DNA of 53,413 nt from an uncultured Duganella sp. (GTDB lineage: Bacteria > Pseudomonadota > Gammaproteobacteria > Burkholderiales > Burkholderiaceae), in contig CAMLSG010000007.1 of the NCBI GenBank assembly GCA_946482635.1, positions 1-53,413 on the forward strand. Reading direction: 5' to 3'. Shown piece by piece: positions 1-53,413 of this stretch; positions within the stretch are counted from its first letter, which is position 1, and each line of letters begins with the position of its first letter. The position numbers and the translations under genes were made by a program. The notes under the pieces are model-generated. The model was not told the DNA's origin and made no database searches. It saw nothing but the letters and a program-made list of their open reading frames with translations.

Positions 1-784
1 GCCCTTGCGGCACGTCGAACGTGATCGATGCATCGCTCAGCTTATGATTGACGCCGGAGCGGTAGGCTGCACCGATGTGGGTTTGCCTGGTCGGGCTATA
101 CAGCAGGCCGAGCGTGAAGCCCAAGGCATTATCGCTTCCGTCGAGTGCGATTCGGCCGTCGGCACTGGTGGGCGCGTAGCCGGGGACGCGCGAGGCTGCC
201 ATGATCGCGCCGAAGTCGAGGGCGGTCGTCAGGTTCGCTGTCGCATGTTCGAGGAAGAGCGAGCCACCGAACGACAGCTGCTCGTTCAGGTCATACGACA
301 GGGACAGGCCGAGGTTGACCGCTTTCAGTTCGGTCTTCTGCCCCTGGTAACGCCCCTTCCATTGCGCGTCGTAGTCGGTGGTGAAACCGAACGGCGCCGT
401 CAGCGACAGGCCGAGGTGGGCGCGCTCGCCCAATGGCGTGTGGAAGTACATCGCTGGAATGGGCTTGGTCGCTCCCGCCTCTCCGCCGTTGTTGCCAGAT
501 AAAGGCCGGCCGAGCGCATCCTCGCCGCCGCCGTTGAACTTGACCGAGTAGTCGACCGTGGTCAGGTCGGCCTGGAAGACCCTGCCATCCAGGCCGCGCA
601 TCGCGGCTGGATTCTCGGCGATGGCCGACGCGTCTCCGGGAGCGCTGATCGATCCTGCCGTGGCCCGGCCCTGTGCCTTGGCGCTCTTCTCCTTGAGTTC
701 AAATGCGGCGCCATGGCTCTGGCCCGCCAACAGCATGCCTGCTGCTGCTGCCAGCAGGGACTTCGAATACTTATGCTTCGACAT
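1..784 (-). CDS. FadL/OmpP1-family outer membrane transport protein (partial, C-terminus off the left edge)
   Basis: About 261 N-terminal residues are present and the frame runs off the window without a stop. The start ATG at 784 follows a strong GAGGAGA ribosome site. A cleavable signal peptide ends near GQSHGA, and the mature protein begins AAFELKEKSAKAQGRATAG. The following GDASAIAENPAAM is the typical FadL hatch-region signature. Later segments such as HLGLSLTAPFGFTTDY and IGAAYRSGVNHKLSDA are FadL-type beta-strands. FadL proteins carry long-chain fatty acids or other hydrophobic compounds across the outer membrane. The gene starts only 23 bp after the RND pump stop on the same strand, so it is probably the third gene of that operon. 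Family call is firm; the substrate is unknown. Confidence 0.88.
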   Translation of the reverse strand, partial: MSKHKYSKSLLAAAAGMLLAGQSHGAAFELKEKSAKAQGRATAGSISAPGDASAIAENPAAMRGLDGRVFQADLTTVDYSVKFNGGGEDALGRPLSGNNGGEAGATKPIPAMYFHTPLGERAHLGLSLTAPFGFTTDYDAQWKGRYQGQKTELKAVNLGLSLSYDLNEQLSFGGSLFLEHATANLTTALDFGAIMAASRVPGYAPTSADGRIALDGSDNALGFTLGLLYSPTRQTHIGAAYRSGVNHKLSDASITFDVPQG

Positions 785-807
785 CAACTTCTCCTCTTTT
801 TATGAAT

Positions 808-3800
808 TCAACTACCGGTCATCAGTTGCGGTCCCTCCGCTTCACCCGCGTGCCCCGCTGACTGTGTGTCACCGGGCCGGATCTTGAACCAGATCGAGTA
901 CATCGCAGGCAGGAACACCAGGGTCAGGACGGTGCCGGCAAGGGTGCCGCCGATCAGCGTATAAGCCAGCGTGCCCCAGAACACCGAATGGGTCAGCGGC
1001 ATGAAGGCGAAGATCGCTGCCAGCGCTGTCAGGATGACCGGGCGCGCGCGTTGCACGGTCGCTTCGACCACCGCTTTGAACGGATCCATGCCCGCTTCCT
1101 TGTTATGGTGGATCTGGCCGATCAGGATCAGCGTGTTGCGCATCAGGATGCCGGAGAGGGCGATCAGGCCGACCAGGGCATTGATGCCGAAAGGCTGCCG
1201 GAACAGGATCAGGGTCGGCACCACGCCGATCAGGCCCAGGGGACTGGTCAGGAACACCATCACCATTGCCGAAATCGAACGCACCTGGAAGATGATGATC
1301 AGCAGGGTGATCGCCAGCATGATCGGGAACAGCGGCAGCATGGCCTTGGTCGCCTTGCCCGATTCCTCGATGGAGCCCGCTTCCTCGATGGCATAACCGG
1401 TCGGCAGCTTGGCGATCAGCGGCTGCAGTTGCTTGGTGATGGCTGCCGAAACGTCCGGCGGCTGCAGGTTATCGGCGATGTCGCCGCGCACGGTGATGGT
1501 CGGCATGCGGTCGCGGCGGCGTTCGATGGGTTCTTCCATCCGCACTTCGATCTTGCCCACTTGCGACAGCGGGATGCGCTGTCCGTTGGCGCCGGCCAGC
1601 GTAAAGTCGCCGATGCGGGCTGGATCGAGGCGGATGTCGCCAGCAGCGCGTGCCACCACCTGCACGGTGCGGATGTCCTCGCGCACGGCTGTCACCGGTA
1701 CGCCGTTAAGCAGGAACTGCAGTTGCTGCGCCACCGCGTTGGAGGACAGGCCAACTGCCTGCAGCCGGTCTTGCTGCAAGGTGAAATGCATCGTAGGTGC
1801 ACGGGTGCCCCAGTCGGCATTCACGGTCCGCATCATCGGGCTGTTCTCCATGAGCTGGCGTACGTCCGCCGCAATGCTGCGCAGCTTTTCCGGATCGGGA
1901 CCGCTGACGCGGTAGGCAACCGGGAATGGCGAATACGGGCCAAAGACAAGCTGGGTGACGCGTACGCGTGCTTCGGATGCCAGGCCGCCGCCGACTGCTT
2001 CGCGCAAGCGCTGTTTCAACGCATCCCGCTCTTCCTGGCTGTCGGTGCGGACCACGATCTTGGCGAATGATGGATCCGGCAATTCCGGTCCCATGGCCAA
2101 GTAGAAGCGCGGCGCGCCTTGGCCGATGTAGGCTGTGACGATCTTTGCTTCCTTTTGCCCGGCCAGCCATGCTTCGACCTTCGCGGTAGCAGCGCTGGTC
2201 TGGTTGATCGACGTGCCATAAGGCATTTGCACCTCGACCAGTACTTCCGGACGGTCCGAGATCGGGAAGAACTGCTTCTTGACGACGGCCATGCCAAGCA
2301 CCGAAAGCACGAACAGGCCCACGACCGAGCCGGCCACCAGCCACTTGCGGGCGATGACACGTCCCAGCAAGCCGCGGAAGCGGTTATAGCGCGGGGTGTC
2401 GTAGATGGCTTCGTGGCCGCCCTCGACCTTTTTGAAATCGGGCAGCAGCTTGACGCCCATATACGGGGTGAACACCACCGCGACGACCCAGGATGCGATC
2501 AGGGCAATGCCCACAATCCAGAACATATTGCTGGTGTATTCGCCGGCGCTCGAGCGGGCAAAACCGTTTGGCATGAAGCCGACGGCCGTCACCAGGGTGC
2601 CAGACAGCATCGGCGCGGCCGTATGGCTCCAGGCGTATGCCGATGCGGCGATACGGTCGTAACCTTCTTCCATCTTCACCACCATCATTTCGATGGCGAT
2701 AATGGCGTCGTCCACCAGCAGGCCCAATGCCAGGATCAGCGAGCCCAGGGTAATGCGGTCGAAGTTCTTGCCGGTTGCCGCCATCACGATAAAGACCATG
2801 GCCAGCGTCAATGGCACGGCAGCGGCAACCACCACGCCGACGCGCCAGCCCATGCTGATAAAGCTCACCAGCATCACCACCACCAGGGCGGCGAAGAACT
2901 TGAGCATGAATTCGTCGACCGAAGAGCTGATGTTGACTGCCTGGTCGGTCACCTTTGCCAGGCTCATGCCCAGCGGCAGGCTGGCGTTGATGGCCCCCAC
3001 TTCGCTGTCCAGCGACTTGCCCAGGTCAAGACCGTTCCAGCCGTCGCGCATCACAATGCCCAGCAGAAGCGCAGGTTCGCCGCCATTGCGGATCATGAAG
3101 GTCGACGGATCCTCATAGCCACGTTCGACCTTGGCGATGTCAGACAGCTTCAGCGTGCGCCCTTGCGCCACCACCGGTGTCTCGCGGATTTTCTGCAGCG
3201 TGTCGAAAGCACCGTCCAGGCGGATGAACACTTGCGGCCCCTTGGTCTCGACGGAGCCAGCAGCGGCCAAAGCGTTCTGGCTGTTCAGCGCAGCGAACAC
3301 TTCCTGCGGGCCGATGCCGAGCGTCGCCAGGCGTTCATGGGAGAATTCGATATAGATGCGTTCCTGCTGCTCGCCGACGATGTTGACCTTCTTCACGCCT
3401 GGCACGTGCAACAGGCGCTGGCGCAGCGATTCGGCGTCGCGCACCAGCAAGCGCTGTTGCTCGCCCTTGGCCTTCAGCGCATACAGGGCGAAGGTGACGT
3501 CGGCGTATTCGTCGTTGACCATCGGCCCGATCACGCCAGGCGGCAGGTTGCCGACCTCGTCGCCGACCTTCTTGCGCGCCTGGTAGAACTCTTCCTTCAC
3601 TTCCGACGGTGGGGTGCTGTCGAGCAGGGTCAGGGTGGTGAAGGCCAGGCCGGGCCGGGTATAAGTCTCGCTGCGGTCGTACCAGCGCAGTTCCTGCAAG
3701 CGCTTTTCAATCTTTTCCGCTACCTGGTCCTGCATTTCCTGCGCGGTGGCGCCGGGCCAGGCTGTGACGATGGTCATCACCTTGACCGTGAACGCCGGAT

Positions 3801-3924
3801 CTTCGGCCCGGCCCAGTTTGAAGAAAGAGATCACCCCTGCCAGCGAAATCAGGCAAATCAGGAACAGGGTGACGGAGCGCTCGCGTACCGCGAGGGCGGA
3901 CAGGTTGAAGCGGCTGGTTTTCAC
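808..3924 (-). CDS. RND efflux transporter permease (HAE-1/AcrB-like)
   Basis: Inner-membrane proton-driven pump of 1038 residues, the normal length for AcrB-type permeases. One membrane helix sits near residues 13-35, followed by a large periplasmic domain and helix clusters around 340-490. A second half repeats this pattern from about residue 530. The fourth helix carries GLLVDDAIIAIE with Asp405-Asp406, matching the AcrB proton-relay pair. The start is GTG at 3924 and forms a GTGA overlap with the adaptor gene stop, so the two are translationally coupled. The N-terminal AEDPAF and WPGATA motifs are typical of the HAE-1 subgroup. The outer-membrane factor is encoded separately at 5827. Substrates cannot be read from the sequence. 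Confidence 0.95.
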   Translation of the reverse strand: MKTSRFNLSALAVRERSVTLFLICLISLAGVISFFKLGRAEDPAFTVKVMTIVTAWPGATAQEMQDQVAEKIEKRLQELRWYDRSETYTRPGLAFTTLTLLDSTPPSEVKEEFYQARKKVGDEVGNLPPGVIGPMVNDEYADVTFALYALKAKGEQQRLLVRDAESLRQRLLHVPGVKKVNIVGEQQERIYIEFSHERLATLGIGPQEVFAALNSQNALAAAGSVETKGPQVFIRLDGAFDTLQKIRETPVVAQGRTLKLSDIAKVERGYEDPSTFMIRNGGEPALLLGIVMRDGWNGLDLGKSLDSEVGAINASLPLGMSLAKVTDQAVNISSSVDEFMLKFFAALVVVMLVSFISMGWRVGVVVAAAVPLTLAMVFIVMAATGKNFDRITLGSLILALGLLVDDAIIAIEMMVVKMEEGYDRIAASAYAWSHTAAPMLSGTLVTAVGFMPNGFARSSAGEYTSNMFWIVGIALIASWVVAVVFTPYMGVKLLPDFKKVEGGHEAIYDTPRYNRFRGLLGRVIARKWLVAGSVVGLFVLSVLGMAVVKKQFFPISDRPEVLVEVQMPYGTSINQTSAATAKVEAWLAGQKEAKIVTAYIGQGAPRFYLAMGPELPDPSFAKIVVRTDSQEERDALKQRLREAVGGGLASEARVRVTQLVFGPYSPFPVAYRVSGPDPEKLRSIAADVRQLMENSPMMRTVNADWGTRAPTMHFTLQQDRLQAVGLSSNAVAQQLQFLLNGVPVTAVREDIRTVQVVARAAGDIRLDPARIGDFTLAGANGQRIPLSQVGKIEVRMEEPIERRRDRMPTITVRGDIADNLQPPDVSAAITKQLQPLIAKLPTGYAIEEAGSIEESGKATKAMLPLFPIMLAITLLIIIFQVRSISAMVMVFLTSPLGLIGVVPTLILFRQPFGINALVGLIALSGILMRNTLILIGQIHHNKEAGMDPFKAVVEATVQRARPVILTALAAIFAFMPLTHSVFWGTLAYTLIGGTLAGTVLTLVFLPAMYSIWFKIRPGDTQSAGHAGEAEGPQLMTGS

Positions 3925-5039
3925 GGACGTGCTCCTTCGGCTGCGGCGCCGGCGCCCTGGGTGTCGACCCGCACGCTGGCGCCTTCGCGCAACAGGTGCG
4001 CGCCGAGCGCCACGATGCGGTCGCCTTGCTTGACCTGGCCGTCGATGCTGGCGCGGTCGTCTTCAAGACGCTGCACCGAGACTGGACGCCAGGAAACCTT
4101 GGCCGGATTGCCGTCGATGATCCAGACGCCTGGCCCCTTGCCGGCGTCGAACAGGGCGCCGATCGGCACCTGCAGTCCGCCCTGGGCGGCCGGCTGGCCA
4201 TCGGCCACGTGGATCGTTACCGTGCTGCCCAAGGGTGCGTTGGCCAGTTCGCCTTCCAGCACATAGCGTGCTTCGAAAGTACGAGTGAGGCGATCCGCCG
4301 CATCCGACAACTGCCGCAACTTGGCGGGAACGCGCACACCGTCTTTGCCGAACAGCGTTGCCTGGGCGGTTGATCCAACGGCCGGACGCACCGTTTCCGG
4401 CAGCTGGATCACCGCCTCGCGGCGGCCGGCATGGGCCAGGCGCACCACCACCTGGCCGGCATTGACCACCTGGCCGGGTTCGGCCAGCGTTTCCGTCACG
4501 ACGCCGTCGCCATCCGCCACCAGTTCGGTATAGCGGCTTGCGTTCAGGGCGACATCGGCCTGGGCTTCGGCCGCACTGAGCTGGGCGCGGGCGGCATCGG
4601 CAGCGGCTTTGGCCTGGTCATAAGCGGAGGCGGAAACAGCGCCGCTCGGACGCAGGTCGCGATAGCGGGCCTCGTCGTCCGCCGCCTGTTTTGCCCGTGC
4701 ACGCGCTGCGGCGACGGCTTCCTGTTGGGCGTGAGCTGCCAGTTTCAGGTCGACCGGATCGATACGCATCAGCGGCTGGCCGCGCTTAACGGTTTGGCCA
4801 ACGTCGACCAGGCGCTCCAGCACTTTGCCGGGAACACGGAAGCCGAGGTCGCTCTGCACCCGGGCGGCGACAACGCCGGTGTAGGAGCGGGAAAGGGGCG
4901 CTACCCCCTGTACGACCGCGGCGCGCACCAGCGGCGCCTCGGTACGGGGATCGGTTGGATGTTTCTCGCCGCAAGCCACCACCGCAAACGGCAGCACGGC
5001 AGCGAAGACTGCAGACGGAGTTGAGCGAAGCAGGCGCAT
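3921..5039 (-). CDS. RND efflux periplasmic adaptor (membrane fusion lipoprotein)
   Basis: 372 residues. The N-terminus is a lipoprotein signal with lipobox VVAC, so Cys23 would be acylated and the adaptor anchored in the inner membrane facing the periplasm. A biotinyl-lipoyl half (GFRVPGKVLERLVDVGQ) is followed by an Ala-rich alpha-hairpin around residues 100-170 (QAADDEARYRDL, AQLSAAEAQADVALN), the returning lipoyl half (VETLAEPGQVVNAGQ) and beta-barrel domains. This is the usual HlyD/AcrA-like order. It is the first gene of the unit and is coupled to the pump by a GTGA overlap. A sigma70-like promoter overlapped by a palindrome lies directly upstream (5073-5108). Confidence 0.94.
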   Translation of the reverse strand: MRLLRSTPSAVFAAVLPFAVVACGEKHPTDPRTEAPLVRAAVVQGVAPLSRSYTGVVAARVQSDLGFRVPGKVLERLVDVGQTVKRGQPLMRIDPVDLKLAAHAQQEAVAAARARAKQAADDEARYRDLRPSGAVSASAYDQAKAAADAARAQLSAAEAQADVALNASRYTELVADGDGVVTETLAEPGQVVNAGQVVVRLAHAGRREAVIQLPETVRPAVGSTAQATLFGKDGVRVPAKLRQLSDAADRLTRTFEARYVLEGELANAPLGSTVTIHVADGQPAAQGGLQVPIGALFDAGKGPGVWIIDGNPAKVSWRPVSVQRLEDDRASIDGQVKQGDRIVALGAHLLREGASVRVDTQGAGAAAEGARP

Positions 5040-5072
5040 GAAAGTCCCATGGATAAAGTGATCGGGACTTTC

Positions 5073-5108
5073 ATTATGGGTCTGGTGACTAAATTAGTCA
5101 ATGGTCAC
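5073..5108 (-). promoter_or_regulatory. Promoter and TetR-type operator of the RND adaptor-pump unit
   Basis: On the minus strand a -35 TTGACT (5096-5101) is separated by 17 bp from a -10 CATAAT (5073-5078). The palindrome GTGACTA-N10-TGGTCAC at 5085-5108 covers the -35 and much of the spacer, a position suited to repression. The same arms and the same N10 spacing recur at 5777-5800 next to the tetR gene. Promoter and operator assignments are inferred from sequence only. Confidence 0.7.
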
Positions 5109-5119
5109 AAACTATTTTT

Positions 5120-5737
5120 TTATGGCGACAGGCTCCTGAGCACCAGGCTGGACAGATGCGCCGGGGCATCTTCCGTGTAATCAAAGCTATGTTGCAGCAG
5201 CAGTGGGTTGAGGTAAGGGCGCATCACCAGGTAGATCGCCATCACAGTCTCGTCGAGGGGAGTCTTGCGCTCGAAGTCGCCCGACTGGCGGCCCTCCTGC
5301 AGCACCTCGCGCAGCAGCTTCTGGATGCGCAGCTCATAGTCGAGCACGACCTGCCAGCGGTCCGTTGCGGCTGTCGCTGCAATTTCGTAAAGCTTGCGTT
5401 CATTGAACAGCAGGCGAAGGCTGGCTTCAGTAAAGGCCTTGAACATGCGGCGCAGCTTTTCAGGCGAAGAACTGGCTTCGGCAATTGCCGCGCTGACCTC
5501 GGTTTCGATCTGCTGCATGCAATTGGCGCAGATCACTTCACCGATGGCCTGCTTCGACTCGAAGAACTTGTAGATATACGCCTTTGAGAAGCCGATCGAC
5601 TTGGCCAGGTCGGACACGGTGGTCTTCGCATAGCCATAGTGGCTGAAATGTTCAACGGCTGCGGCAACGATCTGGTCGCGCACTTCGTGGTCGGCCGGGC
5701 CCCTGGCCGGAGCGGGGGAGGTGAGTGGATTTTTCAT
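5120..5737 (-). CDS. TetR/AcrR-family repressor of the RND efflux system
   Basis: 205 residues. The N-terminal helix-turn-helix covers roughly residues 15-62: IVAAAVEHFSHYGYAKTTV, then DLAKSIGFSKAYIYKFFESK, the classic TetR recognition helix and linker. The C-terminal part is an all-helical ligand and dimer domain. The chosen start is the ATG at 5737. The frame stays open further upstream, but that extension overlaps the divergent outer-membrane-factor gene and is not protein-like. The gene sits between the two efflux transcription units, and each promoter carries the same palindrome, so this protein is the obvious candidate to bind both. Confidence 0.92.
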   Translation of the reverse strand: MKNPLTSPAPARGPADHEVRDQIVAAAVEHFSHYGYAKTTVSDLAKSIGFSKAYIYKFFESKQAIGEVICANCMQQIETEVSAAIAEASSSPEKLRRMFKAFTEASLRLLFNERKLYEIAATAATDRWQVVLDYELRIQKLLREVLQEGRQSGDFERKTPLDETVMAIYLVMRPYLNPLLLQHSFDYTEDAPAHLSSLVLRSLSP

Positions 5738-5765
5738 GCGCTCAAGTTTAAGCCAAACAGAAAGA

Positions 5766-5800
5766 TTGGACAACTTGTGACCATTTGGTATTATGGTCAC
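5766..5800 (+). promoter_or_regulatory. Promoter and TetR operator between tetR and the outer-membrane factor
   Basis: The palindrome GTGACCA-N10-TGGTCAC occupies 5777-5800 in the 89-bp divergent gap. A plausible plus-strand promoter overlaps it: weak -35 TTGGAC (5766-5771), 17-bp spacer, -10 TATTAT (5789-5794). Thirteen of the 14 arm bases match the operator at 5085-5108. The site could control both the outer-membrane-factor gene and tetR itself. Confidence 0.68.
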
Positions 5801-5826
5801 TATCAATTCTTCGTGAGGGATGTCCG

Positions 5827-7287
5827 ATGCTAAGCAAACAAACCCTGGCGGCGCTCGTCGTTGCCACCCTGTCAACGGGCTGCGCCGTCGGCCCCGATTA
5901 CGCCCGGCCGGAGCCGGTTTTGGCGCAACAATTCCACGGCCAGGCCGCTGTCGAGCAGCGCCAGGCCGCCTCCAGCACCGACCTGGCCCAGTGGTGGACC
6001 GGATTTGGCGATCCACAACTGAGCCGCTTCGTGGCACTGGCACTGGAACAGAACCTCGACCTTGCGCAGGCGGCAGCACGCGTGGCCCAGGCGCGCGCCG
6101 GCCTGGGCGCAGCCAATGCTGCCTTGCTGCCTTCAGGGAATATCAGCGGACAAGCGGCCAGGGCCTATCAGTCCGTCGAAACCCCGCTGGGGCGAGTACT
6201 CAATTCCGCACCGGGCTTCGACCGTCACGGCAATGCCTATGAAGTCAATCTTGGCGCGAACTGGGAACTCGACCTGTTTGGCGGCTTGCGCCGTGGCCGC
6301 GAGGCAGCGCTGGCCGAATACCAGGCTTCGGAAGCCGGGGCGGCGGCGGCGCGGTTGGCGGTGGCGGCCCAAACCGCCGACATCTACATTACCGTCCGCG
6401 GCCTGCAGGCACGCCTCGATGTCGCCCGCAAGCAAGTGAAGACGCAACAGGATCTCGTCGCGACCATCAATCTCTTATATGGGAAAGGCCTGGCGGCGGA
6501 ACTCCAGCTCAGGCAGGCCGAAGGCGCATTGGCCCAGGTGCAGGCATCCATCCCGGTGCTGGAGTCCGGCCTGGAAACTGCCCTGAATGCGCTGGATGTG
6601 ATGCTTGCGTCGCCACCCGGCACGCATCACGCCGAGCTGGCCGAAATGGCCGGCATCCCGCTTGCGCCGCAGATTGCCGCCAGCGGCTCGCCGCGTGAAC
6701 TGCTGCGCCGCCGGCCCGACCTGATCGTGGCCGAGCGCCGCCTGGCCTCTTCCAATGCTCGGATCGGCGTCGCCATTGCCGAGTATTACCCCAAGTTTTC
6801 CCTGAGCGGGCTGCTTGGCAGCGCCAGCTCGGTATCCGGCGGCAACCTGTTCACCAATGGCGCCAACCAGGCAGCCGGCATCCTGGGCTTGCGCTGGCGC
6901 CTGTTCGATTTCGCCCGGGTCGATGCGCAGATCGCGCAAGCGAAAGGACAGGAGGCGGAAATGCTGGCCGCTTACAGGCTGGCGGCTTTGCATGCGAGTG
7001 AAGATGTCGAAAATGCATTCTCTGCATTGGTGAAGCGCGAGGAGCAGGCAGCCGTGCTGGAGCAAGGCGTCAGCTCGCTTGGCCGTGCACGCGAAGCGTC
7101 GTTCGCGGCCTACCAGAAAGGCGTCGTCAGCCTGGTCGAAGTCCTGCAGGCGGACGAAAACCTGCTGCGTGCTTCCGACGCCCGGGTGCAGGCGCAGACG
7201 GAATCGGCACGTGCCGCAGTTGCGGCCTTCCGTGCGCTGGGCGGCGGCTGGCAGGCTCCGGAGGCTGGAACAGTGGCGATGCGATAG
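5827..7287 (+). CDS. RND efflux outer membrane factor (NodT/OprM-family lipoprotein)
   Basis: 486 residues from the ATG at 5827, which follows a GAGGGA ribosome site. An in-frame ATG 14 codons upstream lies inside the operator palindrome and is less likely. The lipoprotein signal ends at STGC (Cys19), followed by AVGPDYARPE, the classic OprM/NodT mature start. Two repeats of the outer membrane efflux domain follow; the first contains WWTGFGDPQLSRFVALAL and the second LLRRRPDLIVAERRLASSNA. It would form the trimeric outer-membrane channel for the adaptor-pump pair encoded at 808-5039, whose unit lacks its own channel gene. Transcription likely ends at the terminator at 7286-7314. Confidence 0.94.
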   Translation: MLSKQTLAALVVATLSTGCAVGPDYARPEPVLAQQFHGQAAVEQRQAASSTDLAQWWTGFGDPQLSRFVALALEQNLDLAQAAARVAQARAGLGAANAALLPSGNISGQAARAYQSVETPLGRVLNSAPGFDRHGNAYEVNLGANWELDLFGGLRRGREAALAEYQASEAGAAAARLAVAAQTADIYITVRGLQARLDVARKQVKTQQDLVATINLLYGKGLAAELQLRQAEGALAQVQASIPVLESGLETALNALDVMLASPPGTHHAELAEMAGIPLAPQIAASGSPRELLRRRPDLIVAERRLASSNARIGVAIAEYYPKFSLSGLLGSASSVSGGNLFTNGANQAAGILGLRWRLFDFARVDAQIAQAKGQEAEMLAAYRLAALHASEDVENAFSALVKREEQAAVLEQGVSSLGRAREASFAAYQKGVVSLVEVLQADENLLRASDARVQAQTESARAAVAAFRALGGGWQAPEAGTVAMR

Positions 7288-7314
7288 CCTGCGCTGTGGC
7301 TGGCGCAGGCTTTT
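7286..7314 (+). terminator. Rho-independent terminator after the outer membrane factor
   Basis: A perfect 8-bp stem, GCCTGCGC (7287-7294) with GCGCAGGC (7303-7310), has an 8-nt loop and is followed by TTTT. It overlaps the stop codon of the outer membrane factor and lies between that gene and the convergent ohr gene. Confidence 0.85.
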
Positions 7315-7326
7315 CCCGGTACTTCC

Positions 7327-7782
7327 TTACGCGGTAACGACGTTCAGCACCACGTCGATGTTGCCGCGTACTGCTTTCGAGTACGGACAAATGGCGTCGG
7401 CCAGATGGGCGACCTCGGTCACGGCTGCGTGGTCGGCGCCAGGAGCGAACACGGTCAGGCGCGCCTGGAGGAAGTATTCACCGCGGCCCTGGCCAAGGTC
7501 GACTTCGATCTCGACATGGGTCCCTTCCGGCAGGGCGACTTTCTTTTCCTTGGCCGCCAGGCCGACAGCGCCCGAGTAGCAAGCCGACCAGGCGCCCGCG
7601 AACAACTGCTCGGCGAGGGGGTGCGGCTGGCTCGCCTGGATATCGAGCACGCGGCCGGCCGGATTGCCTGGCGTCGTCAGGTGGAAGTCCAGGAAGCCTT
7701 CCGGATTGCCGGAAAAGATGGCGGAATCGACAGGGGTAGTGCGGGTTTTGCCGGTGGCGAGGACTTTGGTGATTTTGCTCAT
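7327..7782 (-). CDS. ohr: Organic hydroperoxide resistance protein Ohr (OsmC superfamily)
   Basis: 151 residues, the normal Ohr length. The two redox cysteines are present, Cys68 in WSACYSGA and Cys132 in ICPYSKAVRGNIDV; the latter segment is nearly diagnostic for Ohr. Ohr is a thiol-dependent peroxidase that reduces organic and fatty-acid hydroperoxides in the cytoplasm. The start at 7782 is preceded by GGAG at good spacing; that GGAG overlaps an alternative in-frame ATG 12 bp upstream, which is therefore unlikely. Upstream DNA carries repeated palindromic boxes resembling the DNA upstream of the OhrR-like gene at 14802-15260, so repression by OhrR is likely. Confidence 0.9.
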   Translation of the reverse strand: MSKITKVLATGKTRTTPVDSAIFSGNPEGFLDFHLTTPGNPAGRVLDIQASQPHPLAEQLFAGAWSACYSGAVGLAAKEKKVALPEGTHVEIEVDLGQGRGEYFLQARLTVFAPGADHAAVTEVAHLADAICPYSKAVRGNIDVVLNVVTA

Positions 7783-7811
7783 GTGTAACTCCATTAAGTT
7801 CGTGAATTTGA

Positions 7812-7899
7812 ATCGCATACGATGCAGTCGCATTCGATGAACAGGAGTATAGCGGCGGATTTTGCGATGTCAAGCGGATTCGATTACATCGCATACGAT
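7812..7899 (-). promoter_or_regulatory. Repeated palindromic boxes upstream of ohr (candidate OhrR operators)
   Basis: The 12-mer ATCGCATACGAT occurs twice, at 7812-7823 and 7888-7899. A CGAT-N3-ATCG palindrome lies at 7881-7891. The 16 bases at 7877-7892 match 12 of 16 with those at 15303-15318 upstream of ohrR. I infer binding by OhrR; no experiment can be read from the sequence. Confidence 0.55.
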
Positions 7900-7960
7900 T
7901 TATATCAATCGGGCGGTGCTGCTTGTTTAGCGAACCGACAAGGTTTCCCCGGGGTTCCGT

Positions 7961-8947
7961 TCAGGCCGCAGATTTTGCATGCGCAATCGTCATACTGTCA
8001 GGGACGACGACCCCATTCCGGACAGCGGTCAACTCCGCCAGGATCGATATGGCGATCTCAGCCGGGGTTTTGCTGCCGATGAATATTCCCACCGGCCCGT
8101 GCAGGCGCGCAATCTGTGCCGGATCAAGGTCAAGCAACTTGAGACGCTCGCGCCGCCTGGCGTTATTCACACGCGAACCAATTGCTCCCACGTAGAACGC
8201 CTCCGAACGCAGCGCTTCCATAAGCGCCATGTCGTCGAGCTTAGGATCATGCGTCAGCGCCAGTACCGCGGTCCTCTGGTCAGGTTTCATTTCGAGGATG
8301 AGGTCATCCGGCATTTCCCGGCTAAGCTCAATACCAAGGCTGGTCCAGCCCTCGATATATTCTTCGCGCGGATCGCAGATCGTTACGTGGTAATCCAGCC
8401 CCAGCGCAACCTGCCCCAGGAAGCGGGACAACTGGCCGGCTCCAATCACCAGCAAGCGCCAGCGCGGCCCGTGCACAGTTGTCAGTTGATGCTCTCCCAG
8501 TTCCAGTTGCATGCCCGCCGTTGCGGCGGAGAGCGTTACCGTGCCGTCATGCAGGTCGAGACGGCGGGCGACAAGCTCACGACGCATCAGGCGCGCCAGC
8601 AATTCATCAACCTGGCTACCCGCCCCTAGTGGTTCAATCGCGAGCTGGACGGTGCCCCCGCACGGCAAGCCGAATCGATGCGCCTGGTCAGCGCTTATCC
8701 CGTAAGTGACGATGACGGGAAACGAAGAAATAGCGCCATCGCGGCGGGCCGACTCGATCAAGTCATCTTCGATACAGCCCCCGGATACCGAGCCGACAAC
8801 CCGGCCATCGCTTCGAATTGCCATCATTGCGCCTTCCGGGCGCGGGCTAGAGCCCCACGTCTTGATGACAGTTACCAGCTCACAGCGCTGCCCTTCACGC
8901 AGCCATTGCGCCGCCGCCCGCAGCACTTCAAGGTCAAGGCTATCCAT
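7961..8947 (-). CDS. XdhC/CoxI-family molybdenum-hydroxylase maturation protein
   Basis: 328 residues from the ATG at 8947, which overlaps the preceding gene by eight bases (ATGGATAG). The N-terminal XdhC_CoxI domain contains [19 protein letters not shown] and [16 protein letters not shown] Rossmann-type C-terminal domain begins at [17 protein letters not shown]. XdhC-family proteins bind molybdenum cofactor, promote its sulfuration and insert it into xanthine-oxidase-family enzymes. It is the last gene of the hydroxylase operon, so its client is most likely the Moco subunit at 9898-12054. Confidence 0.9.
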
Positions 8948-9593
8948 TTGAGCACAATCCCTGGCTGGTCCAGGCATGGTAGATCACCATGCCAAAGAAG
9001 ATGAGTACGGCGATCCATGGCGACACAAACCAGCCGAGCAGGCCGGCCAAGGCATAGGAAACGATGCCGACGATTGGGCGCCGGTACTGTGAGCGAAAAT
9101 CGGAAGGCGGCACAAAGCTGTGCGCCAGTTCACGATGCCGGTGCAAGTAAGGAAAGATCGGCAGCCATGCCGCGGACATCAAACCGGCCACTGCGGCATA
9201 CAGCACAACCGCGGCCTTCTGGTCCGGAATGGAGCCTGCCTGGAATGCTTCCGCCAGCACGCCAGTGGGGAAGGGAAGAAGCGCCGACGTGCCGAGGATG
9301 CCAAGGTTAATCCACAGCAGCCGCACATCGACGTAGCGAATCCGCTGGAACAAGGCATGATGATTCAGCCAGACCACCCCAATGTAGAGAAAGGCCAGGA
9401 CAAAGGCCGCATATGACGGCCAGACCCTGAGCAGTGCAGCCCCCAGCTCGCCATGCGCAGCCTCCGGACGCCGGATTTCAATCACCAGCAGCGTAATGAT
9501 GATGGCATAGACACCGTCACTGAACAGCTCGGCGCGGTCGCTGTTGGCCCGCCGCAGGTCGTGCGGCAGGCCGAGAGCTTCGGATTCGCTCAT
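8940..9593 (-). CDS. TMEM175-family (DUF1211) potassium channel-like membrane protein
   Basis: 217 residues from the ATG at 9593, which forms an ATGA overlap with the cytochrome stop. Residues near 20-40 read [20 protein letters not shown], the hallmark first helix of bacterial TMEM175/DUF1211 proteins. About six membrane helices can be drawn (around 25-45, 60-80, 95-115, 125-145, 175-195, 197-212). Family members form cation leak channels selective for potassium. Its place inside a molybdenum hydroxylase operon is odd: it is coupled by overlaps on both sides but has no known role with such enzymes. Confidence 0.87.
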
Positions 9594-9901
9594 TTTTGCG
9601 ACAGTATCCATTTAACCAGCGTGTGTGCATCGGCCTCGTTGACCTGCGGGTTGGCAGGCATCGGGATTGGCCCCCACGCGCCCGTACTACCTTTCTGGAC
9701 CTTCGCAACCAGCTTGTTTTCGGCTCCGGCATCGCTCGCGTATTTTGCGGCGATGTCCTTGAACGAAGGTCCGACCAGCTTGGTTGCCGGCGCATGGCAA
9801 GCCATGCAGTTTTTAGCTTTTGCCAGTTCCGGGCTTGCGTGCGAGAGCTGGCTTGCGAGCGCAAGCATCATCAGAACGGAAGATTGGGCCAGGTATTTCA
9901 T
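9590..9901 (-). CDS. Class I c-type cytochrome (c551/c5-like, periplasmic)
   Basis: 103 residues with a signal peptide cleaved near SHA (residue 22). The haem motif CMACH is at residues 32-36 and Met81 in [11 protein letters not shown] is the likely sixth ligand. It is a small soluble monohaem electron carrier. The start overlaps the stop of the Moco-subunit gene (ATGA) and its end overlaps the TMEM175-like gene. The position suggests it accepts electrons from the iron-sulfur/molybdenum hydroxylase encoded just upstream, as in other periplasmic aldehyde- or heteroaromatic-oxidising systems. Confidence 0.9.
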
Positions 9902-12054
9902 GAGGTTGCTCCTTGTTTGAAAATTTCCGCCTCCAGGGGAAGACGCCGTACACGCTTGCCTGTCGCTGCAAACACCGCATTGGTCAAGGCAGGCGCGATG
10001 ACCGCGGTGCCGATTTCGCCAGTGCCTCCAGGCGACTCCGGGCTGTTGACAACATGAATCTCCATCGCCGGCACTTCGTTGATACGCAACATTGGATAGT
10101 CATGGAAATTGCTCTGGATAACTCGCCCTTTTTCCACAGTGAGTTTTCCATACAGGGCAGCCGTCAGGCCAAAGATATGGCCGCCTTCCATTTGTGCCAC
10201 GATTCCTTTCGGATTGATCGGCTGTCCGCAATCCACAGCAGTGGTCACGCGCTTGACCACCACTTGCCCATCCTTGTCGACAGTACATTCGACAACGCTG
10301 GCCGCAAAACTTTCCCAGGCCGTAGCCAGCGAAATGCCCATGCCACTGCCCGGATCCATTTTTTTGCCCCAGCCGGCCTTTTCGGCAGCCATATTCAGCA
10401 CAGCCAGCGCACGTGGGTTCTTGTGAAGCATTGCACGCCGGTAGGCAAGCGGATCGGCATTGGCTGACGCCGCCAGTTCGTCGATAAAACTCTCAATGAC
10501 AAAGGTGTTGTGCGTTGGTCCCACGCCCCGCCAGAACCCGGTGGGCACCGGCGATTCAAGGGCGCCGAACTCCACATACCTGTGGACGAAATCATATGGA
10601 CTCTGGGCCGCATCGATGGCGTCGGTATCGATGCCGTTGGCCATCCAGGCCGGCGCATATCGCGCTTCGACTGCGGAACCAACGAAGCGGTGGCTGAACC
10701 CGAGCGGGGTGCCCTTGCTGTCGAGGACGGCCGCAAGTTCGTCGCGGTAAAAGGGCCGGTAATAATCGTGCTGCATATCTTCTTCGCGGCTCCAGATCAC
10801 TTTGACCGGGATGCCTGCTTTTTGCGCAATCAACGCCGCCTGCACGATATAGTCGACTTCCAGGCGGCGTCCGAATCCGCCACCCAGCAGGAAGTTGTTG
10901 ATCCTGACCTTTGCAGGATCGAGGCCGAGCGCTTTTGCGACGAACCCTTGCGCACGGCCTGGCGCCTGCGTTCCCGTCCAGATTTCGACGCCATCCTTGT
11001 GGACATGTGCCGTGCAATTCATTGGTTCCATCGTTGCATGGGCGAGGAAGGGCGCAAAATAGACGGCCTGCATCGTCTTTGCACCGGAGCCGGCCAGTTG
11101 GGTGAAATTGCCCTCGTTGACGGCCACCAGCCCCTTCTTCGCAGCCGCCTCCTCGAGCTGCCGTTCCCACAACGCGGTAGAGAATTCCGCGTTCGGACCG
11201 TCATCCCAGGTGATTGCCAGTGCCGCCAGGCCCTTGCGCGCGGCGCCATTGTGGTCGGCGATGACCGCGACCGCATCATCGAGCTTCACCACTTTGCGCA
11301 CGCCTTTGACTTTCATGGCCTGGCTGGCGTCGACCGCTGCGAGCTTGCCGCCGAATACCGGGCAGGCAGCAACTGCAGCGATCTTCATGCCCGGTACCTG
11401 GGCATCAATGCCAAACTTGGCGCTGCCATTCACTTTGTCCGCGATATCAAGGCGTTTGGCCGAGGTGCCGATCAGCTTGAATGCGGCATTCGGCTTCAGT
11501 TTTACCTCCTGCGGCACTGGAAGGCTGGCCGCCCTCGACGCAAGGGTGCCATAGGACAGCTTTCGGCCGCTTGGCACGTGGACCACTTCGCCATGGGCTG
11601 CCTTGCAGCTGTCGGCGGGCACTTTCCAACTATCGGCGGCAGCCGCCACCAACATCGTGCGCGCCGTGGCTCCAGCCTTGCGCATGGGGAGCCAGGCGCC
11701 GCGCATGCTGCTTGATGCACCAGTCAATTGCACGCCAAACAGCGGATGACCGTAAAGCTTTTCGTTCGCCGGCGCATGCTCAAGCTTGACCTTGCCGATA
11801 TCGACTTCCAGTTCTTCCGCAATCAGCATCGGAATAGCGGTATAGGTTCCTTGCCCCATTTCGACAAAAGGCATCACCATCGTCACGATTCCCTTGCGAT
11901 CGATCCTGATGAACGCATTGGGGCTGAAACTGGTCGAGGAGGCGACGGCTGCCTGGACCGGAGCGAGCCAGAACGACAATACCATGCTGCCTGCCGTGCC
12001 GGCGCTGACTTTCAGGAAGTTGCGGCGGCTGGTATCAACGTTGGAATGGTCCAT
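9898..12054 (-). CDS. Molybdopterin-binding subunit of a xanthine-oxidase-family hydroxylase (IorB-like)
   Basis: 718 residues. The N-terminus has a Tat signal, SRRNFLKVSAGTAGSM, so the folded holoenzyme is exported. Typical features of the isoquinoline-1-oxidoreductase beta family follow: VMPFVEMGQGTYTAIPMLIAEE, NNFLLGGGFGRRLEVDYIVQA, FWRGVGPTHNTFVIESFIDELA, and the C-terminal GTGEIGTAVIAPALTNAVFA with the expected catalytic Glu. These enzymes hydroxylate N-heteroaromatics or oxidise aldehydes. The gene lies 2 bp after the 2Fe-2S subunit gene and overlaps the cytochrome gene by four bases. The substrate is unknown. Confidence 0.93.
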   Translation of the reverse strand: MDHSNVDTSRRNFLKVSAGTAGSMVLSFWLAPVQAAVASSTSFSPNAFIRIDRKGIVTMVMPFVEMGQGTYTAIPMLIAEELEVDIGKVKLEHAPANEKLYGHPLFGVQLTGASSSMRGAWLPMRKAGATARTMLVAAAADSWKVPADSCKAAHGEVVHVPSGRKLSYGTLASRAASLPVPQEVKLKPNAAFKLIGTSAKRLDIADKVNGSAKFGIDAQVPGMKIAAVAACPVFGGKLAAVDASQAMKVKGVRKVVKLDDAVAVIADHNGAARKGLAALAITWDDGPNAEFSTALWERQLEEAAAKKGLVAVNEGNFTQLAGSGAKTMQAVYFAPFLAHATMEPMNCTAHVHKDGVEIWTGTQAPGRAQGFVAKALGLDPAKVRINNFLLGGGFGRRLEVDYIVQAALIAQKAGIPVKVIWSREEDMQHDYYRPFYRDELAAVLDSKGTPLGFSHRFVGSAVEARYAPAWMANGIDTDAIDAAQSPYDFVHRYVEFGALESPVPTGFWRGVGPTHNTFVIESFIDELAASANADPLAYRRAMLHKNPRALAVLNMAAEKAGWGKKMDPGSGMGISLATAWESFAASVVECTVDKDGQVVVKRVTTAVDCGQPINPKGIVAQMEGGHIFGLTAALYGKLTVEKGRVIQSNFHDYPMLRINEVPAMEIHVVNSPESPGGTGEIGTAVIAPALTNAVFAATGKRVRRLPLEAEIFKQGATS

Positions 12055-12056
12055 GG

Positions 12057-12530
12057 TCAGCCTTTCAGGTTGGCGCCTTGGGAAGCGGCGGTCTTGATGG
12101 CGGCACGGATGCGTGTGTAGGTACCGCAGCGGCAGATATTGCCCGCCATTGCCTGTTCAATATCGGAATCGGAAGGGTTGGCGTTACTTGCCAGGAGCGC
12201 CGTTGCACTCATGATCTGGCCGGACTGGCAGTAACCGCACTGAGGGACCTCGTGCGCGACCCATGCATGCTGCACGCGCTTCCCGACAGGGGACGCGCCA
12301 ACTGCCTCGATCGTGGTAATCCGGCCCTTGCCGATACTCTCAACCGGCGTGCTGCAGGACCGGATCGGTTGGCCGTCGAGATGTACGGTGCAGGCGCCGC
12401 ACAGCGCCATGCCGCAGCCGAATTTCGTCCCGGTCATTTGCAGCACATCACGCAGGACCCACAGCAATGGCGTGTCGCCATCGACGTCGACCGAATGGCT
12501 CTTGCCGTTCACGCTAATTACATAACTCAT
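12057..12530 (-). CDS. 2Fe-2S subunit of the molybdenum hydroxylase (IorA-like)
   Basis: 157 residues with two cluster-binding domains. The plant-type ferredoxin domain contains [17 protein letters not shown] plus a later RSC. The helical domain has CGYCQSGQ and [11 protein letters not shown]. This is the small subunit layout of CoxS/IorA proteins. It passes electrons from the molybdenum centre to an acceptor, here probably the operon cytochrome. No export signal is visible, as is usual for subunits carried out with a Tat-tagged partner. It is the first gene of a five-gene minus-strand operon; the start ATG at 12530 follows a GGGGG run. Confidence 0.93.
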
Positions 12531-12666
12531 ATGTCCCCCGGGCTTTTCTGAGTTTTAGTTAAGAAGTGTCTATAATTGTCTTTTAATCGCTCTTTAGGGC
12601 GTGGTAATTCCTTGCCAACTTTTGGTATTTTCTTGCTGCATTTTCTGCTGCACTGCACGTTCGAAA

Positions 12667-13569
12667 ATGGATATGCCTGACCGCCTTGCCGCGCCTTTGC
12701 CGGCGCCAACAGCCACGAGTGTCGACCGTCCATGCTGGGGTGGCGTCGTCATCAATTGGCATGACTGGCAGTCTGGCGGCCGCGTCGACTCCCCTGAGCT
12801 GGACCATGACGTGATCGCCATGCGGACCTCGGGCATAGTTCGCCTGAGCCAGACCCGGGATGGCAAAACCCACACTGCGACGGTCACCAGCGGCAACGTC
12901 ACCTTGCATCCGCGCGGCATGGAGTCGAGCTGGTCATGGGACAAACCGGGTGCGATCCTGGTCACCCGAATCCCGCCACGCCTCCTGGTCGAAGCAGCGG
13001 AAGCGACCGTCAACTCGCCGCCAGCCCGGCCTGAATTGATGAACTGCTTCGGCGGGCGCGAACCATTCATCGAGCGCATTGGCCTGCTTTTGCTGGACGA
13101 ACTTCGCACTCCCAGCCATCCCGCACAGGAGTACATCACCCAGGCGCTGTCGCATGCGCTGGCAAGCCACCTGGTATTGCGGTTCAATGCCGAACAACGC
13201 AAGCCACAGCGGCTCCCGGCCGGTTTGCACCCCGCAGCCTTGCAACGCGTCCGCGATTACATCGAGTCCCATCTGCACGAGCGGATCGACCTGGAAACTC
13301 TTGCCAATATTGCCAATGTCAGCCGGTTTCATTTCGCACGCATGTTCCGCGCGAGTGCGGGCATGACTGCCATGGCCTACCTCGAACAAGCCCGCATGCA
13401 GCGTGCACAGGACCTGATACGCCGCGGCACCTGGCCGCTATCGCGCGTCGCCGCCCTGGTCGGCTACGACGACCAAAGCTATTTCACAAGGCGGTTCCGG
13501 CTGTTTTCCGGACTCACGCCACTGGCTTTTGCACGTGAGACTGCAACTATGGTCGTGGGGTGCGCGTGA
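12667..13569 (+). CDS. AraC-family transcriptional regulator
   Basis: 300 residues from the ATG at 12667. An open frame extends 22 codons further up, but that segment is Cys-rich and not protein-like; ATG 12673 is an alternative, and no strong ribosome site separates them. The N-terminal half is a cupin-like sensing region. The C-terminal pair of helix-turn-helix motifs is clear: RIDLETLANIANVSRFHFAR and VAALVGYDDQSYFTRRFRLF followed by SGLTPLAF. It is divergent from the molybdenum hydroxylase operon, with 136 bp between the start codons, and overlaps the downstream binding-protein gene. It may control either or both. Confidence 0.88.
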   Translation: MDMPDRLAAPLPAPTATSVDRPCWGGVVINWHDWQSGGRVDSPELDHDVIAMRTSGIVRLSQTRDGKTHTATVTSGNVTLHPRGMESSWSWDKPGAILVTRIPPRLLVEAAEATVNSPPARPELMNCFGGREPFIERIGLLLLDELRTPSHPAQEYITQALSHALASHLVLRFNAEQRKPQRLPAGLHPAALQRVRDYIESHLHERIDLETLANIANVSRFHFARMFRASAGMTAMAYLEQARMQRAQDLIRRGTWPLSRVAALVGYDDQSYFTRRFRLFSGLTPLAFARETATMVVGCA

Positions 13570-14780
13570 ACCAGGCGCTGATCAGGCGAGCGGCCTCACT
13601 TGCCGCATACACTGGACTGCTGGCTCCACTTCAGGCCTTGGCGCAGATTTCAGACGATGCGATCCGGATCGGATTCCTGACCGATCTCTCAGGGGTGTAT
13701 TCTGATATTGATGGCCCTGGCGGGGTCGAAGCGATTCGCATGGCAATCGCCGATTTCGGTGGGTCGCTCCATGGAAAGCCGATCGAATTGCTGGTCGCGG
13801 ACCATCAGAACAAGCCCGATATCGCTGCGATCAAGGCTCGCGAGTGGTTCGACCGGAATGGCGTGGACATGCTTATCGGTGGCACGAATTCTGGCGTCAA
13901 CCTGGCCATTGCCAAGGTCGCCGCTGAGAAGCAGCGCACGTATTTTGCGGTCGGCAGCGGCAGCGTGCGCCTTACCAATGAGGAGTGCTCGCCTTACACC
14001 ATTCATTATGTATTCGATACGGTGGCCCTGGCACGCGGAACCGGTTCGGCCCTCGTCAAACAGGGTGGGAAGAGCTGGTTCCTGTTGGCCGTCGATTACG
14101 CCTACGGATCACAGATGCAAAAGGATGCCACTGCCGTTGTCGAAGGGGCCGGTGGCAAAGTCCTCGGCAGCATCAAGTTTCCGCTCGCCACGCCGGACTT
14201 TTCCTCCTACCTGCTGCAGGCGCAGGCATCCGGCGCCCAGATCCTGGGCTTGATCAGCGCCGGGAATGACACGATCAACGCCATCAAGGCAGCCAACGAG
14301 TTCGGGATTGCCAAATCCATGAAGCTCGCGGGCATGTCCATATTCATCACGGACATTCATTCCCTGGGCCTCAAGCTGACGCAAGATATGTTCGTCACCG
14401 ACGGCTGGTACTGGGACCTGACGCCGGAAAGCCGCGCATGGGCGCGTCGCTATTTCGCAAAGATGAAGCGCATGCCGACCATGCTGCAGGCCGGTGATTA
14501 TTCTGCTGTGTGGCAGTATCTTCGAGCTGTGAAATCGGTTGGATCGGACGCTTCGGAAAAGGTGGTCGCGTACCTTAAAAGCACGGAAATCAGCGATATG
14601 TTTGCACCAAAAGGCAAAGTACGTCCCGACGGCAGGATGGTTCATGACATGTACCTGCTGCAAGTGAAGAAGCCTGCAGAGTCAAAATACCCATGGGATT
14701 ACTACAAGCTTGTGCACACGATCCAGGGCGCCGACGCATACACCACTAAAGCGGAGAGCCTTTGCCCCCTGTGGAAGTGA
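13560..14780 (+). CDS. Orphan ABC-type substrate-binding protein (Peripla_BP_6, branched-chain amino acid/amide type)
   Basis: About 406 residues. GTG 13560 gives a 10-bp overlap with the AraC gene; GTG 13566 would give a GTGA overlap and has GTGGGG just upstream, so it is equally plausible. The signal peptide ends near LQALAQ. The mature protein starts SDDAIRIGFLTDLSGVYSDI, the characteristic start of LivJ-like binding proteins, followed by GGVEAIRMAIADFGG. No permease or ATPase gene is adjacent. An isolated binding protein co-encoded with an AraC regulator suggests ligand sensing or partnership with a distant transporter. The ligand is unknown. Confidence 0.87.
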   Translation: MRVNQALIRRAASLAAYTGLLAPLQALAQISDDAIRIGFLTDLSGVYSDIDGPGGVEAIRMAIADFGGSLHGKPIELLVADHQNKPDIAAIKAREWFDRNGVDMLIGGTNSGVNLAIAKVAAEKQRTYFAVGSGSVRLTNEECSPYTIHYVFDTVALARGTGSALVKQGGKSWFLLAVDYAYGSQMQKDATAVVEGAGGKVLGSIKFPLATPDFSSYLLQAQASGAQILGLISAGNDTINAIKAANEFGIAKSMKLAGMSIFITDIHSLGLKLTQDMFVTDGWYWDLTPESRAWARRYFAKMKRMPTMLQAGDYSAVWQYLRAVKSVGSDASEKVVAYLKSTEISDMFAPKGKVRPDGRMVHDMYLLQVKKPAESKYPWDYYKLVHTIQGADAYTTKAESLCPLWK

Positions 14781-14801
14781 CAGTGCTGCGTCCTGTCCGC
14801 T

Positions 14802-15260
14802 CTATCGATTAAGGGACTTCGCCAGGTTGTTGCGCAGCTTGAGAACTGCGTCGCGTGTCTCGGCGAATTCGTCGCCAGTCAGGCCGCAAGCGTCCGACAG
14901 GTCTGCGCTGAAAGCGCGCTCGCGCAATGCGCGGCCTTCTTCGGTCAGGCTGACCAGCACCTGGCGTTCGTCTGCAGCGCTTCGCTGGCGCGTCACATAA
15001 CCCAGGGCTTCCAGCTTTTTGAGGATGGGCGTCAGGGTATTCGACTCCAGGAACAGTTTGTCGCCCAGGGCGCTGACTGTCTGGCCGGACTCCTCGTACA
15101 GCGCGATGACGGTGATGTACTGGGTGTAGGTCAGGCCCAGCATGTCCAGGATCGGCTTGTAGGCCTTGCCGAAGGTGAGGTTGGCCGAATAGATGGCGAA
15201 GCACAGGAAGTCCGCAAGTTTCAGGTCTTGCGGCTTGGGTGCCGGCTTAGCTTTGCTCAT
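14802..15260 (-). CDS. ohrR: MarR-family regulator, OhrR type
   Basis: 152 residues. The N-terminus LADFLCFAIYSANLTFGKAY carries a cysteine at residue 20, the position of the peroxide-sensing Cys of OhrR. This is followed by LGLTYTQYITVIALYEESG and the winged helix LFLESNTLTPILKKLEALGY with VTRQRSAADERQVLVSLTEEG. These are OhrR hallmarks rather than generic MarR. OhrR represses ohr and is inactivated when organic peroxides oxidise the Cys. The expected target ohr lies 7 kb away at 7327-7782, with related palindromes upstream of both genes. Confidence 0.85.
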   Translation of the reverse strand: MSKAKPAPKPQDLKLADFLCFAIYSANLTFGKAYKPILDMLGLTYTQYITVIALYEESGQTVSALGDKLFLESNTLTPILKKLEALGYVTRQRSAADERQVLVSLTEEGRALRERAFSADLSDACGLTGDEFAETRDAVLKLRNNLAKSLNR

Positions 15261-15319
15261 GGTAAGTAGTGGCGTTGGTTCAACGCCGCTACTTTACCAT
15301 GTGATCCGATTCAATCGGA
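15261..15319 (-). promoter_or_regulatory. Inverted repeats upstream of ohrR (candidate autoregulatory operator and leader hairpin)
   Basis: Two structures fill the gap before ohrR. A long imperfect inverted repeat has arms at 15261-15277 and 15281-15298, with one mismatch and one unpaired base. It abuts the ohrR start codon and could fold in the mRNA or act as a terminator for the upstream DUF1501 gene. Next to it is TCCGAT-N3-ATCGGA (15305-15319), which resembles the palindrome upstream of ohr. Confidence 0.5.
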
Positions 15320-15328
15320 CCAGAGGCA

Positions 15329-16711
15329 TCACAGGAAGCCGAGATCGCGCGTGGTGTAGTTGGACAGGTTCGGCAGCAGCTCCAGCAGTTGGCTGTCGCT
15401 GGCGCCAAGCCATTTGCCCATCGTGGCCGCGTACTGGTCGACCGAGGTGCTTGGCAGCAGGCGGCCCTGGCCAACGTCGTCGGGACCATTGTTGGCGACG
15501 ACCGGCGCTGTGCCGTAGAAGCGCTTGCCCTTGACGGCGCCGCCCATCATGAAGTGCATGCTGCCCCAGCCATGGTCGGAACCGTCGTTATTGGCGACCA
15601 GCGTGCGGCCGAAGTCGGAAGCAGTGAACGTCGTCACCTTGTCGGCAACGCCCAGTTCAACCGTCGCCTGGTAGAAGGCCGCCATGGCGTCGCCCAGCTT
15701 GGCCATCAGGCCCGGGTGGACGGTGGCCAGGTTGTCGTGGGTGTCGAAGCCCCCCATCGAGACAAAGAACACCTGGCGTTTGGCGCCCAGGCTGCCGCTG
15801 GCGGAGATCATGCGCGCGACCATCTTCAACTGGTCGCCCAAGGAATTCGATGCCGGGAATACCGTCTGCAGTGCTGGCGCGCTGGCCAGGGCGGTGGTGA
15901 GCGCCGCATTGGCATCCACCGAACGGCGGGTGACCCGGTTGTACTCGTTCTCCAGCGCGTGCGTGCGCTGCTGGGTGATCAGGGTACGCAGGGCTTCGGT
16001 GGCGGTGGCGGAGCCGAACAGCGGCGACTTCAGGCCGTTGAACTGCATCGAGCCGTTGGCCGACACCTGGTACTGCACTGCCGTCTTGCCGGCCATGTAG
16101 ACCGCGTTGCCGGAGACGTTGACGCAGGTGAAGGTGGCATTGCCGTTGCCCGATTCGAACAGGTCGCCCAGGCGGCCGCCCCAGCCCGTGCGCGAGCCTT
16201 CGGGCGCGGACGATTGCCAGATCGATTGCTGGTCGTTATGAGAGAACAGCTTTGGCGGCAGCGGCACTGACTTGGCCTGGTACTGCGCCTTCGTGGTTGG
16301 CTGGACCAGCGGGCCGACGTTCAACATGACGCCAAGCTGGCCGTTGTTGAAGATCGGGACCAGGGGCGCGAGCGCCGGCGCCAGCGCAAACTCGCGCGCC
16401 GAACCGACCGAATCCAGCACCGGGACGGATGGCGCCAGGGCTGTTGCGGCCAGTGCCTCGCGGGCGTAGGCGATGGTTGGGCGCAGTCCCTGGTACAGCG
16501 TGTAGTTGGTGCTGTCGTACGGGATGACGGTGTTCGCATAGTCGTTGCCGCCATACAGGAAGACGCAGACCAGCGCCTTGTAGTCGCTTGCGGTGGCTGC
16601 CGCCGCCTCGGCGATCGACATCAGGTTGATGGCCCAGGGCGCCGCCACGCCTGCCACGCCGAGTGCCGATGCGCGCTTGAGGAAGGCGCGGCGCGAAGCT
16701 TGATTAGTCAT
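15329..16711 (-). CDS. DUF1501 family protein, Tat-exported
   Basis: 460 residues starting with a Tat signal (SRRAFLKRASALGVAGVAA). The mature start YKALVCVFLYGGNDYANTVI is the signature of DUF1501, a family related to sulfatase/alkaline-phosphatase-type folds. The later DFGRTLVANNDGSDHGWGSM segment is also characteristic. The biochemical function is not established for the family. It lies 11 bp downstream of the DUF1800 gene on the same strand; the two families are commonly encoded side by side, so a shared periplasmic or surface role is likely. Confidence 0.88.
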   Translation of the reverse strand: MTNQASRRAFLKRASALGVAGVAAPWAINLMSIAEAAAATASDYKALVCVFLYGGNDYANTVIPYDSTNYTLYQGLRPTIAYAREALAATALAPSVPVLDSVGSAREFALAPALAPLVPIFNNGQLGVMLNVGPLVQPTTKAQYQAKSVPLPPKLFSHNDQQSIWQSSAPEGSRTGWGGRLGDLFESGNGNATFTCVNVSGNAVYMAGKTAVQYQVSANGSMQFNGLKSPLFGSATATEALRTLITQQRTHALENEYNRVTRRSVDANAALTTALASAPALQTVFPASNSLGDQLKMVARMISASGSLGAKRQVFFVSMGGFDTHDNLATVHPGLMAKLGDAMAAFYQATVELGVADKVTTFTASDFGRTLVANNDGSDHGWGSMHFMMGGAVKGKRFYGTAPVVANNGPDDVGQGRLLPSTSVDQYAATMGKWLGASDSQLLELLPNLSNYTTRDLGFL

Positions 16712-16722
16712 GGTGGTGGCCT

Positions 16723-18372
16723 TTACTTCTGTACGATGAATTCAGGGGATGCCATGACCAGCGTGAGCGCCGCATAGACGCGGTTGGCGCGCGCGGCGTC
16801 GGTGCCGGTCGCCATGCTGGTGACAGCGTTGCGGATCAGGGTCACGGTATCCGCGCTCAACTGGCCGGCGGCCAGGACCAGGTTGATCTCGTCGACCAGG
16901 CCCGGCACGTTGTCGGCCAGCGGCAGCAGGGTCGAATAATCGGCCTTGACGTCGCCGATGCCTTTGCTGATCGCGGTTTGCATGTAGTTGGCATAGCCGA
17001 CCACGCTGGTTTCGTTCACGATCTGGAACTCGGGTGCAACCACACCCAGCGCCGGCGGCACGTAGCCGGGGCGGAAGAAGTTGAACACACTCGGCGAACG
17101 CAGTGGGCTTTGTCCGAGGCGGGACGAGGGCTCGCTGGTATTGCCGATAGCCCAGGCATCGCTCGGCGAGGTGGCGTTGTAGGCGCGTGCCCACGCAGTG
17201 AAACGCAGGATTGGTTCGCGTACCTTGCCGAAGCCTGCGTTCGTCAGGTTCGAGGCGGAACGTGCTTCCGGGTCCAGCAGGATCGCTTTGATGACCGCTT
17301 TCAGGTCGCCCTTGACGCCGCTGCCGTTGTTGTTGAACACGGCGGCCACACGCGCCACATACTCCTTCGCAGGATTGCTGGTCACCAGGCGCTGGATCAG
17401 CTGCTTCGATACGAATGGCGCCACGTTCGGGTGCGCGAATATCGCGTCGAGCGCCTTGTTCAGGGCCGTTGCGGCGTCGATGCCACTGTTGATCGTGGTG
17501 CCGAGGAAGGTCTTCTCGCCCGGCTCATATTTGGTTCCAACCTGGACCATCGGGCGCTTGCGGTAATCGGGCGTGTCGTTGGTGCCGCCTGCCAGGTCCG
17601 AGTCCCAGCCGGTGAACACACGGGCCAAGCCGGAAATATCGGCTTGCGTATAGGTTTCCTGTTCGGTCGCGGTGCCGTCCGGGTTCAGTTTCAGCAGGCC
17701 GATGGTGAAGAGCTGCAGGATCTCGCGGGCATAGTTCTCGTCCGGCATGGAGCCGGTTTTCGGATTGGCCTTGGCGTTGCCGCGATAGGTCAGGTATTCG
17801 CCCATGGAGGTCGACAGCGTGACCTGCTGCAGCAAGGTGCGATAGTTGCCGAAGGCGTTGGCCTCCAGGATGTCCATGTAGGCGGCGCCGGTGAAGGCGC
17901 GCCAGGCACCGGTGAAGCCGTCCAGCGAAGCCACGACGATCTCGGACAGTGCCAGCGTTACGCGCTGGCGCAGGGTATCCGGGGACGCGATCAGCTTGAC
18001 CCACAGTGCCGCATCGATGCCGGCCTGGCTGTTCTTGTTCTCAATGGCGTTGAAGCCTTTCGCCATCAGCCAGTCCCAGCGCGATTGCGAAGCCGGCATA
18101 GCCATTTGCTCGTCCAGCCACTTGCTGTAGCCGAGCGCCTGGACCCGGGACATCTGTTCATGCGTTGCGCCCATCGAAGCCTGGGCGAGGAAACGTGCGG
18201 CCTGGGCGCCTGCAATCGATTCGACCTGGGTCGGTGGTACCGGCGAGGTGGTGCCGCCTTCGCTGCCCGTGCTTTCACTGCCGCCGCCGCCACAGGCAGT
18301 CAGCAGGGTTGCCGCGGCCAGGGTCGCTGAGAGCTTTAGCGCGCCCTCATTATTCTCGATTGTGTCGTCCAT
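16723..18372 (-). CDS. DUF1800 family lipoprotein
   Basis: 549 residues; the ATG at 18372 follows GAGGGG. A signal with LLTAC suggests a lipoprotein; a Gly/Ser/Thr-rich linker follows. The DUF1800 core starts at AARFLAQASMGATHEQM and contains DENYAREILQLFTIGL, DISGLARVFTGW and SPSVFNFFRPGYVPP, all typical. The function of DUF1800 proteins is unknown; they usually travel with DUF1501 proteins, as here. The gene probably leads a two-gene operon. Confidence 0.88.
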   Translation of the reverse strand: MDDTIENNEGALKLSATLAAATLLTACGGGGSESTGSEGGTTSPVPPTQVESIAGAQAARFLAQASMGATHEQMSRVQALGYSKWLDEQMAMPASQSRWDWLMAKGFNAIENKNSQAGIDAALWVKLIASPDTLRQRVTLALSEIVVASLDGFTGAWRAFTGAAYMDILEANAFGNYRTLLQQVTLSTSMGEYLTYRGNAKANPKTGSMPDENYAREILQLFTIGLLKLNPDGTATEQETYTQADISGLARVFTGWDSDLAGGTNDTPDYRKRPMVQVGTKYEPGEKTFLGTTINSGIDAATALNKALDAIFAHPNVAPFVSKQLIQRLVTSNPAKEYVARVAAVFNNNGSGVKGDLKAVIKAILLDPEARSASNLTNAGFGKVREPILRFTAWARAYNATSPSDAWAIGNTSEPSSRLGQSPLRSPSVFNFFRPGYVPPALGVVAPEFQIVNETSVVGYANYMQTAISKGIGDVKADYSTLLPLADNVPGLVDEINLVLAAGQLSADTVTLIRNAVTSMATGTDAARANRVYAALTLVMASPEFIVQK

Positions 18373-18431
18373 TGTTGCCCCTCGGAAATTTCCTTGAGGG
18401 TGCAGTATAGCTAGAAATGGATGAGCAAAAC

Positions 18432-19238
18432 CTATTGTGCGCGGGTTTGTCGGTTTTCTTTAACCCTTTGGTGAGTGAAGTCGGACGTGACTTTTTTAAT
18501 GAAAGCATCGGTGCCGATGCGGAAGTTTTCCGTCGCAGCTGCGAGGCCGAAATAGTCGGCTCCCAAGCTTGCCGACTCTTCCAGCGTCATGTTCAGGCCG
18601 CGGTGCAGTGCCTCCCACGTCAGGCGCACGGCATCCGGCGACTGGCCGAGGATGTCATATAGCAGGGAGCGCGCAGCATCCGTCAATTCGCCGGCAGCGG
18701 TAACTTGCTGCACCAGGCCGATTCGCAGGGCTTCTTCCGCATCGATGGCGCGGCCCCGCAGCAGCATTTCCGCCGCGCGGCCTTTCCCCACCAGCCGCGC
18801 CAGGCGCGTGGTGCCGCCAAAGCCGGCAACGGCGCCGATCCGCACCTCGGGATGGCCAAGTTTTGCATGGCTGGTTGCGATGCGGATCATGCATGCTTCG
18901 GCCAACTCCAGCCCGCCGCCCAAAGCGTGCCCGTTCAGGGCTGCCACCACGACCTTGCCCAGGTTCTCGATGCGGTGGGTGACGCGGACCGCAAGGCGGG
19001 CGAACTCGCGCACTTCCAGCGGGGTGGCCTGGCTCAGGTACTTGATGTCGGCGCCGGCACAGAAGGCTCTGGAACCGGTGCCCGTCAGGATCACGGCGCC
19101 GGCTACGGTGCTGGCTGCTGCCATCTCCAGCAGTTCCTCCAGGCGCTGCAAGGTCGGGAGGTCAAGGGCGTTCAGCGCTTCGGGGCGATTCAATGCGATT
19201 ACGGCGATGCCGGCGGATTCTCCATACAGGACGGTCAT
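18432..19238 (-). CDS. Enoyl-CoA hydratase/isomerase family protein
   Basis: 268 residues from ATG 19238; the frame is open upstream but that extension runs into the divergent LysR gene. The crotonase fold is clear: AFCAGADIKYLSQ forms the oxyanion region, and GHALGGGLELAEACMIRIAT followed by LGHPEVRIGAVAGFGGTTRL carries both catalytic glutamates in the positions of Glu144 and Glu164 of rat mitochondrial hydratase. It should therefore hydrate trans-2-enoyl-CoA esters. The 88-bp divergent arrangement with a LysR gene suggests regulation by that protein. The pathway (fatty acid, amino acid or aromatic degradation) is not evident. Confidence 0.9.
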   Translation of the reverse strand: MTVLYGESAGIAVIALNRPEALNALDLPTLQRLEELLEMAAASTVAGAVILTGTGSRAFCAGADIKYLSQATPLEVREFARLAVRVTHRIENLGKVVVAALNGHALGGGLELAEACMIRIATSHAKLGHPEVRIGAVAGFGGTTRLARLVGKGRAAEMLLRGRAIDAEEALRIGLVQQVTAAGELTDAARSLLYDILGQSPDAVRLTWEALHRGLNMTLEESASLGADYFGLAAATENFRIGTDAFIKKVTSDFTHQRVKENRQTRAQ

Positions 19239-19326
19239 GGCTTGGCTCCGGAAGTTGAAATTGGAGTTAGTATAGATTTCCAGATTTGGACGTAGTTTGA
19301 CGATTTCAGAAAACGGTTTTCCGATA

Positions 19327-20202
19327 ATGAAAAATCTTTCCTTTGACTGGAATGAGCTGAAATTCTTCTTCGCGGTTGCACGTAGCGGCGGCCTTAGCGG
19401 CGCTGCCGCGGTACTCGGCACCAGTGCATCCACGGTCTCGCGCCACATCGATGCGCTGGAGCGCCGCACCGGCCGAAAGCTGTTTTTGCGCCAGCAAAGC
19501 GGTTATGCACTGACCGATGAGGGCAATGAATTGCTGGCGCAGGCCGGGCAGGTGGAGCAGGCCATGGCTGTCGCGGCGCATGCTGCGCACCGGCCGGCGC
19601 CGCAGGAAGTGTCCGGCGTGGTGCGGCTGGCGACCACTGAAATGCTGGCGCAATACCTGGTGGCGCCCAGGCTTGCGGCACTGCGTACCCTGCATCCGGC
19701 GCTGAGGGTGGAGCTCGACATCGCCATGGGTGCGGTCAACCTGTCGCGGCGCGAAGCCGACCTGGCGCTGCGCATGGCGGCGCCGGACGATGGCGCCGGC
19801 GACTACATCGCAAAGCGTATCGGCAAGCTCGATTTCGCCCTTTACAGTGCAGCCGGGGTTCAGCATGACCGCGACGACTACATAAGCTGGGACGGCGCCT
19901 GGGACGGCCTGCCGATGGCGGCATCGCTGCGTGCCGCGTTCGACGGCGTACCCCCGGTCCTGGCGTGCAATAGCCTGCCCACGCAGATCGCTGCGGCCCG
20001 CGCCGGCGTGGGCGCCGCCATGCTCCCTTGTTTCATCGGCGATGCCGAACCGGCGCTCCTGCGCACGCCGCGACAGGCCGCACCAGTGTCGCGCGACCTG
20101 TGGCTGGTCTGTCACCGCGACCTGAAAGCGAGCCTGCGCGTACAGGCAATGGCCGCCTTCCTGACCGAGGTGGCAGGCGTTTGCCACGCGAGAGTTCTTT
20201 AA
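19327..20202 (+). CDS. LysR-family transcriptional regulator
   Basis: 291 residues from the ATG at 19327; a TTG ten codons upstream is a weaker option. The winged helix-turn-helix lies at the N-terminus: WNELKFFFAVARSGGLSGAA followed by LGTSASTVSRHIDALERRTG. The C-terminal effector-binding domain starts near residue 90 (VSGVVRLATTEML). It resembles the GcvA/AmpR-like subgroup. It is divergent from the enoyl-CoA hydratase gene, the usual LysR arrangement. The promoter of the downstream cobalamin operon lies within its last codons. Confidence 0.9.
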   Translation: MKNLSFDWNELKFFFAVARSGGLSGAAAVLGTSASTVSRHIDALERRTGRKLFLRQQSGYALTDEGNELLAQAGQVEQAMAVAAHAAHRPAPQEVSGVVRLATTEMLAQYLVAPRLAALRTLHPALRVELDIAMGAVNLSRREADLALRMAAPDDGAGDYIAKRIGKLDFALYSAAGVQHDRDDYISWDGAWDGLPMAASLRAAFDGVPPVLACNSLPTQIAAARAGVGAAMLPCFIGDAEPALLRTPRQAAPVSRDLWLVCHRDLKASLRVQAMAAFLTEVAGVCHARVL

Positions 20203-20210
20203 TGTACTAT
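20181..20210 (+). promoter_or_regulatory. Promoter of the cobalamin operon
   Basis: TTGCCA (20181-20186) and TACTAT (20205-20210) are separated by 18 bp and lie at the end of the LysR gene, directly ahead of the riboswitch. Match to the sigma70 consensus is 5/6 and 4/6. Confidence 0.55.
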
Positions 20211-20214
20211 TCGG

Positions 20215-20400
20215 CAATTGGGTGCGCGCGTCCTGTCCTGGATGCGCGTTAAACGGGAAACCGGTGACGCTGCCATGTGCAGCCATTCCGGTGCAGCCCC
20301 CGCTGCTGTAAGCCTGACGAATCCGGAAACACGCCACTGCGCAGCGCGCGGGAAGGCCCGGAGGAGGATGAAGGCGAGCCAGAATACCGGCCCGATGCTG
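20215..20400 (+). ncRNA. Cobalamin riboswitch 1 (upstream of cbiM)
   Basis: Conserved elements of the adenosylcobalamin aptamer appear in order: AAACGGGAAACCGGTG near 20250, GCAGCCCCCGCTGCTGTAAG near 20300, the GCCACTGCGCA motif near 20335, and the B12 box AGCCAGAATACCGGCC at 20377-20392. It precedes the cobalt-uptake and corrin-synthesis operon, which it should switch off when cobalamin is plentiful. Outer boundaries are approximate. Confidence 0.93.
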
Positions 20401-20424
20401 CCAGCACTATTCTCCGGGGTGAAG

Positions 20425-20527
20425 GGAAGCCGCTGTCGACCGGCTTCCTGCGTCTTGTCCGCCTGCCCCCTGTCGACCGTCTCCCGATTCTCCCTGGTGG
20501 TGCTCCCATTGACCATTCGACGGGAGG
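20425..20527 (+). promoter_or_regulatory. Candidate expression platform of riboswitch 1
   Basis: After the aptamer comes a perfect 8-bp hairpin, GGAAGCCG with CGGCTTCC (20425-20448). No T-run follows it. CTCCCG at 20481-20486 can pair with CGGGAG at 20521-20526, which overlaps the cbiM ribosome site GGGAGG (20522-20527). This suggests control of translation start rather than termination; it is inference from pairing only. Confidence 0.45.
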
Positions 20528-20533
20528 TTTCGA

Positions 20534-21214
20534 ATGCACATCATGGAAGGTTTCCTGCCGCCCGCGCACGCGCTTGGCTGGGCAGCCGTATCCATTCCTT
20601 TCCTGGCCTGGGGCTTGCGCAGCATGGCGCGCAGCTTGCAGGCGCACCCCGAGCGGCGCATGCTGCTTAGCGTTGCGTCGGCCTTTGCGTTCCTCCTGTC
20701 TGCGCTGAAGCTGCCGTCCGTAACCGGCAGCTGCTCGCATCCGACCGGCGTCGGGCTTGGCGCCCTGCTGTTTGGTCCTGCCGCAATGGTGCCAGTGGGC
20801 TTTGTCGTGCTGCTGTTCCAGGCCTTGCTGCTGGCGCACGGCGGCGTAACTACGCTTGGCGCCAATGTATTTTCCATGGCGGTCGTCGGCCCGTTTGTTT
20901 CGTATGGCGTGTTTCGTGCGCTGGCCGCACTTGGCCTGTCGCGCTCCGCGGCGGTGTTCATGGCGGCTTGCCTCGGCGACCTGGCGACTTACCTGACCAC
21001 CTCCGGCCAGCTGGCCTGGGCATTTCCCGACCCGGTTGGCGGCTTCAGTGCTTCATTCTCCAAGTTCGCCGGCATTTTCGCGCTGACGCAACTGCCGATC
21101 GCTGTCAGCGAAGGCTTGCTGACCGTTCTGGTGGTGAATGCGATGGCGCGCTTCAACGAGCACGAGCTGCGCTTGCTACCAGTGATGGCACTGGCGAAAG
21201 GGAAAGCAGCATGA
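20534..21214 (+). CDS. cbiM: Cobalt ECF transporter substrate-capture subunit CbiM
   Basis: 226 residues. It begins [10 protein letters not shown]; the N-terminal Met-His is the known metal-binding tip of CbiM/NikM, so the start is certain, and GGGAGG lies 6 bp upstream. The conserved [15 protein letters not shown] and [19 protein letters not shown] follow, with about six membrane helices. It captures Co2+ for the CbiMNQO energy-coupling-factor transporter in the inner membrane. It is the first gene of the riboswitch-controlled operon and has an ATGA overlap with cbiN. Confidence 0.95.
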
Positions 21215-21549
21215 AGGCGCGCACCGGTTTGACATGGGCAGCCATCATCCTGCTGACCGTGCTGCCGCTTTGGTTTGCGGCTGCACCGCCGGCGAAGCCG
21301 GGCAGCGCGGCGCCTGCGGCATTCAGTGGCGCGGACGCGCACGCGCAACAGGCGATCGGCACGATCGCACCGAACTACAAGCCGTGGTTTGCCCCGCTGT
21401 TCGAGCCGCCCAGCGGAGAAATCGCGTCGCTGCTGTTCGCGCTGCAGGCGGCGCTTGGCGCCGGCGTGATCGGCTTCTGGCTCGGCATGTCAGTGGCGCG
21501 CGAGCGCGAACGCAAGCATGCGCCCGAACGGGATGCCAATGCGGATTGA
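21211..21549 (+). CDS. cbiN: Cobalt transport subunit CbiN
   Basis: 112 residues from ATG 21211, overlapping cbiM by ATGA. Two membrane helices flank a periplasmic loop. The signature [20 protein letters not shown] followed by [20 protein letters not shown] is diagnostic for CbiN. The protein helps CbiM load cobalt. The C-terminal tail is charged. It overlaps the start of cbiQ by about 11 bp. Confidence 0.92.
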
Positions 21550-22273
21550 TGCTGCCGCCTACAAGTGCCGCTGGCATGCCGTGGCGCCGGGTGCGAAGGC
21601 CTTATTTGCCCTGAGCGGCATCGCCGCTGCCTGGCTTGCCAGCAGCGCGGATACGCTGGCCGGGCTCACGCTACTGTCCATGTTCGCCACGTTGGCCGGC
21701 GCGCGCGTGCCGGTGCAGACCTATCTGGCGCTGGCCGTCGCACCGCTTGGCTTCCTTCTGCTGTCCTGCCTGACGATGCTGGTCACGCCCTCCAGCGCTG
21801 GCGGCTGGCAGTGGTCACCCGAGATGCTTCCCGATGTCACACACATCGCTCTACGCTCGTTCGCCACACTGACAGCGGTACTCGGCCTCGTGCTGACCAC
21901 GCCCATGCCCGACCTGCTGGCGTTGATGCGCCGTGTGCGCGTACCCGAGCTGCTGCTCGACCTGATGGCGCTGTGCTACCGCATGTTGTTCGTCCTGCGC
22001 CAGGCATGGGATGAAGGCAGCACTGCACAGGCCGCGCGGCTCGGTCATCGCGGCTTGCGCGCGCGCTGGCGCTCAACAGGCCTTCTTGCGGGACAGATGG
22101 CGATACAGGTGTGGCAGCGTGCTTCGGCCCTGCAGATGGCGGCCGATGCGCGCGTCAGCCAGGGCGGGCTGCGCTTCCTGCCCGTTTTGTACCCCAACGC
22201 GCGGCGCCAGATTGCGTTATCCCTGCTGGCGAGCGGGTTGATGCTGGGATTTTCCTTGCGGGACCGCCTATGA
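21539..22273 (+). CDS. cbiQ: Cobalt ECF transporter transmembrane coupling subunit CbiQ
   Basis: About 244 residues from ATG 21539; ATGs at 21533 and 21518 are in frame, but GGGA at 21529-21532 best fits 21539. Membrane helices span the first half. The cytoplasmic coupling region contains MRRVRVPELLLDLMALCYRM and QAARLGHRGL, characteristic of EcfT/CbiQ proteins that contact the ATPase. It links CbiMN to CbiO. ATGA overlap with cbiO. Confidence 0.92.
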   Translation: MRIDAAAYKCRWHAVAPGAKALFALSGIAAAWLASSADTLAGLTLLSMFATLAGARVPVQTYLALAVAPLGFLLLSCLTMLVTPSSAGGWQWSPEMLPDVTHIALRSFATLTAVLGLVLTTPMPDLLALMRRVRVPELLLDLMALCYRMLFVLRQAWDEGSTAQAARLGHRGLRARWRSTGLLAGQMAIQVWQRASALQMAADARVSQGGLRFLPVLYPNARRQIALSLLASGLMLGFSLRDRL

Positions 22274-23133
22274 CACTGTTGATTGAACTGGACTCGGTGG
22301 AACACGCATTTGCCGACGGCAGTTCCGGCCTGCACAGATGCACGCTCTCGCTGGAGCAGGGCCGGCGCCACGCGCTGCTGGGCGCCAATGGTGCAGGCAA
22401 GACCACGCTGCTGCTGCACCTGAACGGCCTGCTGCGTCCGACGGCCGGCAGCCTGCGCTGGCACGGCCGGCCCTATGACTACAGCCGCCACGGCCTGACA
22501 GCGTTGCGAAGCCAGGTGGGCCTGGTATTCCAGAACCCGGAGCGGCAACTGATTTCGGCCCTGGTCGAAGAGGACGTCGCATTCGGCCCGCTTAATCTCG
22601 GTTTGGACGAGGCTACGGTGCGCTGCCGCGTGGCCACAGCGCTTGATGCGGTGGGGCTGGGCGCGTTCGGCCGCCGCCCAGTGCACAAACTGAGCTTTGG
22701 CCAGAAGAAGCGCGTCTGCATTGCCGGAGTGCTGGCCATGGAACCTCAGGTCTTGCTGCTCGACGAGCCAATGGCAGGCCTGGATGCACCGATGCAGGCC
22801 GAGCTGGAGGTCTTGCTCGACCGACTGGCCGCACGCGGCGTAACAATCGTCCTGTCCACGCACGACGTCGACTTTGCCTATCGCTGGTCCGACGAAATCC
22901 ATTTGATGGCCGCAGGCCGTTGCATTGCTTCCACTCCTGCGCAGGACCTATATGCGCAACGCGAAGCATTGCGCGCCGCAGGCCAGCGCTTGCCGCAAGC
23001 GCTGGCATTGCATGCCGAACTGGCCCGGCACGGCCTGCTTGCCGCCGACGCCGCACCGCGCAGCGTGGAGGCCTTGCTGGCCGAGCTGCGCGCGCAGCCT
23101 GTCGACAAACACCGAGGAGAAATACTGATATGA
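22270..23133 (+). CDS. cbiO: Cobalt ECF transporter ATPase CbiO
   Basis: 287 residues. Walker A is GANGAGKTT, the Q-loop region is GLVFQNPERQLIS, the ABC signature is KLSFGQKKR, Walker B is VLLLDEPMAGLD, and the switch His is in LSTHDVDFA. This is a complete ABC ATPase of the CbiO/EcfA type that powers cobalt uptake. It has ATGA overlaps with cbiQ upstream and cobM downstream, placing transport and corrin synthesis under one riboswitch. Confidence 0.95.
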   Translation: MTLLIELDSVEHAFADGSSGLHRCTLSLEQGRRHALLGANGAGKTTLLLHLNGLLRPTAGSLRWHGRPYDYSRHGLTALRSQVGLVFQNPERQLISALVEEDVAFGPLNLGLDEATVRCRVATALDAVGLGAFGRRPVHKLSFGQKKRVCIAGVLAMEPQVLLLDEPMAGLDAPMQAELEVLLDRLAARGVTIVLSTHDVDFAYRWSDEIHLMAAGRCIASTPAQDLYAQREALRAAGQRLPQALALHAELARHGLLAADAAPRSVEALLAELRAQPVDKHRGEILI

Positions 23134-23912
23134 CAGCTGGCAAAGTCTGGTTCGTCGGCGCCGGCCCCGGCGACCCCGAACTGATCACCGTAAAGGGACA
23201 AAAGCTGCTGGCACAAGCTGGCGCCGTGCTGTTCGCCGGCTCGCTGGTCGACCGCGCCGCAACGCTCTACGCGCCGCCTGGCTGCGTCGTCCGCGATTCG
23301 AAAGACATGACGCTGGAGGAAATGACGGCCTGGCTGATCGAGCAAACGCGCACCCACGCTACCGTGGTAAGGCTGCAGACCGGCGATCCCGGCCTGTACG
23401 GCGCCCTGATTGAAATGGCGCGTCCGCTGGTTGCGGAAGGCATTGAATGGGCCGTGGTGCCCGGCGTTTCGTCGGCCATGGCGTCGATGGCAGCCGCCGG
23501 CGAATCGATGACCTTGCCCGAGGTGACGCAAAGCGTGATCTTTACCCGCGTCGAAGGCCGCACGCCGATGCCGGAAGGCGAAGACCTGGCCAGCCTGGCT
23601 GCGCACCGCACCACGCTGTGCATCTTCCTGTCGATCACCCTGATGTACAAGGTCGAAGCGGCCCTGCGTGCAGCCGGTTGGCCGGAGGACGCGCCAATGC
23701 TGGTCGTGCACAAGGCCAGTTGGCCCGGCGAGGAGAAGATCCTGCGCGGGACACTGGCCGACATCAAGCAGCGCTGCCGCGAAGCCGGCGTAGCCAGCCA
23801 GGCCATGATCGTCGCCAGCCCCACGCTGGGCGCCCTGCACTGGGAAACCCTGGTGCGCTCCAAATTGTACGACCCAACCTTTACCCACCGTTTCAGAAAG
23901 GCCAGCGCATGA
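23130..23912 (+). CDS. cobM: Precorrin-4/cobalt-precorrin-4 C11-methyltransferase
   Basis: 260 residues from ATG 23130 (ATGA overlap with cbiO, GAGGAG 10-15 bp upstream). The tetrapyrrole methylase fold is clear: VWFVGAGPGDPELITVKGQ at the N-terminus, RLQTGDPGLYGALIEMA, and the SAM-site segment VVPGVSSAMASMAAAGESM. TRVEGRTPMPEGE is characteristic of CobM/CbiF. It methylates C11 using S-adenosylmethionine. With CbiX and CbiD alongside, the true substrate is probably the cobalt-containing precorrin-4 (CbiF role). Confidence 0.93.
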   Translation: MTAGKVWFVGAGPGDPELITVKGQKLLAQAGAVLFAGSLVDRAATLYAPPGCVVRDSKDMTLEEMTAWLIEQTRTHATVVRLQTGDPGLYGALIEMARPLVAEGIEWAVVPGVSSAMASMAAAGESMTLPEVTQSVIFTRVEGRTPMPEGEDLASLAAHRTTLCIFLSITLMYKVEAALRAAGWPEDAPMLVVHKASWPGEEKILRGTLADIKQRCREAGVASQAMIVASPTLGALHWETLVRSKLYDPTFTHRFRKASA

Positions 23913-24811
23913 ACCAATCCATCATGATGCCAGCGATTGCAGCAGCGAGCGATACCATCCTCGTCGTCGGCCACGGCTCCCGCGAGGAGTCGGGCAACCA
24001 GGAAATCCGTGAATTCGTGGACATGTGGCGCGCGCGCCGGCCGGGCTGGCGCATCGAATTGTGCTTCATCGAATTCGCGCCACCGGAGCTGAATGCCAGC
24101 CTGCTGGACGTTGCCGCCAGTTCGCGCCGCGTGCTGGTGGTGCCGCTGATCCTGAATGCCGCCGGCCACGTCAAGATGGAGATCCCAGAGGCCATCGAGG
24201 GTGCGCGCATTGCCCGTCCGCAGACGGAATTCCTGCTGGCGCCGCACCTGACCGCCTGCGACCCGGTGCTGGCCATCCTCAAGCGCCGCCTGCGCAAGGC
24301 CATGGGCACGCTCGACATGCCCGATCCGACCACCACCGGCGTCGTGCTGCTGGGACGCGGCTCTTCCGACCGCGGCGCCAACGGCGAGATGGCCAAGATG
24401 GCGCGCTGGCTGCTGGAAGAGGGCGATCACGAACTTGTGGACCTGGCTTTCACCGGCATTACCTGGCCGCGCCTGGAAAAAGTCGTGCAGCGCCAGGTGA
24501 TGCTGGGCATGCGCCAGGTCGTGGTGCTGCCGTACTACCTCTACACCGGCACGCTGATGCAGCGCATCCACCGCCAGGTCGAACACCTGCGCGGCCAGTA
24601 CCCGCAAACGCGCTTTGCCTGCACCGAGCATTTCGGGTTCGAGGCCGAGATCTTCGAACTGATAGACCAGCGCGTGGAAGATTTGCGCGCTGGCGTGCCG
24701 GACAGCCGCCTGCCTTGCGACGGCTGCACCTACCGAGAGATTGCGCATGACCATGGCCACGGTCACTCCCATGCACACACACACGATCACGCCGAGGCGC
24801 AGCCAGCATGA
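23909..24811 (+). CDS. cbiX: Sirohydrochlorin cobaltochelatase CbiX, two-domain form with His-rich tail
   Basis: 300 residues from ATG 23909. Two CbiX-type domains are visible: the first starts TILVVGHGSREESGNQEIRE (candidate metal ligand His22), the second TTGVVLLGRGSSDRGANGEM. CbiX inserts Co2+ into sirohydrochlorin, the first committed step of the cobalt-early B12 route. The C-terminus has LPCDGC followed by HDHGHGHSHAHTHDH, a metal-storage-like His run also known in long Bacillus CbiX proteins, where a CxxC motif binds an iron-sulfur cluster. ATGA overlaps on both sides. Confidence 0.93.
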   Translation: MNQSIMMPAIAAASDTILVVGHGSREESGNQEIREFVDMWRARRPGWRIELCFIEFAPPELNASLLDVAASSRRVLVVPLILNAAGHVKMEIPEAIEGARIARPQTEFLLAPHLTACDPVLAILKRRLRKAMGTLDMPDPTTTGVVLLGRGSSDRGANGEMAKMARWLLEEGDHELVDLAFTGITWPRLEKVVQRQVMLGMRQVVVLPYYLYTGTLMQRIHRQVEHLRGQYPQTRFACTEHFGFEAEIFELIDQRVEDLRAGVPDSRLPCDGCTYREIAHDHGHGHSHAHTHDHAEAQPA

Positions 24812-25488
24812 GCACTATCAACACCGTCACCGAACAACTGACACGCGCCGGCCAGGTGATTGAGCATGACAGCTTCGCCATCATCGACGCTGAAGTCGGC
24901 TCACATACCTATACCGAATCGCAATGGCCAATCGTGCGGCGCATGATCCACGCCAACGCGGACTTCGACTTCAACGGCCTGACCGACTTCCATCCGGCTG
25001 CAGTGCGGGCCGGCATCTCCGCCATGCTGGCCGGCTCGACGCCCGTCGTCGCCGACGTTGAAATGATCTGCTCCGGCCTGTCGCAACCGCGCCTCGCGCA
25101 CTTCGGCATGAAGACGCACCAGTTCATCAGCGATGCCGACGTTATCGAAACCGCCAAAGTCGAAGACACAACGCGCGCCGTACAAGCCATGCGCAAGGCG
25201 CACCGGCTTGGCCTGCTGGAGGGCGCCATCGTCGGCATCGGCAACGCGCCGACCGCGCTGATCGAGCTGGTACGCCTGATTCGCGAAGAAGGCGTGCGCC
25301 CTGCGCTGGTGGTTGGCATGCCGGTTGGTTTTGTCTCCGCCGCCGAATCCAAGGACTTGATGGCGGAAGTGGCCGAGGTGCCGTGGATCGTCATTCGCGG
25401 CCGCAAGGGCGGCTCGACGCTGGTGGTTGCAGCCCTGCACGCCCTGCTGGCACTGGCGGAGTCAAAGCAGAAGGCAGGGCAGGCATGA
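24808..25488 (+). CDS. cobH: Precorrin-8X/cobalt-precorrin-8 methylmutase
   Basis: 226 residues. VRRMIHANADFDFNGLTDFH, with the conserved His, and VADVEMICSGLSQPRLAHFG are diagnostic of the CobH/CbiC family, as is GIGNAPTALIELVRLIREE. The enzyme moves a methyl group from C11 to C12 to give (cobalt-)hydrogenobyrinate. ATGA overlaps with cbiX and cbiD. The name cbiC would be equally valid since the neighbours are anaerobic-type enzymes. Confidence 0.94.
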   Translation: MSTINTVTEQLTRAGQVIEHDSFAIIDAEVGSHTYTESQWPIVRRMIHANADFDFNGLTDFHPAAVRAGISAMLAGSTPVVADVEMICSGLSQPRLAHFGMKTHQFISDADVIETAKVEDTTRAVQAMRKAHRLGLLEGAIVGIGNAPTALIELVRLIREEGVRPALVVGMPVGFVSAAESKDLMAEVAEVPWIVIRGRKGGSTLVVAALHALLALAESKQKAGQA

Positions 25489-26696
25489 AGGAAAAAGCAG
25501 CGGCCGAACGCGGCACACGCACCGGCTTCACGACCGGTGCCTGTGCGGCCGCAGCGGCGCGCGCAGCGGTGCTTGGCCTGGCAACAGGCCGGGTGCCGGA
25601 AGAAATCGAAAGCCTGCTGCCGAACGGCAACCGGGTGCGCTTTGCCGTGCACGACGGCGGCTGCAGCGCGCAAGCCGCGCACGCCATGGTGGTCAAGTTC
25701 GCGGGCGATGACCCCGATTGCACCGACGGCGCCCACCTGACGGTCGACCTGCGCCTGCTGCCCGGCCGCGCCGGCGACGTGCAGTACGTGGCGGGCGATG
25801 GGGTCGGCACAGTAACTATGCCCGGCCTCGGGCTGGAGGTAGGCGGACCGGCGATCAACCCGGTGCCGCGCCGTAACATCGCCGACAACCTGCGCGAAGC
25901 CGCACCCGCCCTGCTGCAGGAACACGGCATCGAAGTCACCATCAGCGTGCCGGATGGGCAAGTGATGGCCAAGAAGACCACCAACGCCCGCCTGGGTATC
26001 CTGGGCGGCATCAGCATCCTCGGCACCACCGGCATCGTCAGGCCGTATTCGACGGCAGCCTGGCGTGCCAGCGTAGTGCAGGGCGTGCAGGTGGCGGCGA
26101 CCACCGGGCACGAGGTAGTCGCGCTGACTACCGGCGGCCGCACGGAGACCTTTGCCATCGCCACGCTGCGCGCCGAACGTCCCGAGCTTCCTTCGGCTTG
26201 CTTCGTCCAGATGGGCGACTTCCTGCGCTATGCGCTGGACGAAGCCGCCTCGCAGCGCATCGGACTCGTGGTGCTCGCCGTCATGGTAGGCAAACTGACC
26301 AAGATCGCGCAAGGCGAAACCATCACCCACGCCAACCGCAGCGAAGTGGATACCGACCTGGTAGCGGAGATCGCGCGCCGCATCGGCGCCACGCCCGAGG
26401 ACTGCGCCGCCATTGCGGCAGCAGAAACTGCGCGCTTTGGAGCCGAGTTGATGGTCGAACGCGGACTGGGCGACGTCTTCCACCACGCGCTGGCCCAAGC
26501 GGCCATCGATACCCTGACCGCGCCCGAGCGCTATGGCCGCGCATTCCAGCTGCGGGTGCTGGTGTGCGATTTCAGCGGCAACCAGGTGGCCGACGTCTGG
26601 TCGGCGCCTGCGCTCCCGCAAGAACGCCCGTCCGACGCAAGGCGCATCGGCATTGACCACATCCTCGATATCGACCCCGAGCCAATTCCTGAATAG
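25485..26696 (+). CDS. cbiD: Cobalt-precorrin-5B C1-methyltransferase CbiD
   Basis: 403 residues from ATG 25485. GTRTGFTTGACAAAAARAAVL is the CbiD N-terminal signature, cited here only in part. AKKTTNARLGILGGISILG and GTTGIVRPYS are also strongly conserved. CbiD methylates C1 during ring contraction in the cobalt-early pathway and has no counterpart in the aerobic route (CobF), so it shows which route is encoded. ATGA overlap with cobH; 4 bp gap to cobL. Confidence 0.94.
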   Translation: MKEKAAAERGTRTGFTTGACAAAAARAAVLGLATGRVPEEIESLLPNGNRVRFAVHDGGCSAQAAHAMVVKFAGDDPDCTDGAHLTVDLRLLPGRAGDVQYVAGDGVGTVTMPGLGLEVGGPAINPVPRRNIADNLREAAPALLQEHGIEVTISVPDGQVMAKKTTNARLGILGGISILGTTGIVRPYSTAAWRASVVQGVQVAATTGHEVVALTTGGRTETFAIATLRAERPELPSACFVQMGDFLRYALDEAASQRIGLVVLAVMVGKLTKIAQGETITHANRSEVDTDLVAEIARRIGATPEDCAAIAAAETARFGAELMVERGLGDVFHHALAQAAIDTLTAPERYGRAFQLRVLVCDFSGNQVADVWSAPALPQERPSDARRIGIDHILDIDPEPIPE

Positions 26697-26700
26697 ACCC

Positions 26701-28017
26701 ATGGATACCTGTTTAACTGATCCCAATCCCTGCCGCGTGATCGGCGTGCTGGATGACGGCGCCGCCAGCCTGAATGCGACAGCGCTGGCCTGGCTGCGCA
26801 ATGCCGACGTGGTGATCGGCGGCGCCCGCACCTTGGCGCTGCTGAAGAATGAATTCAAGCCAGGCGCCGTCTGCCGCGACCTGACTGCACGCCTGAAAGA
26901 GGTGCCGGAATGGGTGCGCGCCGCGCGTGCCGACAACCTGTGCTGCGTGGTGCTGGCCACCGGCGATCCACTGTGCCATGGCATTGCGCCTTACCTGGCG
27001 CAACACCTGTGCGTACAAGCGCTGGAAATCCTGCCCAACCTGTCGACGCTGCAGCTGGCTTGCGCGCGCATCGGGCTGTCCTGGCAGGATGCGCGCATCG
27101 TGTCGGTCCACACGCGGGACGCCGGCGAATGGTCGCGCGGCAGCACGCCGGGGCACGGCCTGTACGCGCTGGCACAGGCGCTGCGCCAGCATGCGCGCCT
27201 GCTAGTGCTGACCAGCCCTGACAACAGTCCGGACCGCATTGCCCGGCTGCTGCTGGCGGAAGGCCTGGGCGATGATTTCCACATGGCGGTCGCGGAGAAC
27301 CTGCTCCAGCCTGAGGAACGCGTGCTGGCCGAACTTAGTCCACGCGAAGCGGCGGGCATGCGGTTCGCAGCCCTGAACGTCGTGTTGCTGTGGCGCGTGG
27401 CGCCAATGCCTCGCCCCGTGCGCTTTGGCCTGGCCGATGCGGAGTTCGAACAGCGCCAGCCGGAGAAGGGCCTGATCACCAAGCAGGAAGTACGCGCCGT
27501 CAGCCTGGCGCGGCTCCAGCTTCGTTCCGACAGCGTGATGTGGGATATCGGCGCCGGTTCCGGCTCGGTAGGCCTGGAAGCGGCACGCTTGTGCCCACAG
27601 GGGCATGTGTTCGCCATTGAAAAGAACGAGGAAGACTGCGCCATTGCGGGCCGCAACCACGCCGCATTCGGCGTTGCCAACTACAGCTTGTACCACGCCA
27701 AAGCGCCCGAGATGCTCGATTCGTGGCCCGATCCGGACGCCGTATTCATCGGCGGCTCGGGCGGCGAACTGGCGGGCCTGATTACGGGCGTGCTGCGACG
27801 CTTGCGCCCGGGCGGCGCGCTCGTGATGAACTTCGTCACGCTGGAGAACCTTGCCACCGCCACTGCCGCATTGCAGGCGCTGGAGGGCGAAGGCGTGAGC
27901 TGGGACGTACTGCAATTGCAGGCCGCGCGCAGCAAGCCAATCCTGCACATGCACCGCATGGCAGCCGAAAACCCTGTGTGGATCGTTTGCGCACGCCGGG
28001 CAGGAGGACCGGCATGA
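26701..28017 (+). CDS. cobL: Fused precorrin-6B C5,15-methyltransferase/decarboxylase CobL (CbiE-CbiT)
   Basis: 438 residues. The CbiE half (about 1-210) is a tetrapyrrole methylase, with ALAWLRNADVVIGGARTLAL and VVLATGDPLCHGI. The CbiT half (about 240-430) is a Rossmann methyltransferase with MWDIGAGSGSVGLEAARLCP and AVFIGGSGGEL. The two activities methylate C5 and C15 and remove the C12 acetate carboxyl. The fusion is usual in proteobacteria. Start ATG 26701 lies 4 bp after cbiD; ATGA overlap with cobI. Confidence 0.94.
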   Translation: MDTCLTDPNPCRVIGVLDDGAASLNATALAWLRNADVVIGGARTLALLKNEFKPGAVCRDLTARLKEVPEWVRAARADNLCCVVLATGDPLCHGIAPYLAQHLCVQALEILPNLSTLQLACARIGLSWQDARIVSVHTRDAGEWSRGSTPGHGLYALAQALRQHARLLVLTSPDNSPDRIARLLLAEGLGDDFHMAVAENLLQPEERVLAELSPREAAGMRFAALNVVLLWRVAPMPRPVRFGLADAEFEQRQPEKGLITKQEVRAVSLARLQLRSDSVMWDIGAGSGSVGLEAARLCPQGHVFAIEKNEEDCAIAGRNHAAFGVANYSLYHAKAPEMLDSWPDPDAVFIGGSGGELAGLITGVLRRLRPGGALVMNFVTLENLATATAALQALEGEGVSWDVLQLQAARSKPILHMHRMAAENPVWIVCARRAGGPA

Positions 28018-28805
28018 GCGGTACCTTGTGGGGGGTCTCCCTTGGCCCCGGCGACCCGGGCCTGATCACTCGAACCGCCTGGGAAGCGCTGCAGCGGCGC
28101 GATGCGATCTGGGTCTATCCGGCCCGTAGCGGCAAGACGCCAAGCTACGCATTCGACATCGTGCAACGGGCCGGCCTTGCGCCGCCAGACAAGCATGAAT
28201 TGCTGCTATTCCCCATGACGCACGACGGCGAAAAGCTCGCGCGGGCCTGGATGAAGGCGGCCGAGACGGTGCTGCCCTGGCTTCGCGCGGGCCGCGACGT
28301 GCTTTTCCTTGTCGAAGGAGACGCCAGCACCTACGCCACCTTCGGCCACCTGGCGCGCACTGTGCGTGCATTGGACGAACAGGTACCGGTGCAGGTCATC
28401 GCCGGCGTCAACGCCTTCACTGCCGCCTGCGCCGAAGTGCCGGTGCCGTTCGCAGAACAGGATGACACGGTCGCCATTGTGCCGGCGGCATATGGCGTCA
28501 GCGCCATCGACCGCCTGTTGCCGGACTTCGACACCCTGGTGCTGATGAAGGTGAAGCCCCTGCTCGATGAACTGATCGACTGGCTTGAGCGCAAGGACTT
28601 GCTGGAGGGCGCGCACTTCATTGAACGTGTCGGCGCCCCGGACGAGCGCCGCTTCAGCGGAGCCGAAATCCTGGCGCTGCGCGGCACCAAAGTCAGCTAC
28701 CTCTCGCTGCTGATCGTCAAGCACGGACAGCGCATTCGCGGTGAACGCATCAAGGGCTGCCTCAAGAAGGCCGGCCCTCAACCATTAACCCTGGAGACTG
28801 CATGA
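28014..28805 (+). CDS. cobI: Precorrin-2/cobalt-factor-II C20-methyltransferase
   Basis: 263 residues; the start has a GAGGA ribosome site and an ATGA overlap with cobL. Tetrapyrrole methylase motifs: LWGVSLGPGDPGLITRTAWE, FLVEGDASTYATFGHLARTV and VIAGVNAFTAACAEVPVPFA. The pattern GDASTYATF is typical of CobI/CbiL. It adds the C20 methyl, the first step after cobalt insertion. The name cbiL would fit the cobalt-early context equally well. Confidence 0.93.
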   Translation: MSGTLWGVSLGPGDPGLITRTAWEALQRRDAIWVYPARSGKTPSYAFDIVQRAGLAPPDKHELLLFPMTHDGEKLARAWMKAAETVLPWLRAGRDVLFLVEGDASTYATFGHLARTVRALDEQVPVQVIAGVNAFTAACAEVPVPFAEQDDTVAIVPAAYGVSAIDRLLPDFDTLVLMKVKPLLDELIDWLERKDLLEGAHFIERVGAPDERRFSGAEILALRGTKVSYLSLLIVKHGQRIRGERIKGCLKKAGPQPLTLETA

Positions 28806-29566
28806 GCAGCTTATCAATTGTCGACACAGCGGCGCCGCGCTTATGCCTGGTAGCCATCACGAAGCACGGCGCGGCGCAGGCTGCACGCCTGGCCGCCGAC
28901 CTGCCTGGCGCCGACATCTGCACTTCCGCCAAGTTCGCGGCGCAATTTTCCGGCCTGCAGAATGCGATACGCGCCTACGACGGCGCGCTGCGCGATGAAA
29001 TCGGCCCCTTGTTTGAAGGCTACGACCAGATCGTGTTCTTCGTGTCGCTGGGCGCCGTGGTGCGCCTGATCGCCCCCCACCTGCGCAGCAAGGACGAAGA
29101 CCCCGGCGTGATCGTGGTCGACGACGCCGGCCAGTATGTGATTCCGGTGCTGTCCGGCCACGTCGGCGGCGCCAACGAATGGAGCGAGCGCGTGGCCGAC
29201 CTGCTGGGCGCAGCACCGGTGCTGACCACAGCGTCGGACGTCGGACGCACAATTCCCGTCGATATCCTTGGCCGGCACCTCGGCTGGCGCGTGGAAGCGC
29301 CCAAGATCAACATCACGCGAGTCTCGGCACATGTCGTGAACGGCGAACCGATCGCCTTCATACAGGAGGCGGGCAGCCCGGACTGGTGGACCCGGCCGAC
29401 GCCGCTGCCGGACAACATCCACTTCTTCAAGCACTTCGACGACGTGCTGCTGGAGCGCTACACCGCGCTGCTGTGGGTAACCCATGCCGAAGTGCCGGAA
29501 GAACGCTGGAACGCCCTCCACGAACGACTGGTGGTGTATCGCCCGCCGCTGGACGGTGCAGCGTGA
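28802..29566 (+). CDS. cbiG: Cobalt-precorrin-5A hydrolase CbiG (N-terminal and middle domains)
   Basis: 254 residues. It covers the CbiG N-terminal and central domains: YDQIVFFVSLGAVVRLIAPH, KDEDPGVIVVDDAGQYVIPV and LSGHVGGANEWSERVADLLG are hallmark segments. CbiG opens the delta-lactone and releases acetaldehyde in the anaerobic route. The domain found at the C-terminus of longer CbiG proteins is a separate gene here (cobE-like, GTGA overlap), so the full CbiG function is split over two polypeptides. Confidence 0.92.
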   Translation: MSSLSIVDTAAPRLCLVAITKHGAAQAARLAADLPGADICTSAKFAAQFSGLQNAIRAYDGALRDEIGPLFEGYDQIVFFVSLGAVVRLIAPHLRSKDEDPGVIVVDDAGQYVIPVLSGHVGGANEWSERVADLLGAAPVLTTASDVGRTIPVDILGRHLGWRVEAPKINITRVSAHVVNGEPIAFIQEAGSPDWWTRPTPLPDNIHFFKHFDDVLLERYTALLWVTHAEVPEERWNALHERLVVYRPPLDGAA

Positions 29567-29967
29567 GCACATTCACTATCGGCCTTGGTTGCGACCGTGG
29601 CGCCATGCTGCAAACGGTGCGTGAGGCCGTGCATGCAGCGCTGCGCGAGGCGGGAGCCCAGACCGGGCAGGTAAGCGCCGCCGCCAGCATCACGCTGAAA
29701 CGCGATGAAGAGGCTTTGCTCGCCTTCGCCGAAGAAAATGGCTGGCCGCTGCACTTCTACGCGCCCGAAGAATTGGCGGCCGTTCCGGTACCGAATCCTT
29801 CAGAAACCGTTCGCCGCTACACCGGCACGCCATCGGTAAGCGAGGCTGCCGCGCTGCTGGCAGCCGGCCCAGGCACGCCAATGACCGCCCTGGTGGTCGA
29901 AAAATTCAAACTCCGAGGCGTGGACAACCGCAACGTCACCGTCTCAATCGCAAGGAAGAATCCATGA
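29563..29967 (+). CDS. cobE: CobE/CbiG C-terminal domain protein
   Basis: 134 residues from GTG 29563 (GTGA overlap with cbiG). FTIGLGCDRGAMLQTVREAV, LAFAEENGWPLHFYAPEEL and the C-terminal MTALVVEKFKLRGVDNRNVT match the CobE/CbiG C-terminal family. CobE has been linked to handling of corrin intermediates but its chemistry is not well defined. Its position directly after cbiG supports action as a detached CbiG domain. Confidence 0.88.
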   Translation: MSTFTIGLGCDRGAMLQTVREAVHAALREAGAQTGQVSAAASITLKRDEEALLAFAEENGWPLHFYAPEELAAVPVPNPSETVRRYTGTPSVSEAAALLAAGPGTPMTALVVEKFKLRGVDNRNVTVSIARKNP

Positions 29968-30965
29968 ACGCTCCATTCGAACAACCCGCTGCCGCGGGCA
30001 AGATCATGCTGGTCGGGATTGGTCCCGGCAGCGTGGACCACATGACGCAGCGCGCCCGCGACGCCATCGCCGAAGCGGACGTGGTGATCGGCTACGTCAC
30101 CTACATCAAGCTGGTGGCAGACCTCATTGAGGGGAAAGAGATCATCCGCAAATCGATGACGGAAGAACTGGACCGCGCCGTCAGCGCTCTGGAAGCCGCG
30201 CGCGCCGGCAAGAAGGTGGCCCTGATCTCCTCCGGCGACGCCGGCGTGTACGGCATGGCCGGCCCAACCTACGAAGTGCTGTTCCAGTCCGGCTGGACCC
30301 CGGAAGACCCCGTGCAGGTGGAGATCATCCCAGGCGCATCGGCCCTGAACAGCTGCGCAGCGCTGGTCGGCGCACCGCTGACCCACGACTTCTGCGCGAT
30401 TTCGCTGTCCGACCTGCTGACGCCCTGGCCAACGATTGCCCGCCGCCTGGATGCGGTCGCGATGGCCGACTTCGTGGTGGCACTGTACAACCCGAAAAGC
30501 GGCCGCCGCACACGCCAGATCGTCGAAGCACAGCGACTGTTCCTGCGTCACCGCCGTCCCGACACGCCGGTGGCCATCGTCAAGAGCGCCTACCGCCGCC
30601 GCGAGAACATCGTGTTCACCACCCTCGACAGCATGGCCGACGCCGACATCGGCATGCTCAGCACTGTCCTGATCGGCAACAGCAACACGTTCGTGCGCGA
30701 CGGCCTGATGGTGACGCCGCGCGGCTACGCCAACAAGTACGACATGCAAGAGGGTGGCGCGACGCGCGAAGGCGAACGCGCGGGCCGCTCCCTGTCGACA
30801 GGCCTGCTGGGATGGCTCGATACGCTGCGTGCCGAACACGAAGCCGGCGCCGGCATTGAAGAACTGGCAGCGCAGTACCGACTGCCCGTCGACTATATCC
30901 GCGCCACGCTCGACGAACCGTGGGAAGCCGAGACGAGCACCGAAGCGGAAGGGAGCGAGGCATGA
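29964..30965 (+). CDS. cobJ: Precorrin-3B/cobalt-factor-III C17-methyltransferase with C-terminal extension
   Basis: 333 residues, about 80 longer than a minimal CobJ/CbiH. The methylase core contains IMLVGIGPGSVDHMTQRARD, VALISSGDAGVYGMAGPTYE, IPGASALNSCAALVGAPLTH and VALYNPKSGRRTRQI, all typical. It drives C17 methylation and ring contraction. The extension (from about residue 260, containing STGLLGWLDTLRAEHEAGAG) is helical and of unknown role. ATGA overlaps with cobE and with the downstream 2Fe-2S gene; some CbiH proteins carry a fused redox domain, which fits the next gene. Confidence 0.93.
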   Translation: MNAPFEQPAAAGKIMLVGIGPGSVDHMTQRARDAIAEADVVIGYVTYIKLVADLIEGKEIIRKSMTEELDRAVSALEAARAGKKVALISSGDAGVYGMAGPTYEVLFQSGWTPEDPVQVEIIPGASALNSCAALVGAPLTHDFCAISLSDLLTPWPTIARRLDAVAMADFVVALYNPKSGRRTRQIVEAQRLFLRHRRPDTPVAIVKSAYRRRENIVFTTLDSMADADIGMLSTVLIGNSNTFVRDGLMVTPRGYANKYDMQEGGATREGERAGRSLSTGLLGWLDTLRAEHEAGAGIEELAAQYRLPVDYIRATLDEPWEAETSTEAEGSEA

Positions 30966-31294
30966 GCGACACCCCGGTAAAGCCAAAGATCAGCAGCTAC
31001 CACCGCCACCTGCTGATTTGCACCGGCCCGCGCTGCACTGCCGACGGGCAGTCGCAGGCCCTGTTCGACAGCCTGGGCGACAAATTCAAAGCAGCCGGCT
31101 TGAACGAAGGCGAGCTGCGCGTGAAACGCAGCCGGGTAAGCTGCTTCGCGGCCTGCAAGGGCGGCCCGATCGCCTGCGTCCAGCCGGACGGCACCTGGTA
31201 CTACAATGTCACTCCCGAGAACATGGACCGCATCATCGACCAACACCTGTGTAATGGACAGGCCGTTGAGGAAATCGTGTTCCATCAACAGTGA
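30962..31294 (+). CDS. Thioredoxin-like [2Fe-2S] ferredoxin of the cobalamin operon (CbiW-like)
   Basis: 110 residues from ATG 30962. The N-terminus HLLICTGPRCTADGQSQALF and the later VSCFAACKGGPIACVQPDG carry the cysteine pattern of thioredoxin-like 2Fe-2S proteins (C-x4-C, then C-x3-C). DGTWYYNVTPENMDRIIDQH is typical of the family. Related small proteins sit in B12 operons (CbiW of Bacillus) or are fused to CbiH. A redox role at the ring-contraction step is likely but unproven. Coupled to cobJ by ATGA and to bluB by GTGA. Confidence 0.85.
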   Translation: MSDTPVKPKISSYHRHLLICTGPRCTADGQSQALFDSLGDKFKAAGLNEGELRVKRSRVSCFAACKGGPIACVQPDGTWYYNVTPENMDRIIDQHLCNGQAVEEIVFHQQ

Positions 31295-31956
31295 GAGTAG
31301 AAGTGCAAAGCAGTTTTGACCAGGCAGCAATTGATGCCGTTTATCGTGTGATTGCCGAACGGCGCGACGTGCGCCACTTCGTACCTGGTGCAATCGATGA
31401 AGACCTCCTCATGCGCCTGTTGGCGGCGGCCCACCAGGCGCCCAGTGTCGGCCTGATGCAGCCCTGGCGCTTCATCCGCATCCAGAACCCCGAGCTGCGC
31501 GAGCAGATGTATCGGCTGGTCGACGAGGAGCGCCAGGCCACCGGGGCCGCTCTCGGCGACCGCAACGAGGAGTTCATGCGCCTGAAGGTCGAAGGCATCC
31601 GCGATTGCGGCGAAGTGCTGGTGGCGGCCCTGATGGACCATCGCGAAAAGCACATCTTCGGCCGCCGTACCTTGCCTGAAATGGACCTGGCCTCGGTCGC
31701 CTGCGCTATCCAGAACATGTGGCTGGCCGCCCGTGCGGAAGGCCTGGGCATGGGTTGGGTGTCGCTGTTCGACCCGCTCAAGCTGGCGGCCTTGCTGGGC
31801 ATCCCCGCTGGCGGCAAGCCGGTCGCCATCATCTGCCTGGGCCACGTCGCCGGCTTTTATCCCAAGCCGATGCTGGAACTCGAGGGATGGGCCATGCGCG
31901 GCAAACTGGCCGACCTGGTTTATACCGACCGGTGGCAGGATAACAACAGTGCATAG
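31291..31956 (+). CDS. bluB: 5,6-dimethylbenzimidazole synthase BluB
   Basis: 221 residues from GTG 31291 (GTGA overlap). Nitroreductase-like fold with YRVIAERRDVRHFVPGAIDE, HQAPSVGLMQPWRFIRIQN, FGRRTLPEMDLASVACAIQN and GMGWVSLFDPLKLAALLGIP, all BluB hallmarks. It cleaves reduced FMN with molecular oxygen to make the lower ligand of cobalamin. Its oxygen need contrasts with the cobalt-early corrin enzymes upstream. It is the last gene of the long operon; a perfect TATAAT promoter for the next riboswitch begins right after its stop. Confidence 0.95.
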   Translation: MRVEVQSSFDQAAIDAVYRVIAERRDVRHFVPGAIDEDLLMRLLAAAHQAPSVGLMQPWRFIRIQNPELREQMYRLVDEERQATGAALGDRNEEFMRLKVEGIRDCGEVLVAALMDHREKHIFGRRTLPEMDLASVACAIQNMWLAARAEGLGMGWVSLFDPLKLAALLGIPAGGKPVAIICLGHVAGFYPKPMLELEGWAMRGKLADLVYTDRWQDNNSA

Positions 31957-31958
31957 CG

Positions 31959-31964
31959 TATAAT
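31959..31964 (+). promoter_or_regulatory. -10 element of the riboswitch 2 promoter
   Basis: A perfect TATAAT starts 3 bp after the bluB stop. The corresponding -35 region (about 31936-31941) is poor, so the promoter rests on the -10 and on its position just ahead of the aptamer. Confidence 0.5.
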
Positions 31965-31971
31965 CGCCGCC

Positions 31972-32180
31972 GTTTGGTGCCTCGCGCGCGTTCAAGCGTG
32001 CAGTTAAACGGGAAACACATGGCCGTGCTGGTTCAGCCGGCAGGCCAGGGTGTGCTGCCCCCGCAACGGTAAGCAAGCATCGTTCTCCAACGAAGGCCGT
32101 CTACACAAGCCACTGTGCGCAAGCATGGGAAGGCAAGACGGTTTGCCTTGCCAGCCCGGATACCGGCCAGACAGGTGGTG
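31972..32180 (+). ncRNA. Cobalamin riboswitch 2 (upstream of the TonB-dependent receptor)
   Basis: Conserved parts appear in order: TTAAACGGGAAACAC near 32004, CTGCCCCCGCAACGGTAAGC near 32055, GCCACTGTGCG near 32109, and the B12 box AGCCCGGATACCGGCC at 32153-32168. It precedes the receptor gene in its own transcription unit. A 7-bp hairpin CGCATCG-GCGA-CGATGCG follows at 32183-32200, with no T-run, so control is more likely translational. Ends are approximate. Confidence 0.93.
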
Positions 32181-32259
32181 CACGCATCGGCGACGATGCG
32201 CGCGCTGTTCGGTCGCGCTCACGGGGAGGTGGGCGGGATTGCCGATTCAAACATCCATA

Positions 32260-34305
32260 ATGAAAAAGAAACTGATCCCCGTGATCGCGGGGGCCTTGTG
32301 CGCTGTCGTGCAGGCACAAGAGCAAGAGACACCGGCCAGGGTGTACGTCGTTGGCCACCACTATGACAATGGCATTCGCACTTCCGACGCAGCCAGCGAA
32401 GGAACCATCACCTCGGCACTGATCGCCAACCGGCCTGCATTGCGGCCCGGCGAGATCCTTGAATTCGTGCCGGGCATGATCGTCACCCAGCACAGCGGCG
32501 ACGGGAAGGCGAACCAGTACTACCTGCGCGGCTTCAACCTGGATCATGGCACCGACTTCGCCACCTTCGTCGACGGCATGCCGGTCAATATGCGCACGCA
32601 CGGCCACGGCCAGGGCTATACGGACCTGAATTTCCTGATTCCAGAACTGGTTGGCCGCATCCGCTACCGCAAAGGCCCCTATTACGCGGACGAAGGCGAT
32701 TTTGCATCGGCCGGCGCCGCGCATATGAGCCTGGCCGATAAGCTGAACGAAAATTTTGCATCGCTGACCGTCGGCGCGGACAACTATCGCCGCGGCGTAG
32801 TGGCGAATTCCGTCGAGGTTGGCACCGGCAACCTGCTGTATGCACTCGACCTGGGCCACAACGACGGCCCTTGGCAGATGCCGGAAGCGTTCCACAAGTC
32901 GACGGGAGTGCTGCGATACAGCTCGGGCAACAGCGCGGAGCGTTTCAGCATTACCGGCATGGCGTACAAGGCCGGCTGGCACGCAACCAACCAGATTCCA
33001 CTGCGCGCGGTACAGGATGGACGGCTGGATGAATTCGGGGCGGCCGATCCGAGCGACGGCGGACGCACCGCGCGCTACAGCCTTTCCGCCGAATGGCGCA
33101 AGCGCGCAGGCGACACGCTGACGGAGGCGCACGCCTACCTGGTTCGCAGCGACCTCTCGCTGTACAACGACGTCACCTACTTCCTCGACGATCCGGTCAA
33201 CGGCGACCAGTTCCTGCAGACGGAACGCCGCAAGATGACGGGTTTCGACCTGACCCAAACGTGGTTCGGCCAACTCGGCCATCGCTCGATGGAGAACAGC
33301 ATCGGCGTGCAAGGGCGCTTCGACCGCATTGCGCCGGTCGGGCTGTACGCGACGACGCAGCAGCAAGTGCGGCATCCGATCGCCGAATCGCGCGTTACCG
33401 AGGCGAGCGTGGCCGCATGGTTGCAGAACACTGTGCAGTGGACGGACTGGCTGCGCTCCATTGCCGGCGTGCGCTACGACAGCTACCGCTTCAATGTCGG
33501 CAGCTCGATCGCGGAGAACAGCGGGAAGGTGAATGATCACATTACATCTCCCAAGATCTCGCTTGTGCTCGCGCCCTGGAGCAAGACGGAGTTCTTTGTG
33601 AATTACGGCGAAGGCTTCCACAGCAACGATGCGCGCGGCACCACGGCACGCCTGTCGCCACGCGAACGTGAGCCTGTCGATCCAGTCACGCCGCTGGTGA
33701 AAACGCGCGGTGCGGAAATCGGCGCCCGCAGCGAGTTCGTGAGCGGCCTGCAGAGCTCGGTCGCGCTGTGGCGCCTGCGTTCCGGGTCCGAACTGGTGTT
33801 TTCCGGCGATGCCGGCGACACGGCGCCAAGCCGCGCCAGCAAGCGTTCCGGCATCGAGTGGAACAACCACTACGCCGCGACCAAGCACCTGCTGCTGGAC
33901 TTCGACCTGGCCTATTCGCGTGCACGCTACACAGAGTTCGACACCGCTGGCGACCGTGTGCCGGGCTCTGTCGAAAAGGTGGCTTCGTTTGGCGCAACGC
34001 TGAACGACATCGGCCCATGGTCCGGCGCATTCCAGCTTCGCTATTTCGGCCCGCGGCCACTGGTGGAAGACAACAGCGTTCGCTCGTCCAGCACGGCGCT
34101 TGCCTACCTGCGCACCACGTATCGCTTCAACCGCCGCTGGCAGTTGACGGCCGATGTGTTCAACCTGTTCGACCGCAAGGCAAACGATGTCGATTACTAC
34201 TACGCCTCACGCCTCGCAGGCGAGCCAGCGGAAGGCGTTTCCGGCATCCACTTTCACCCCGGTGAACCACGCACGGTGCGTTTGACTTTGCGCGCCGTGT
34301 TCTGA
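32260..34305 (+). CDS. Cobalamin-riboswitch-controlled TonB-dependent receptor (vitamin B12 or cobalt uptake)
   Basis: 681 residues. The signal peptide ends near VVQAQ; RVYVVG is a TonB-box-like segment. The plug domain runs to about residue 150 with FVPGMIVTQHSGDGKANQYY, LRGFNLDHGTDFATFVDGMP and VNMRTHGHGQGYTDLNFLIP; the rest is beta-barrel, ending in VRLTLRAVF. It is larger than and unlike classical BtuB, and the His-rich plug suggests a metal ligand is possible. ATG 32260 has no ribosome site, whereas in-frame TTG 32239 lies 9 bp after GGAGG and would add seven residues (LPIQTSI as read); that start deserves testing. The 3' end overlaps the convergent TetR gene by 52 bp. Confidence 0.88.
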   Translation: MKKKLIPVIAGALCAVVQAQEQETPARVYVVGHHYDNGIRTSDAASEGTITSALIANRPALRPGEILEFVPGMIVTQHSGDGKANQYYLRGFNLDHGTDFATFVDGMPVNMRTHGHGQGYTDLNFLIPELVGRIRYRKGPYYADEGDFASAGAAHMSLADKLNENFASLTVGADNYRRGVVANSVEVGTGNLLYALDLGHNDGPWQMPEAFHKSTGVLRYSSGNSAERFSITGMAYKAGWHATNQIPLRAVQDGRLDEFGAADPSDGGRTARYSLSAEWRKRAGDTLTEAHAYLVRSDLSLYNDVTYFLDDPVNGDQFLQTERRKMTGFDLTQTWFGQLGHRSMENSIGVQGRFDRIAPVGLYATTQQQVRHPIAESRVTEASVAAWLQNTVQWTDWLRSIAGVRYDSYRFNVGSSIAENSGKVNDHITSPKISLVLAPWSKTEFFVNYGEGFHSNDARGTTARLSPREREPVDPVTPLVKTRGAEIGARSEFVSGLQSSVALWRLRSGSELVFSGDAGDTAPSRASKRSGIEWNNHYAATKHLLLDFDLAYSRARYTEFDTAGDRVPGSVEKVASFGATLNDIGPWSGAFQLRYFGPRPLVEDNSVRSSSTALAYLRTTYRFNRRWQLTADVFNLFDRKANDVDYYYASRLAGEPAEGVSGIHFHPGEPRTVRLTLRAVF

Positions 34306-34931
34306 CCTGCCAGCCCGGCCAGGTATGCGCACAGCATATCGCCCAGGCCGCCTGCATAAGCCTTGATCTCCTTGTCAGTACGGGGCTCCTGGGAAAACTG
34401 CTGGCCGACAGCGCTGAGCGTATCCATCACCAGGTCGCTGGCCAAGTTGCGCTCCGCATTGGTGGCATTGGGCAGAACCTGGTCGATGAAGGTGCGGAAC
34501 ATCCGGTCGCCGGAGGCTTTGGTTTCGATGGCCTCCGGGGCGTCCCGATAAAGCGGCGCCGCATCGTTCAGGGCCGTGCGCACCGCCGCTTCTTCACATT
34601 CAGAGCGCACGAAGGCATGCACCAGCTTACGCAAGCGCTCCAGCGGCGGCTTCGCTGCATCCAGCAGGATTTCCGAGAGCATGGCCGAAGTTTGCTGCCA
34701 CTCGTCGCTTTGCAGACGGAACAGGATCGAAGCCTTATTGGGAAAGTACTGGTAGATCGAGCCTACGCTCACCCCCGCACGCTCCGCCACTCGCGTCGTG
34801 GTGAAGCGGCGGGCGCCTTCCTTTGCCAAAACCTGAATAGCTGCCTGCAGGATCGCGCTGACAAGGTCATTCGAGCGGGCCTGTTTTGGCCTTCTTCGCG
34901 AGGAAACACGGGCGTTTTTGCTATCGGTCAT
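34254..34931 (-). CDS. TetR-family transcriptional regulator
   Basis: 225 residues from ATG 34931 (AGGA upstream). The helix-turn-helix spans about residues 20-70: ILQAAIQVLAKEGARRFTTT, then VAERAGVSVGSIYQYFPNKA, a standard TetR motif. A basic N-terminal arm (SSRRRPKQARS) precedes it. It is divergent from an O-methyltransferase gene with an 81-bp gap containing a palindrome, so it probably represses that gene and itself. Its last 52 bp overlap the receptor gene in the opposite direction. Confidence 0.9.
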   Translation of the reverse strand: MTDSKNARVSSRRRPKQARSNDLVSAILQAAIQVLAKEGARRFTTTRVAERAGVSVGSIYQYFPNKASILFRLQSDEWQQTSAMLSEILLDAAKPPLERLRKLVHAFVRSECEEAAVRTALNDAAPLYRDAPEAIETKASGDRMFRTFIDQVLPNATNAERNLASDLVMDTLSAVGQQFSQEPRTDKEIKAYAGGLGDMLCAYLAGLAGQNTARKVKRTVRGSPG

Positions 34932-34952
34932 GGCGGGTCCTGGGAATGCGAG

Positions 34953-34977
34953 TATGAAATGTGAAGGATTCTTCATA
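34953..34977. promoter_or_regulatory. Candidate TetR operator between tetR and the O-methyltransferase
   Basis: Nested inverted repeats: TGAAG-N4-CTTCA (34962-34975) inside TATGAA-N13-TTCATA (34953-34977). They are centred in the divergent intergenic region. Assignment as operator is inference. Confidence 0.55.
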
Positions 34978-35012
34978 TTATTCCTGCTCTTACACAAGAA
35001 AGGAATACCCCC

Positions 35013-35678
35013 ATGATTACCCTGACTTCCGCACCTGTCGCGCCCCTGCTGAACCGCCTGTTCGACGAAGCCAAAAACACACGGGTGCCGGCCATCGCCG
35101 CCTTCGCCGCGCTGTCGGAGGAGGAACGCGTGCGCATCATGAGCAGCAAGACCGGTTATCGCGAAATCTACGCGGACCTGAAAGATGCCGCGATCCCGGT
35201 GTCGCGCGAGACGGGCCTGCTGCTGTATATGTTGGCGCGCAACGCAAAGGCGAACGTGATCGTCGAATTCGGCACCTCGTTCGGCATCTCGACCCTGCAC
35301 CTGGCAGCAGCCCTGCGCGACAACGGCGGCGGCCTGCTGATCACCACGGAGTTCGAGCCATCCAAGGCACAGCGCGCCCGCGAGAATCTTGAGGCAGGCG
35401 GCCTGTTGGACCTGGTCGAAATCCGCGAGGGCGACGCGCTCGAAACTTTGCGCGCAGGCCTGCCGGAACAGATCGACCTGCTGCTGCTTGATGGCGCCAA
35501 AGGCCTGTACTTCGACATCCTGCGCCTGGTGGAGCATCGCCTGCGCCCCGGCGCGCTGATCATCGCCGACAATGCAGATTACTGCCCTGAGTACATGTCG
35601 GTGGTGCGCGAGCCGGACGGCAATTACCTGTCGTTGCCGTTGCCCGGCGATGTTGAACTGAGCATGAAGCGCAGTTAA
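35013..35678 (+). CDS. Class I SAM-dependent O-methyltransferase
   Basis: 221 residues; AAGGA lies 8 bp before the ATG. The SAM-binding motif is IVEFGTSFGISTLHLAAAL, with acidic residues in TTEFEPSKAQRARENLE. IDLLLLDGAKGLYFDILRLV and LRPGALIIADN match the Methyltransf_3 (catechol/caffeoyl-CoA O-methyltransferase-like) family. The substrate is unknown. The adjacent divergent TetR gene suggests induction by a small ligand. The final four bases overlap the convergent LysR gene. Confidence 0.87.
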   Translation: MITLTSAPVAPLLNRLFDEAKNTRVPAIAAFAALSEEERVRIMSSKTGYREIYADLKDAAIPVSRETGLLLYMLARNAKANVIVEFGTSFGISTLHLAAALRDNGGGLLITTEFEPSKAQRARENLEAGGLLDLVEIREGDALETLRAGLPEQIDLLLLDGAKGLYFDILRLVEHRLRPGALIIADNADYCPEYMSVVREPDGNYLSLPLPGDVELSMKRS

Positions 35679-36607
35679 GTCTTCCCGAGTGCGTCGGCGT
35701 CACCCTTAAGTGCAAGTATTGGCGACAACCTTCCGACAACGAAATCGATGAAAACCCTCACTCGCGGCGGGATGTGTTTCTGATTCAGGTAGATGATGGA
35801 GATCTCTTCAATATCGCCAGCGTTGTACTGGGGGAGCAATTCGACCAGGTCGCCTCGCTGAATGTCGTCGAAAACGTGGAACATACCCAAGCGGCTCACG
35901 CCCAGGCCCTGCAGGGTGAGTTGCCGCATCGTTTCGCCATTGTTGGTTTGCATCTCGCCATCGACGGCGAGATGCACCAGTTTTCCATCGACCACGAACG
36001 GCCATTCATCAAGCGACCGGCGGAAATTGAAATTGAGGCAGTTATGCTCCTGCAGCTCCGCAGGGGCCTGCGGCGCAGGATGATTCTTCAGGTAGGATGG
36101 CGCCGCGACCACGACCTTCCTGCTGCTGCCCAACTTGCGAGCGCGGAATGTCGCGTCGTGCAGAGGCCCCATGCGGATGGCGACGTCGACTTCATCGCGC
36201 TGGAGCTCGACCTTGGAATCCGTCAGCGATATGTCGATCCTGATCTCCGGATACTGCGCTTTGAATTCCTCCAGCAGCGGCACGAGGTAATGCTGGCCGA
36301 ACGGGAGCGAGGCGTTCACACGAAGCAGGCCACGCACCTGGGCGAAGCCTTTCGTCACACTGAGTTCGGCATCTTCGATGTCCTGCAGGATGCGGGCGCA
36401 GTTGGCGTAGAATTCGCGGCCTTCAGCCGTCAGGGTCATGCTGCGGGTCGAGCGTTTGAACAGCTGCACGCCCAGGCGCGCTTCCGTCCTGGAGACAAGC
36501 TTGCTCACCGCCGAAGGCGACATATTCAGCAATTCAGCCGCTGCGGAGAACCCACCTGTTTCCACCACCTTTGCAAAAACCAGCATTTCGCCGCTGCGAT
36601 TGTCCAA
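35675..36607 (-). CDS. LysR-family transcriptional regulator
   Basis: 310 residues. The start is TTG at 36607, supported by AGGGAG five bases upstream; the first ATG would cut into the DNA-binding helix region. MLVFAKVVETGGFSAAAELL and NMSPSAVSKLVSRTEARLG form the winged helix; the effector domain follows from about residue 90. It belongs to the large AaeR/DmlR-like group. It lies downstream of an SDR gene on the same strand and may regulate it. Confidence 0.88.
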   Translation of the reverse strand: MDNRSGEMLVFAKVVETGGFSAAAELLNMSPSAVSKLVSRTEARLGVQLFKRSTRSMTLTAEGREFYANCARILQDIEDAELSVTKGFAQVRGLLRVNASLPFGQHYLVPLLEEFKAQYPEIRIDISLTDSKVELQRDEVDVAIRMGPLHDATFRARKLGSSRKVVVAAPSYLKNHPAPQAPAELQEHNCLNFNFRRSLDEWPFVVDGKLVHLAVDGEMQTNNGETMRQLTLQGLGVSRLGMFHVFDDIQRGDLVELLPQYNAGDIEEISIIYLNQKHIPPRVRVFIDFVVGRLSPILALKGDADALGKT

Positions 36608-36751
36608 GCTTGCTCCCTAACTTTCTAACGACCTTCAGAACCAATAGATCATACCAGCGTATGCATCCCGCTCCAGGATCCCTTAGCCAAGAAAGCAAAT
36701 GCCGCGGCATACCATCTTCGTTTCAGAAAACCTCTCACGGCATCTGTCATG

Positions 36752-37540
36752 TCAGGCAATGGTCTGGACAGTGCCGCCTTCAGCGCGGATAGCAGCGCCA
36801 TTGATCACAGCGGCACGCTCGCTGGACAGGAAGGCGACGACGTTTGCTACTTCCGACGGCTTGGCGAGGCGGTAGATCAAGGAAGACGGGCGGTTTTCAT
36901 CCATGAATTTGCGCTCTGCTTCGGCATAGGACAGGCCCGGATTCACGGACTGGATGAAGGATTTCAGGCTTTCCGTCTCAGTAGGTCCAGGCAGTACCGA
37001 GTTCACCGTCACCGCAGTTCCTTTGGTTAGTTCGGCCAGGCTGCGGGAGATGGAAAGCTGGGTTGCCTTGCTCGCGCTGTAATGCGCCATCGCGGCCATT
37101 GGCGTCAGGGCCACTTCGCTCGAAATAAAGATCACCCGGCCATGGCGGCGCTCGAGCATTGATTTCATATATGTTCTGGCCAGCCGTACGCCGCTCCAGA
37201 CGTTGGTCTCGAACATGCTGTGCCAGTCAGCATCCGTGGTGCTGAAGAAGTCATTCAGCGCGTATGTGCCCATGTTGTTGACCAGGATGTCGATTTCTGG
37301 AAATTTGGCGGCCGCCTGCTGCTCCGCACCAGGCACGCTCAGGTCAGTGGCCAGGGACAGTACACGCCCTGCGCCATGTTTCTCAACCAGTGTGGCGACA
37401 GCCTGCGCGACGGTGGCTTCGCTGCGGCCATTGATGATGACGGTAGCCCCTTCCTCCAGCAAGCGGTCGGCGATGGCATAGCCAATGCCGGAAGTAGATG
37501 CGCTTACCAGGGCGCTCTTGTTGTTCAGGTCCAGGTTCAT
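36752..37540 (-). CDS. Short-chain dehydrogenase/reductase (SDR)
   Basis: 262 residues; GAGG lies five bases before ATG 37540. Classical SDR motifs: cofactor site SASTSGIGYAIA (the usual TGxxxGIG is altered at the first residues), LVNNMGTY for the NNAG motif, a catalytic Ser-Tyr-Lys set in FISSEVA and HYSASKATQ, and VNSVLPGPTETE. The NGRSEAT segment after beta-2 suggests NADP preference. The substrate is unknown. It is divergent from a secreted cupin gene and upstream of a LysR gene. Confidence 0.9.
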   Translation of the reverse strand: MNLDLNNKSALVSASTSGIGYAIADRLLEEGATVIINGRSEATVAQAVATLVEKHGAGRVLSLATDLSVPGAEQQAAAKFPEIDILVNNMGTYALNDFFSTTDADWHSMFETNVWSGVRLARTYMKSMLERRHGRVIFISSEVALTPMAAMAHYSASKATQLSISRSLAELTKGTAVTVNSVLPGPTETESLKSFIQSVNPGLSYAEAERKFMDENRPSSLIYRLAKPSEVANVVAFLSSERAAVINGAAIRAEGGTVQTIA

Positions 37541-37654
37541 GTTTTCCTCGTTGAGTGAGTGTTGAAGACGAGACCGAAGAATAGGGGCGGGACATCAAGG
37601 GAAAAATATGGGCGAGGGAATAAGACCTGTGAATCGACTTCGCTAATGGCGCAC

Positions 37655-37669
37655 ATCCATGAATTGGAT
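37655..37669. promoter_or_regulatory. LysR-type binding box between the SDR and cupin genes
   Basis: ATCCA-N5-TGGAT is a perfect palindrome containing the T-N11-A LysR motif (37656-37668). It sits in the 229-bp divergent gap between the SDR and cupin genes. The neighbouring LysR protein is the natural candidate; this is inference. Confidence 0.45.
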
Positions 37670-37769
37670 TCAAAGGAGATGTTCCGGAAGGGGGATTTTT
37701 CGAGCTGCGATGGCAACCCATACTTCAGTCCAGGCAGCAAGGGTTGCCGCAACTAACGAGGACTACATC

Positions 37770-38306
37770 ATGAAAAAAATCAGCTTCTTCAAACATGCTG
37801 GCGCAGCGCTGCTGGCAGCATTCGCGTTCACCGGCGTGACCCAGCCAGCCCTGGCACATTCGGACGACGCGCAAATGAAGGAAGTCGCGCCGCTGCTGTT
37901 GAATCCCGGCGCGCTGAAATGGGAAAAGACCATTCCCGAAGCCGGCGACCGCTCGCCGGAATATGCAATCCTGCACAGTGATCCGAAAACCAAACTAACC
38001 ATGATCATGTTCCGTACGCCAGTTGCTGTGCGCATCAAGCCCCATACGCATGACCTGGCCGAGACCCATGTGGTGCTGGTTGGCGGCACCCACGTCTTCG
38101 AATCGAACGGTGTGCGCTATAACGTGGATAACGGCGGCTTCTTCCGCGCTCCGCCAGGTGTGGTCCATGAAGCCTGGCTGCCAGCCGGCTCGCAGACGGT
38201 CAACATCCTCGAAAGTGGCTGGGTAGTGAACTGGCTGAAGGGTGGCCCGTCGATTGATGACCTGGACAAGTACCCACCTGTCACTGCGATCAAGCAGCAG
38301 CGTTAA
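37770..38306 (+). CDS. Secreted cupin-domain protein
   Basis: 178 residues from ATG 37770 (ACGAGG upstream). The signal peptide ends at PALAHS. The single cupin barrel carries the first motif as PHTHDLAETHVVLVGGTHVF, giving His-x-His and a further His for a metal site, and the second as RAPPGVVHEAW. Such periplasmic cupins are often dioxygenases, isomerases or binding proteins; this one cannot be assigned further. It is followed 10 bp later by a small monooxygenase-like gene on the same strand. Confidence 0.82.
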   Translation: MKKISFFKHAGAALLAAFAFTGVTQPALAHSDDAQMKEVAPLLLNPGALKWEKTIPEAGDRSPEYAILHSDPKTKLTMIMFRTPVAVRIKPHTHDLAETHVVLVGGTHVFESNGVRYNVDNGGFFRAPPGVVHEAWLPAGSQTVNILESGWVVNWLKGGPSIDDLDKYPPVTAIKQQR

Positions 38307-38316
38307 GGTACGGTTT

Positions 38317-38610
38317 ATGGCCAACTCGCTGATTATTGTGGCGCACGCCCGCGCCAAACCAGGCATGGAACAGAAGATGATCGCGGCGCAGATCCAGCTA
38401 GTGGAGGCGACGCGTGGTACCACGGGCTGCCTGCGATACGAGCTGCATCTGTCGAATCACGACCCGGCACTGGTGACGTTTGTCGAGGAGTGGGAGTCTT
38501 ACGAAGCCTGGCACGCTCACATGAGCAGTGAGCGTATCAGGATTTTCCAAAGGACTGGTGGCTCCACAATTGCGGACTTCCAGCTCTACGAGATGCAGAA
38601 GATCGCTTAA
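38317..38610 (+). CDS. ABM-family (antibiotic biosynthesis monooxygenase-like) protein
   Basis: 97 residues from ATG 38317. LIIVAHARAKPGMEQKMIAA, ATRGTTGCLRYELHLSNHDP and FVEEWESYEAWHAHMSS fit the ABM ferredoxin-like fold, which typically dimerises and acts on quinones or related oxidised small molecules (YgiN-like). It lies 10 bp after the cupin gene, so the two are probably co-transcribed. The function is otherwise open. Confidence 0.85.
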   Translation: MANSLIIVAHARAKPGMEQKMIAAQIQLVEATRGTTGCLRYELHLSNHDPALVTFVEEWESYEAWHAHMSSERIRIFQRTGGSTIADFQLYEMQKIA

Positions 38611-38616
38611 ATGATG

Positions 38617-38638
38617 GTGCGCCGCTGCGGCGGCGCAC
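38617..38638. terminator. GC-rich hairpin between convergent ABM and glmS genes
   Basis: A perfect 9-bp stem GTGCGCCGC-TGCG-GCGGCGCAC lies 6 bp after the ABM stop. No T-run follows on either strand, so it may be a weak or factor-assisted bidirectional terminator. Confidence 0.5.
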
Positions 38639-38678
38639 TGCTGCGTCTCTTACTGACCTAAAAGAAGCGCAAACTGGC

Positions 38679-40508
38679 TCACTCGACCGTCACCGATTTA
38701 GCCAGGTTGCGAGGCTTGTCGACATCGGTACCGCGTGCCAAGGCGGTGTGATAGGCGAGCAGCTGCAGCGCAACCACGTGCAGGATCGGGGACAATTGGC
38801 CGTAGTGTTCCGGCAGGCGGATCACGTGCAGTCCGTCGCCGGAAGTAATGCGCGAATCGACGTCGGCGAAGACGTAGAGCTGGCCACCGCGGGCGCGCAC
38901 TTCCTGCATGTTCGACTTCAGTTTTTCCAGCAGCGCGTCGTTCGGGGCGATGGTCACGACCGGCATTTCGTCGGTCACCAGCGCCAGCGGGCCGTGTTTC
39001 AGTTCACCGGCTGGATAGGCTTCCGCGTGGATGTACGAAATCTCTTTCAGCTTCAGCGCGCCTTCCAGGGCGATCGGGTAGTGCATGCCGCGGCCCAGGA
39101 ACAGGGCGTTTTCCTTGCGCGCGAATTCTTCGGCCCAGGCGATGATCTGCGGTTCCAGCGCCAGCACGGCGGCGATGGCGGAAGGCAGGTGGCGCATGTC
39201 TTTCAGGTGTGCGGATTCCTGTTCTTCGGTCAGCAGGCCATTCACTTGCGCCAGGCTGAGGGTCAGCAGGAACAGGGCGGCGAGCTGGGTGGTGAAGGCT
39301 TTGGTCGATGCCACGCCAACTTCAACACCGGCGCGGGTGATGTAGGCCAGTTTGCACTCGCGCACCATGGCGCTGGTGGCCACGTTGCAGATGGTCAGGG
39401 TGTGTTCCATGCCCAGGCTGCGCGCGTGCTTCAGCGCGGCGATGGTGTCGGCGGTTTCGCCGGACTGGGAGATGGTCACCACCAGGGTTTTCGGATTCGG
39501 CACGCTGTCGCGGTAGCGGTATTCGGAGGCGATCTCCACGCTGACCGGTACCTTGGCGATCGATTCGATCCAGTATTTTGCGGTCGATCCGGCGTAGTAG
39601 CTGGTGCCGCAGGCGAGGATCAGCACGCGGTCGATTTCCTTGAATACCTTGTAGGCGCCGTCGCCGAACAGTTCCGGCATGATGCCGGTCACGCCTTCCA
39701 GCGTGTCGCCGACTACGCGTGGCTGCTCGAAGATTTCCTTCTGCATGAAGTGGCGGTATGGGCCCAGTTCCGCAGCGCCGGTGTGGGCGTGCACGGTCTT
39801 CACTTCGCGCTGTACTTGTTTGCCGTCGACATCAACGATCCAGACGCGGCCCAGTTGCAGGTCGACCACGTCGCCTTCTTCCAGGTAGATGATCTGGTCG
39901 GTGGTGCCGGCCAGCGCCATCGCATCGGAGGCGACGAAGTTTTCACCCTGGCCGATGCCGACGATCAGCGGCGAGCCCTGGCGCGCGGCGACCACGCGGT
40001 GTGGCTCTTCGCGGCAGAACACGGCGATAGCGTAAGCGCCATGCAGGCGTTTGACGGCGTGCTGCACGGTGTCGAACAGGTCACCGTTATACATGTGGTC
40101 AACGAGGTGGGCGATCACTTCGGTGTCGGTCTGGCTGGTGAAGACGTAACCCAGGGCGGTCAGTTCGGCGCGCAGTTCGTCGTGGTTTTCAATGATGCCG
40201 TTGTGGACCAGGGCGATGCGGGCGGCCGATTCGCTTGGCGAGAAATGCGGGTGGGCGTTATGCGATGCTGGGGCGCCGTGGGTGGCCCATCGGGTGTGGG
40301 CGATGCCGGTGAAGCCGTTCAGGCCACCTTCGTTGATCTGCTTTTCGAGGTCGGCCACGCGGGAGGTACTGCGCGAGCGCTGCAGCTTGCCGTCCAGGTG
40401 CAGGGCGACGCCGCAGGAGTCGTAGCCGCGGTATTCCAGGCGCTTCAGGCCTTCAACCAGGATAGGGGTGATATTGCGCTGGGCGACAGCGCCGACGATA
40501 CCGCACAT
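38679..40508 (-). CDS. glmS: Glutamine--fructose-6-phosphate aminotransferase (isomerizing) GlmS
   Basis: 609 residues from ATG 40508, giving the mature start [10 protein letters not shown] with the essential N-terminal Cys; GAGG precedes it. The class II glutaminase domain (about 1-240) contains [20 protein letters not shown]. The two SIS domains follow, with [18 protein letters not shown] and [20 protein letters not shown]. The C-terminus [13 protein letters not shown] is invariant. It makes glucosamine-6-phosphate, the entry to cell-wall amino sugar synthesis; glmU, for a later step, lies 1.5 kb beyond its start. Confidence 0.97.
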
Positions 40509-40590
40509 ACGAAACCTCATTCTTAAAGAGTTAATGGATGCATGCTAGAGCAGTCGCGAAGAAATTTGCTTTCTCATTTAGCGATACTGT

Positions 40591-40632
40591 GAAAGAATAT
40601 TTCTCACTATGTAGCAATTGAAATATTCTTTC
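40591..40632. promoter_or_regulatory. Inverted repeat between glmS and the AsnC/Lrp gene
   Basis: Two perfect 13-base arms, GAAAGAATATTTC (40591-40603) and GAAATATTCTTTC (40620-40632), are separated by 16 bp. The second arm ends 5 bp before the regulator ATG. It may be an autoregulatory Lrp-type site or a hairpin hiding the ribosome site. Confidence 0.5.
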
Positions 40633-40637
40633 AAATT

Positions 40638-41096
40638 ATGGACTTTGATGAAATTGATCGGCGTATCCTGAACGCCCTACAGAAGAATGCCTCCCAAACC
40701 AATGCCGAATTGGCTGCCACCGTACACGTTTCGGCGCCCACCTGTTTGCGTCGGGTCAAGCATTTGCGCGATTCCGGCGTCATCGAGCGCGAGGTGGCCC
40801 TGGTGGCGCCAGGCAAGGTCGGCGCCCACCTGACAGCGGTTGTGGAAATCTCCTTAGATATCCAGGCCGCCGAACGGATGGCGGAATTCGAGGCGCTGGT
40901 GGCGCCGGAACCGGCTGTGCTGCAGTGTTACCGCGTGTCGCCCGGGCCAGATTTCGTGCTGATCGTCCAGGTGGCTGATATGCTGGCCTATCACGCGCTG
41001 GCCCACCGTTTATTCGCAGGCCAGGCCAATGTGCGCAACGTCAAAGCCTACTTTTCCACTTTCCGCAGCAAGTTCGAAACCAGTATTCCGGTCTGA
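40638..41096 (+). CDS. Lrp/AsnC-family transcriptional regulator
   Basis: 152 residues. The N-terminal helix-turn-helix reads EIDRRILNALQKNASQTNAE, then LAATVHVSAPTCLRRVKHLR. The C-terminal RAM ligand domain contains AVLQCYRVSPGPDFVLIVQV. It is divergent from glmS with a 129-bp gap carrying a long inverted repeat. Lrp/AsnC proteins sense amino acids; the ligand is not evident. The start ATG lacks a good ribosome site, which may be related to the repeat just upstream. Confidence 0.9.
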   Translation: MDFDEIDRRILNALQKNASQTNAELAATVHVSAPTCLRRVKHLRDSGVIEREVALVAPGKVGAHLTAVVEISLDIQAAERMAEFEALVAPEPAVLQCYRVSPGPDFVLIVQVADMLAYHALAHRLFAGQANVRNVKAYFSTFRSKFETSIPV

Positions 41097-41101
41097 ACAA
41101 C

Positions 41102-41409
41102 TTATCCCGGCTTATACCCGGCTGAACACAGGCTTATACACAAGTTTTTCCACAAATGCGCACAAGCCAGATGCAGTTATCCAGCGTTCCGCACCGCATA
41201 TTCAGTCGTTTTCCTCGGGGTTTCCCACATCGTTATCCACAATTTGGAGTTATCCAAGGTTATACGCAGCTACTCCCCAGACTTTTCCACAATTGCCGCG
41301 CCAATGCTTGCTGTGTGAATAATTCATGCATACCACTTCGTGCTTATCCAATGCCTTTCCCATGGTTTTCAGGCGGAATTGCACTGGCTTTTACACATCT
41401 TTATCCACA
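41102..41409 (+). repeat. Cluster of DnaA-box-like nonamers upstream of acpH
   Basis: This 328-bp gap (41097-41424) holds no gene. Six nonamers match TTWTNCACA exactly, all on the plus strand: 41134, 41146, 41233, 41283, 41389 and 41401 (start positions); two are the perfect TTATCCACA. Further near matches lie at 41177, 41221, 41250, 41260 and 41344, and one minus-strand TGTGAATAA at 41314. The last box ends 15 bp before the acpH ATG. It resembles a DnaA-binding array; whether it is an origin part, a titration site or a promoter control region is unknown. Confidence 0.7.
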
Positions 41410-41424
41410 GCGCTAGAATGAGGC

Positions 41425-42021
41425 ATGAACTACCTCGCACATATCTACCTGGCACGCCATAGCGAAGCGGCGATGGTCGGCGCCATGCTGGGCGATTTCG
41501 TCAAAGCGAACGGTGGGGATCACTATGCGCCCGAGATCGCGAACGAGATTGCGCTGCACCGGTTCATCGATTCGTTCACGGACAGTCACCCGGTCGTCAC
41601 CGAGGCCAAGAGCCTGTTCACCGAGGGCAGGCGACGTTATGCAGGCATCGTGCTGGACGTGTTCTACGACCATATCCTGAGCCAGCGCTGGGACGAATAC
41701 TGCGAGGAGCCGCGCCAGGAGCTGATCGAGCGCTTTTACGGCGCTTTGGCGGCGCATGAGGGGCAATTGCCGGAGCGGCTGCGCGATATCCTGCCCAAGC
41801 TGATCAAGCAGGACTGGCTGGGTGCTTATGGAGAATTCAGCGGGGTCGAGCTGGCGCTGACCCGCATGTCGGACAGGCTAAGCCGCAATGGCCACCTGCT
41901 GCGCGAGGGCATCGGGGAAGTGCAGCAGCATTACGACGCGATCGCCGAAGGATTCGATCGCTTCTTCCCCGAACTGGTGAAATTTACTTACCAGCGCCGC
42001 CGCCAGTTTTCGGTAGCTTAG
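41425..42021 (+). CDS. acpH: ACP phosphodiesterase AcpH (DUF479)
   Basis: 198 residues; GAGG immediately precedes ATG 41425. It begins [20 protein letters not shown], followed by [10 protein letters not shown], typical of AcpH, and has [17 protein letters not shown] and [14 protein letters not shown] with the HD-like metal residues. AcpH removes the 4'-phosphopantetheine arm from acyl carrier protein. It follows the DnaA-box-like cluster directly and overlaps the convergent glmU end by four bases. Confidence 0.88.
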
Positions 42022-43397
42022 GTTTTCTTGACCTTCACTGGGCGCTTCCAGCCTTCGATCGTGATTTGCTTAGGGCGCGAGATAGTCAGCTTGCCGGCCG
42101 GCGCATCCTTGGTCAGCGTCGTGCCGGCGCCGATGGTTGCGCCTGCGCCCACGGTTACTGGGGCCACGAGCTGGCTGTCGCTGCCGATAAAGGCGTCGTC
42201 TTCGATCACGGTGCGGAACTTGTTTGCGCCATCGTAGTTGCAGGTGATGGTGCCGGCGCCGATGTTCACGCGCGAACCGACGGTTGCGTCGCCCACATAG
42301 GCCAGGTGGTTTGCCTTGCTGTGCGCGGCAACCTGGCTGTTCTTGATCTCGACGAAGTTACCCACATGGACGTCCTCGCCCAGTTCGGTGCCGGGGCGCA
42401 GGCGGGCATATGGGCCGATCTGGCCCTTGTCGCCCACCACCGCTTCTTCGATATGGGTGAAGGCCTTGATATTGGCGCCGGCGCCAATCTTGGCGTTGAT
42501 CAGCACGCAGTTCGGGCCAATCGTTGCGCCTTCGCCGATTTCGACCTTGCCTTCGAAGACGCAGCCGACGTCGATGGTCACGTCGCGGCCACAAGTCAGT
42601 TCGCCGCGCACGTCGATGCGCGCCGGGTCGGCCAGGGTCACGCCTTTGTCCAGCAGGGCGTTGGCGACGCTGCGCTGGTAGATGCGTTCCAGTTCGGCCA
42701 GTTGCGCCTTGCTGTTCACGCCCAGCACTTCCCATGCTGCGGCAGGGTGGGCCGATACGACTTGCACGCCTTCCTCCACCGCCATGGCGACGATATCGGT
42801 CAGGTAGTACTCGCCTTGCGCGTTTTCGTTTTTCAGCTTGCCCAGCCACTGTTTCAGCTTGGCGGTCGGGATCACCATGATGCCGGAATTGATTTCCTTA
42901 ATCATGCGCTCGGCTTCTGTGGCATCCTTCTCTTCAACGATGCGCTGGATGGCGCCGCCCACGCGGACGATGCGGCCCAGGCCGAACGGGTTGTCCTGCA
43001 CCACGGTCAGGATGCCCAGCTTGTCCTTGCCGGCGGCTTCGGCCAGGCGTTTCAGCGATGCGGCGGAAGTCAGCGGCACGTCGCCATACAGCACCAGGGT
43101 TGGCTGGTCATCGTCGAGGTGCTCCAGGCCTTGCTGGACCGCGTGGCCGGTACCCAGTTGCGGTTCCTGCAACGCGGCGGAAATTTCGGTGCCAGGAACG
43201 GCCTTGTGCTTGTCCAGCGAAGCCAGCACCGCTGCGCCGCCGTGACCGTAAATAACGCACAATTTAGCTGGAGACAGGCTGCGCGCGGTATCGATGACGT
43301 GAGACAACAGGGACTTGCCAGCAACGGGATGTAAAACTTTTGGCAGCGCCGACTGCATGCGTTTACCCATGCCAGCGGCGAGAATGACGACGTTCAT
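42018..43397 (-). CDS. glmU: Bifunctional GlmU (glucosamine-1-phosphate acetyltransferase / GlcNAc-1-P uridyltransferase)
   Basis: 459 residues, the normal length. The uridyltransferase half starts [20 protein letters not shown], with YGDVPLTS for metal binding. The C-terminal left-handed beta-helix carries hexapeptide repeats and [31 protein letters not shown] and [10 protein letters not shown], the acetyltransferase active-site region. It makes UDP-GlcNAc for peptidoglycan and lipopolysaccharide. The divergent lipoprotein gene starts 29 bp away. Confidence 0.97.
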
Positions 43398-43426
43398 AGA
43401 CCGATTGTTCTTGTGTGAGTTGATAT

Positions 43427-44293
43427 ATGAAAAAGTTTAACACGTGGATCGTGCTGGCTTTTGCCCTTCTGCTCGCAGCGTGCAGTTCCCTGCGCCTGGC
43501 TTATAACAACGCTGACACCCTGCTGTACTGGTGGCTCGACGCCTATGTCGATTTCGACAGCGAGCAAAAGGCGGACGTCAAGCAGGATATCGGGGAGTTC
43601 TTCCGCTGGCACCGCAAGACCCAGCTGCAGGACTATGTGCAATTCCTGCAAAAGGCCCAGCAACAGTTGCGCGGCAACCCGACGCAGGCCGACCTGATGG
43701 CCGATTACGTGGATATCCGCGACCGCACCGAGGCCCTGCTGCTGCGCTCCGCGCCCGATATTGCGGACCTGGCGCTATCGCTCAAGCCCGAGCAACTGGC
43801 GAGCATGGAAAAGAAATTCGCCAAGAACAACGCCAAGTTCCGCAAAGAGAATATGAAGGGCGACGCGCAGGACCAGAACAAGTTCCGCTACAAGAAGTCG
43901 ATGGAACAGTTCGAACTGTGGTTCGGCGATTTCAGCGACGAGCAGGAAGCGATCATCCGCAAAGCTTCCGACGCAAGGCCCCTGGATAACGCGCTGTGGC
44001 TTGATGAACGCATGCGGCGCCAGTTCAAGATCATGAGCCTGGCGCGCAAGATCATGACCGAGCAACCGAGCAAGCAGGTCGCCACGCAATGGATAGAGGA
44101 GCTGATCCGCTCGGGCTTCGACCGCTTTGGCATCTCGGAGCGCAAAGCCTTTTTCGACAACTATACGCAGTCGACGCTCGAACTTGTGCACACCGTGGTG
44201 CGCATCTCCACGCCGGAGCAGAAAGCCCATGCGCAAAAGCGCATGGACGGCTGGATCAAGGACCTGAATACCCTTGCGGCGCAAGTGCATTAA
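43427..44293 (+). CDS. DUF6279 family lipoprotein
   Basis: 288 residues. The signal has lipobox LLAAC, followed by [20 protein letters not shown] and [16 protein letters not shown], a pattern shared by DUF6279 lipoproteins. The remainder is largely helical and charged ([20 protein letters not shown]). Function unknown; probably envelope-located. It is divergent from glmU, and a perfect hairpin starts 13 bp after its stop. Confidence 0.82.
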
Positions 44294-44305
44294 GGCTTGG
44301 CCCTC

Positions 44306-44329
44306 GGCCGGCATGAGATAATGCCGGCC
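44306..44329. terminator. Perfect hairpin between the lipoprotein gene and rsmD
   Basis: GGCCGGCAT (44306-44314) pairs with ATGCCGGCC (44321-44329) around a GAGATA loop. It may terminate the lipoprotein transcript, although no T-run follows. It ends right at the likely rsmD ATG (44330) and includes an alternative in-frame ATG (44321), so it could also affect rsmD translation. Confidence 0.5.
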
Positions 44330-44914
44330 ATGCAAAAGAAGAAAGTCCCCAACCAGGTCCGCATCATCGGCGGCGACTGGAAGCGCACGCCGCTGCCCGT
44401 CCTGGAAGCGCTGGGCCTGCGCCCGACGCCAGACCGCGTGCGCGAAACCGTCTTCAACTGGATCAACCACCTGAACGATGCCGCCTGGAGCGACACCCAG
44501 GTGCTGGACCTGTTCGCCGGCAGCGGAGCCCTCGGTTTCGAAGCTGCCAGCCGCGGCGCGGCCAAGGTCACCATGGTCGACGCCAACAGCGCGGTGGTGC
44601 GCCAGCTCGAAGCCAACCGCGAAAAGCTGAAGGCTACCAATATCGCCATCCAGCGCGGCGACGCCCTGGCGACAGCGCAATCGCTGGCCGGCCGCGGCGC
44701 CAGGTTCGACCTGATCTTCCTCGACCCGCCTTACCAACAAGGCTTGCTGGAGCGCTCGCTGCCGCTATGCCGCGCACTGCTCAAGGACGGCGGCCTGGTT
44801 TATGCCGAGGCGGAAGCACCGCTGGCCCTGGAAGGCTGGGAAGTGGTGCGTGCCGACAAGGCGGGCATGGTCTACTACCACCTGCTTCAGGCATTGCCTG
44901 AAAATGAGGCATAA
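44330..44914 (+). CDS. rsmD: 16S rRNA (guanine(966)-N(2))-methyltransferase RsmD
   Basis: 194 residues from ATG 44330; ATG 44321 (three residues longer) is also possible. VRIIGGDWKRTPLPV and GLRPTPDRVRETVFNWI are the family N-terminal signature. The SAM site is VLDLFAGSGALGFEAASRGA and the catalytic motif is DLIFLDPPY. It methylates G966 of 16S rRNA. It precedes coaD, a widely conserved pair. Confidence 0.94.
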   Translation: MQKKKVPNQVRIIGGDWKRTPLPVLEALGLRPTPDRVRETVFNWINHLNDAAWSDTQVLDLFAGSGALGFEAASRGAAKVTMVDANSAVVRQLEANREKLKATNIAIQRGDALATAQSLAGRGARFDLIFLDPPYQQGLLERSLPLCRALLKDGGLVYAEAEAPLALEGWEVVRADKAGMVYYHLLQALPENEA

Positions 44915-45442
<528 letters not shown>

Positions 45443-45454
45443 GAGAGTATTGCC

Positions 45455-45709
45455 ATGGCTTTAATGATTACCGACGACTGCATCAATTGCGACGTGTGCG
45501 AGCCGGAGTGCCCGAACGACGCGATCTACATGGGTCCGGAGATCTATGAAATTGATCCCAACAAGTGCACCGAATGCGTCGGTCACTTCGATGAACCGCA
45601 GTGCCAGCAAGTCTGCCCAGTCTCTTGCATACCATTTAATCCAGATTGGCGGGAAAGCAAGGAGCAACTGTTGGCAAAATTCGAGAAATTGCAGGCAGAT
45701 AAGACCTGA
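45455..45709 (+). CDS. YfhL-family 2[4Fe-4S] ferredoxin
   Basis: 84 residues, 12 bp after coaD. Two cluster motifs: CINCDVCEPECPNDAIYMG near the N-terminus and CTECVGHFDEPQCQQVCPVS, in which the second motif has the enlarged spacing typical of Allochromatium-type (YfhL) ferredoxins. These carry electrons at low potential in the cytoplasm. The partner is unknown. Confidence 0.94.
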   Translation: MALMITDDCINCDVCEPECPNDAIYMGPEIYEIDPNKCTECVGHFDEPQCQQVCPVSCIPFNPDWRESKEQLLAKFEKLQADKT

Positions 45710-45767
45710 TGCCTCCCAAAAAGGGTAGCGCTGCGTTATATTGCTATCTGATACAAACGGAGACAAA

Positions 45768-46391
45768 ATGAGTATTACTCGCCGTAAACTTTTACAAGTT
45801 GCTGCTGCCGCCGCTTTCCTGGCCACCAGCAGCCTTCCAGCCTTCGCCGCCGAAGTGGCAGGCGTCAAATTCCCGGAAACGGTCAACGTTGCCGGCCATG
45901 ATCTCAAGCTGAACGGCGCCGGTGTGCGCACCAAGCTGGTGTTCAAGGTCTACGCGGTAGGTTTCTACCTGCAGGAAAAGAAGACCACCGTTCAGGACGT
46001 CCTGAGCGTCGGCGGCCCGCGCCGCATTCGCATCGTTGCAATGCGTGACCTGAGCTCGGACGACTTCGGCATGGCCTTCATGAAGGGCCTGAACGACAAC
46101 GTCAGCCCGGAAGAACGTACCAAGCTGCTGCCTCAGACCAAGGCTTTCGGGGAGATTTTTGCCCAGTTCCCTGGACTGAAGAAGGGTGACGAGTTAATCG
46201 TCGACTGGAACCCGTCGACCGGCTCCCAGCCGTTCCTGAACGGTAAGAAGGTTGGCGAAACGCTGCCTGACCAGGCGTTCTTCAACGCCATCATGCGCAT
46301 CTGGATCGGCAACAAGCCGGTTGATTCTTCGCTGAAACCGAAACTGCTGTCGGGCGCGGACAAGCCAGCCCCGGCTCCAGAAACGAACTGA
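45768..46391 (+). CDS. Chalcone isomerase-like periplasmic protein
   Basis: 207 residues from ATG 45768, with GGAGA upstream. It has a signal peptide with a twin-arginine start (SITRRKLLQVAAAAAF) ending near AFAAE. VAGVKFPETVNVAGHDLKLN, GAGVRTKLVFKVYAVGFYLQ and DELIVDWNPSTGSQPFLNG match the bacterial chalcone-isomerase-like family. Bacterial members are not flavonoid enzymes as a rule; their role is unclear. Expressed separately from the ferredoxin gene upstream (58 bp gap). Confidence 0.87.
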   Translation: MSITRRKLLQVAAAAAFLATSSLPAFAAEVAGVKFPETVNVAGHDLKLNGAGVRTKLVFKVYAVGFYLQEKKTTVQDVLSVGGPRRIRIVAMRDLSSDDFGMAFMKGLNDNVSPEERTKLLPQTKAFGEIFAQFPGLKKGDELIVDWNPSTGSQPFLNGKKVGETLPDQAFFNAIMRIWIGNKPVDSSLKPKLLSGADKPAPAPETN

Positions 46392-46410
46392 TTGCTGCGC
46401 TGCGGAAGGC

Positions 46411-46674
46411 TTACGCGCGGCAGGCCATTGCTCGCAGTTCTGCGACGTGGCTAGGCGAGCCTTCCATCGAATTCAGCATACGCTTGAACATCATGGTGTC
46501 GCGCATCAGGCGACGCTGCAAGCGTTCCTCTTTGCTCAACTTTGGCTTAACGACAAGCACGGCAGCGCGGGCGATACCACGCAGCAGCGGCTTGAACACG
46601 ACAGCCAGCGCCAGCGCCAGGATCACCAGCGGCAGGTACTGTGCGAATTCGATGATGTTAATGTAAGTAGACAT
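46411..46674 (-). CDS. Small single-span membrane protein of unknown function
   Basis: 87 residues from ATG 46674. One hydrophobic helix (about residues 12-29, YLPLVILALALAVVFKPL) is followed by a basic, helical cytoplasmic tail (KPKLSKEERLQRRLMRDTM). I recognise no family. It lies convergent to the chalcone-isomerase-like gene (19 bp gap) and divergent from a LysR gene. An open frame continues upstream but lacks protein character. Confidence 0.6.
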   Translation of the reverse strand: MSTYINIIEFAQYLPLVILALALAVVFKPLLRGIARAAVLVVKPKLSKEERLQRRLMRDTMMFKRMLNSMEGSPSHVAELRAMACRA

Positions 46675-46776
46675 GGGCGTTTCTATACCTTTAGAATCTA
46701 TTGGTACTATAGTGCGCCGCAACATATAACGCCAATTCCGTTTCTCCATAACAATCATTATTGGTGTGAATGACCG

Positions 46777-47745
46777 ATGAGCTTTCTGACCCTGGACCTG
46801 AATCTGCTGCGCGTATTCGACGCGGTAATGACTGAGCAGAACCTGACGCGCGCTGCCGGCCACCTGGCCATGACGCAGCCGGCGGTGTCGAATGCCATCA
46901 AGCGCCTGCGCGAAAGCCTGGGCGACGATTTACTGATCCGCACGGCTTATGGCGTAAAGCCGACGCCGCGGGCGGAAGCGCTGTGGCCGCAGGTGCGCAG
47001 CGCCTTGGCCTCGCTGGAAGCGGCAGTGACGCCGGGCACGTTCGACGTGTCCAAGACCCACGCCACTTTCCGCATGGCCATGGCGGATGCGACGGCCGCG
47101 TTCTGGCTGCCCTCGCTGATGCGCTCGATCGAACGCGAAGCGCCTGGCGTGAACATCCGCATGGTTCCTTTGACAACGCGCGAACCGCGGCCAATGCTGC
47201 TGCGCGGCGACATCGACCTGGCGGTGGGCTTCTTCCCCGGTGTGGCGGCGCAATTGATGAGCGAACCGAGCTCGCCGATTCGCCATGAGCGGCTGTATTC
47301 TGGGATTTATGTAGCCGTGATGCGGCGCGGGCACCCGCTGGCCAAGCAAGACCTGACCCTGGACAACTACTGCTCAGCCAACCACTTGCTGGTCAGCTTC
47401 TCCGGCCGGGCGCATGGCCTGGTGGACGAAGCGCTGGCGCAGATCCAGCGCGAACGCCGCATCCTGTTGACGGTGAACCAATTCTTCACCGCCGGCCGCG
47501 TGGTGGCCAACAGCGACCTGATCACGGTGCTGCCGAAGCACCTGATCGCCTCCACCGGCATGACGGACGCGCTGATCTACAAAGAGCTGCCATTCCAGCT
47601 CCCGGCGGTGCACCTCGACATGCTCTGGCACGAACGCGACGCCCGCAGCCCGGCCCACAAATGGCTGCGCGGCCACCTCGAAAGCATGAACTCCGTCGCC
47701 CAGAAAACCGCCCCGGGCACCAATCCCAAGAACGACACCTACTAA
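46777..47745 (+). CDS. LysR-family transcriptional regulator
   Basis: 322 residues. The winged helix is DLNLLRVFDAVMTEQNLTRA followed by AGHLAMTQPAVSNAIKRLRE, close to the NodD/LeuO-like subgroup. The effector domain starts near residue 90 (THATFRMAMADATAAFW). The target is unknown; the small membrane protein gene is divergent with a 102-bp AT-rich gap. A 97-bp inverted repeat element lies 11 bp downstream. Confidence 0.9.
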   Translation: MSFLTLDLNLLRVFDAVMTEQNLTRAAGHLAMTQPAVSNAIKRLRESLGDDLLIRTAYGVKPTPRAEALWPQVRSALASLEAAVTPGTFDVSKTHATFRMAMADATAAFWLPSLMRSIEREAPGVNIRMVPLTTREPRPMLLRGDIDLAVGFFPGVAAQLMSEPSSPIRHERLYSGIYVAVMRRGHPLAKQDLTLDNYCSANHLLVSFSGRAHGLVDEALAQIQRERRILLTVNQFFTAGRVVANSDLITVLPKHLIASTGMTDALIYKELPFQLPAVHLDMLWHERDARSPAHKWLRGHLESMNSVAQKTAPGTNPKNDTY

Positions 47746-47756
47746 CAGCTAACTTC

Positions 47757-47853
47757 GTGTCAACCTTGGGGTCAGGCTCTCAAGTTGACACAAGCTCATG
47801 CGCACGACGGTTGTGCCCGTGTCAACCAAAGAGCCTGACCCCAAGGTTGACAC
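47757..47853. repeat. 97-bp nested inverted repeat between convergent lysR and putA
   Basis: Two perfect 24-base arms (47757-47780 and 47830-47853) are separated by 49 bp. The left arm begins GTGTCAACCTTGGGGTCAGG. Inside are GTTGACAC (47784-47791) and GTGTCAAC (47819-47826), so each half is itself flanked by GTGTCAAC palindromes. It looks like a dispersed REP/BIME-type intergenic repeat; copy number cannot be judged from one window. It could also end transcription from both sides. Confidence 0.72.
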
Positions 47854-47865
47854 GGGCTCGGCCGT

Positions 47866-50800
47866 TTAGGCGTCGAGGGTCATCAGGCTGGCGTTGCCGC
47901 CGGCGGCGGTGGTGTTGACGCACAGGGCGCGTTCGGCCACCAGGCGCCACAGGGGGATGTCGCCTTCTTCTGTCGTATCGATTACTGAGACGATCGCGCC
48001 GTCGCGTGCGGCCAGTTCTGGGCGCAGCTTGGCGCCGAGGCTGGATTCCACCAGTGCGATCTGGAAGTCGGCCTTGGCCAGGTCGGTGGCGGATACCGTC
48101 TGGATCGCTGCTTTTACGTCGCCGGACAGGTCTGCCGGCAGGGCGCCTTCAACGACCAAAGCGCGGTTGCCGGTCGACAGGGCGGCCGCTATCTGGTTCA
48201 GCAGCACTTCCGTATTCGATGCGAGGCAGGCGATATTGCCGCGTGGGACGTAGGCCAGCGTATTGCGCTCGCCGGTCGGTCCTGGCAGGGCGATCAGGCT
48301 GCCCACCGGCGTGGTGCGTGCATAGCTTTCGATATGCGCGGCCAGGCGGCTCTTGCCTTGTGCCTTGGCCCATGCGGCCAGCGAATCGATCGCTGGCACG
48401 CTTTGGCGCTGGTGGCGGTCCAGTGTGACGGCGCCGCGCTGCAGGCGTTTCAGGTACAGCGGGCCGCCGGCTTTCGGGCCGGTGCCGGATTTGCCTTCAC
48501 CGCCAAACGGCTGCACACCCACCACGGCACCCACGATATTGCGGTTCACGTAGATGTTGCCGACGTGCGCGCTGGAAGTGATGTAGTCGATGGTTTCGTC
48601 GATACGCGAGTGCACGCCCAGGGTCAGGCCAAAGCCGCTGCCGTTGATCTGCTCAATCACTTTTGGCAGTTCGGAACGCTTGTAGCGGATCACGTGCATC
48701 ACGGGGCCGAATACTTCCTTGGTCAGCTCGGACAGGGAGCGGATTTCCAGCACGGTCGGCGGCACGAAAGTGCCGGCATCGGCGCCTGGCACTTCCAGCG
48801 AGAAGCTGGCCTTGGCGTGGGCGCGTACTTTTTCGATGTGGTTCAGCAGGTTTTGCTGCGCTTCCTTGTCGATCACTGGTCCGATGTCGGTCACCAGGCG
48901 GTCCGGCGAGCCGATTCGCAGTTCCTTCATCGCGCCTTTGAGCATCTTGATGGTCTTGTCGGCGATGTCTTCCTGCAGGAACAGCACGCGCAGGGCGGAG
49001 CAGCGTTGGCCGGCGCTGTCGAAGGCGGACGAAATCGCGTCGCCCACCACTTGTTCCGGCAGCGAGGAGGAGTCGACGATCATGGCGTTCTGGCCGCCGG
49101 TTTCGGCGATCAGCGGGATGTCCACATTTTCAGCAGCGGCGCGCTTGGCGAGTGTGCGGTTGATCAGTTGCGCTACTTCGGTGGAACCGGTGAAGATCAC
49201 GCCTTTAACGCGTGCATCGTTGCACAGGCCTGCGCCAACCACTTCGCCGCGGCCTGGCAGGAATTGCAGTGCGACGCGCGGTACGCCGGCTTCGTGCAGC
49301 AGTTCTACTGCGCGCTGGGCGATCAGCGGGGTTTGTTCTGCTGGTTTTGCGAGCACCACGTTGCCGGCCGCCAGTGCTGCAGCAGCCTGCCCGGTGAAGA
49401 TCGCCAGCGGGAAGTTCCATGGGCTGATGCAGGTCACAGGGCCCAGCGCCAGCGTATTGGTGGAGCCGCGCACTTGTACGGCGTAATAGCGCAGGAAGTC
49501 GACTGCTTCGCGTACTTCGGCAATTGCGTTCGGCAGCGATTTGCCTGCTTCACGTACGGCCAGCGCCATCAGCTCAAGTTTGTGGGTTTCGAACAGGTCG
49601 GCAGCCCGATCCAGGCAGGCGGCGCGTTGCGATGGCTCGGTGGTTTGCCAATCCATGGCGAATTGGCTGGCGGCGTTCAGGGCGTTGTTGACGTCTTCGG
49701 CTGTCGCTTCGGTCACGGAGCCGACGACATCGTCTTTGCGAGCCGGATTGATCACCGGTTGGGAGGCCTGGCCGGCGCTGGCTTCAACAGCCAGCAGCGG
49801 GCCGGCATTCCAGCTACGCGGTTGTGCCAGCGCCAGCGATACTTCGCGCAACACGTCTTCGTTCGAGAGGTCGATGCCGGTGGAGTTCTTGCGCTCGGCG
49901 CCGAACATGTCCAGCGGCAGGGCGATGCCGGTGTGCGGCTGGCCATTCAGGTTGCGTGCCACTTCGATTGGGTTCGAAATCAGCGAATCAACCGGGATGC
50001 TTTCGTCGACGATCTGGTTGACGAACGAGGAGTTGGCGCCGTTTTCGAGCAGGCGGCGTACCAGGTAGGCCAGCAGGGTTTCGTGCGAACCGACCGGTGC
50101 ATAGATGCGGCAAGCCTTGTCCAGGTTTTCAGCGCCGACCACCTGGTCGTACAAGGTTTCGCCCATGCCGTGCAGGCATTGGAACTCATAGCCGTTGATG
50201 CCGTCGCGCTTGGCCCAGGTGTAAATCGTGGACAGGGTTTGTGCGTTGTGGGTCGCGAATTGCGCGTAGATCACGTCGGTCGCGGCCAGCAGGCGCTGCG
50301 CGCAAGCGAGGTAGGAGACGTCGGTGTAGACCTTGCGGGTGTAGACCGGGTATCCAGGCATGCCGTCAACCTGGGCGCGCTTGATTTCGGCATCCCAGTA
50401 AGCGCCTTTCACCAGGCGCACCATGAACTTGCGGCCGCTGCGCTTTGCCAGGTCGACCAGGTAGTCGATCACGAATGGGCAGCGCTTCTGGTAAGCCTGC
50501 ACCACGAAGCCGATGCCGTCGAAGCCTTCCAGTTCCGGGTTGAAGGCCATTGCTTCCATCAGGTCCAGCGACAGTTCCAGGCGATCGGCTTCTTCGGCGT
50601 CGATGTTCAGGCCGATGTTATAGCCCTTGGCCAGCTTGACCAGCGCGGTCAGGCGCGGCAGCAGTTCGGACATCACGCGTTCGCGCTGGGCGCGGCTGTA
50701 GCGTGGGTGCAGTGCAGACAGTTTGACGGAAATGCCAGGGCCATTGCGGATGCCGCGGCCGTTCGATGCCTTGCCAATCGCGTGGATCGCTTTTTCGTAA

Positions 50801-51495
50801 GCGGCGTAGTAGTTGGCTGCATCGGCTTCGGTCAGCGCTGCTTCGCCCAGCATGTCGTAGGAGTAGCGATAGCCGCGGGCTTCGTTGTCCTTGCCGTTCT
50901 TGATCGCTTCATCGATGGTCTGGCCGGTGACGAATTGGTTGCCCAGCATGCGCATTGCCAGGTCCACGCCTTTGCGAATCAGTGGTTCGCCGCCTTTGGC
51001 AATCAGGCTGGTAATGGCCGAACCCAGGCCTTCTTCGCTGGAGGAGCTGACCAGCTTGCCGGTAATCAGCAGGCCCCAGGTTGCAGCATTCACGAACATC
51101 GAAGGCGATTCGCCCAGGTGCTTGCGCCAGTCGCCCTTGGAAATCTTATCGGCGATCAGGCGGTCGGCGGTTGCCGAGTCTGGAATACGCAACAGCGCTT
51201 CGGCGAGGCACATCAGGGCGATGCCTTCTTCGGACGACAGCGAGAATTGATGCATCAGCGCATCCACGCCGGAAGAACGGGTACGTTTTTCACGAACAGC
51301 GGTCACCAGGCGCTTGGCCAGGGACTGTGCATCCTGGGTCGTTTCAGGAGAACCGACGTTAATTTGCGACAGAAGCCATTGCACGGCAGTTTGTTCGTCG
51401 CGGCGATACGCAGCAGTGATGGCGCTGCGCAGCGGAGTCGGATCTCGCAGGATTTCTGCTTGAAGTGCGGCGAACGGAGTGGTGTTCAGATGCAT
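47866..51495 (-). CDS. putA: Bifunctional proline dehydrogenase / L-glutamate gamma-semialdehyde dehydrogenase PutA
   Basis: 1209 residues. The flavin proline dehydrogenase barrel covers about residues 180-490 (MVRLVKGAYWDAEIKRAQVD; RRLLENGANSSFVNQIVDES). The aldehyde dehydrogenase domain covers about 560-1030, with catalytic Cys832 in SAGQRCSALRV and Glu798 in IAETGGQNAM. A C-terminal ALDH-like tail of about 180 residues completes the long PutA type. The N-terminus lacks the ribbon-helix-helix domain of enteric PutA, so it should not repress itself. It oxidises proline to glutamate. An Lrp-type gene is divergent, and a terminator-like hairpin sits in the leader. Confidence 0.97.
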   Translation of the reverse strand: MHLNTTPFAALQAEILRDPTPLRSAITAAYRRDEQTAVQWLLSQINVGSPETTQDAQSLAKRLVTAVREKRTRSSGVDALMHQFSLSSEEGIALMCLAEALLRIPDSATADRLIADKISKGDWRKHLGESPSMFVNAATWGLLITGKLVSSSSEEGLGSAITSLIAKGGEPLIRKGVDLAMRMLGNQFVTGQTIDEAIKNGKDNEARGYRYSYDMLGEAALTEADAANYYAAYEKAIHAIGKASNGRGIRNGPGISVKLSALHPRYSRAQRERVMSELLPRLTALVKLAKGYNIGLNIDAEEADRLELSLDLMEAMAFNPELEGFDGIGFVVQAYQKRCPFVIDYLVDLAKRSGRKFMVRLVKGAYWDAEIKRAQVDGMPGYPVYTRKVYTDVSYLACAQRLLAATDVIYAQFATHNAQTLSTIYTWAKRDGINGYEFQCLHGMGETLYDQVVGAENLDKACRIYAPVGSHETLLAYLVRRLLENGANSSFVNQIVDESIPVDSLISNPIEVARNLNGQPHTGIALPLDMFGAERKNSTGIDLSNEDVLREVSLALAQPRSWNAGPLLAVEASAGQASQPVINPARKDDVVGSVTEATAEDVNNALNAASQFAMDWQTTEPSQRAACLDRAADLFETHKLELMALAVREAGKSLPNAIAEVREAVDFLRYYAVQVRGSTNTLALGPVTCISPWNFPLAIFTGQAAAALAAGNVVLAKPAEQTPLIAQRAVELLHEAGVPRVALQFLPGRGEVVGAGLCNDARVKGVIFTGSTEVAQLINRTLAKRAAAENVDIPLIAETGGQNAMIVDSSSLPEQVVGDAISSAFDSAGQRCSALRVLFLQEDIADKTIKMLKGAMKELRIGSPDRLVTDIGPVIDKEAQQNLLNHIEKVRAHAKASFSLEVPGADAGTFVPPTVLEIRSLSELTKEVFGPVMHVIRYKRSELPKVIEQINGSGFGLTLGVHSRIDETIDYITSSAHVGNIYVNRNIVGAVVGVQPFGGEGKSGTGPKAGGPLYLKRLQRGAVTLDRHQRQSVPAIDSLAAWAKAQGKSRLAAHIESYARTTPVGSLIALPGPTGERNTLAYVPRGNIACLASNTEVLLNQIAAALSTGNRALVVEGALPADLSGDVKAAIQTVSATDLAKADFQIALVESSLGAKLRPELAARDGAIVSVIDTTEEGDIPLWRLVAERALCVNTTAAGGNASLMTLDA

Positions 51496-51543
51496 GAATG
51501 TCTCTATTGGCTAGTATGTAAAAAATCGTTTGGCACCTACGAA

Positions 51544-51579
51544 AACACGCCCGGCAAACGCTGTTTGCGCGGGCGTGTT
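51544..51579 (-). promoter_or_regulatory. Terminator-like hairpin in the putA leader (candidate attenuator)
   Basis: AACACGCCC (51544-51552) pairs with GGGCGTGTT (51571-51579), and the inner GCAAAC-GCT-GTTTGC extends the stem to about 15 bp with a small bulge. On the minus strand the stem is followed by TTTT. It lies 49-84 bp upstream of the putA ATG. If the putA promoter is beyond it, the hairpin could stop transcription early. Confidence 0.5.
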
Positions 51580-51707
51580 GTGCAGTGCAACTAATGATTC
51601 GATTGTACGGCGGAATCGCTCGGATTAATTCTGGTATTACTTATTACTAGCAATAGATAGTTTTTGGTGAGAGAATTTGACCGAATAAAATTAAAAGTGG
51701 GGATGTA

Positions 51708-52163
51708 ATGCTGGACAAGATCAGTAAGAAGATTCTGGCCGAGTTGCAGAACGATGGCCGGATCAGCAACGTTGAATTGGCTGCGCGAGTGAACCTCTCG
51801 CCTGCCGCTTGCCTGGAGCGGGTGCGAAAACTGCACGAAGCAGGCTATATCATGGGTTATACGGCGCAGCTGAACCCGCAGCTACTGGATGTTTCGCTGC
51901 TGGTGTTCATCGAAGTTGTACTGGATCGGACGACGCCGGAGGTGTTTGATGCCTTCAAACATAGCGTCCAGCTGATTCCTGAAGTACTGGAATGCCACAT
52001 GGTCGCCGGCGGTTTTGACTACCTCGTCAAGGCTCGCGTAAAGGATATGGCGGCTTACCGTGAATTCCTTGGCAAAACTCTGCTGCAGAAGGGTGTGCGC
52101 GAGACGCACACTTATGCGGTGATGGAAGAAGTCAAAAACACCACCAAACTGCCGATCAAGTAA
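51708..52163 (+). CDS. Lrp/AsnC-family regulator, probable proline-utilisation regulator
   Basis: 151 residues; GGGGAT precedes ATG 51708. The helix-turn-helix is DKISKKILAELQNDGRISNV, then ELAARVNLSPAACLERVRKL. The RAM domain contains VLECHMVAGGFDYLVKARVK. It is close to Lrp/PutR-type proteins. Being divergent from putA across a 212-bp AT-rich gap, it is the likely proline-responsive activator of putA, a role known for PutR/Lrp in other proteobacteria and needed here because PutA lacks a DNA-binding domain. The 3' end overlaps mtnN by eight bases. Confidence 0.9.
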   Translation: MLDKISKKILAELQNDGRISNVELAARVNLSPAACLERVRKLHEAGYIMGYTAQLNPQLLDVSLLVFIEVVLDRTTPEVFDAFKHSVQLIPEVLECHMVAGGFDYLVKARVKDMAAYREFLGKTLLQKGVRETHTYAVMEEVKNTTKLPIK

Positions 52164-52860
52164 GCGATTTGCAGAAGTTCTGGATGACGCCATATGCGTA
52201 GCGAGCGGCGACGGTTTGCACAAAGTGCATGAAATCCGTCGCCGCTTCTTCATTTGCGTTGTCCGAAATCGTCCTCATGATGGCAAACGGCACTCCCAGT
52301 TCGTGACAGACTTGGGCGACTGCTGCGCCTTCCATTTCCACTGCCAATAATTCAGGCAGTGCGTCTTTCAGGGCTTCCAGATGGGCCCGGTCTTTGATGA
52401 ATTGATCTCCGCTGCCAATGAGGCCTCGGTGCACTTGTGCATCGTTTTGCAGGAATTCGCGTGTGGCCAGGCTCAGTTTCAGGCTCAATTCGCGGTCGGT
52501 AGGCATGCGCGAGAGCCCTGTCAGAGGAATTTCGAAGCGTGGGAACAACGGGCTGGCATCAAAATCGTGTTGAGCCAGGGAATCCGCGACGACAACGTCT
52601 CCAATTCGAACCCCAAGGTCTGCAGAACCGGCGACGCCGGTAAAAATAATGTGGGTAACGTTGAACTTCTCCACAAGTGTCGCAGCTGTGACTGCTGCAG
52701 CTACCTTTCCAATTCGCGATAAAACGGCCACAGAATCGATTTTCCAGAGTTTTCCGGCTGTGTACTCACGCTTACCGTGGATGAGCTTGTAGGGGCTCTC
52801 CATGGCTTCCAGTAGACCCTGTTGTTCTTCTGCCAAGGCTGAAATGATCCCGAGACGCAT
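52156..52860 (-). CDS. mtnN: 5'-methylthioadenosine/S-adenosylhomocysteine nucleosidase MtnN
   Basis: 234 residues. MRLGIISALAEEQQGLLEAM at the N-terminus, IIFTGVAGSADLGVRIGDVV, LAVEMEGAAVAQVC (substrate-binding Met-Glu) and MRTISDNANEEA with the catalytic Asp are all family hallmarks. It cleaves adenine from methylthioadenosine and S-adenosylhomocysteine, recycling SAM by-products. That may suit a chromosome region that encodes seven SAM-dependent corrin methylations. It is convergent with the Lrp-type gene. Confidence 0.94.
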   Translation of the reverse strand: MRLGIISALAEEQQGLLEAMESPYKLIHGKREYTAGKLWKIDSVAVLSRIGKVAAAVTAATLVEKFNVTHIIFTGVAGSADLGVRIGDVVVADSLAQHDFDASPLFPRFEIPLTGLSRMPTDRELSLKLSLATREFLQNDAQVHRGLIGSGDQFIKDRAHLEALKDALPELLAVEMEGAAVAQVCHELGVPFAIMRTISDNANEEAATDFMHFVQTVAARYAYGVIQNFCKSLT

Positions 52861-52932
52861 GCGCGAGTTGTCCTCTATTTATTTAAAGTTGTATACGAAA
52901 GGATAGTAGTAGATAGTAAACGCGACCCTGTC

Positions 52933-53083
52933 TGTGGATAAACCTGTTAACATCCACAGAATCAGAAGTTTACGAATTGTAGAACTGGCTGGACAAGAAC
53001 TGCGTCTAAATCGGATGAGTTCTGAACAAATTTTGTGCGTGAACTCAAAAATGGTGTTTACGCACATTCGATCCTGTGGATAT
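52933..53083. repeat. DnaA-box-like sites between mtnN and the EAL gene
   Basis: The 223-bp gap 52861-53083 has no gene. It contains TGTGGATAA (52933-52941, a perfect minus-strand DnaA box) and TGTGGATAT (53075-53083, one mismatch), plus ATCCACAG near 52952. A TTATCAACA lies just beyond at 53092-53100 within the EAL gene. The sites are weaker and fewer than at 41102-41409. Confidence 0.45.
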
Positions 53084-53413
53084 TCATTGACTTATCAACA
53101 GGTGGTGCAGTTTTTCAGCAGAAATTGGCTCTCCGAACAGGTATCCCTGGCCAAAATCGCAACCTGCAGCCATCAAAATTTCCAGTTGGGCTTCGTTTTC
53201 GACCTTTTCGGCGATGACTTTGATGTCTAGCTTGTGCGCCATGGTGACAATTGCCTCGCACAGGAGCTGGTTGTCGCTGAAACTGGTGTCCAGCTTGAGG
53301 AAATCGATCTTGAAACGCTTCAGGAAGTTCAGGGACGAGTAGCCATGCCCGAAATCGTCCAGCGAAATCTGGAGATCGGCGTCCCTCAATGACTGCACAC
53401 GCTGTACGACTTC
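53084..53413 (-). CDS. EAL-domain protein, C-terminal fragment (N-terminus off the right edge)
   Basis: 109 C-terminal residues; the frame is open to the window edge. ISLDDFGHGYSSLNFLKRFK, FLKLDTSFSDN, KVIAEKVENEAQLEILMAAG and CDFGQGYLFGEPIS align with the EAL domain of cyclic-di-GMP phosphodiesterases. Substitutions in usually invariant spots (DDFGTG to DDFGHG, D-R-SF to DTSF, AEGVE to AEKVE) are visible, while the DD pair and the Glu of the VE motif remain. Whether it is an active enzyme cannot be judged without the N-terminal part. Confidence 0.88.
   Translation of the reverse strand, partial: EVVQRVQSLRDADLQISLDDFGHGYSSLNFLKRFKIDFLKLDTSFSDNQLLCEAIVTMAHKLDIKVIAEKVENEAQLEILMAAGCDFGQGYLFGEPISAEKLHHLLISQ

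What the first reader, a model, noticed from the sequence alone, without database searches (positions are those of the whole stretch)
41097..41424. Dense same-strand array of DnaA-box-like nonamers in front of acpH
Six exact TTWTNCACA matches, including two TTATCCACA, all lie on one strand within 276 bp, plus at least five near matches. With equal base use I would expect about 0.02 matches in this length on both strands. The shared orientation is unusual. The last box ends 15 bp before the acpH start, so DnaA could control an acyl-carrier-protein enzyme, or the locus could titrate DnaA like datA or recharge it like DARS. No dnaA gene or clear AT-rich unwinding region is nearby, so a full origin is less likely.
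Basis: partly seen in the sequence, partly recalled or inferred. Interest (0 to 1): 0.75.

Follow-up and report, generated by a model that had tools for sequence, protein, structure and literature searches.

The report
Phased DnaA-box array beside replication origin
Next to the probable chromosome replication origin of these soil bacteria lies a long, regularly spaced, one-directional row of likely binding sites for the replication starter protein DnaA, kept in nearly all related genomes examined, which may help to decide when and how often the chromosome is copied.

Summary
Between the AsnC/Lrp gene and acpH (41102-41409) lie 7 exact TTWTNCACA boxes, 6 on + and 1 on -. With weaker boxes there are 15 + sites, six of 14 gaps being 10-12 bp; shuffles average 5.7 sites and 0.3 such gaps. 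It follows AsnC in 70 of 71 sequences read (window plus 70 genus genomes), about 9:1 on one strand, and no other window in five long stretches is phased like it. In 34 of 71 convergent glmU comes next, so a promoter role at acpH is at most secondary. The array is not an origin. A probable oriC lies 11.5 kb away at the window's end: TTATCCACA, 11 bp, DnaA-trios, AT-rich DNA. That module is 11.8-25.5 kb from AsnC in 44 of 44 genomes with both on one contig; dnaA is 253-421 kb away. Best reading (inferred): an origin-linked DnaA-filament site that sequesters or inactivates DnaA just after initiation, in a genus where no SeqA was found (0 of 74). DnaA binding is untested; strand-composition evidence for the oriC call is mixed.

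The parts
41102..41409 (+). unidirectional phased DnaA-box array (15 + sites at matrix score >=4)
41134..41142 (+). exact box TTATACACA, 12 bp before the next box
41146..41154 (+). exact box TTTTCCACA
41233..41241 (+). exact box TTATCCACA, identical in all 8 sequences aligned (window, L126-L131, L153)
41283..41291 (+). exact box TTTTCCACA, identical in the same 8
41314..41322 (-). exact box TTATTCACA, the only exact minus-strand box of the array
41389..41397 (+). exact box TTTTACACA, overlaps the -35-like hexamer of acpH; identical in 7 of the 8 aligned (not L153)
41401..41409 (+). exact box TTATCCACA, inside the acpH promoter-like spacer; identical in all 8 aligned
41390..41419 (+). promoter-like TTTACA-18-TAGAAT in front of acpH; the ATG follows 5 bp later, so a leaderless message is possible
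40638..41096 (+). AsnC/Lrp-family regulator gene, the conserved left neighbour of the array
41425..42021 (+). acpH (Pfam ACP_PD), right neighbour in 20 of 71 sequences
42018..43397 (-). glmU (name recalled; hexapeptide and nucleotidyltransferase domains), convergent; next after the array in 34 of 71 sequences
38679..40520 (-). glmS (name recalled; glutamine amidotransferase and SIS domains)
52933..52941 (-). TTATCCACA of the probable oriC unwinding module, 11.5 kb from the array
52907..52921 (-). DnaA-trio element GTTTACTATCTACTA, 11 bp after the box; AT-rich DNA follows towards 52860
53058..53100 (.). three weaker boxes on the far side of the probable oriC (53058 +, 53075 -, 53092 +)
52156..52860 (-). 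mtnN-like gene (named by eye, no family search); the same N-terminal motif follows the trio in 47 of 49 loci from 43 genomes

Best explanation
The array is a non-coding, origin-linked DnaA-filament platform. About 15 strong and weak DnaA boxes, nearly all in one direction and many about one helical turn apart, would let DnaA (chiefly ATP-DnaA) load head to tail into one filament, as on one half of an oriC, but with no unwinding element, so no opening follows. Because it sits 12-25 kb from the probable oriC, it is copied almost at once after initiation. The doubled platform would then remove (titrate) or inactivate DnaA and help to prevent re-initiation, in a genus where no SeqA was found. Shown: the array, its direction, phasing, conservation and position next to an oriC-like module. 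Inferred: DnaA binding, filament formation, and the negative effect on initiation.
For: 15 + against 2 - sites and 6 phased gaps in the window, reached by 0 of 2000 shuffles. In 71 sequences (window plus 70 genomes): 1040 + against 116 - sites, with 498 of 969 gaps at 11-12 bp against 7.4 of 268 in shuffles. In 34 dissimilar representatives: 252 gaps of 10-12 bp against a mean of 5 and a maximum of 13 in 100 shuffles. At least 3 such gaps in 70 of 71; in five long stretches (1.65 Mb) the array has 6-10 and every other window at most 2. Conservation sits mainly on the box letters, with weaker signal in the spacer. Convergent glmU follows in 34 of 71. The oriC-like module is 11.8-25.5 kb from AsnC in 44 of 44 genomes with both on one contig, always in the same relative orientation. 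Exact TTATCCACA crowds around the array: within 100 kb (or to the contig end) 17 of 30 genome copies in G005, 16 of 27 in G003, 11 of 22 in G006, 10 of 29 in G002, 11 of 31 in G001 (counted by eye; G004's list was cut). SeqA: 0 of 74, E. coli control positive. In E. coli, DnaA boxes are enriched near oriC and argued to titrate DnaA (PMC12371093, section 6 read; other passages). Same-orientation boxes favour head-to-tail ATP-DnaA oligomers (PMC10316083, passages).
Against: No binding or in vivo data. The oriC call is itself a prediction: in G024 cumulative GC skew keeps falling past the module to about 5.01-5.02 Mb, G018 is flat over about 500 kb, and the KOPS-like octamer GGGCAGGG shows no switch at the module in G024 or G063. 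A regular array could equally inactivate, recharge or deliver DnaA. In B. subtilis, oriC-proximal DnaA-box clusters have a strong effect only when all six are removed (PMC5295017, passages). Outside the genus exact boxes after AsnC were seen in only 1 of 11 readable best loci as a group, and one more had a single box.
Confidence: 0.5

Rival explanations
1. A datA- or DARS-like catalytic locus: DnaA assembled on the array changes its nucleotide state (ATP hydrolysis or ADP release) rather than just being held.
For: Non-coding DnaA-box cluster in an intergenic gap, close to the probable oriC, directly behind a gene whose read-through could disturb it; strong transcription through datA or DARS abolishes their effect in E. 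coli (PMC5010248, passages).
Against: datA needs an IHF site and DARS2 needs IHF and Fis sites (PMC4585315, passages); the exact IHF consensus is absent from the window array and present in 1 of 71 arrays. datA has 5 boxes, DARS1 3 and DARS2 6, against a median of 17 + sites in 520 bp here.
Confidence: 0.2
2. The true oriC is elsewhere, for example the priA-hemE gap (172 kb from dnaA in G018, about 118 kb in G024) or the dnaA promoter. The trio module would then be something else, and the array some 186-421 kb from the origin, like a datA at a distance.
For: G024 cumulative GC skew bottoms near 5.01-5.02 Mb, between the priA-hemE gap (4.948 Mb) and dnaA (5.067 Mb). The octamer GGGCAGGG does not switch at the module: in G024 5 of 5 are minus on one side and 6 of 8 minus on the next 100 kb of the other; in G063 4 of 5 are plus on the left and 10 of 11 plus on the right. 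The G024 priA-hemE gap holds TTCTCCACAAAGTTATCCACA, like the commonest box pair listed for the family.
Against: In the 0-620 kb of G018 read, parS occurs only about 13 kb beyond the trio module. The lowest cumulative skew of the 400 kb of G063 read falls at 400-420 kb, where the module lies (413.8 kb). The trio 15-mer has a single copy in G018 and in G024, at the module.
Confidence: 0.22
3. A distant part of the origin: DnaA filaments formed on the array are brought to oriC by looping and promote unwinding, as in a split origin.
For: Same side and orientation relative to the module in 44 of 44 genomes; one-directional boxes resemble one half of an oriC (PMC10316083, passages).
Against: The distance varies twofold (11.8-25.5 kb), and known split origins are far more compact (recalled). 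No trio match in the window array and at most 62.5% AT in any 40 bp.
Confidence: 0.12
4. A transcriptional control region: DnaA represses acpH, or acts on AsnC through its 3' end.
For: The last two boxes overlap TTTACA-18-TAGAAT, 5 bp before the acpH ATG. Of the 8 sequences aligned, the last TTATCCACA and the TAGAAT are identical in 8 and the TTTTACACA in 7.
Against: acpH was not found next within 1.5 kb in 51 of 71 sequences; in 34 of them convergent glmU follows, so neither neighbour starts at the array.
Confidence: 0.1
5. The array is the replication origin itself.
For: Densest cluster of matrix-scored boxes in 3 of 4 stretches counted (G024, G005, window; not G018, where the trio module's cluster ranks first), and top for phasing in 5 of 5.
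Against: No trio match, no AT-rich stretch. A separate module with box, 11-bp spacer, trios and AT-rich DNA lies 11.8-25.5 kb away from AsnC, with parS beyond it in the four genomes checked.
Confidence: 0.04

Closest known systems
B. subtilis oriC-proximal DnaA-box clusters (DBCs; Okumura et al. 2012, not held; seen as described in PMC5295017, passages)
   Same: DnaA-box clusters outside the origin but near it; removal of all six causes early initiation, consistent with DnaA titration.
   Different: Six clusters there; here one long one-directional array with 10-12 bp phasing, plus scattered single boxes. Effect here untested.
E. coli datA
   Same: Non-coding DnaA-box locus on the origin side of the chromosome, copied early.
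   Different: datA has 5 boxes and an essential IHF site (PMC4585315, passages) and lies about 10% of the chromosome from oriC (PMC5010248, passages); here 15 + sites in the window, no exact IHF consensus, and 12-25 kb from the probable oriC.
E. coli DARS1 / DARS2
   Same: Non-coding DnaA-box cluster.
   Different: 3 and 6 boxes; DARS2 needs IHF and Fis; relative distances to oriC 0.33 and 0.21.
DnaA-oligomerising region of E. coli or Thermotoga maritima oriC (PMC10316083, passages)
   Same: Same-orientation boxes that guide head-to-tail DnaA oligomers.
   Different: Five same-orientation boxes per half in E. coli and five boxes in the T. maritima minimal origin, beside an unwinding element; here a longer array with none.
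DnaA-box enrichment around E. coli oriC (PMC12371093, section 6 read)
   Same: Boxes enriched near the origin, argued to titrate DnaA; the E. coli preference is for the lagging strand, which the array would share if oriC is as predicted (my inference).
   Different: A regional density there; a discrete conserved element here, with a regional excess around it.

Membership tests
DnaA-box cluster outside oriC (DBC-like) | Several DnaA boxes packed beyond chance | tested here: met
   7 exact boxes; 15 + weighted sites, reached by 0 of 2000 shuffles
DnaA-box cluster outside oriC (DBC-like) | Conserved and near, but not in, the origin | tested here: met
   70 of 71 sequences; AsnC 11.8-25.5 kb from the oriC-like module in 44 of 44; depends on the oriC prediction
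DnaA-box cluster outside oriC (DBC-like) | DnaA bound in vivo; removal advances initiation | not testable with these tools
   needs ChIP-seq and a deletion
datA | IHF site between essential boxes | tested here: not met
   exact WATCAANNNNTTR: 0 in the window array, 1 of 71 arrays; degenerate sites not excluded
datA | DnaA-ATP hydrolysis at the locus | not testable with these tools
   biochemistry
DARS | Three-box core with ADP-releasing activity (DARS2 also needs IHF and Fis sites) | not testable with these tools
   core layout not compared; exact IHF consensus absent; Fis not tested
oriC (the array itself) | Unwinding element: trios or AT-rich DNA beside boxes | tested here: not met
   no trio match in the window array; at most 62.5% AT in any 40 bp
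oriC / BUS (element at 52.86-52.94 kb) | DnaA box, spacer (peak at 10-13 bp; PMC8287927, passages), trios | tested here: met
   perfect TTATCCACA 11 bp (48) or 12 bp (1) before the element in 49 of 49 loci, from 43 genomes (six of them counted twice), and 11 bp in the window. 5 of the 48 genomes with the element were not cut out; 26 of 74 have neither exact string and were not searched for variants
oriC / BUS (element at 52.86-52.94 kb) | parS near | tested here: met
   parS 12-16 kb beyond in 4 of 4 genomes checked (G005, G018, G024, G063); the window ends before that point
oriC / BUS (element at 52.86-52.94 kb) | Strand-composition turn at the site | tested here: inconclusive
   GC skew supports in G063; weak in G005 (flat to the left with a local low near 222 kb, rising to the right); flat in G018; against in G024. 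The octamer GGGCAGGG shows no switch in G024 or G063

The most novel reading that the evidence does not exclude
A distinct class of replication control element: a one-directional, helically phased DnaA-filament array without an unwinding element, kept 12-25 kb from an oriC that has left dnaA. It would act as a once-per-cycle, origin-linked brake doing the job of SeqA or datA in this branch of Burkholderiales.
Probability: 0.35. Interest if true: 0.8.

Novelty: new variant of a known kind. Interest (0 to 1): 0.64.

Why it matters
How bacteria without SeqA, and with no datA known to me, limit initiation is open for many phyla. Here a compact element, its position and its pattern are conserved across a genus, which makes a titration-by-filament model directly testable by one deletion and one ChIP experiment. 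The work also predicts a dnaA-distant oriC for this genus. On print: no paper in the library held all of Oxalobacteraceae, oriC and DnaA (0). Searches listed 15 of 49 and 12 of 68 papers; none of those listed joined one of these organisms with DnaA boxes or a replication origin. Only this open-licence library was searched.

Tried and rejected
Array as origin: rejected (no trios, no AT-rich stretch, separate oriC-like module). Array as acpH promoter region: kept only as a secondary role. Simple minisatellite: Tandem Repeats Finder reports only 3.6 copies of an 11-bp unit at 41101-41139, and conservation lies mainly on box letters. RNA element: no Rfam match at E <= 1 in 40900-41600. GC skew and the octamer GGGCAGGG (polarised over most of G018) as origin locators: too noisy or mixed near the origin. 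A first reading of the lists as 'all plus strand' was dropped, because those lists appear to show forward matches first; it stands uncorrected in notebook entry 3 and is withdrawn in entry 5. The conclusion in entry 3 that skew excludes an origin near the array was dropped with it. G018 coordinates are wrong by up to several hundred bases, because 99-base gaps between pieces had been closed; three of the G018 stretches printed therefore miss their clusters, and only later calls (45, 46) were used for G018 places. Structure prediction, protein-homology and RNA-model tools were not used.

Full report
WHAT IS THERE. The window comes from a relative of Duganella sp. Root1480D1, Root336D2 and CF458, Pseudoduganella violaceinigra, P. 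guangdongensis and Massilia eburnea: their acpH proteins are 94-97% identical to the window's, and the next relatives fall to 65%. Its own genome is not held. The gap between an AsnC/Lrp gene (40638-41096) and acpH (41425-42021) is 328 bp, 47% GC against 62% for the window. It holds seven exact TTWTNCACA, six on + and one on -. A matrix that I wrote from the published consensus, not trained on these arrays, adds weaker boxes: 15 + and 2 - sites with score >=4, six of the 14 gaps between + sites being 10-12 bp. In 2000 dinucleotide shuffles the means were 5.7 and 1.3 sites and 0.28 such gaps, and none reached 15 sites or 6 gaps.

CONSERVATION. L001-L006 keep 4-7 exact boxes in front of acpH, mostly at the same offsets. 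Of the next 17 acpH loci (L007-L023), 15 have no exact box within 1.2 kb upstream of acpH and two (L009, L011) have one each at about -710. In the GTDB genus of P. violaceinigra (74 genomes held) the AsnC gene is found in 73. I read what follows AsnC in 70 of these 73 (G015, G050 and G051 were not fetched) plus the window: 71 sequences. Exact boxes within 600 bp: 233 on + and 9 on -; 66 of 71 have at least one. With weak boxes, 1040 + and 116 - sites in the first 420 bp (shuffles 338 and 103). Of 969 gaps between neighbouring + sites, 498 are 11-12 bp; shuffles give 7.4 of 268. As the genomes are related I repeated this on 34 arrays sharing under 15% of 8-mers pairwise: 252 gaps of 10-12 bp against a mean of 5 and a maximum of 13 in 100 shuffles. 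At least three such gaps occur in 70 of 71. G063 (L174), with none just after AsnC, has its array about 2 kb further on, at 398.4 kb. In five long stretches (G005, G018, G024, G063 and the window; 1.65 Mb) the array is the top window each time, with 6-10 phased gaps against at most 2 anywhere else. Within a unit, the TTATCCACA letters carry most of the information and spacer letters less.

NEIGHBOURS. After the array comes glmU in convergent orientation in 34 of 71, acpH on the same strand in 20 (the window included), and neither within 1.5 kb in 17. So the array does not depend on acpH. In the window clade the final box pair overlaps a promoter-like TTTACA-18-TAGAAT ending 5 bp before the acpH ATG, which would make acpH a possible by-stander target.

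WHERE THE ORIGIN IS. dnaA lies about 253-421 kb from AsnC in the 22 genomes that have both on one contig (read off). Six dnaA loci of 4.4 kb carry 2-4 exact boxes each. At the right end of the window, in front of an mtnN-like gene, is TTATCCACA (52933-52941, minus), 11 bp, then GTTTACTATCTACTACTATCC and AT-rich DNA. This fits the published unwinding module of box, spacer with a peak at 10-13 bp, and trios (PMC8287927, passages). The 15-mer GTTTACTATCTACTA occurs exactly once in 35 of 74 genomes and not in 39. The variant GTTTACTACTACTA occurs once in 19 of 74. Together that is 48 of 74; the other 26 have neither exact string and were not searched for variants. In 44 of the 48 the element is on the AsnC contig, 11.8-25.5 kb away (median 14.9), always on the opposite strand; in 4 it is on another contig. 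Loci were cut out for 43 of the 48 genomes (49 loci, six genomes counted twice): in 49 of 49 a perfect TTATCCACA precedes the element by 11 bp (48) or 12 bp (1). parS sites lie 12-16 kb beyond it in G005, G018 and G024 and nowhere else in the stretches read, which include 0-620 kb of G018 less some 99-base gaps; the same holds for the 400 kb of G063. Cumulative GC skew over the 400 kb of G063 is lowest at 400-420 kb, and the module is at 413.8 kb. G005 is nearly flat to the left, with a local low near 222 kb that is not the lowest value of the stretch, and rises to the right; its module is at 238 kb. Against: G018 is flat between about 0 and 520 kb; in G024 the skew keeps falling past the module to about 5.01-5.02 Mb; and the octamer GGGCAGGG does not change strand at the module, being 5 of 5 minus on one side and 6 of 8 minus on the next 100 kb of the other in G024, and 4 of 5 plus on the left and 10 of 11 plus on the right in G063. 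I hold the oriC assignment at about 0.75.

MECHANISM. Same-orientation boxes in each half of E. coli oriC favour head-to-tail ATP-DnaA oligomers (PMC10316083, passages). The array has that arrangement, longer, without a trio match or AT-rich DNA (at most 62.5% AT in any 40 bp). The simplest reading is a filament site that occupies DnaA but opens nothing. Being 12-25 kb from oriC it would be duplicated within tens of seconds of initiation (fork speed recalled), which suits a brake. In E. coli, boxes are enriched near oriC, argued to titrate DnaA, and prefer the lagging strand (PMC12371093, section 6); the array boxes would lie on that strand if the origin is at 52.9 kb. No SeqA was found in 74 genomes, with the E. 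coli control positive. Exact TTATCCACA is also crowded around the array: within 100 kb, or to the contig end, 17 of 30 genome copies in G005, 16 of 27 in G003, 11 of 22 in G006, 10 of 29 in G002 and 11 of 31 in G001 (counted by eye; the G004 list was cut). Binding, filament formation and the sign of the effect are inferred.

OUTSIDE THE GENUS. Of 15 other genomes searched, 13 have an AsnC match. I looked for exact boxes in the 900 bp after the 12 best loci (L369-L380). L369 (Janthinobacterium sp. TND4EL3) has three, including a pair 12 bp apart; L380 has one at 663; nine have none; L375 could not be read, as only 12 bases follow. Phasing was not scored there. Box pairs 12 bp apart are common in the family (188 of 294 genomes; the reversed control pattern in 3, read by eye), and the commonest pair in the capped list is TTATCCACAAAGTTATCCACA, a pair not seen in the window's array.

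VERDICT. A real, strongly conserved DnaA-box array, linked to a probable oriC, with a phasing not known to me elsewhere outside origins; a new variant of the known kind 'DnaA-box cluster that controls initiation', if the function is as inferred.

Noticed in passing
window 52860-53100: Probable oriC unwinding module (box, 11-bp spacer, DnaA-trios, AT-rich) in front of an mtnN-like gene, far from dnaA.
   Followed up: yes
L087 (G005:C22) 237.7-241.6 kb; L340 (G063) 413.8-414.5 kb; L282 (G024) 4745.4-4748.4 kb: The unwinding module seems to occur twice in a row, about 0.5 kb apart in G063, about 2 kb in G024 and about 3.3 kb in G005, where a 990-codon frame (EAL-like by eye, not tested) lies between: a possible double origin module. 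Six genomes hold both exact trio strings 0.27-0.42 kb apart.
   Followed up: partly
L265 (G018 171.7-172.4 kb); L292 (G024 4948.3-4948.95 kb); perhaps L330 (G063 210.2-210.8 kb, neighbours not checked): Another DnaA-box cluster, between priA-like and hemE-like genes in G018 (named by eye), with TTCTCCACAAAGTTATCCACA in G024; possible older or rival origin, or control of priA.
   Followed up: partly
G001-G006, within about 100 kb of the array: Perfect TTATCCACA boxes recur at similar distances from the array in several relatives. In G005, 9 of the 13 outside the array in the stretch read lie inside frames called by a crude ORF script. Why they are kept is unknown.
   Followed up: partly
294 genomes of the family: Tandem DnaA-box pairs 12 bp apart in 188 of 294 genomes; in several, two or three TTATCCACAAAGTTATCCACA pairs lie about 400-800 bp apart, perhaps their oriC.
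   Followed up: no
window 47866-51495 and 51708-52163: A PutA-like proline utilisation gene and a second AsnC/Lrp-like gene lie between the array and the probable oriC (identified by eye).
   Followed up: no
window 41390-41425: The acpH promoter-like site ends 5 bp before the start codon, which suggests a leaderless message.
   Followed up: no
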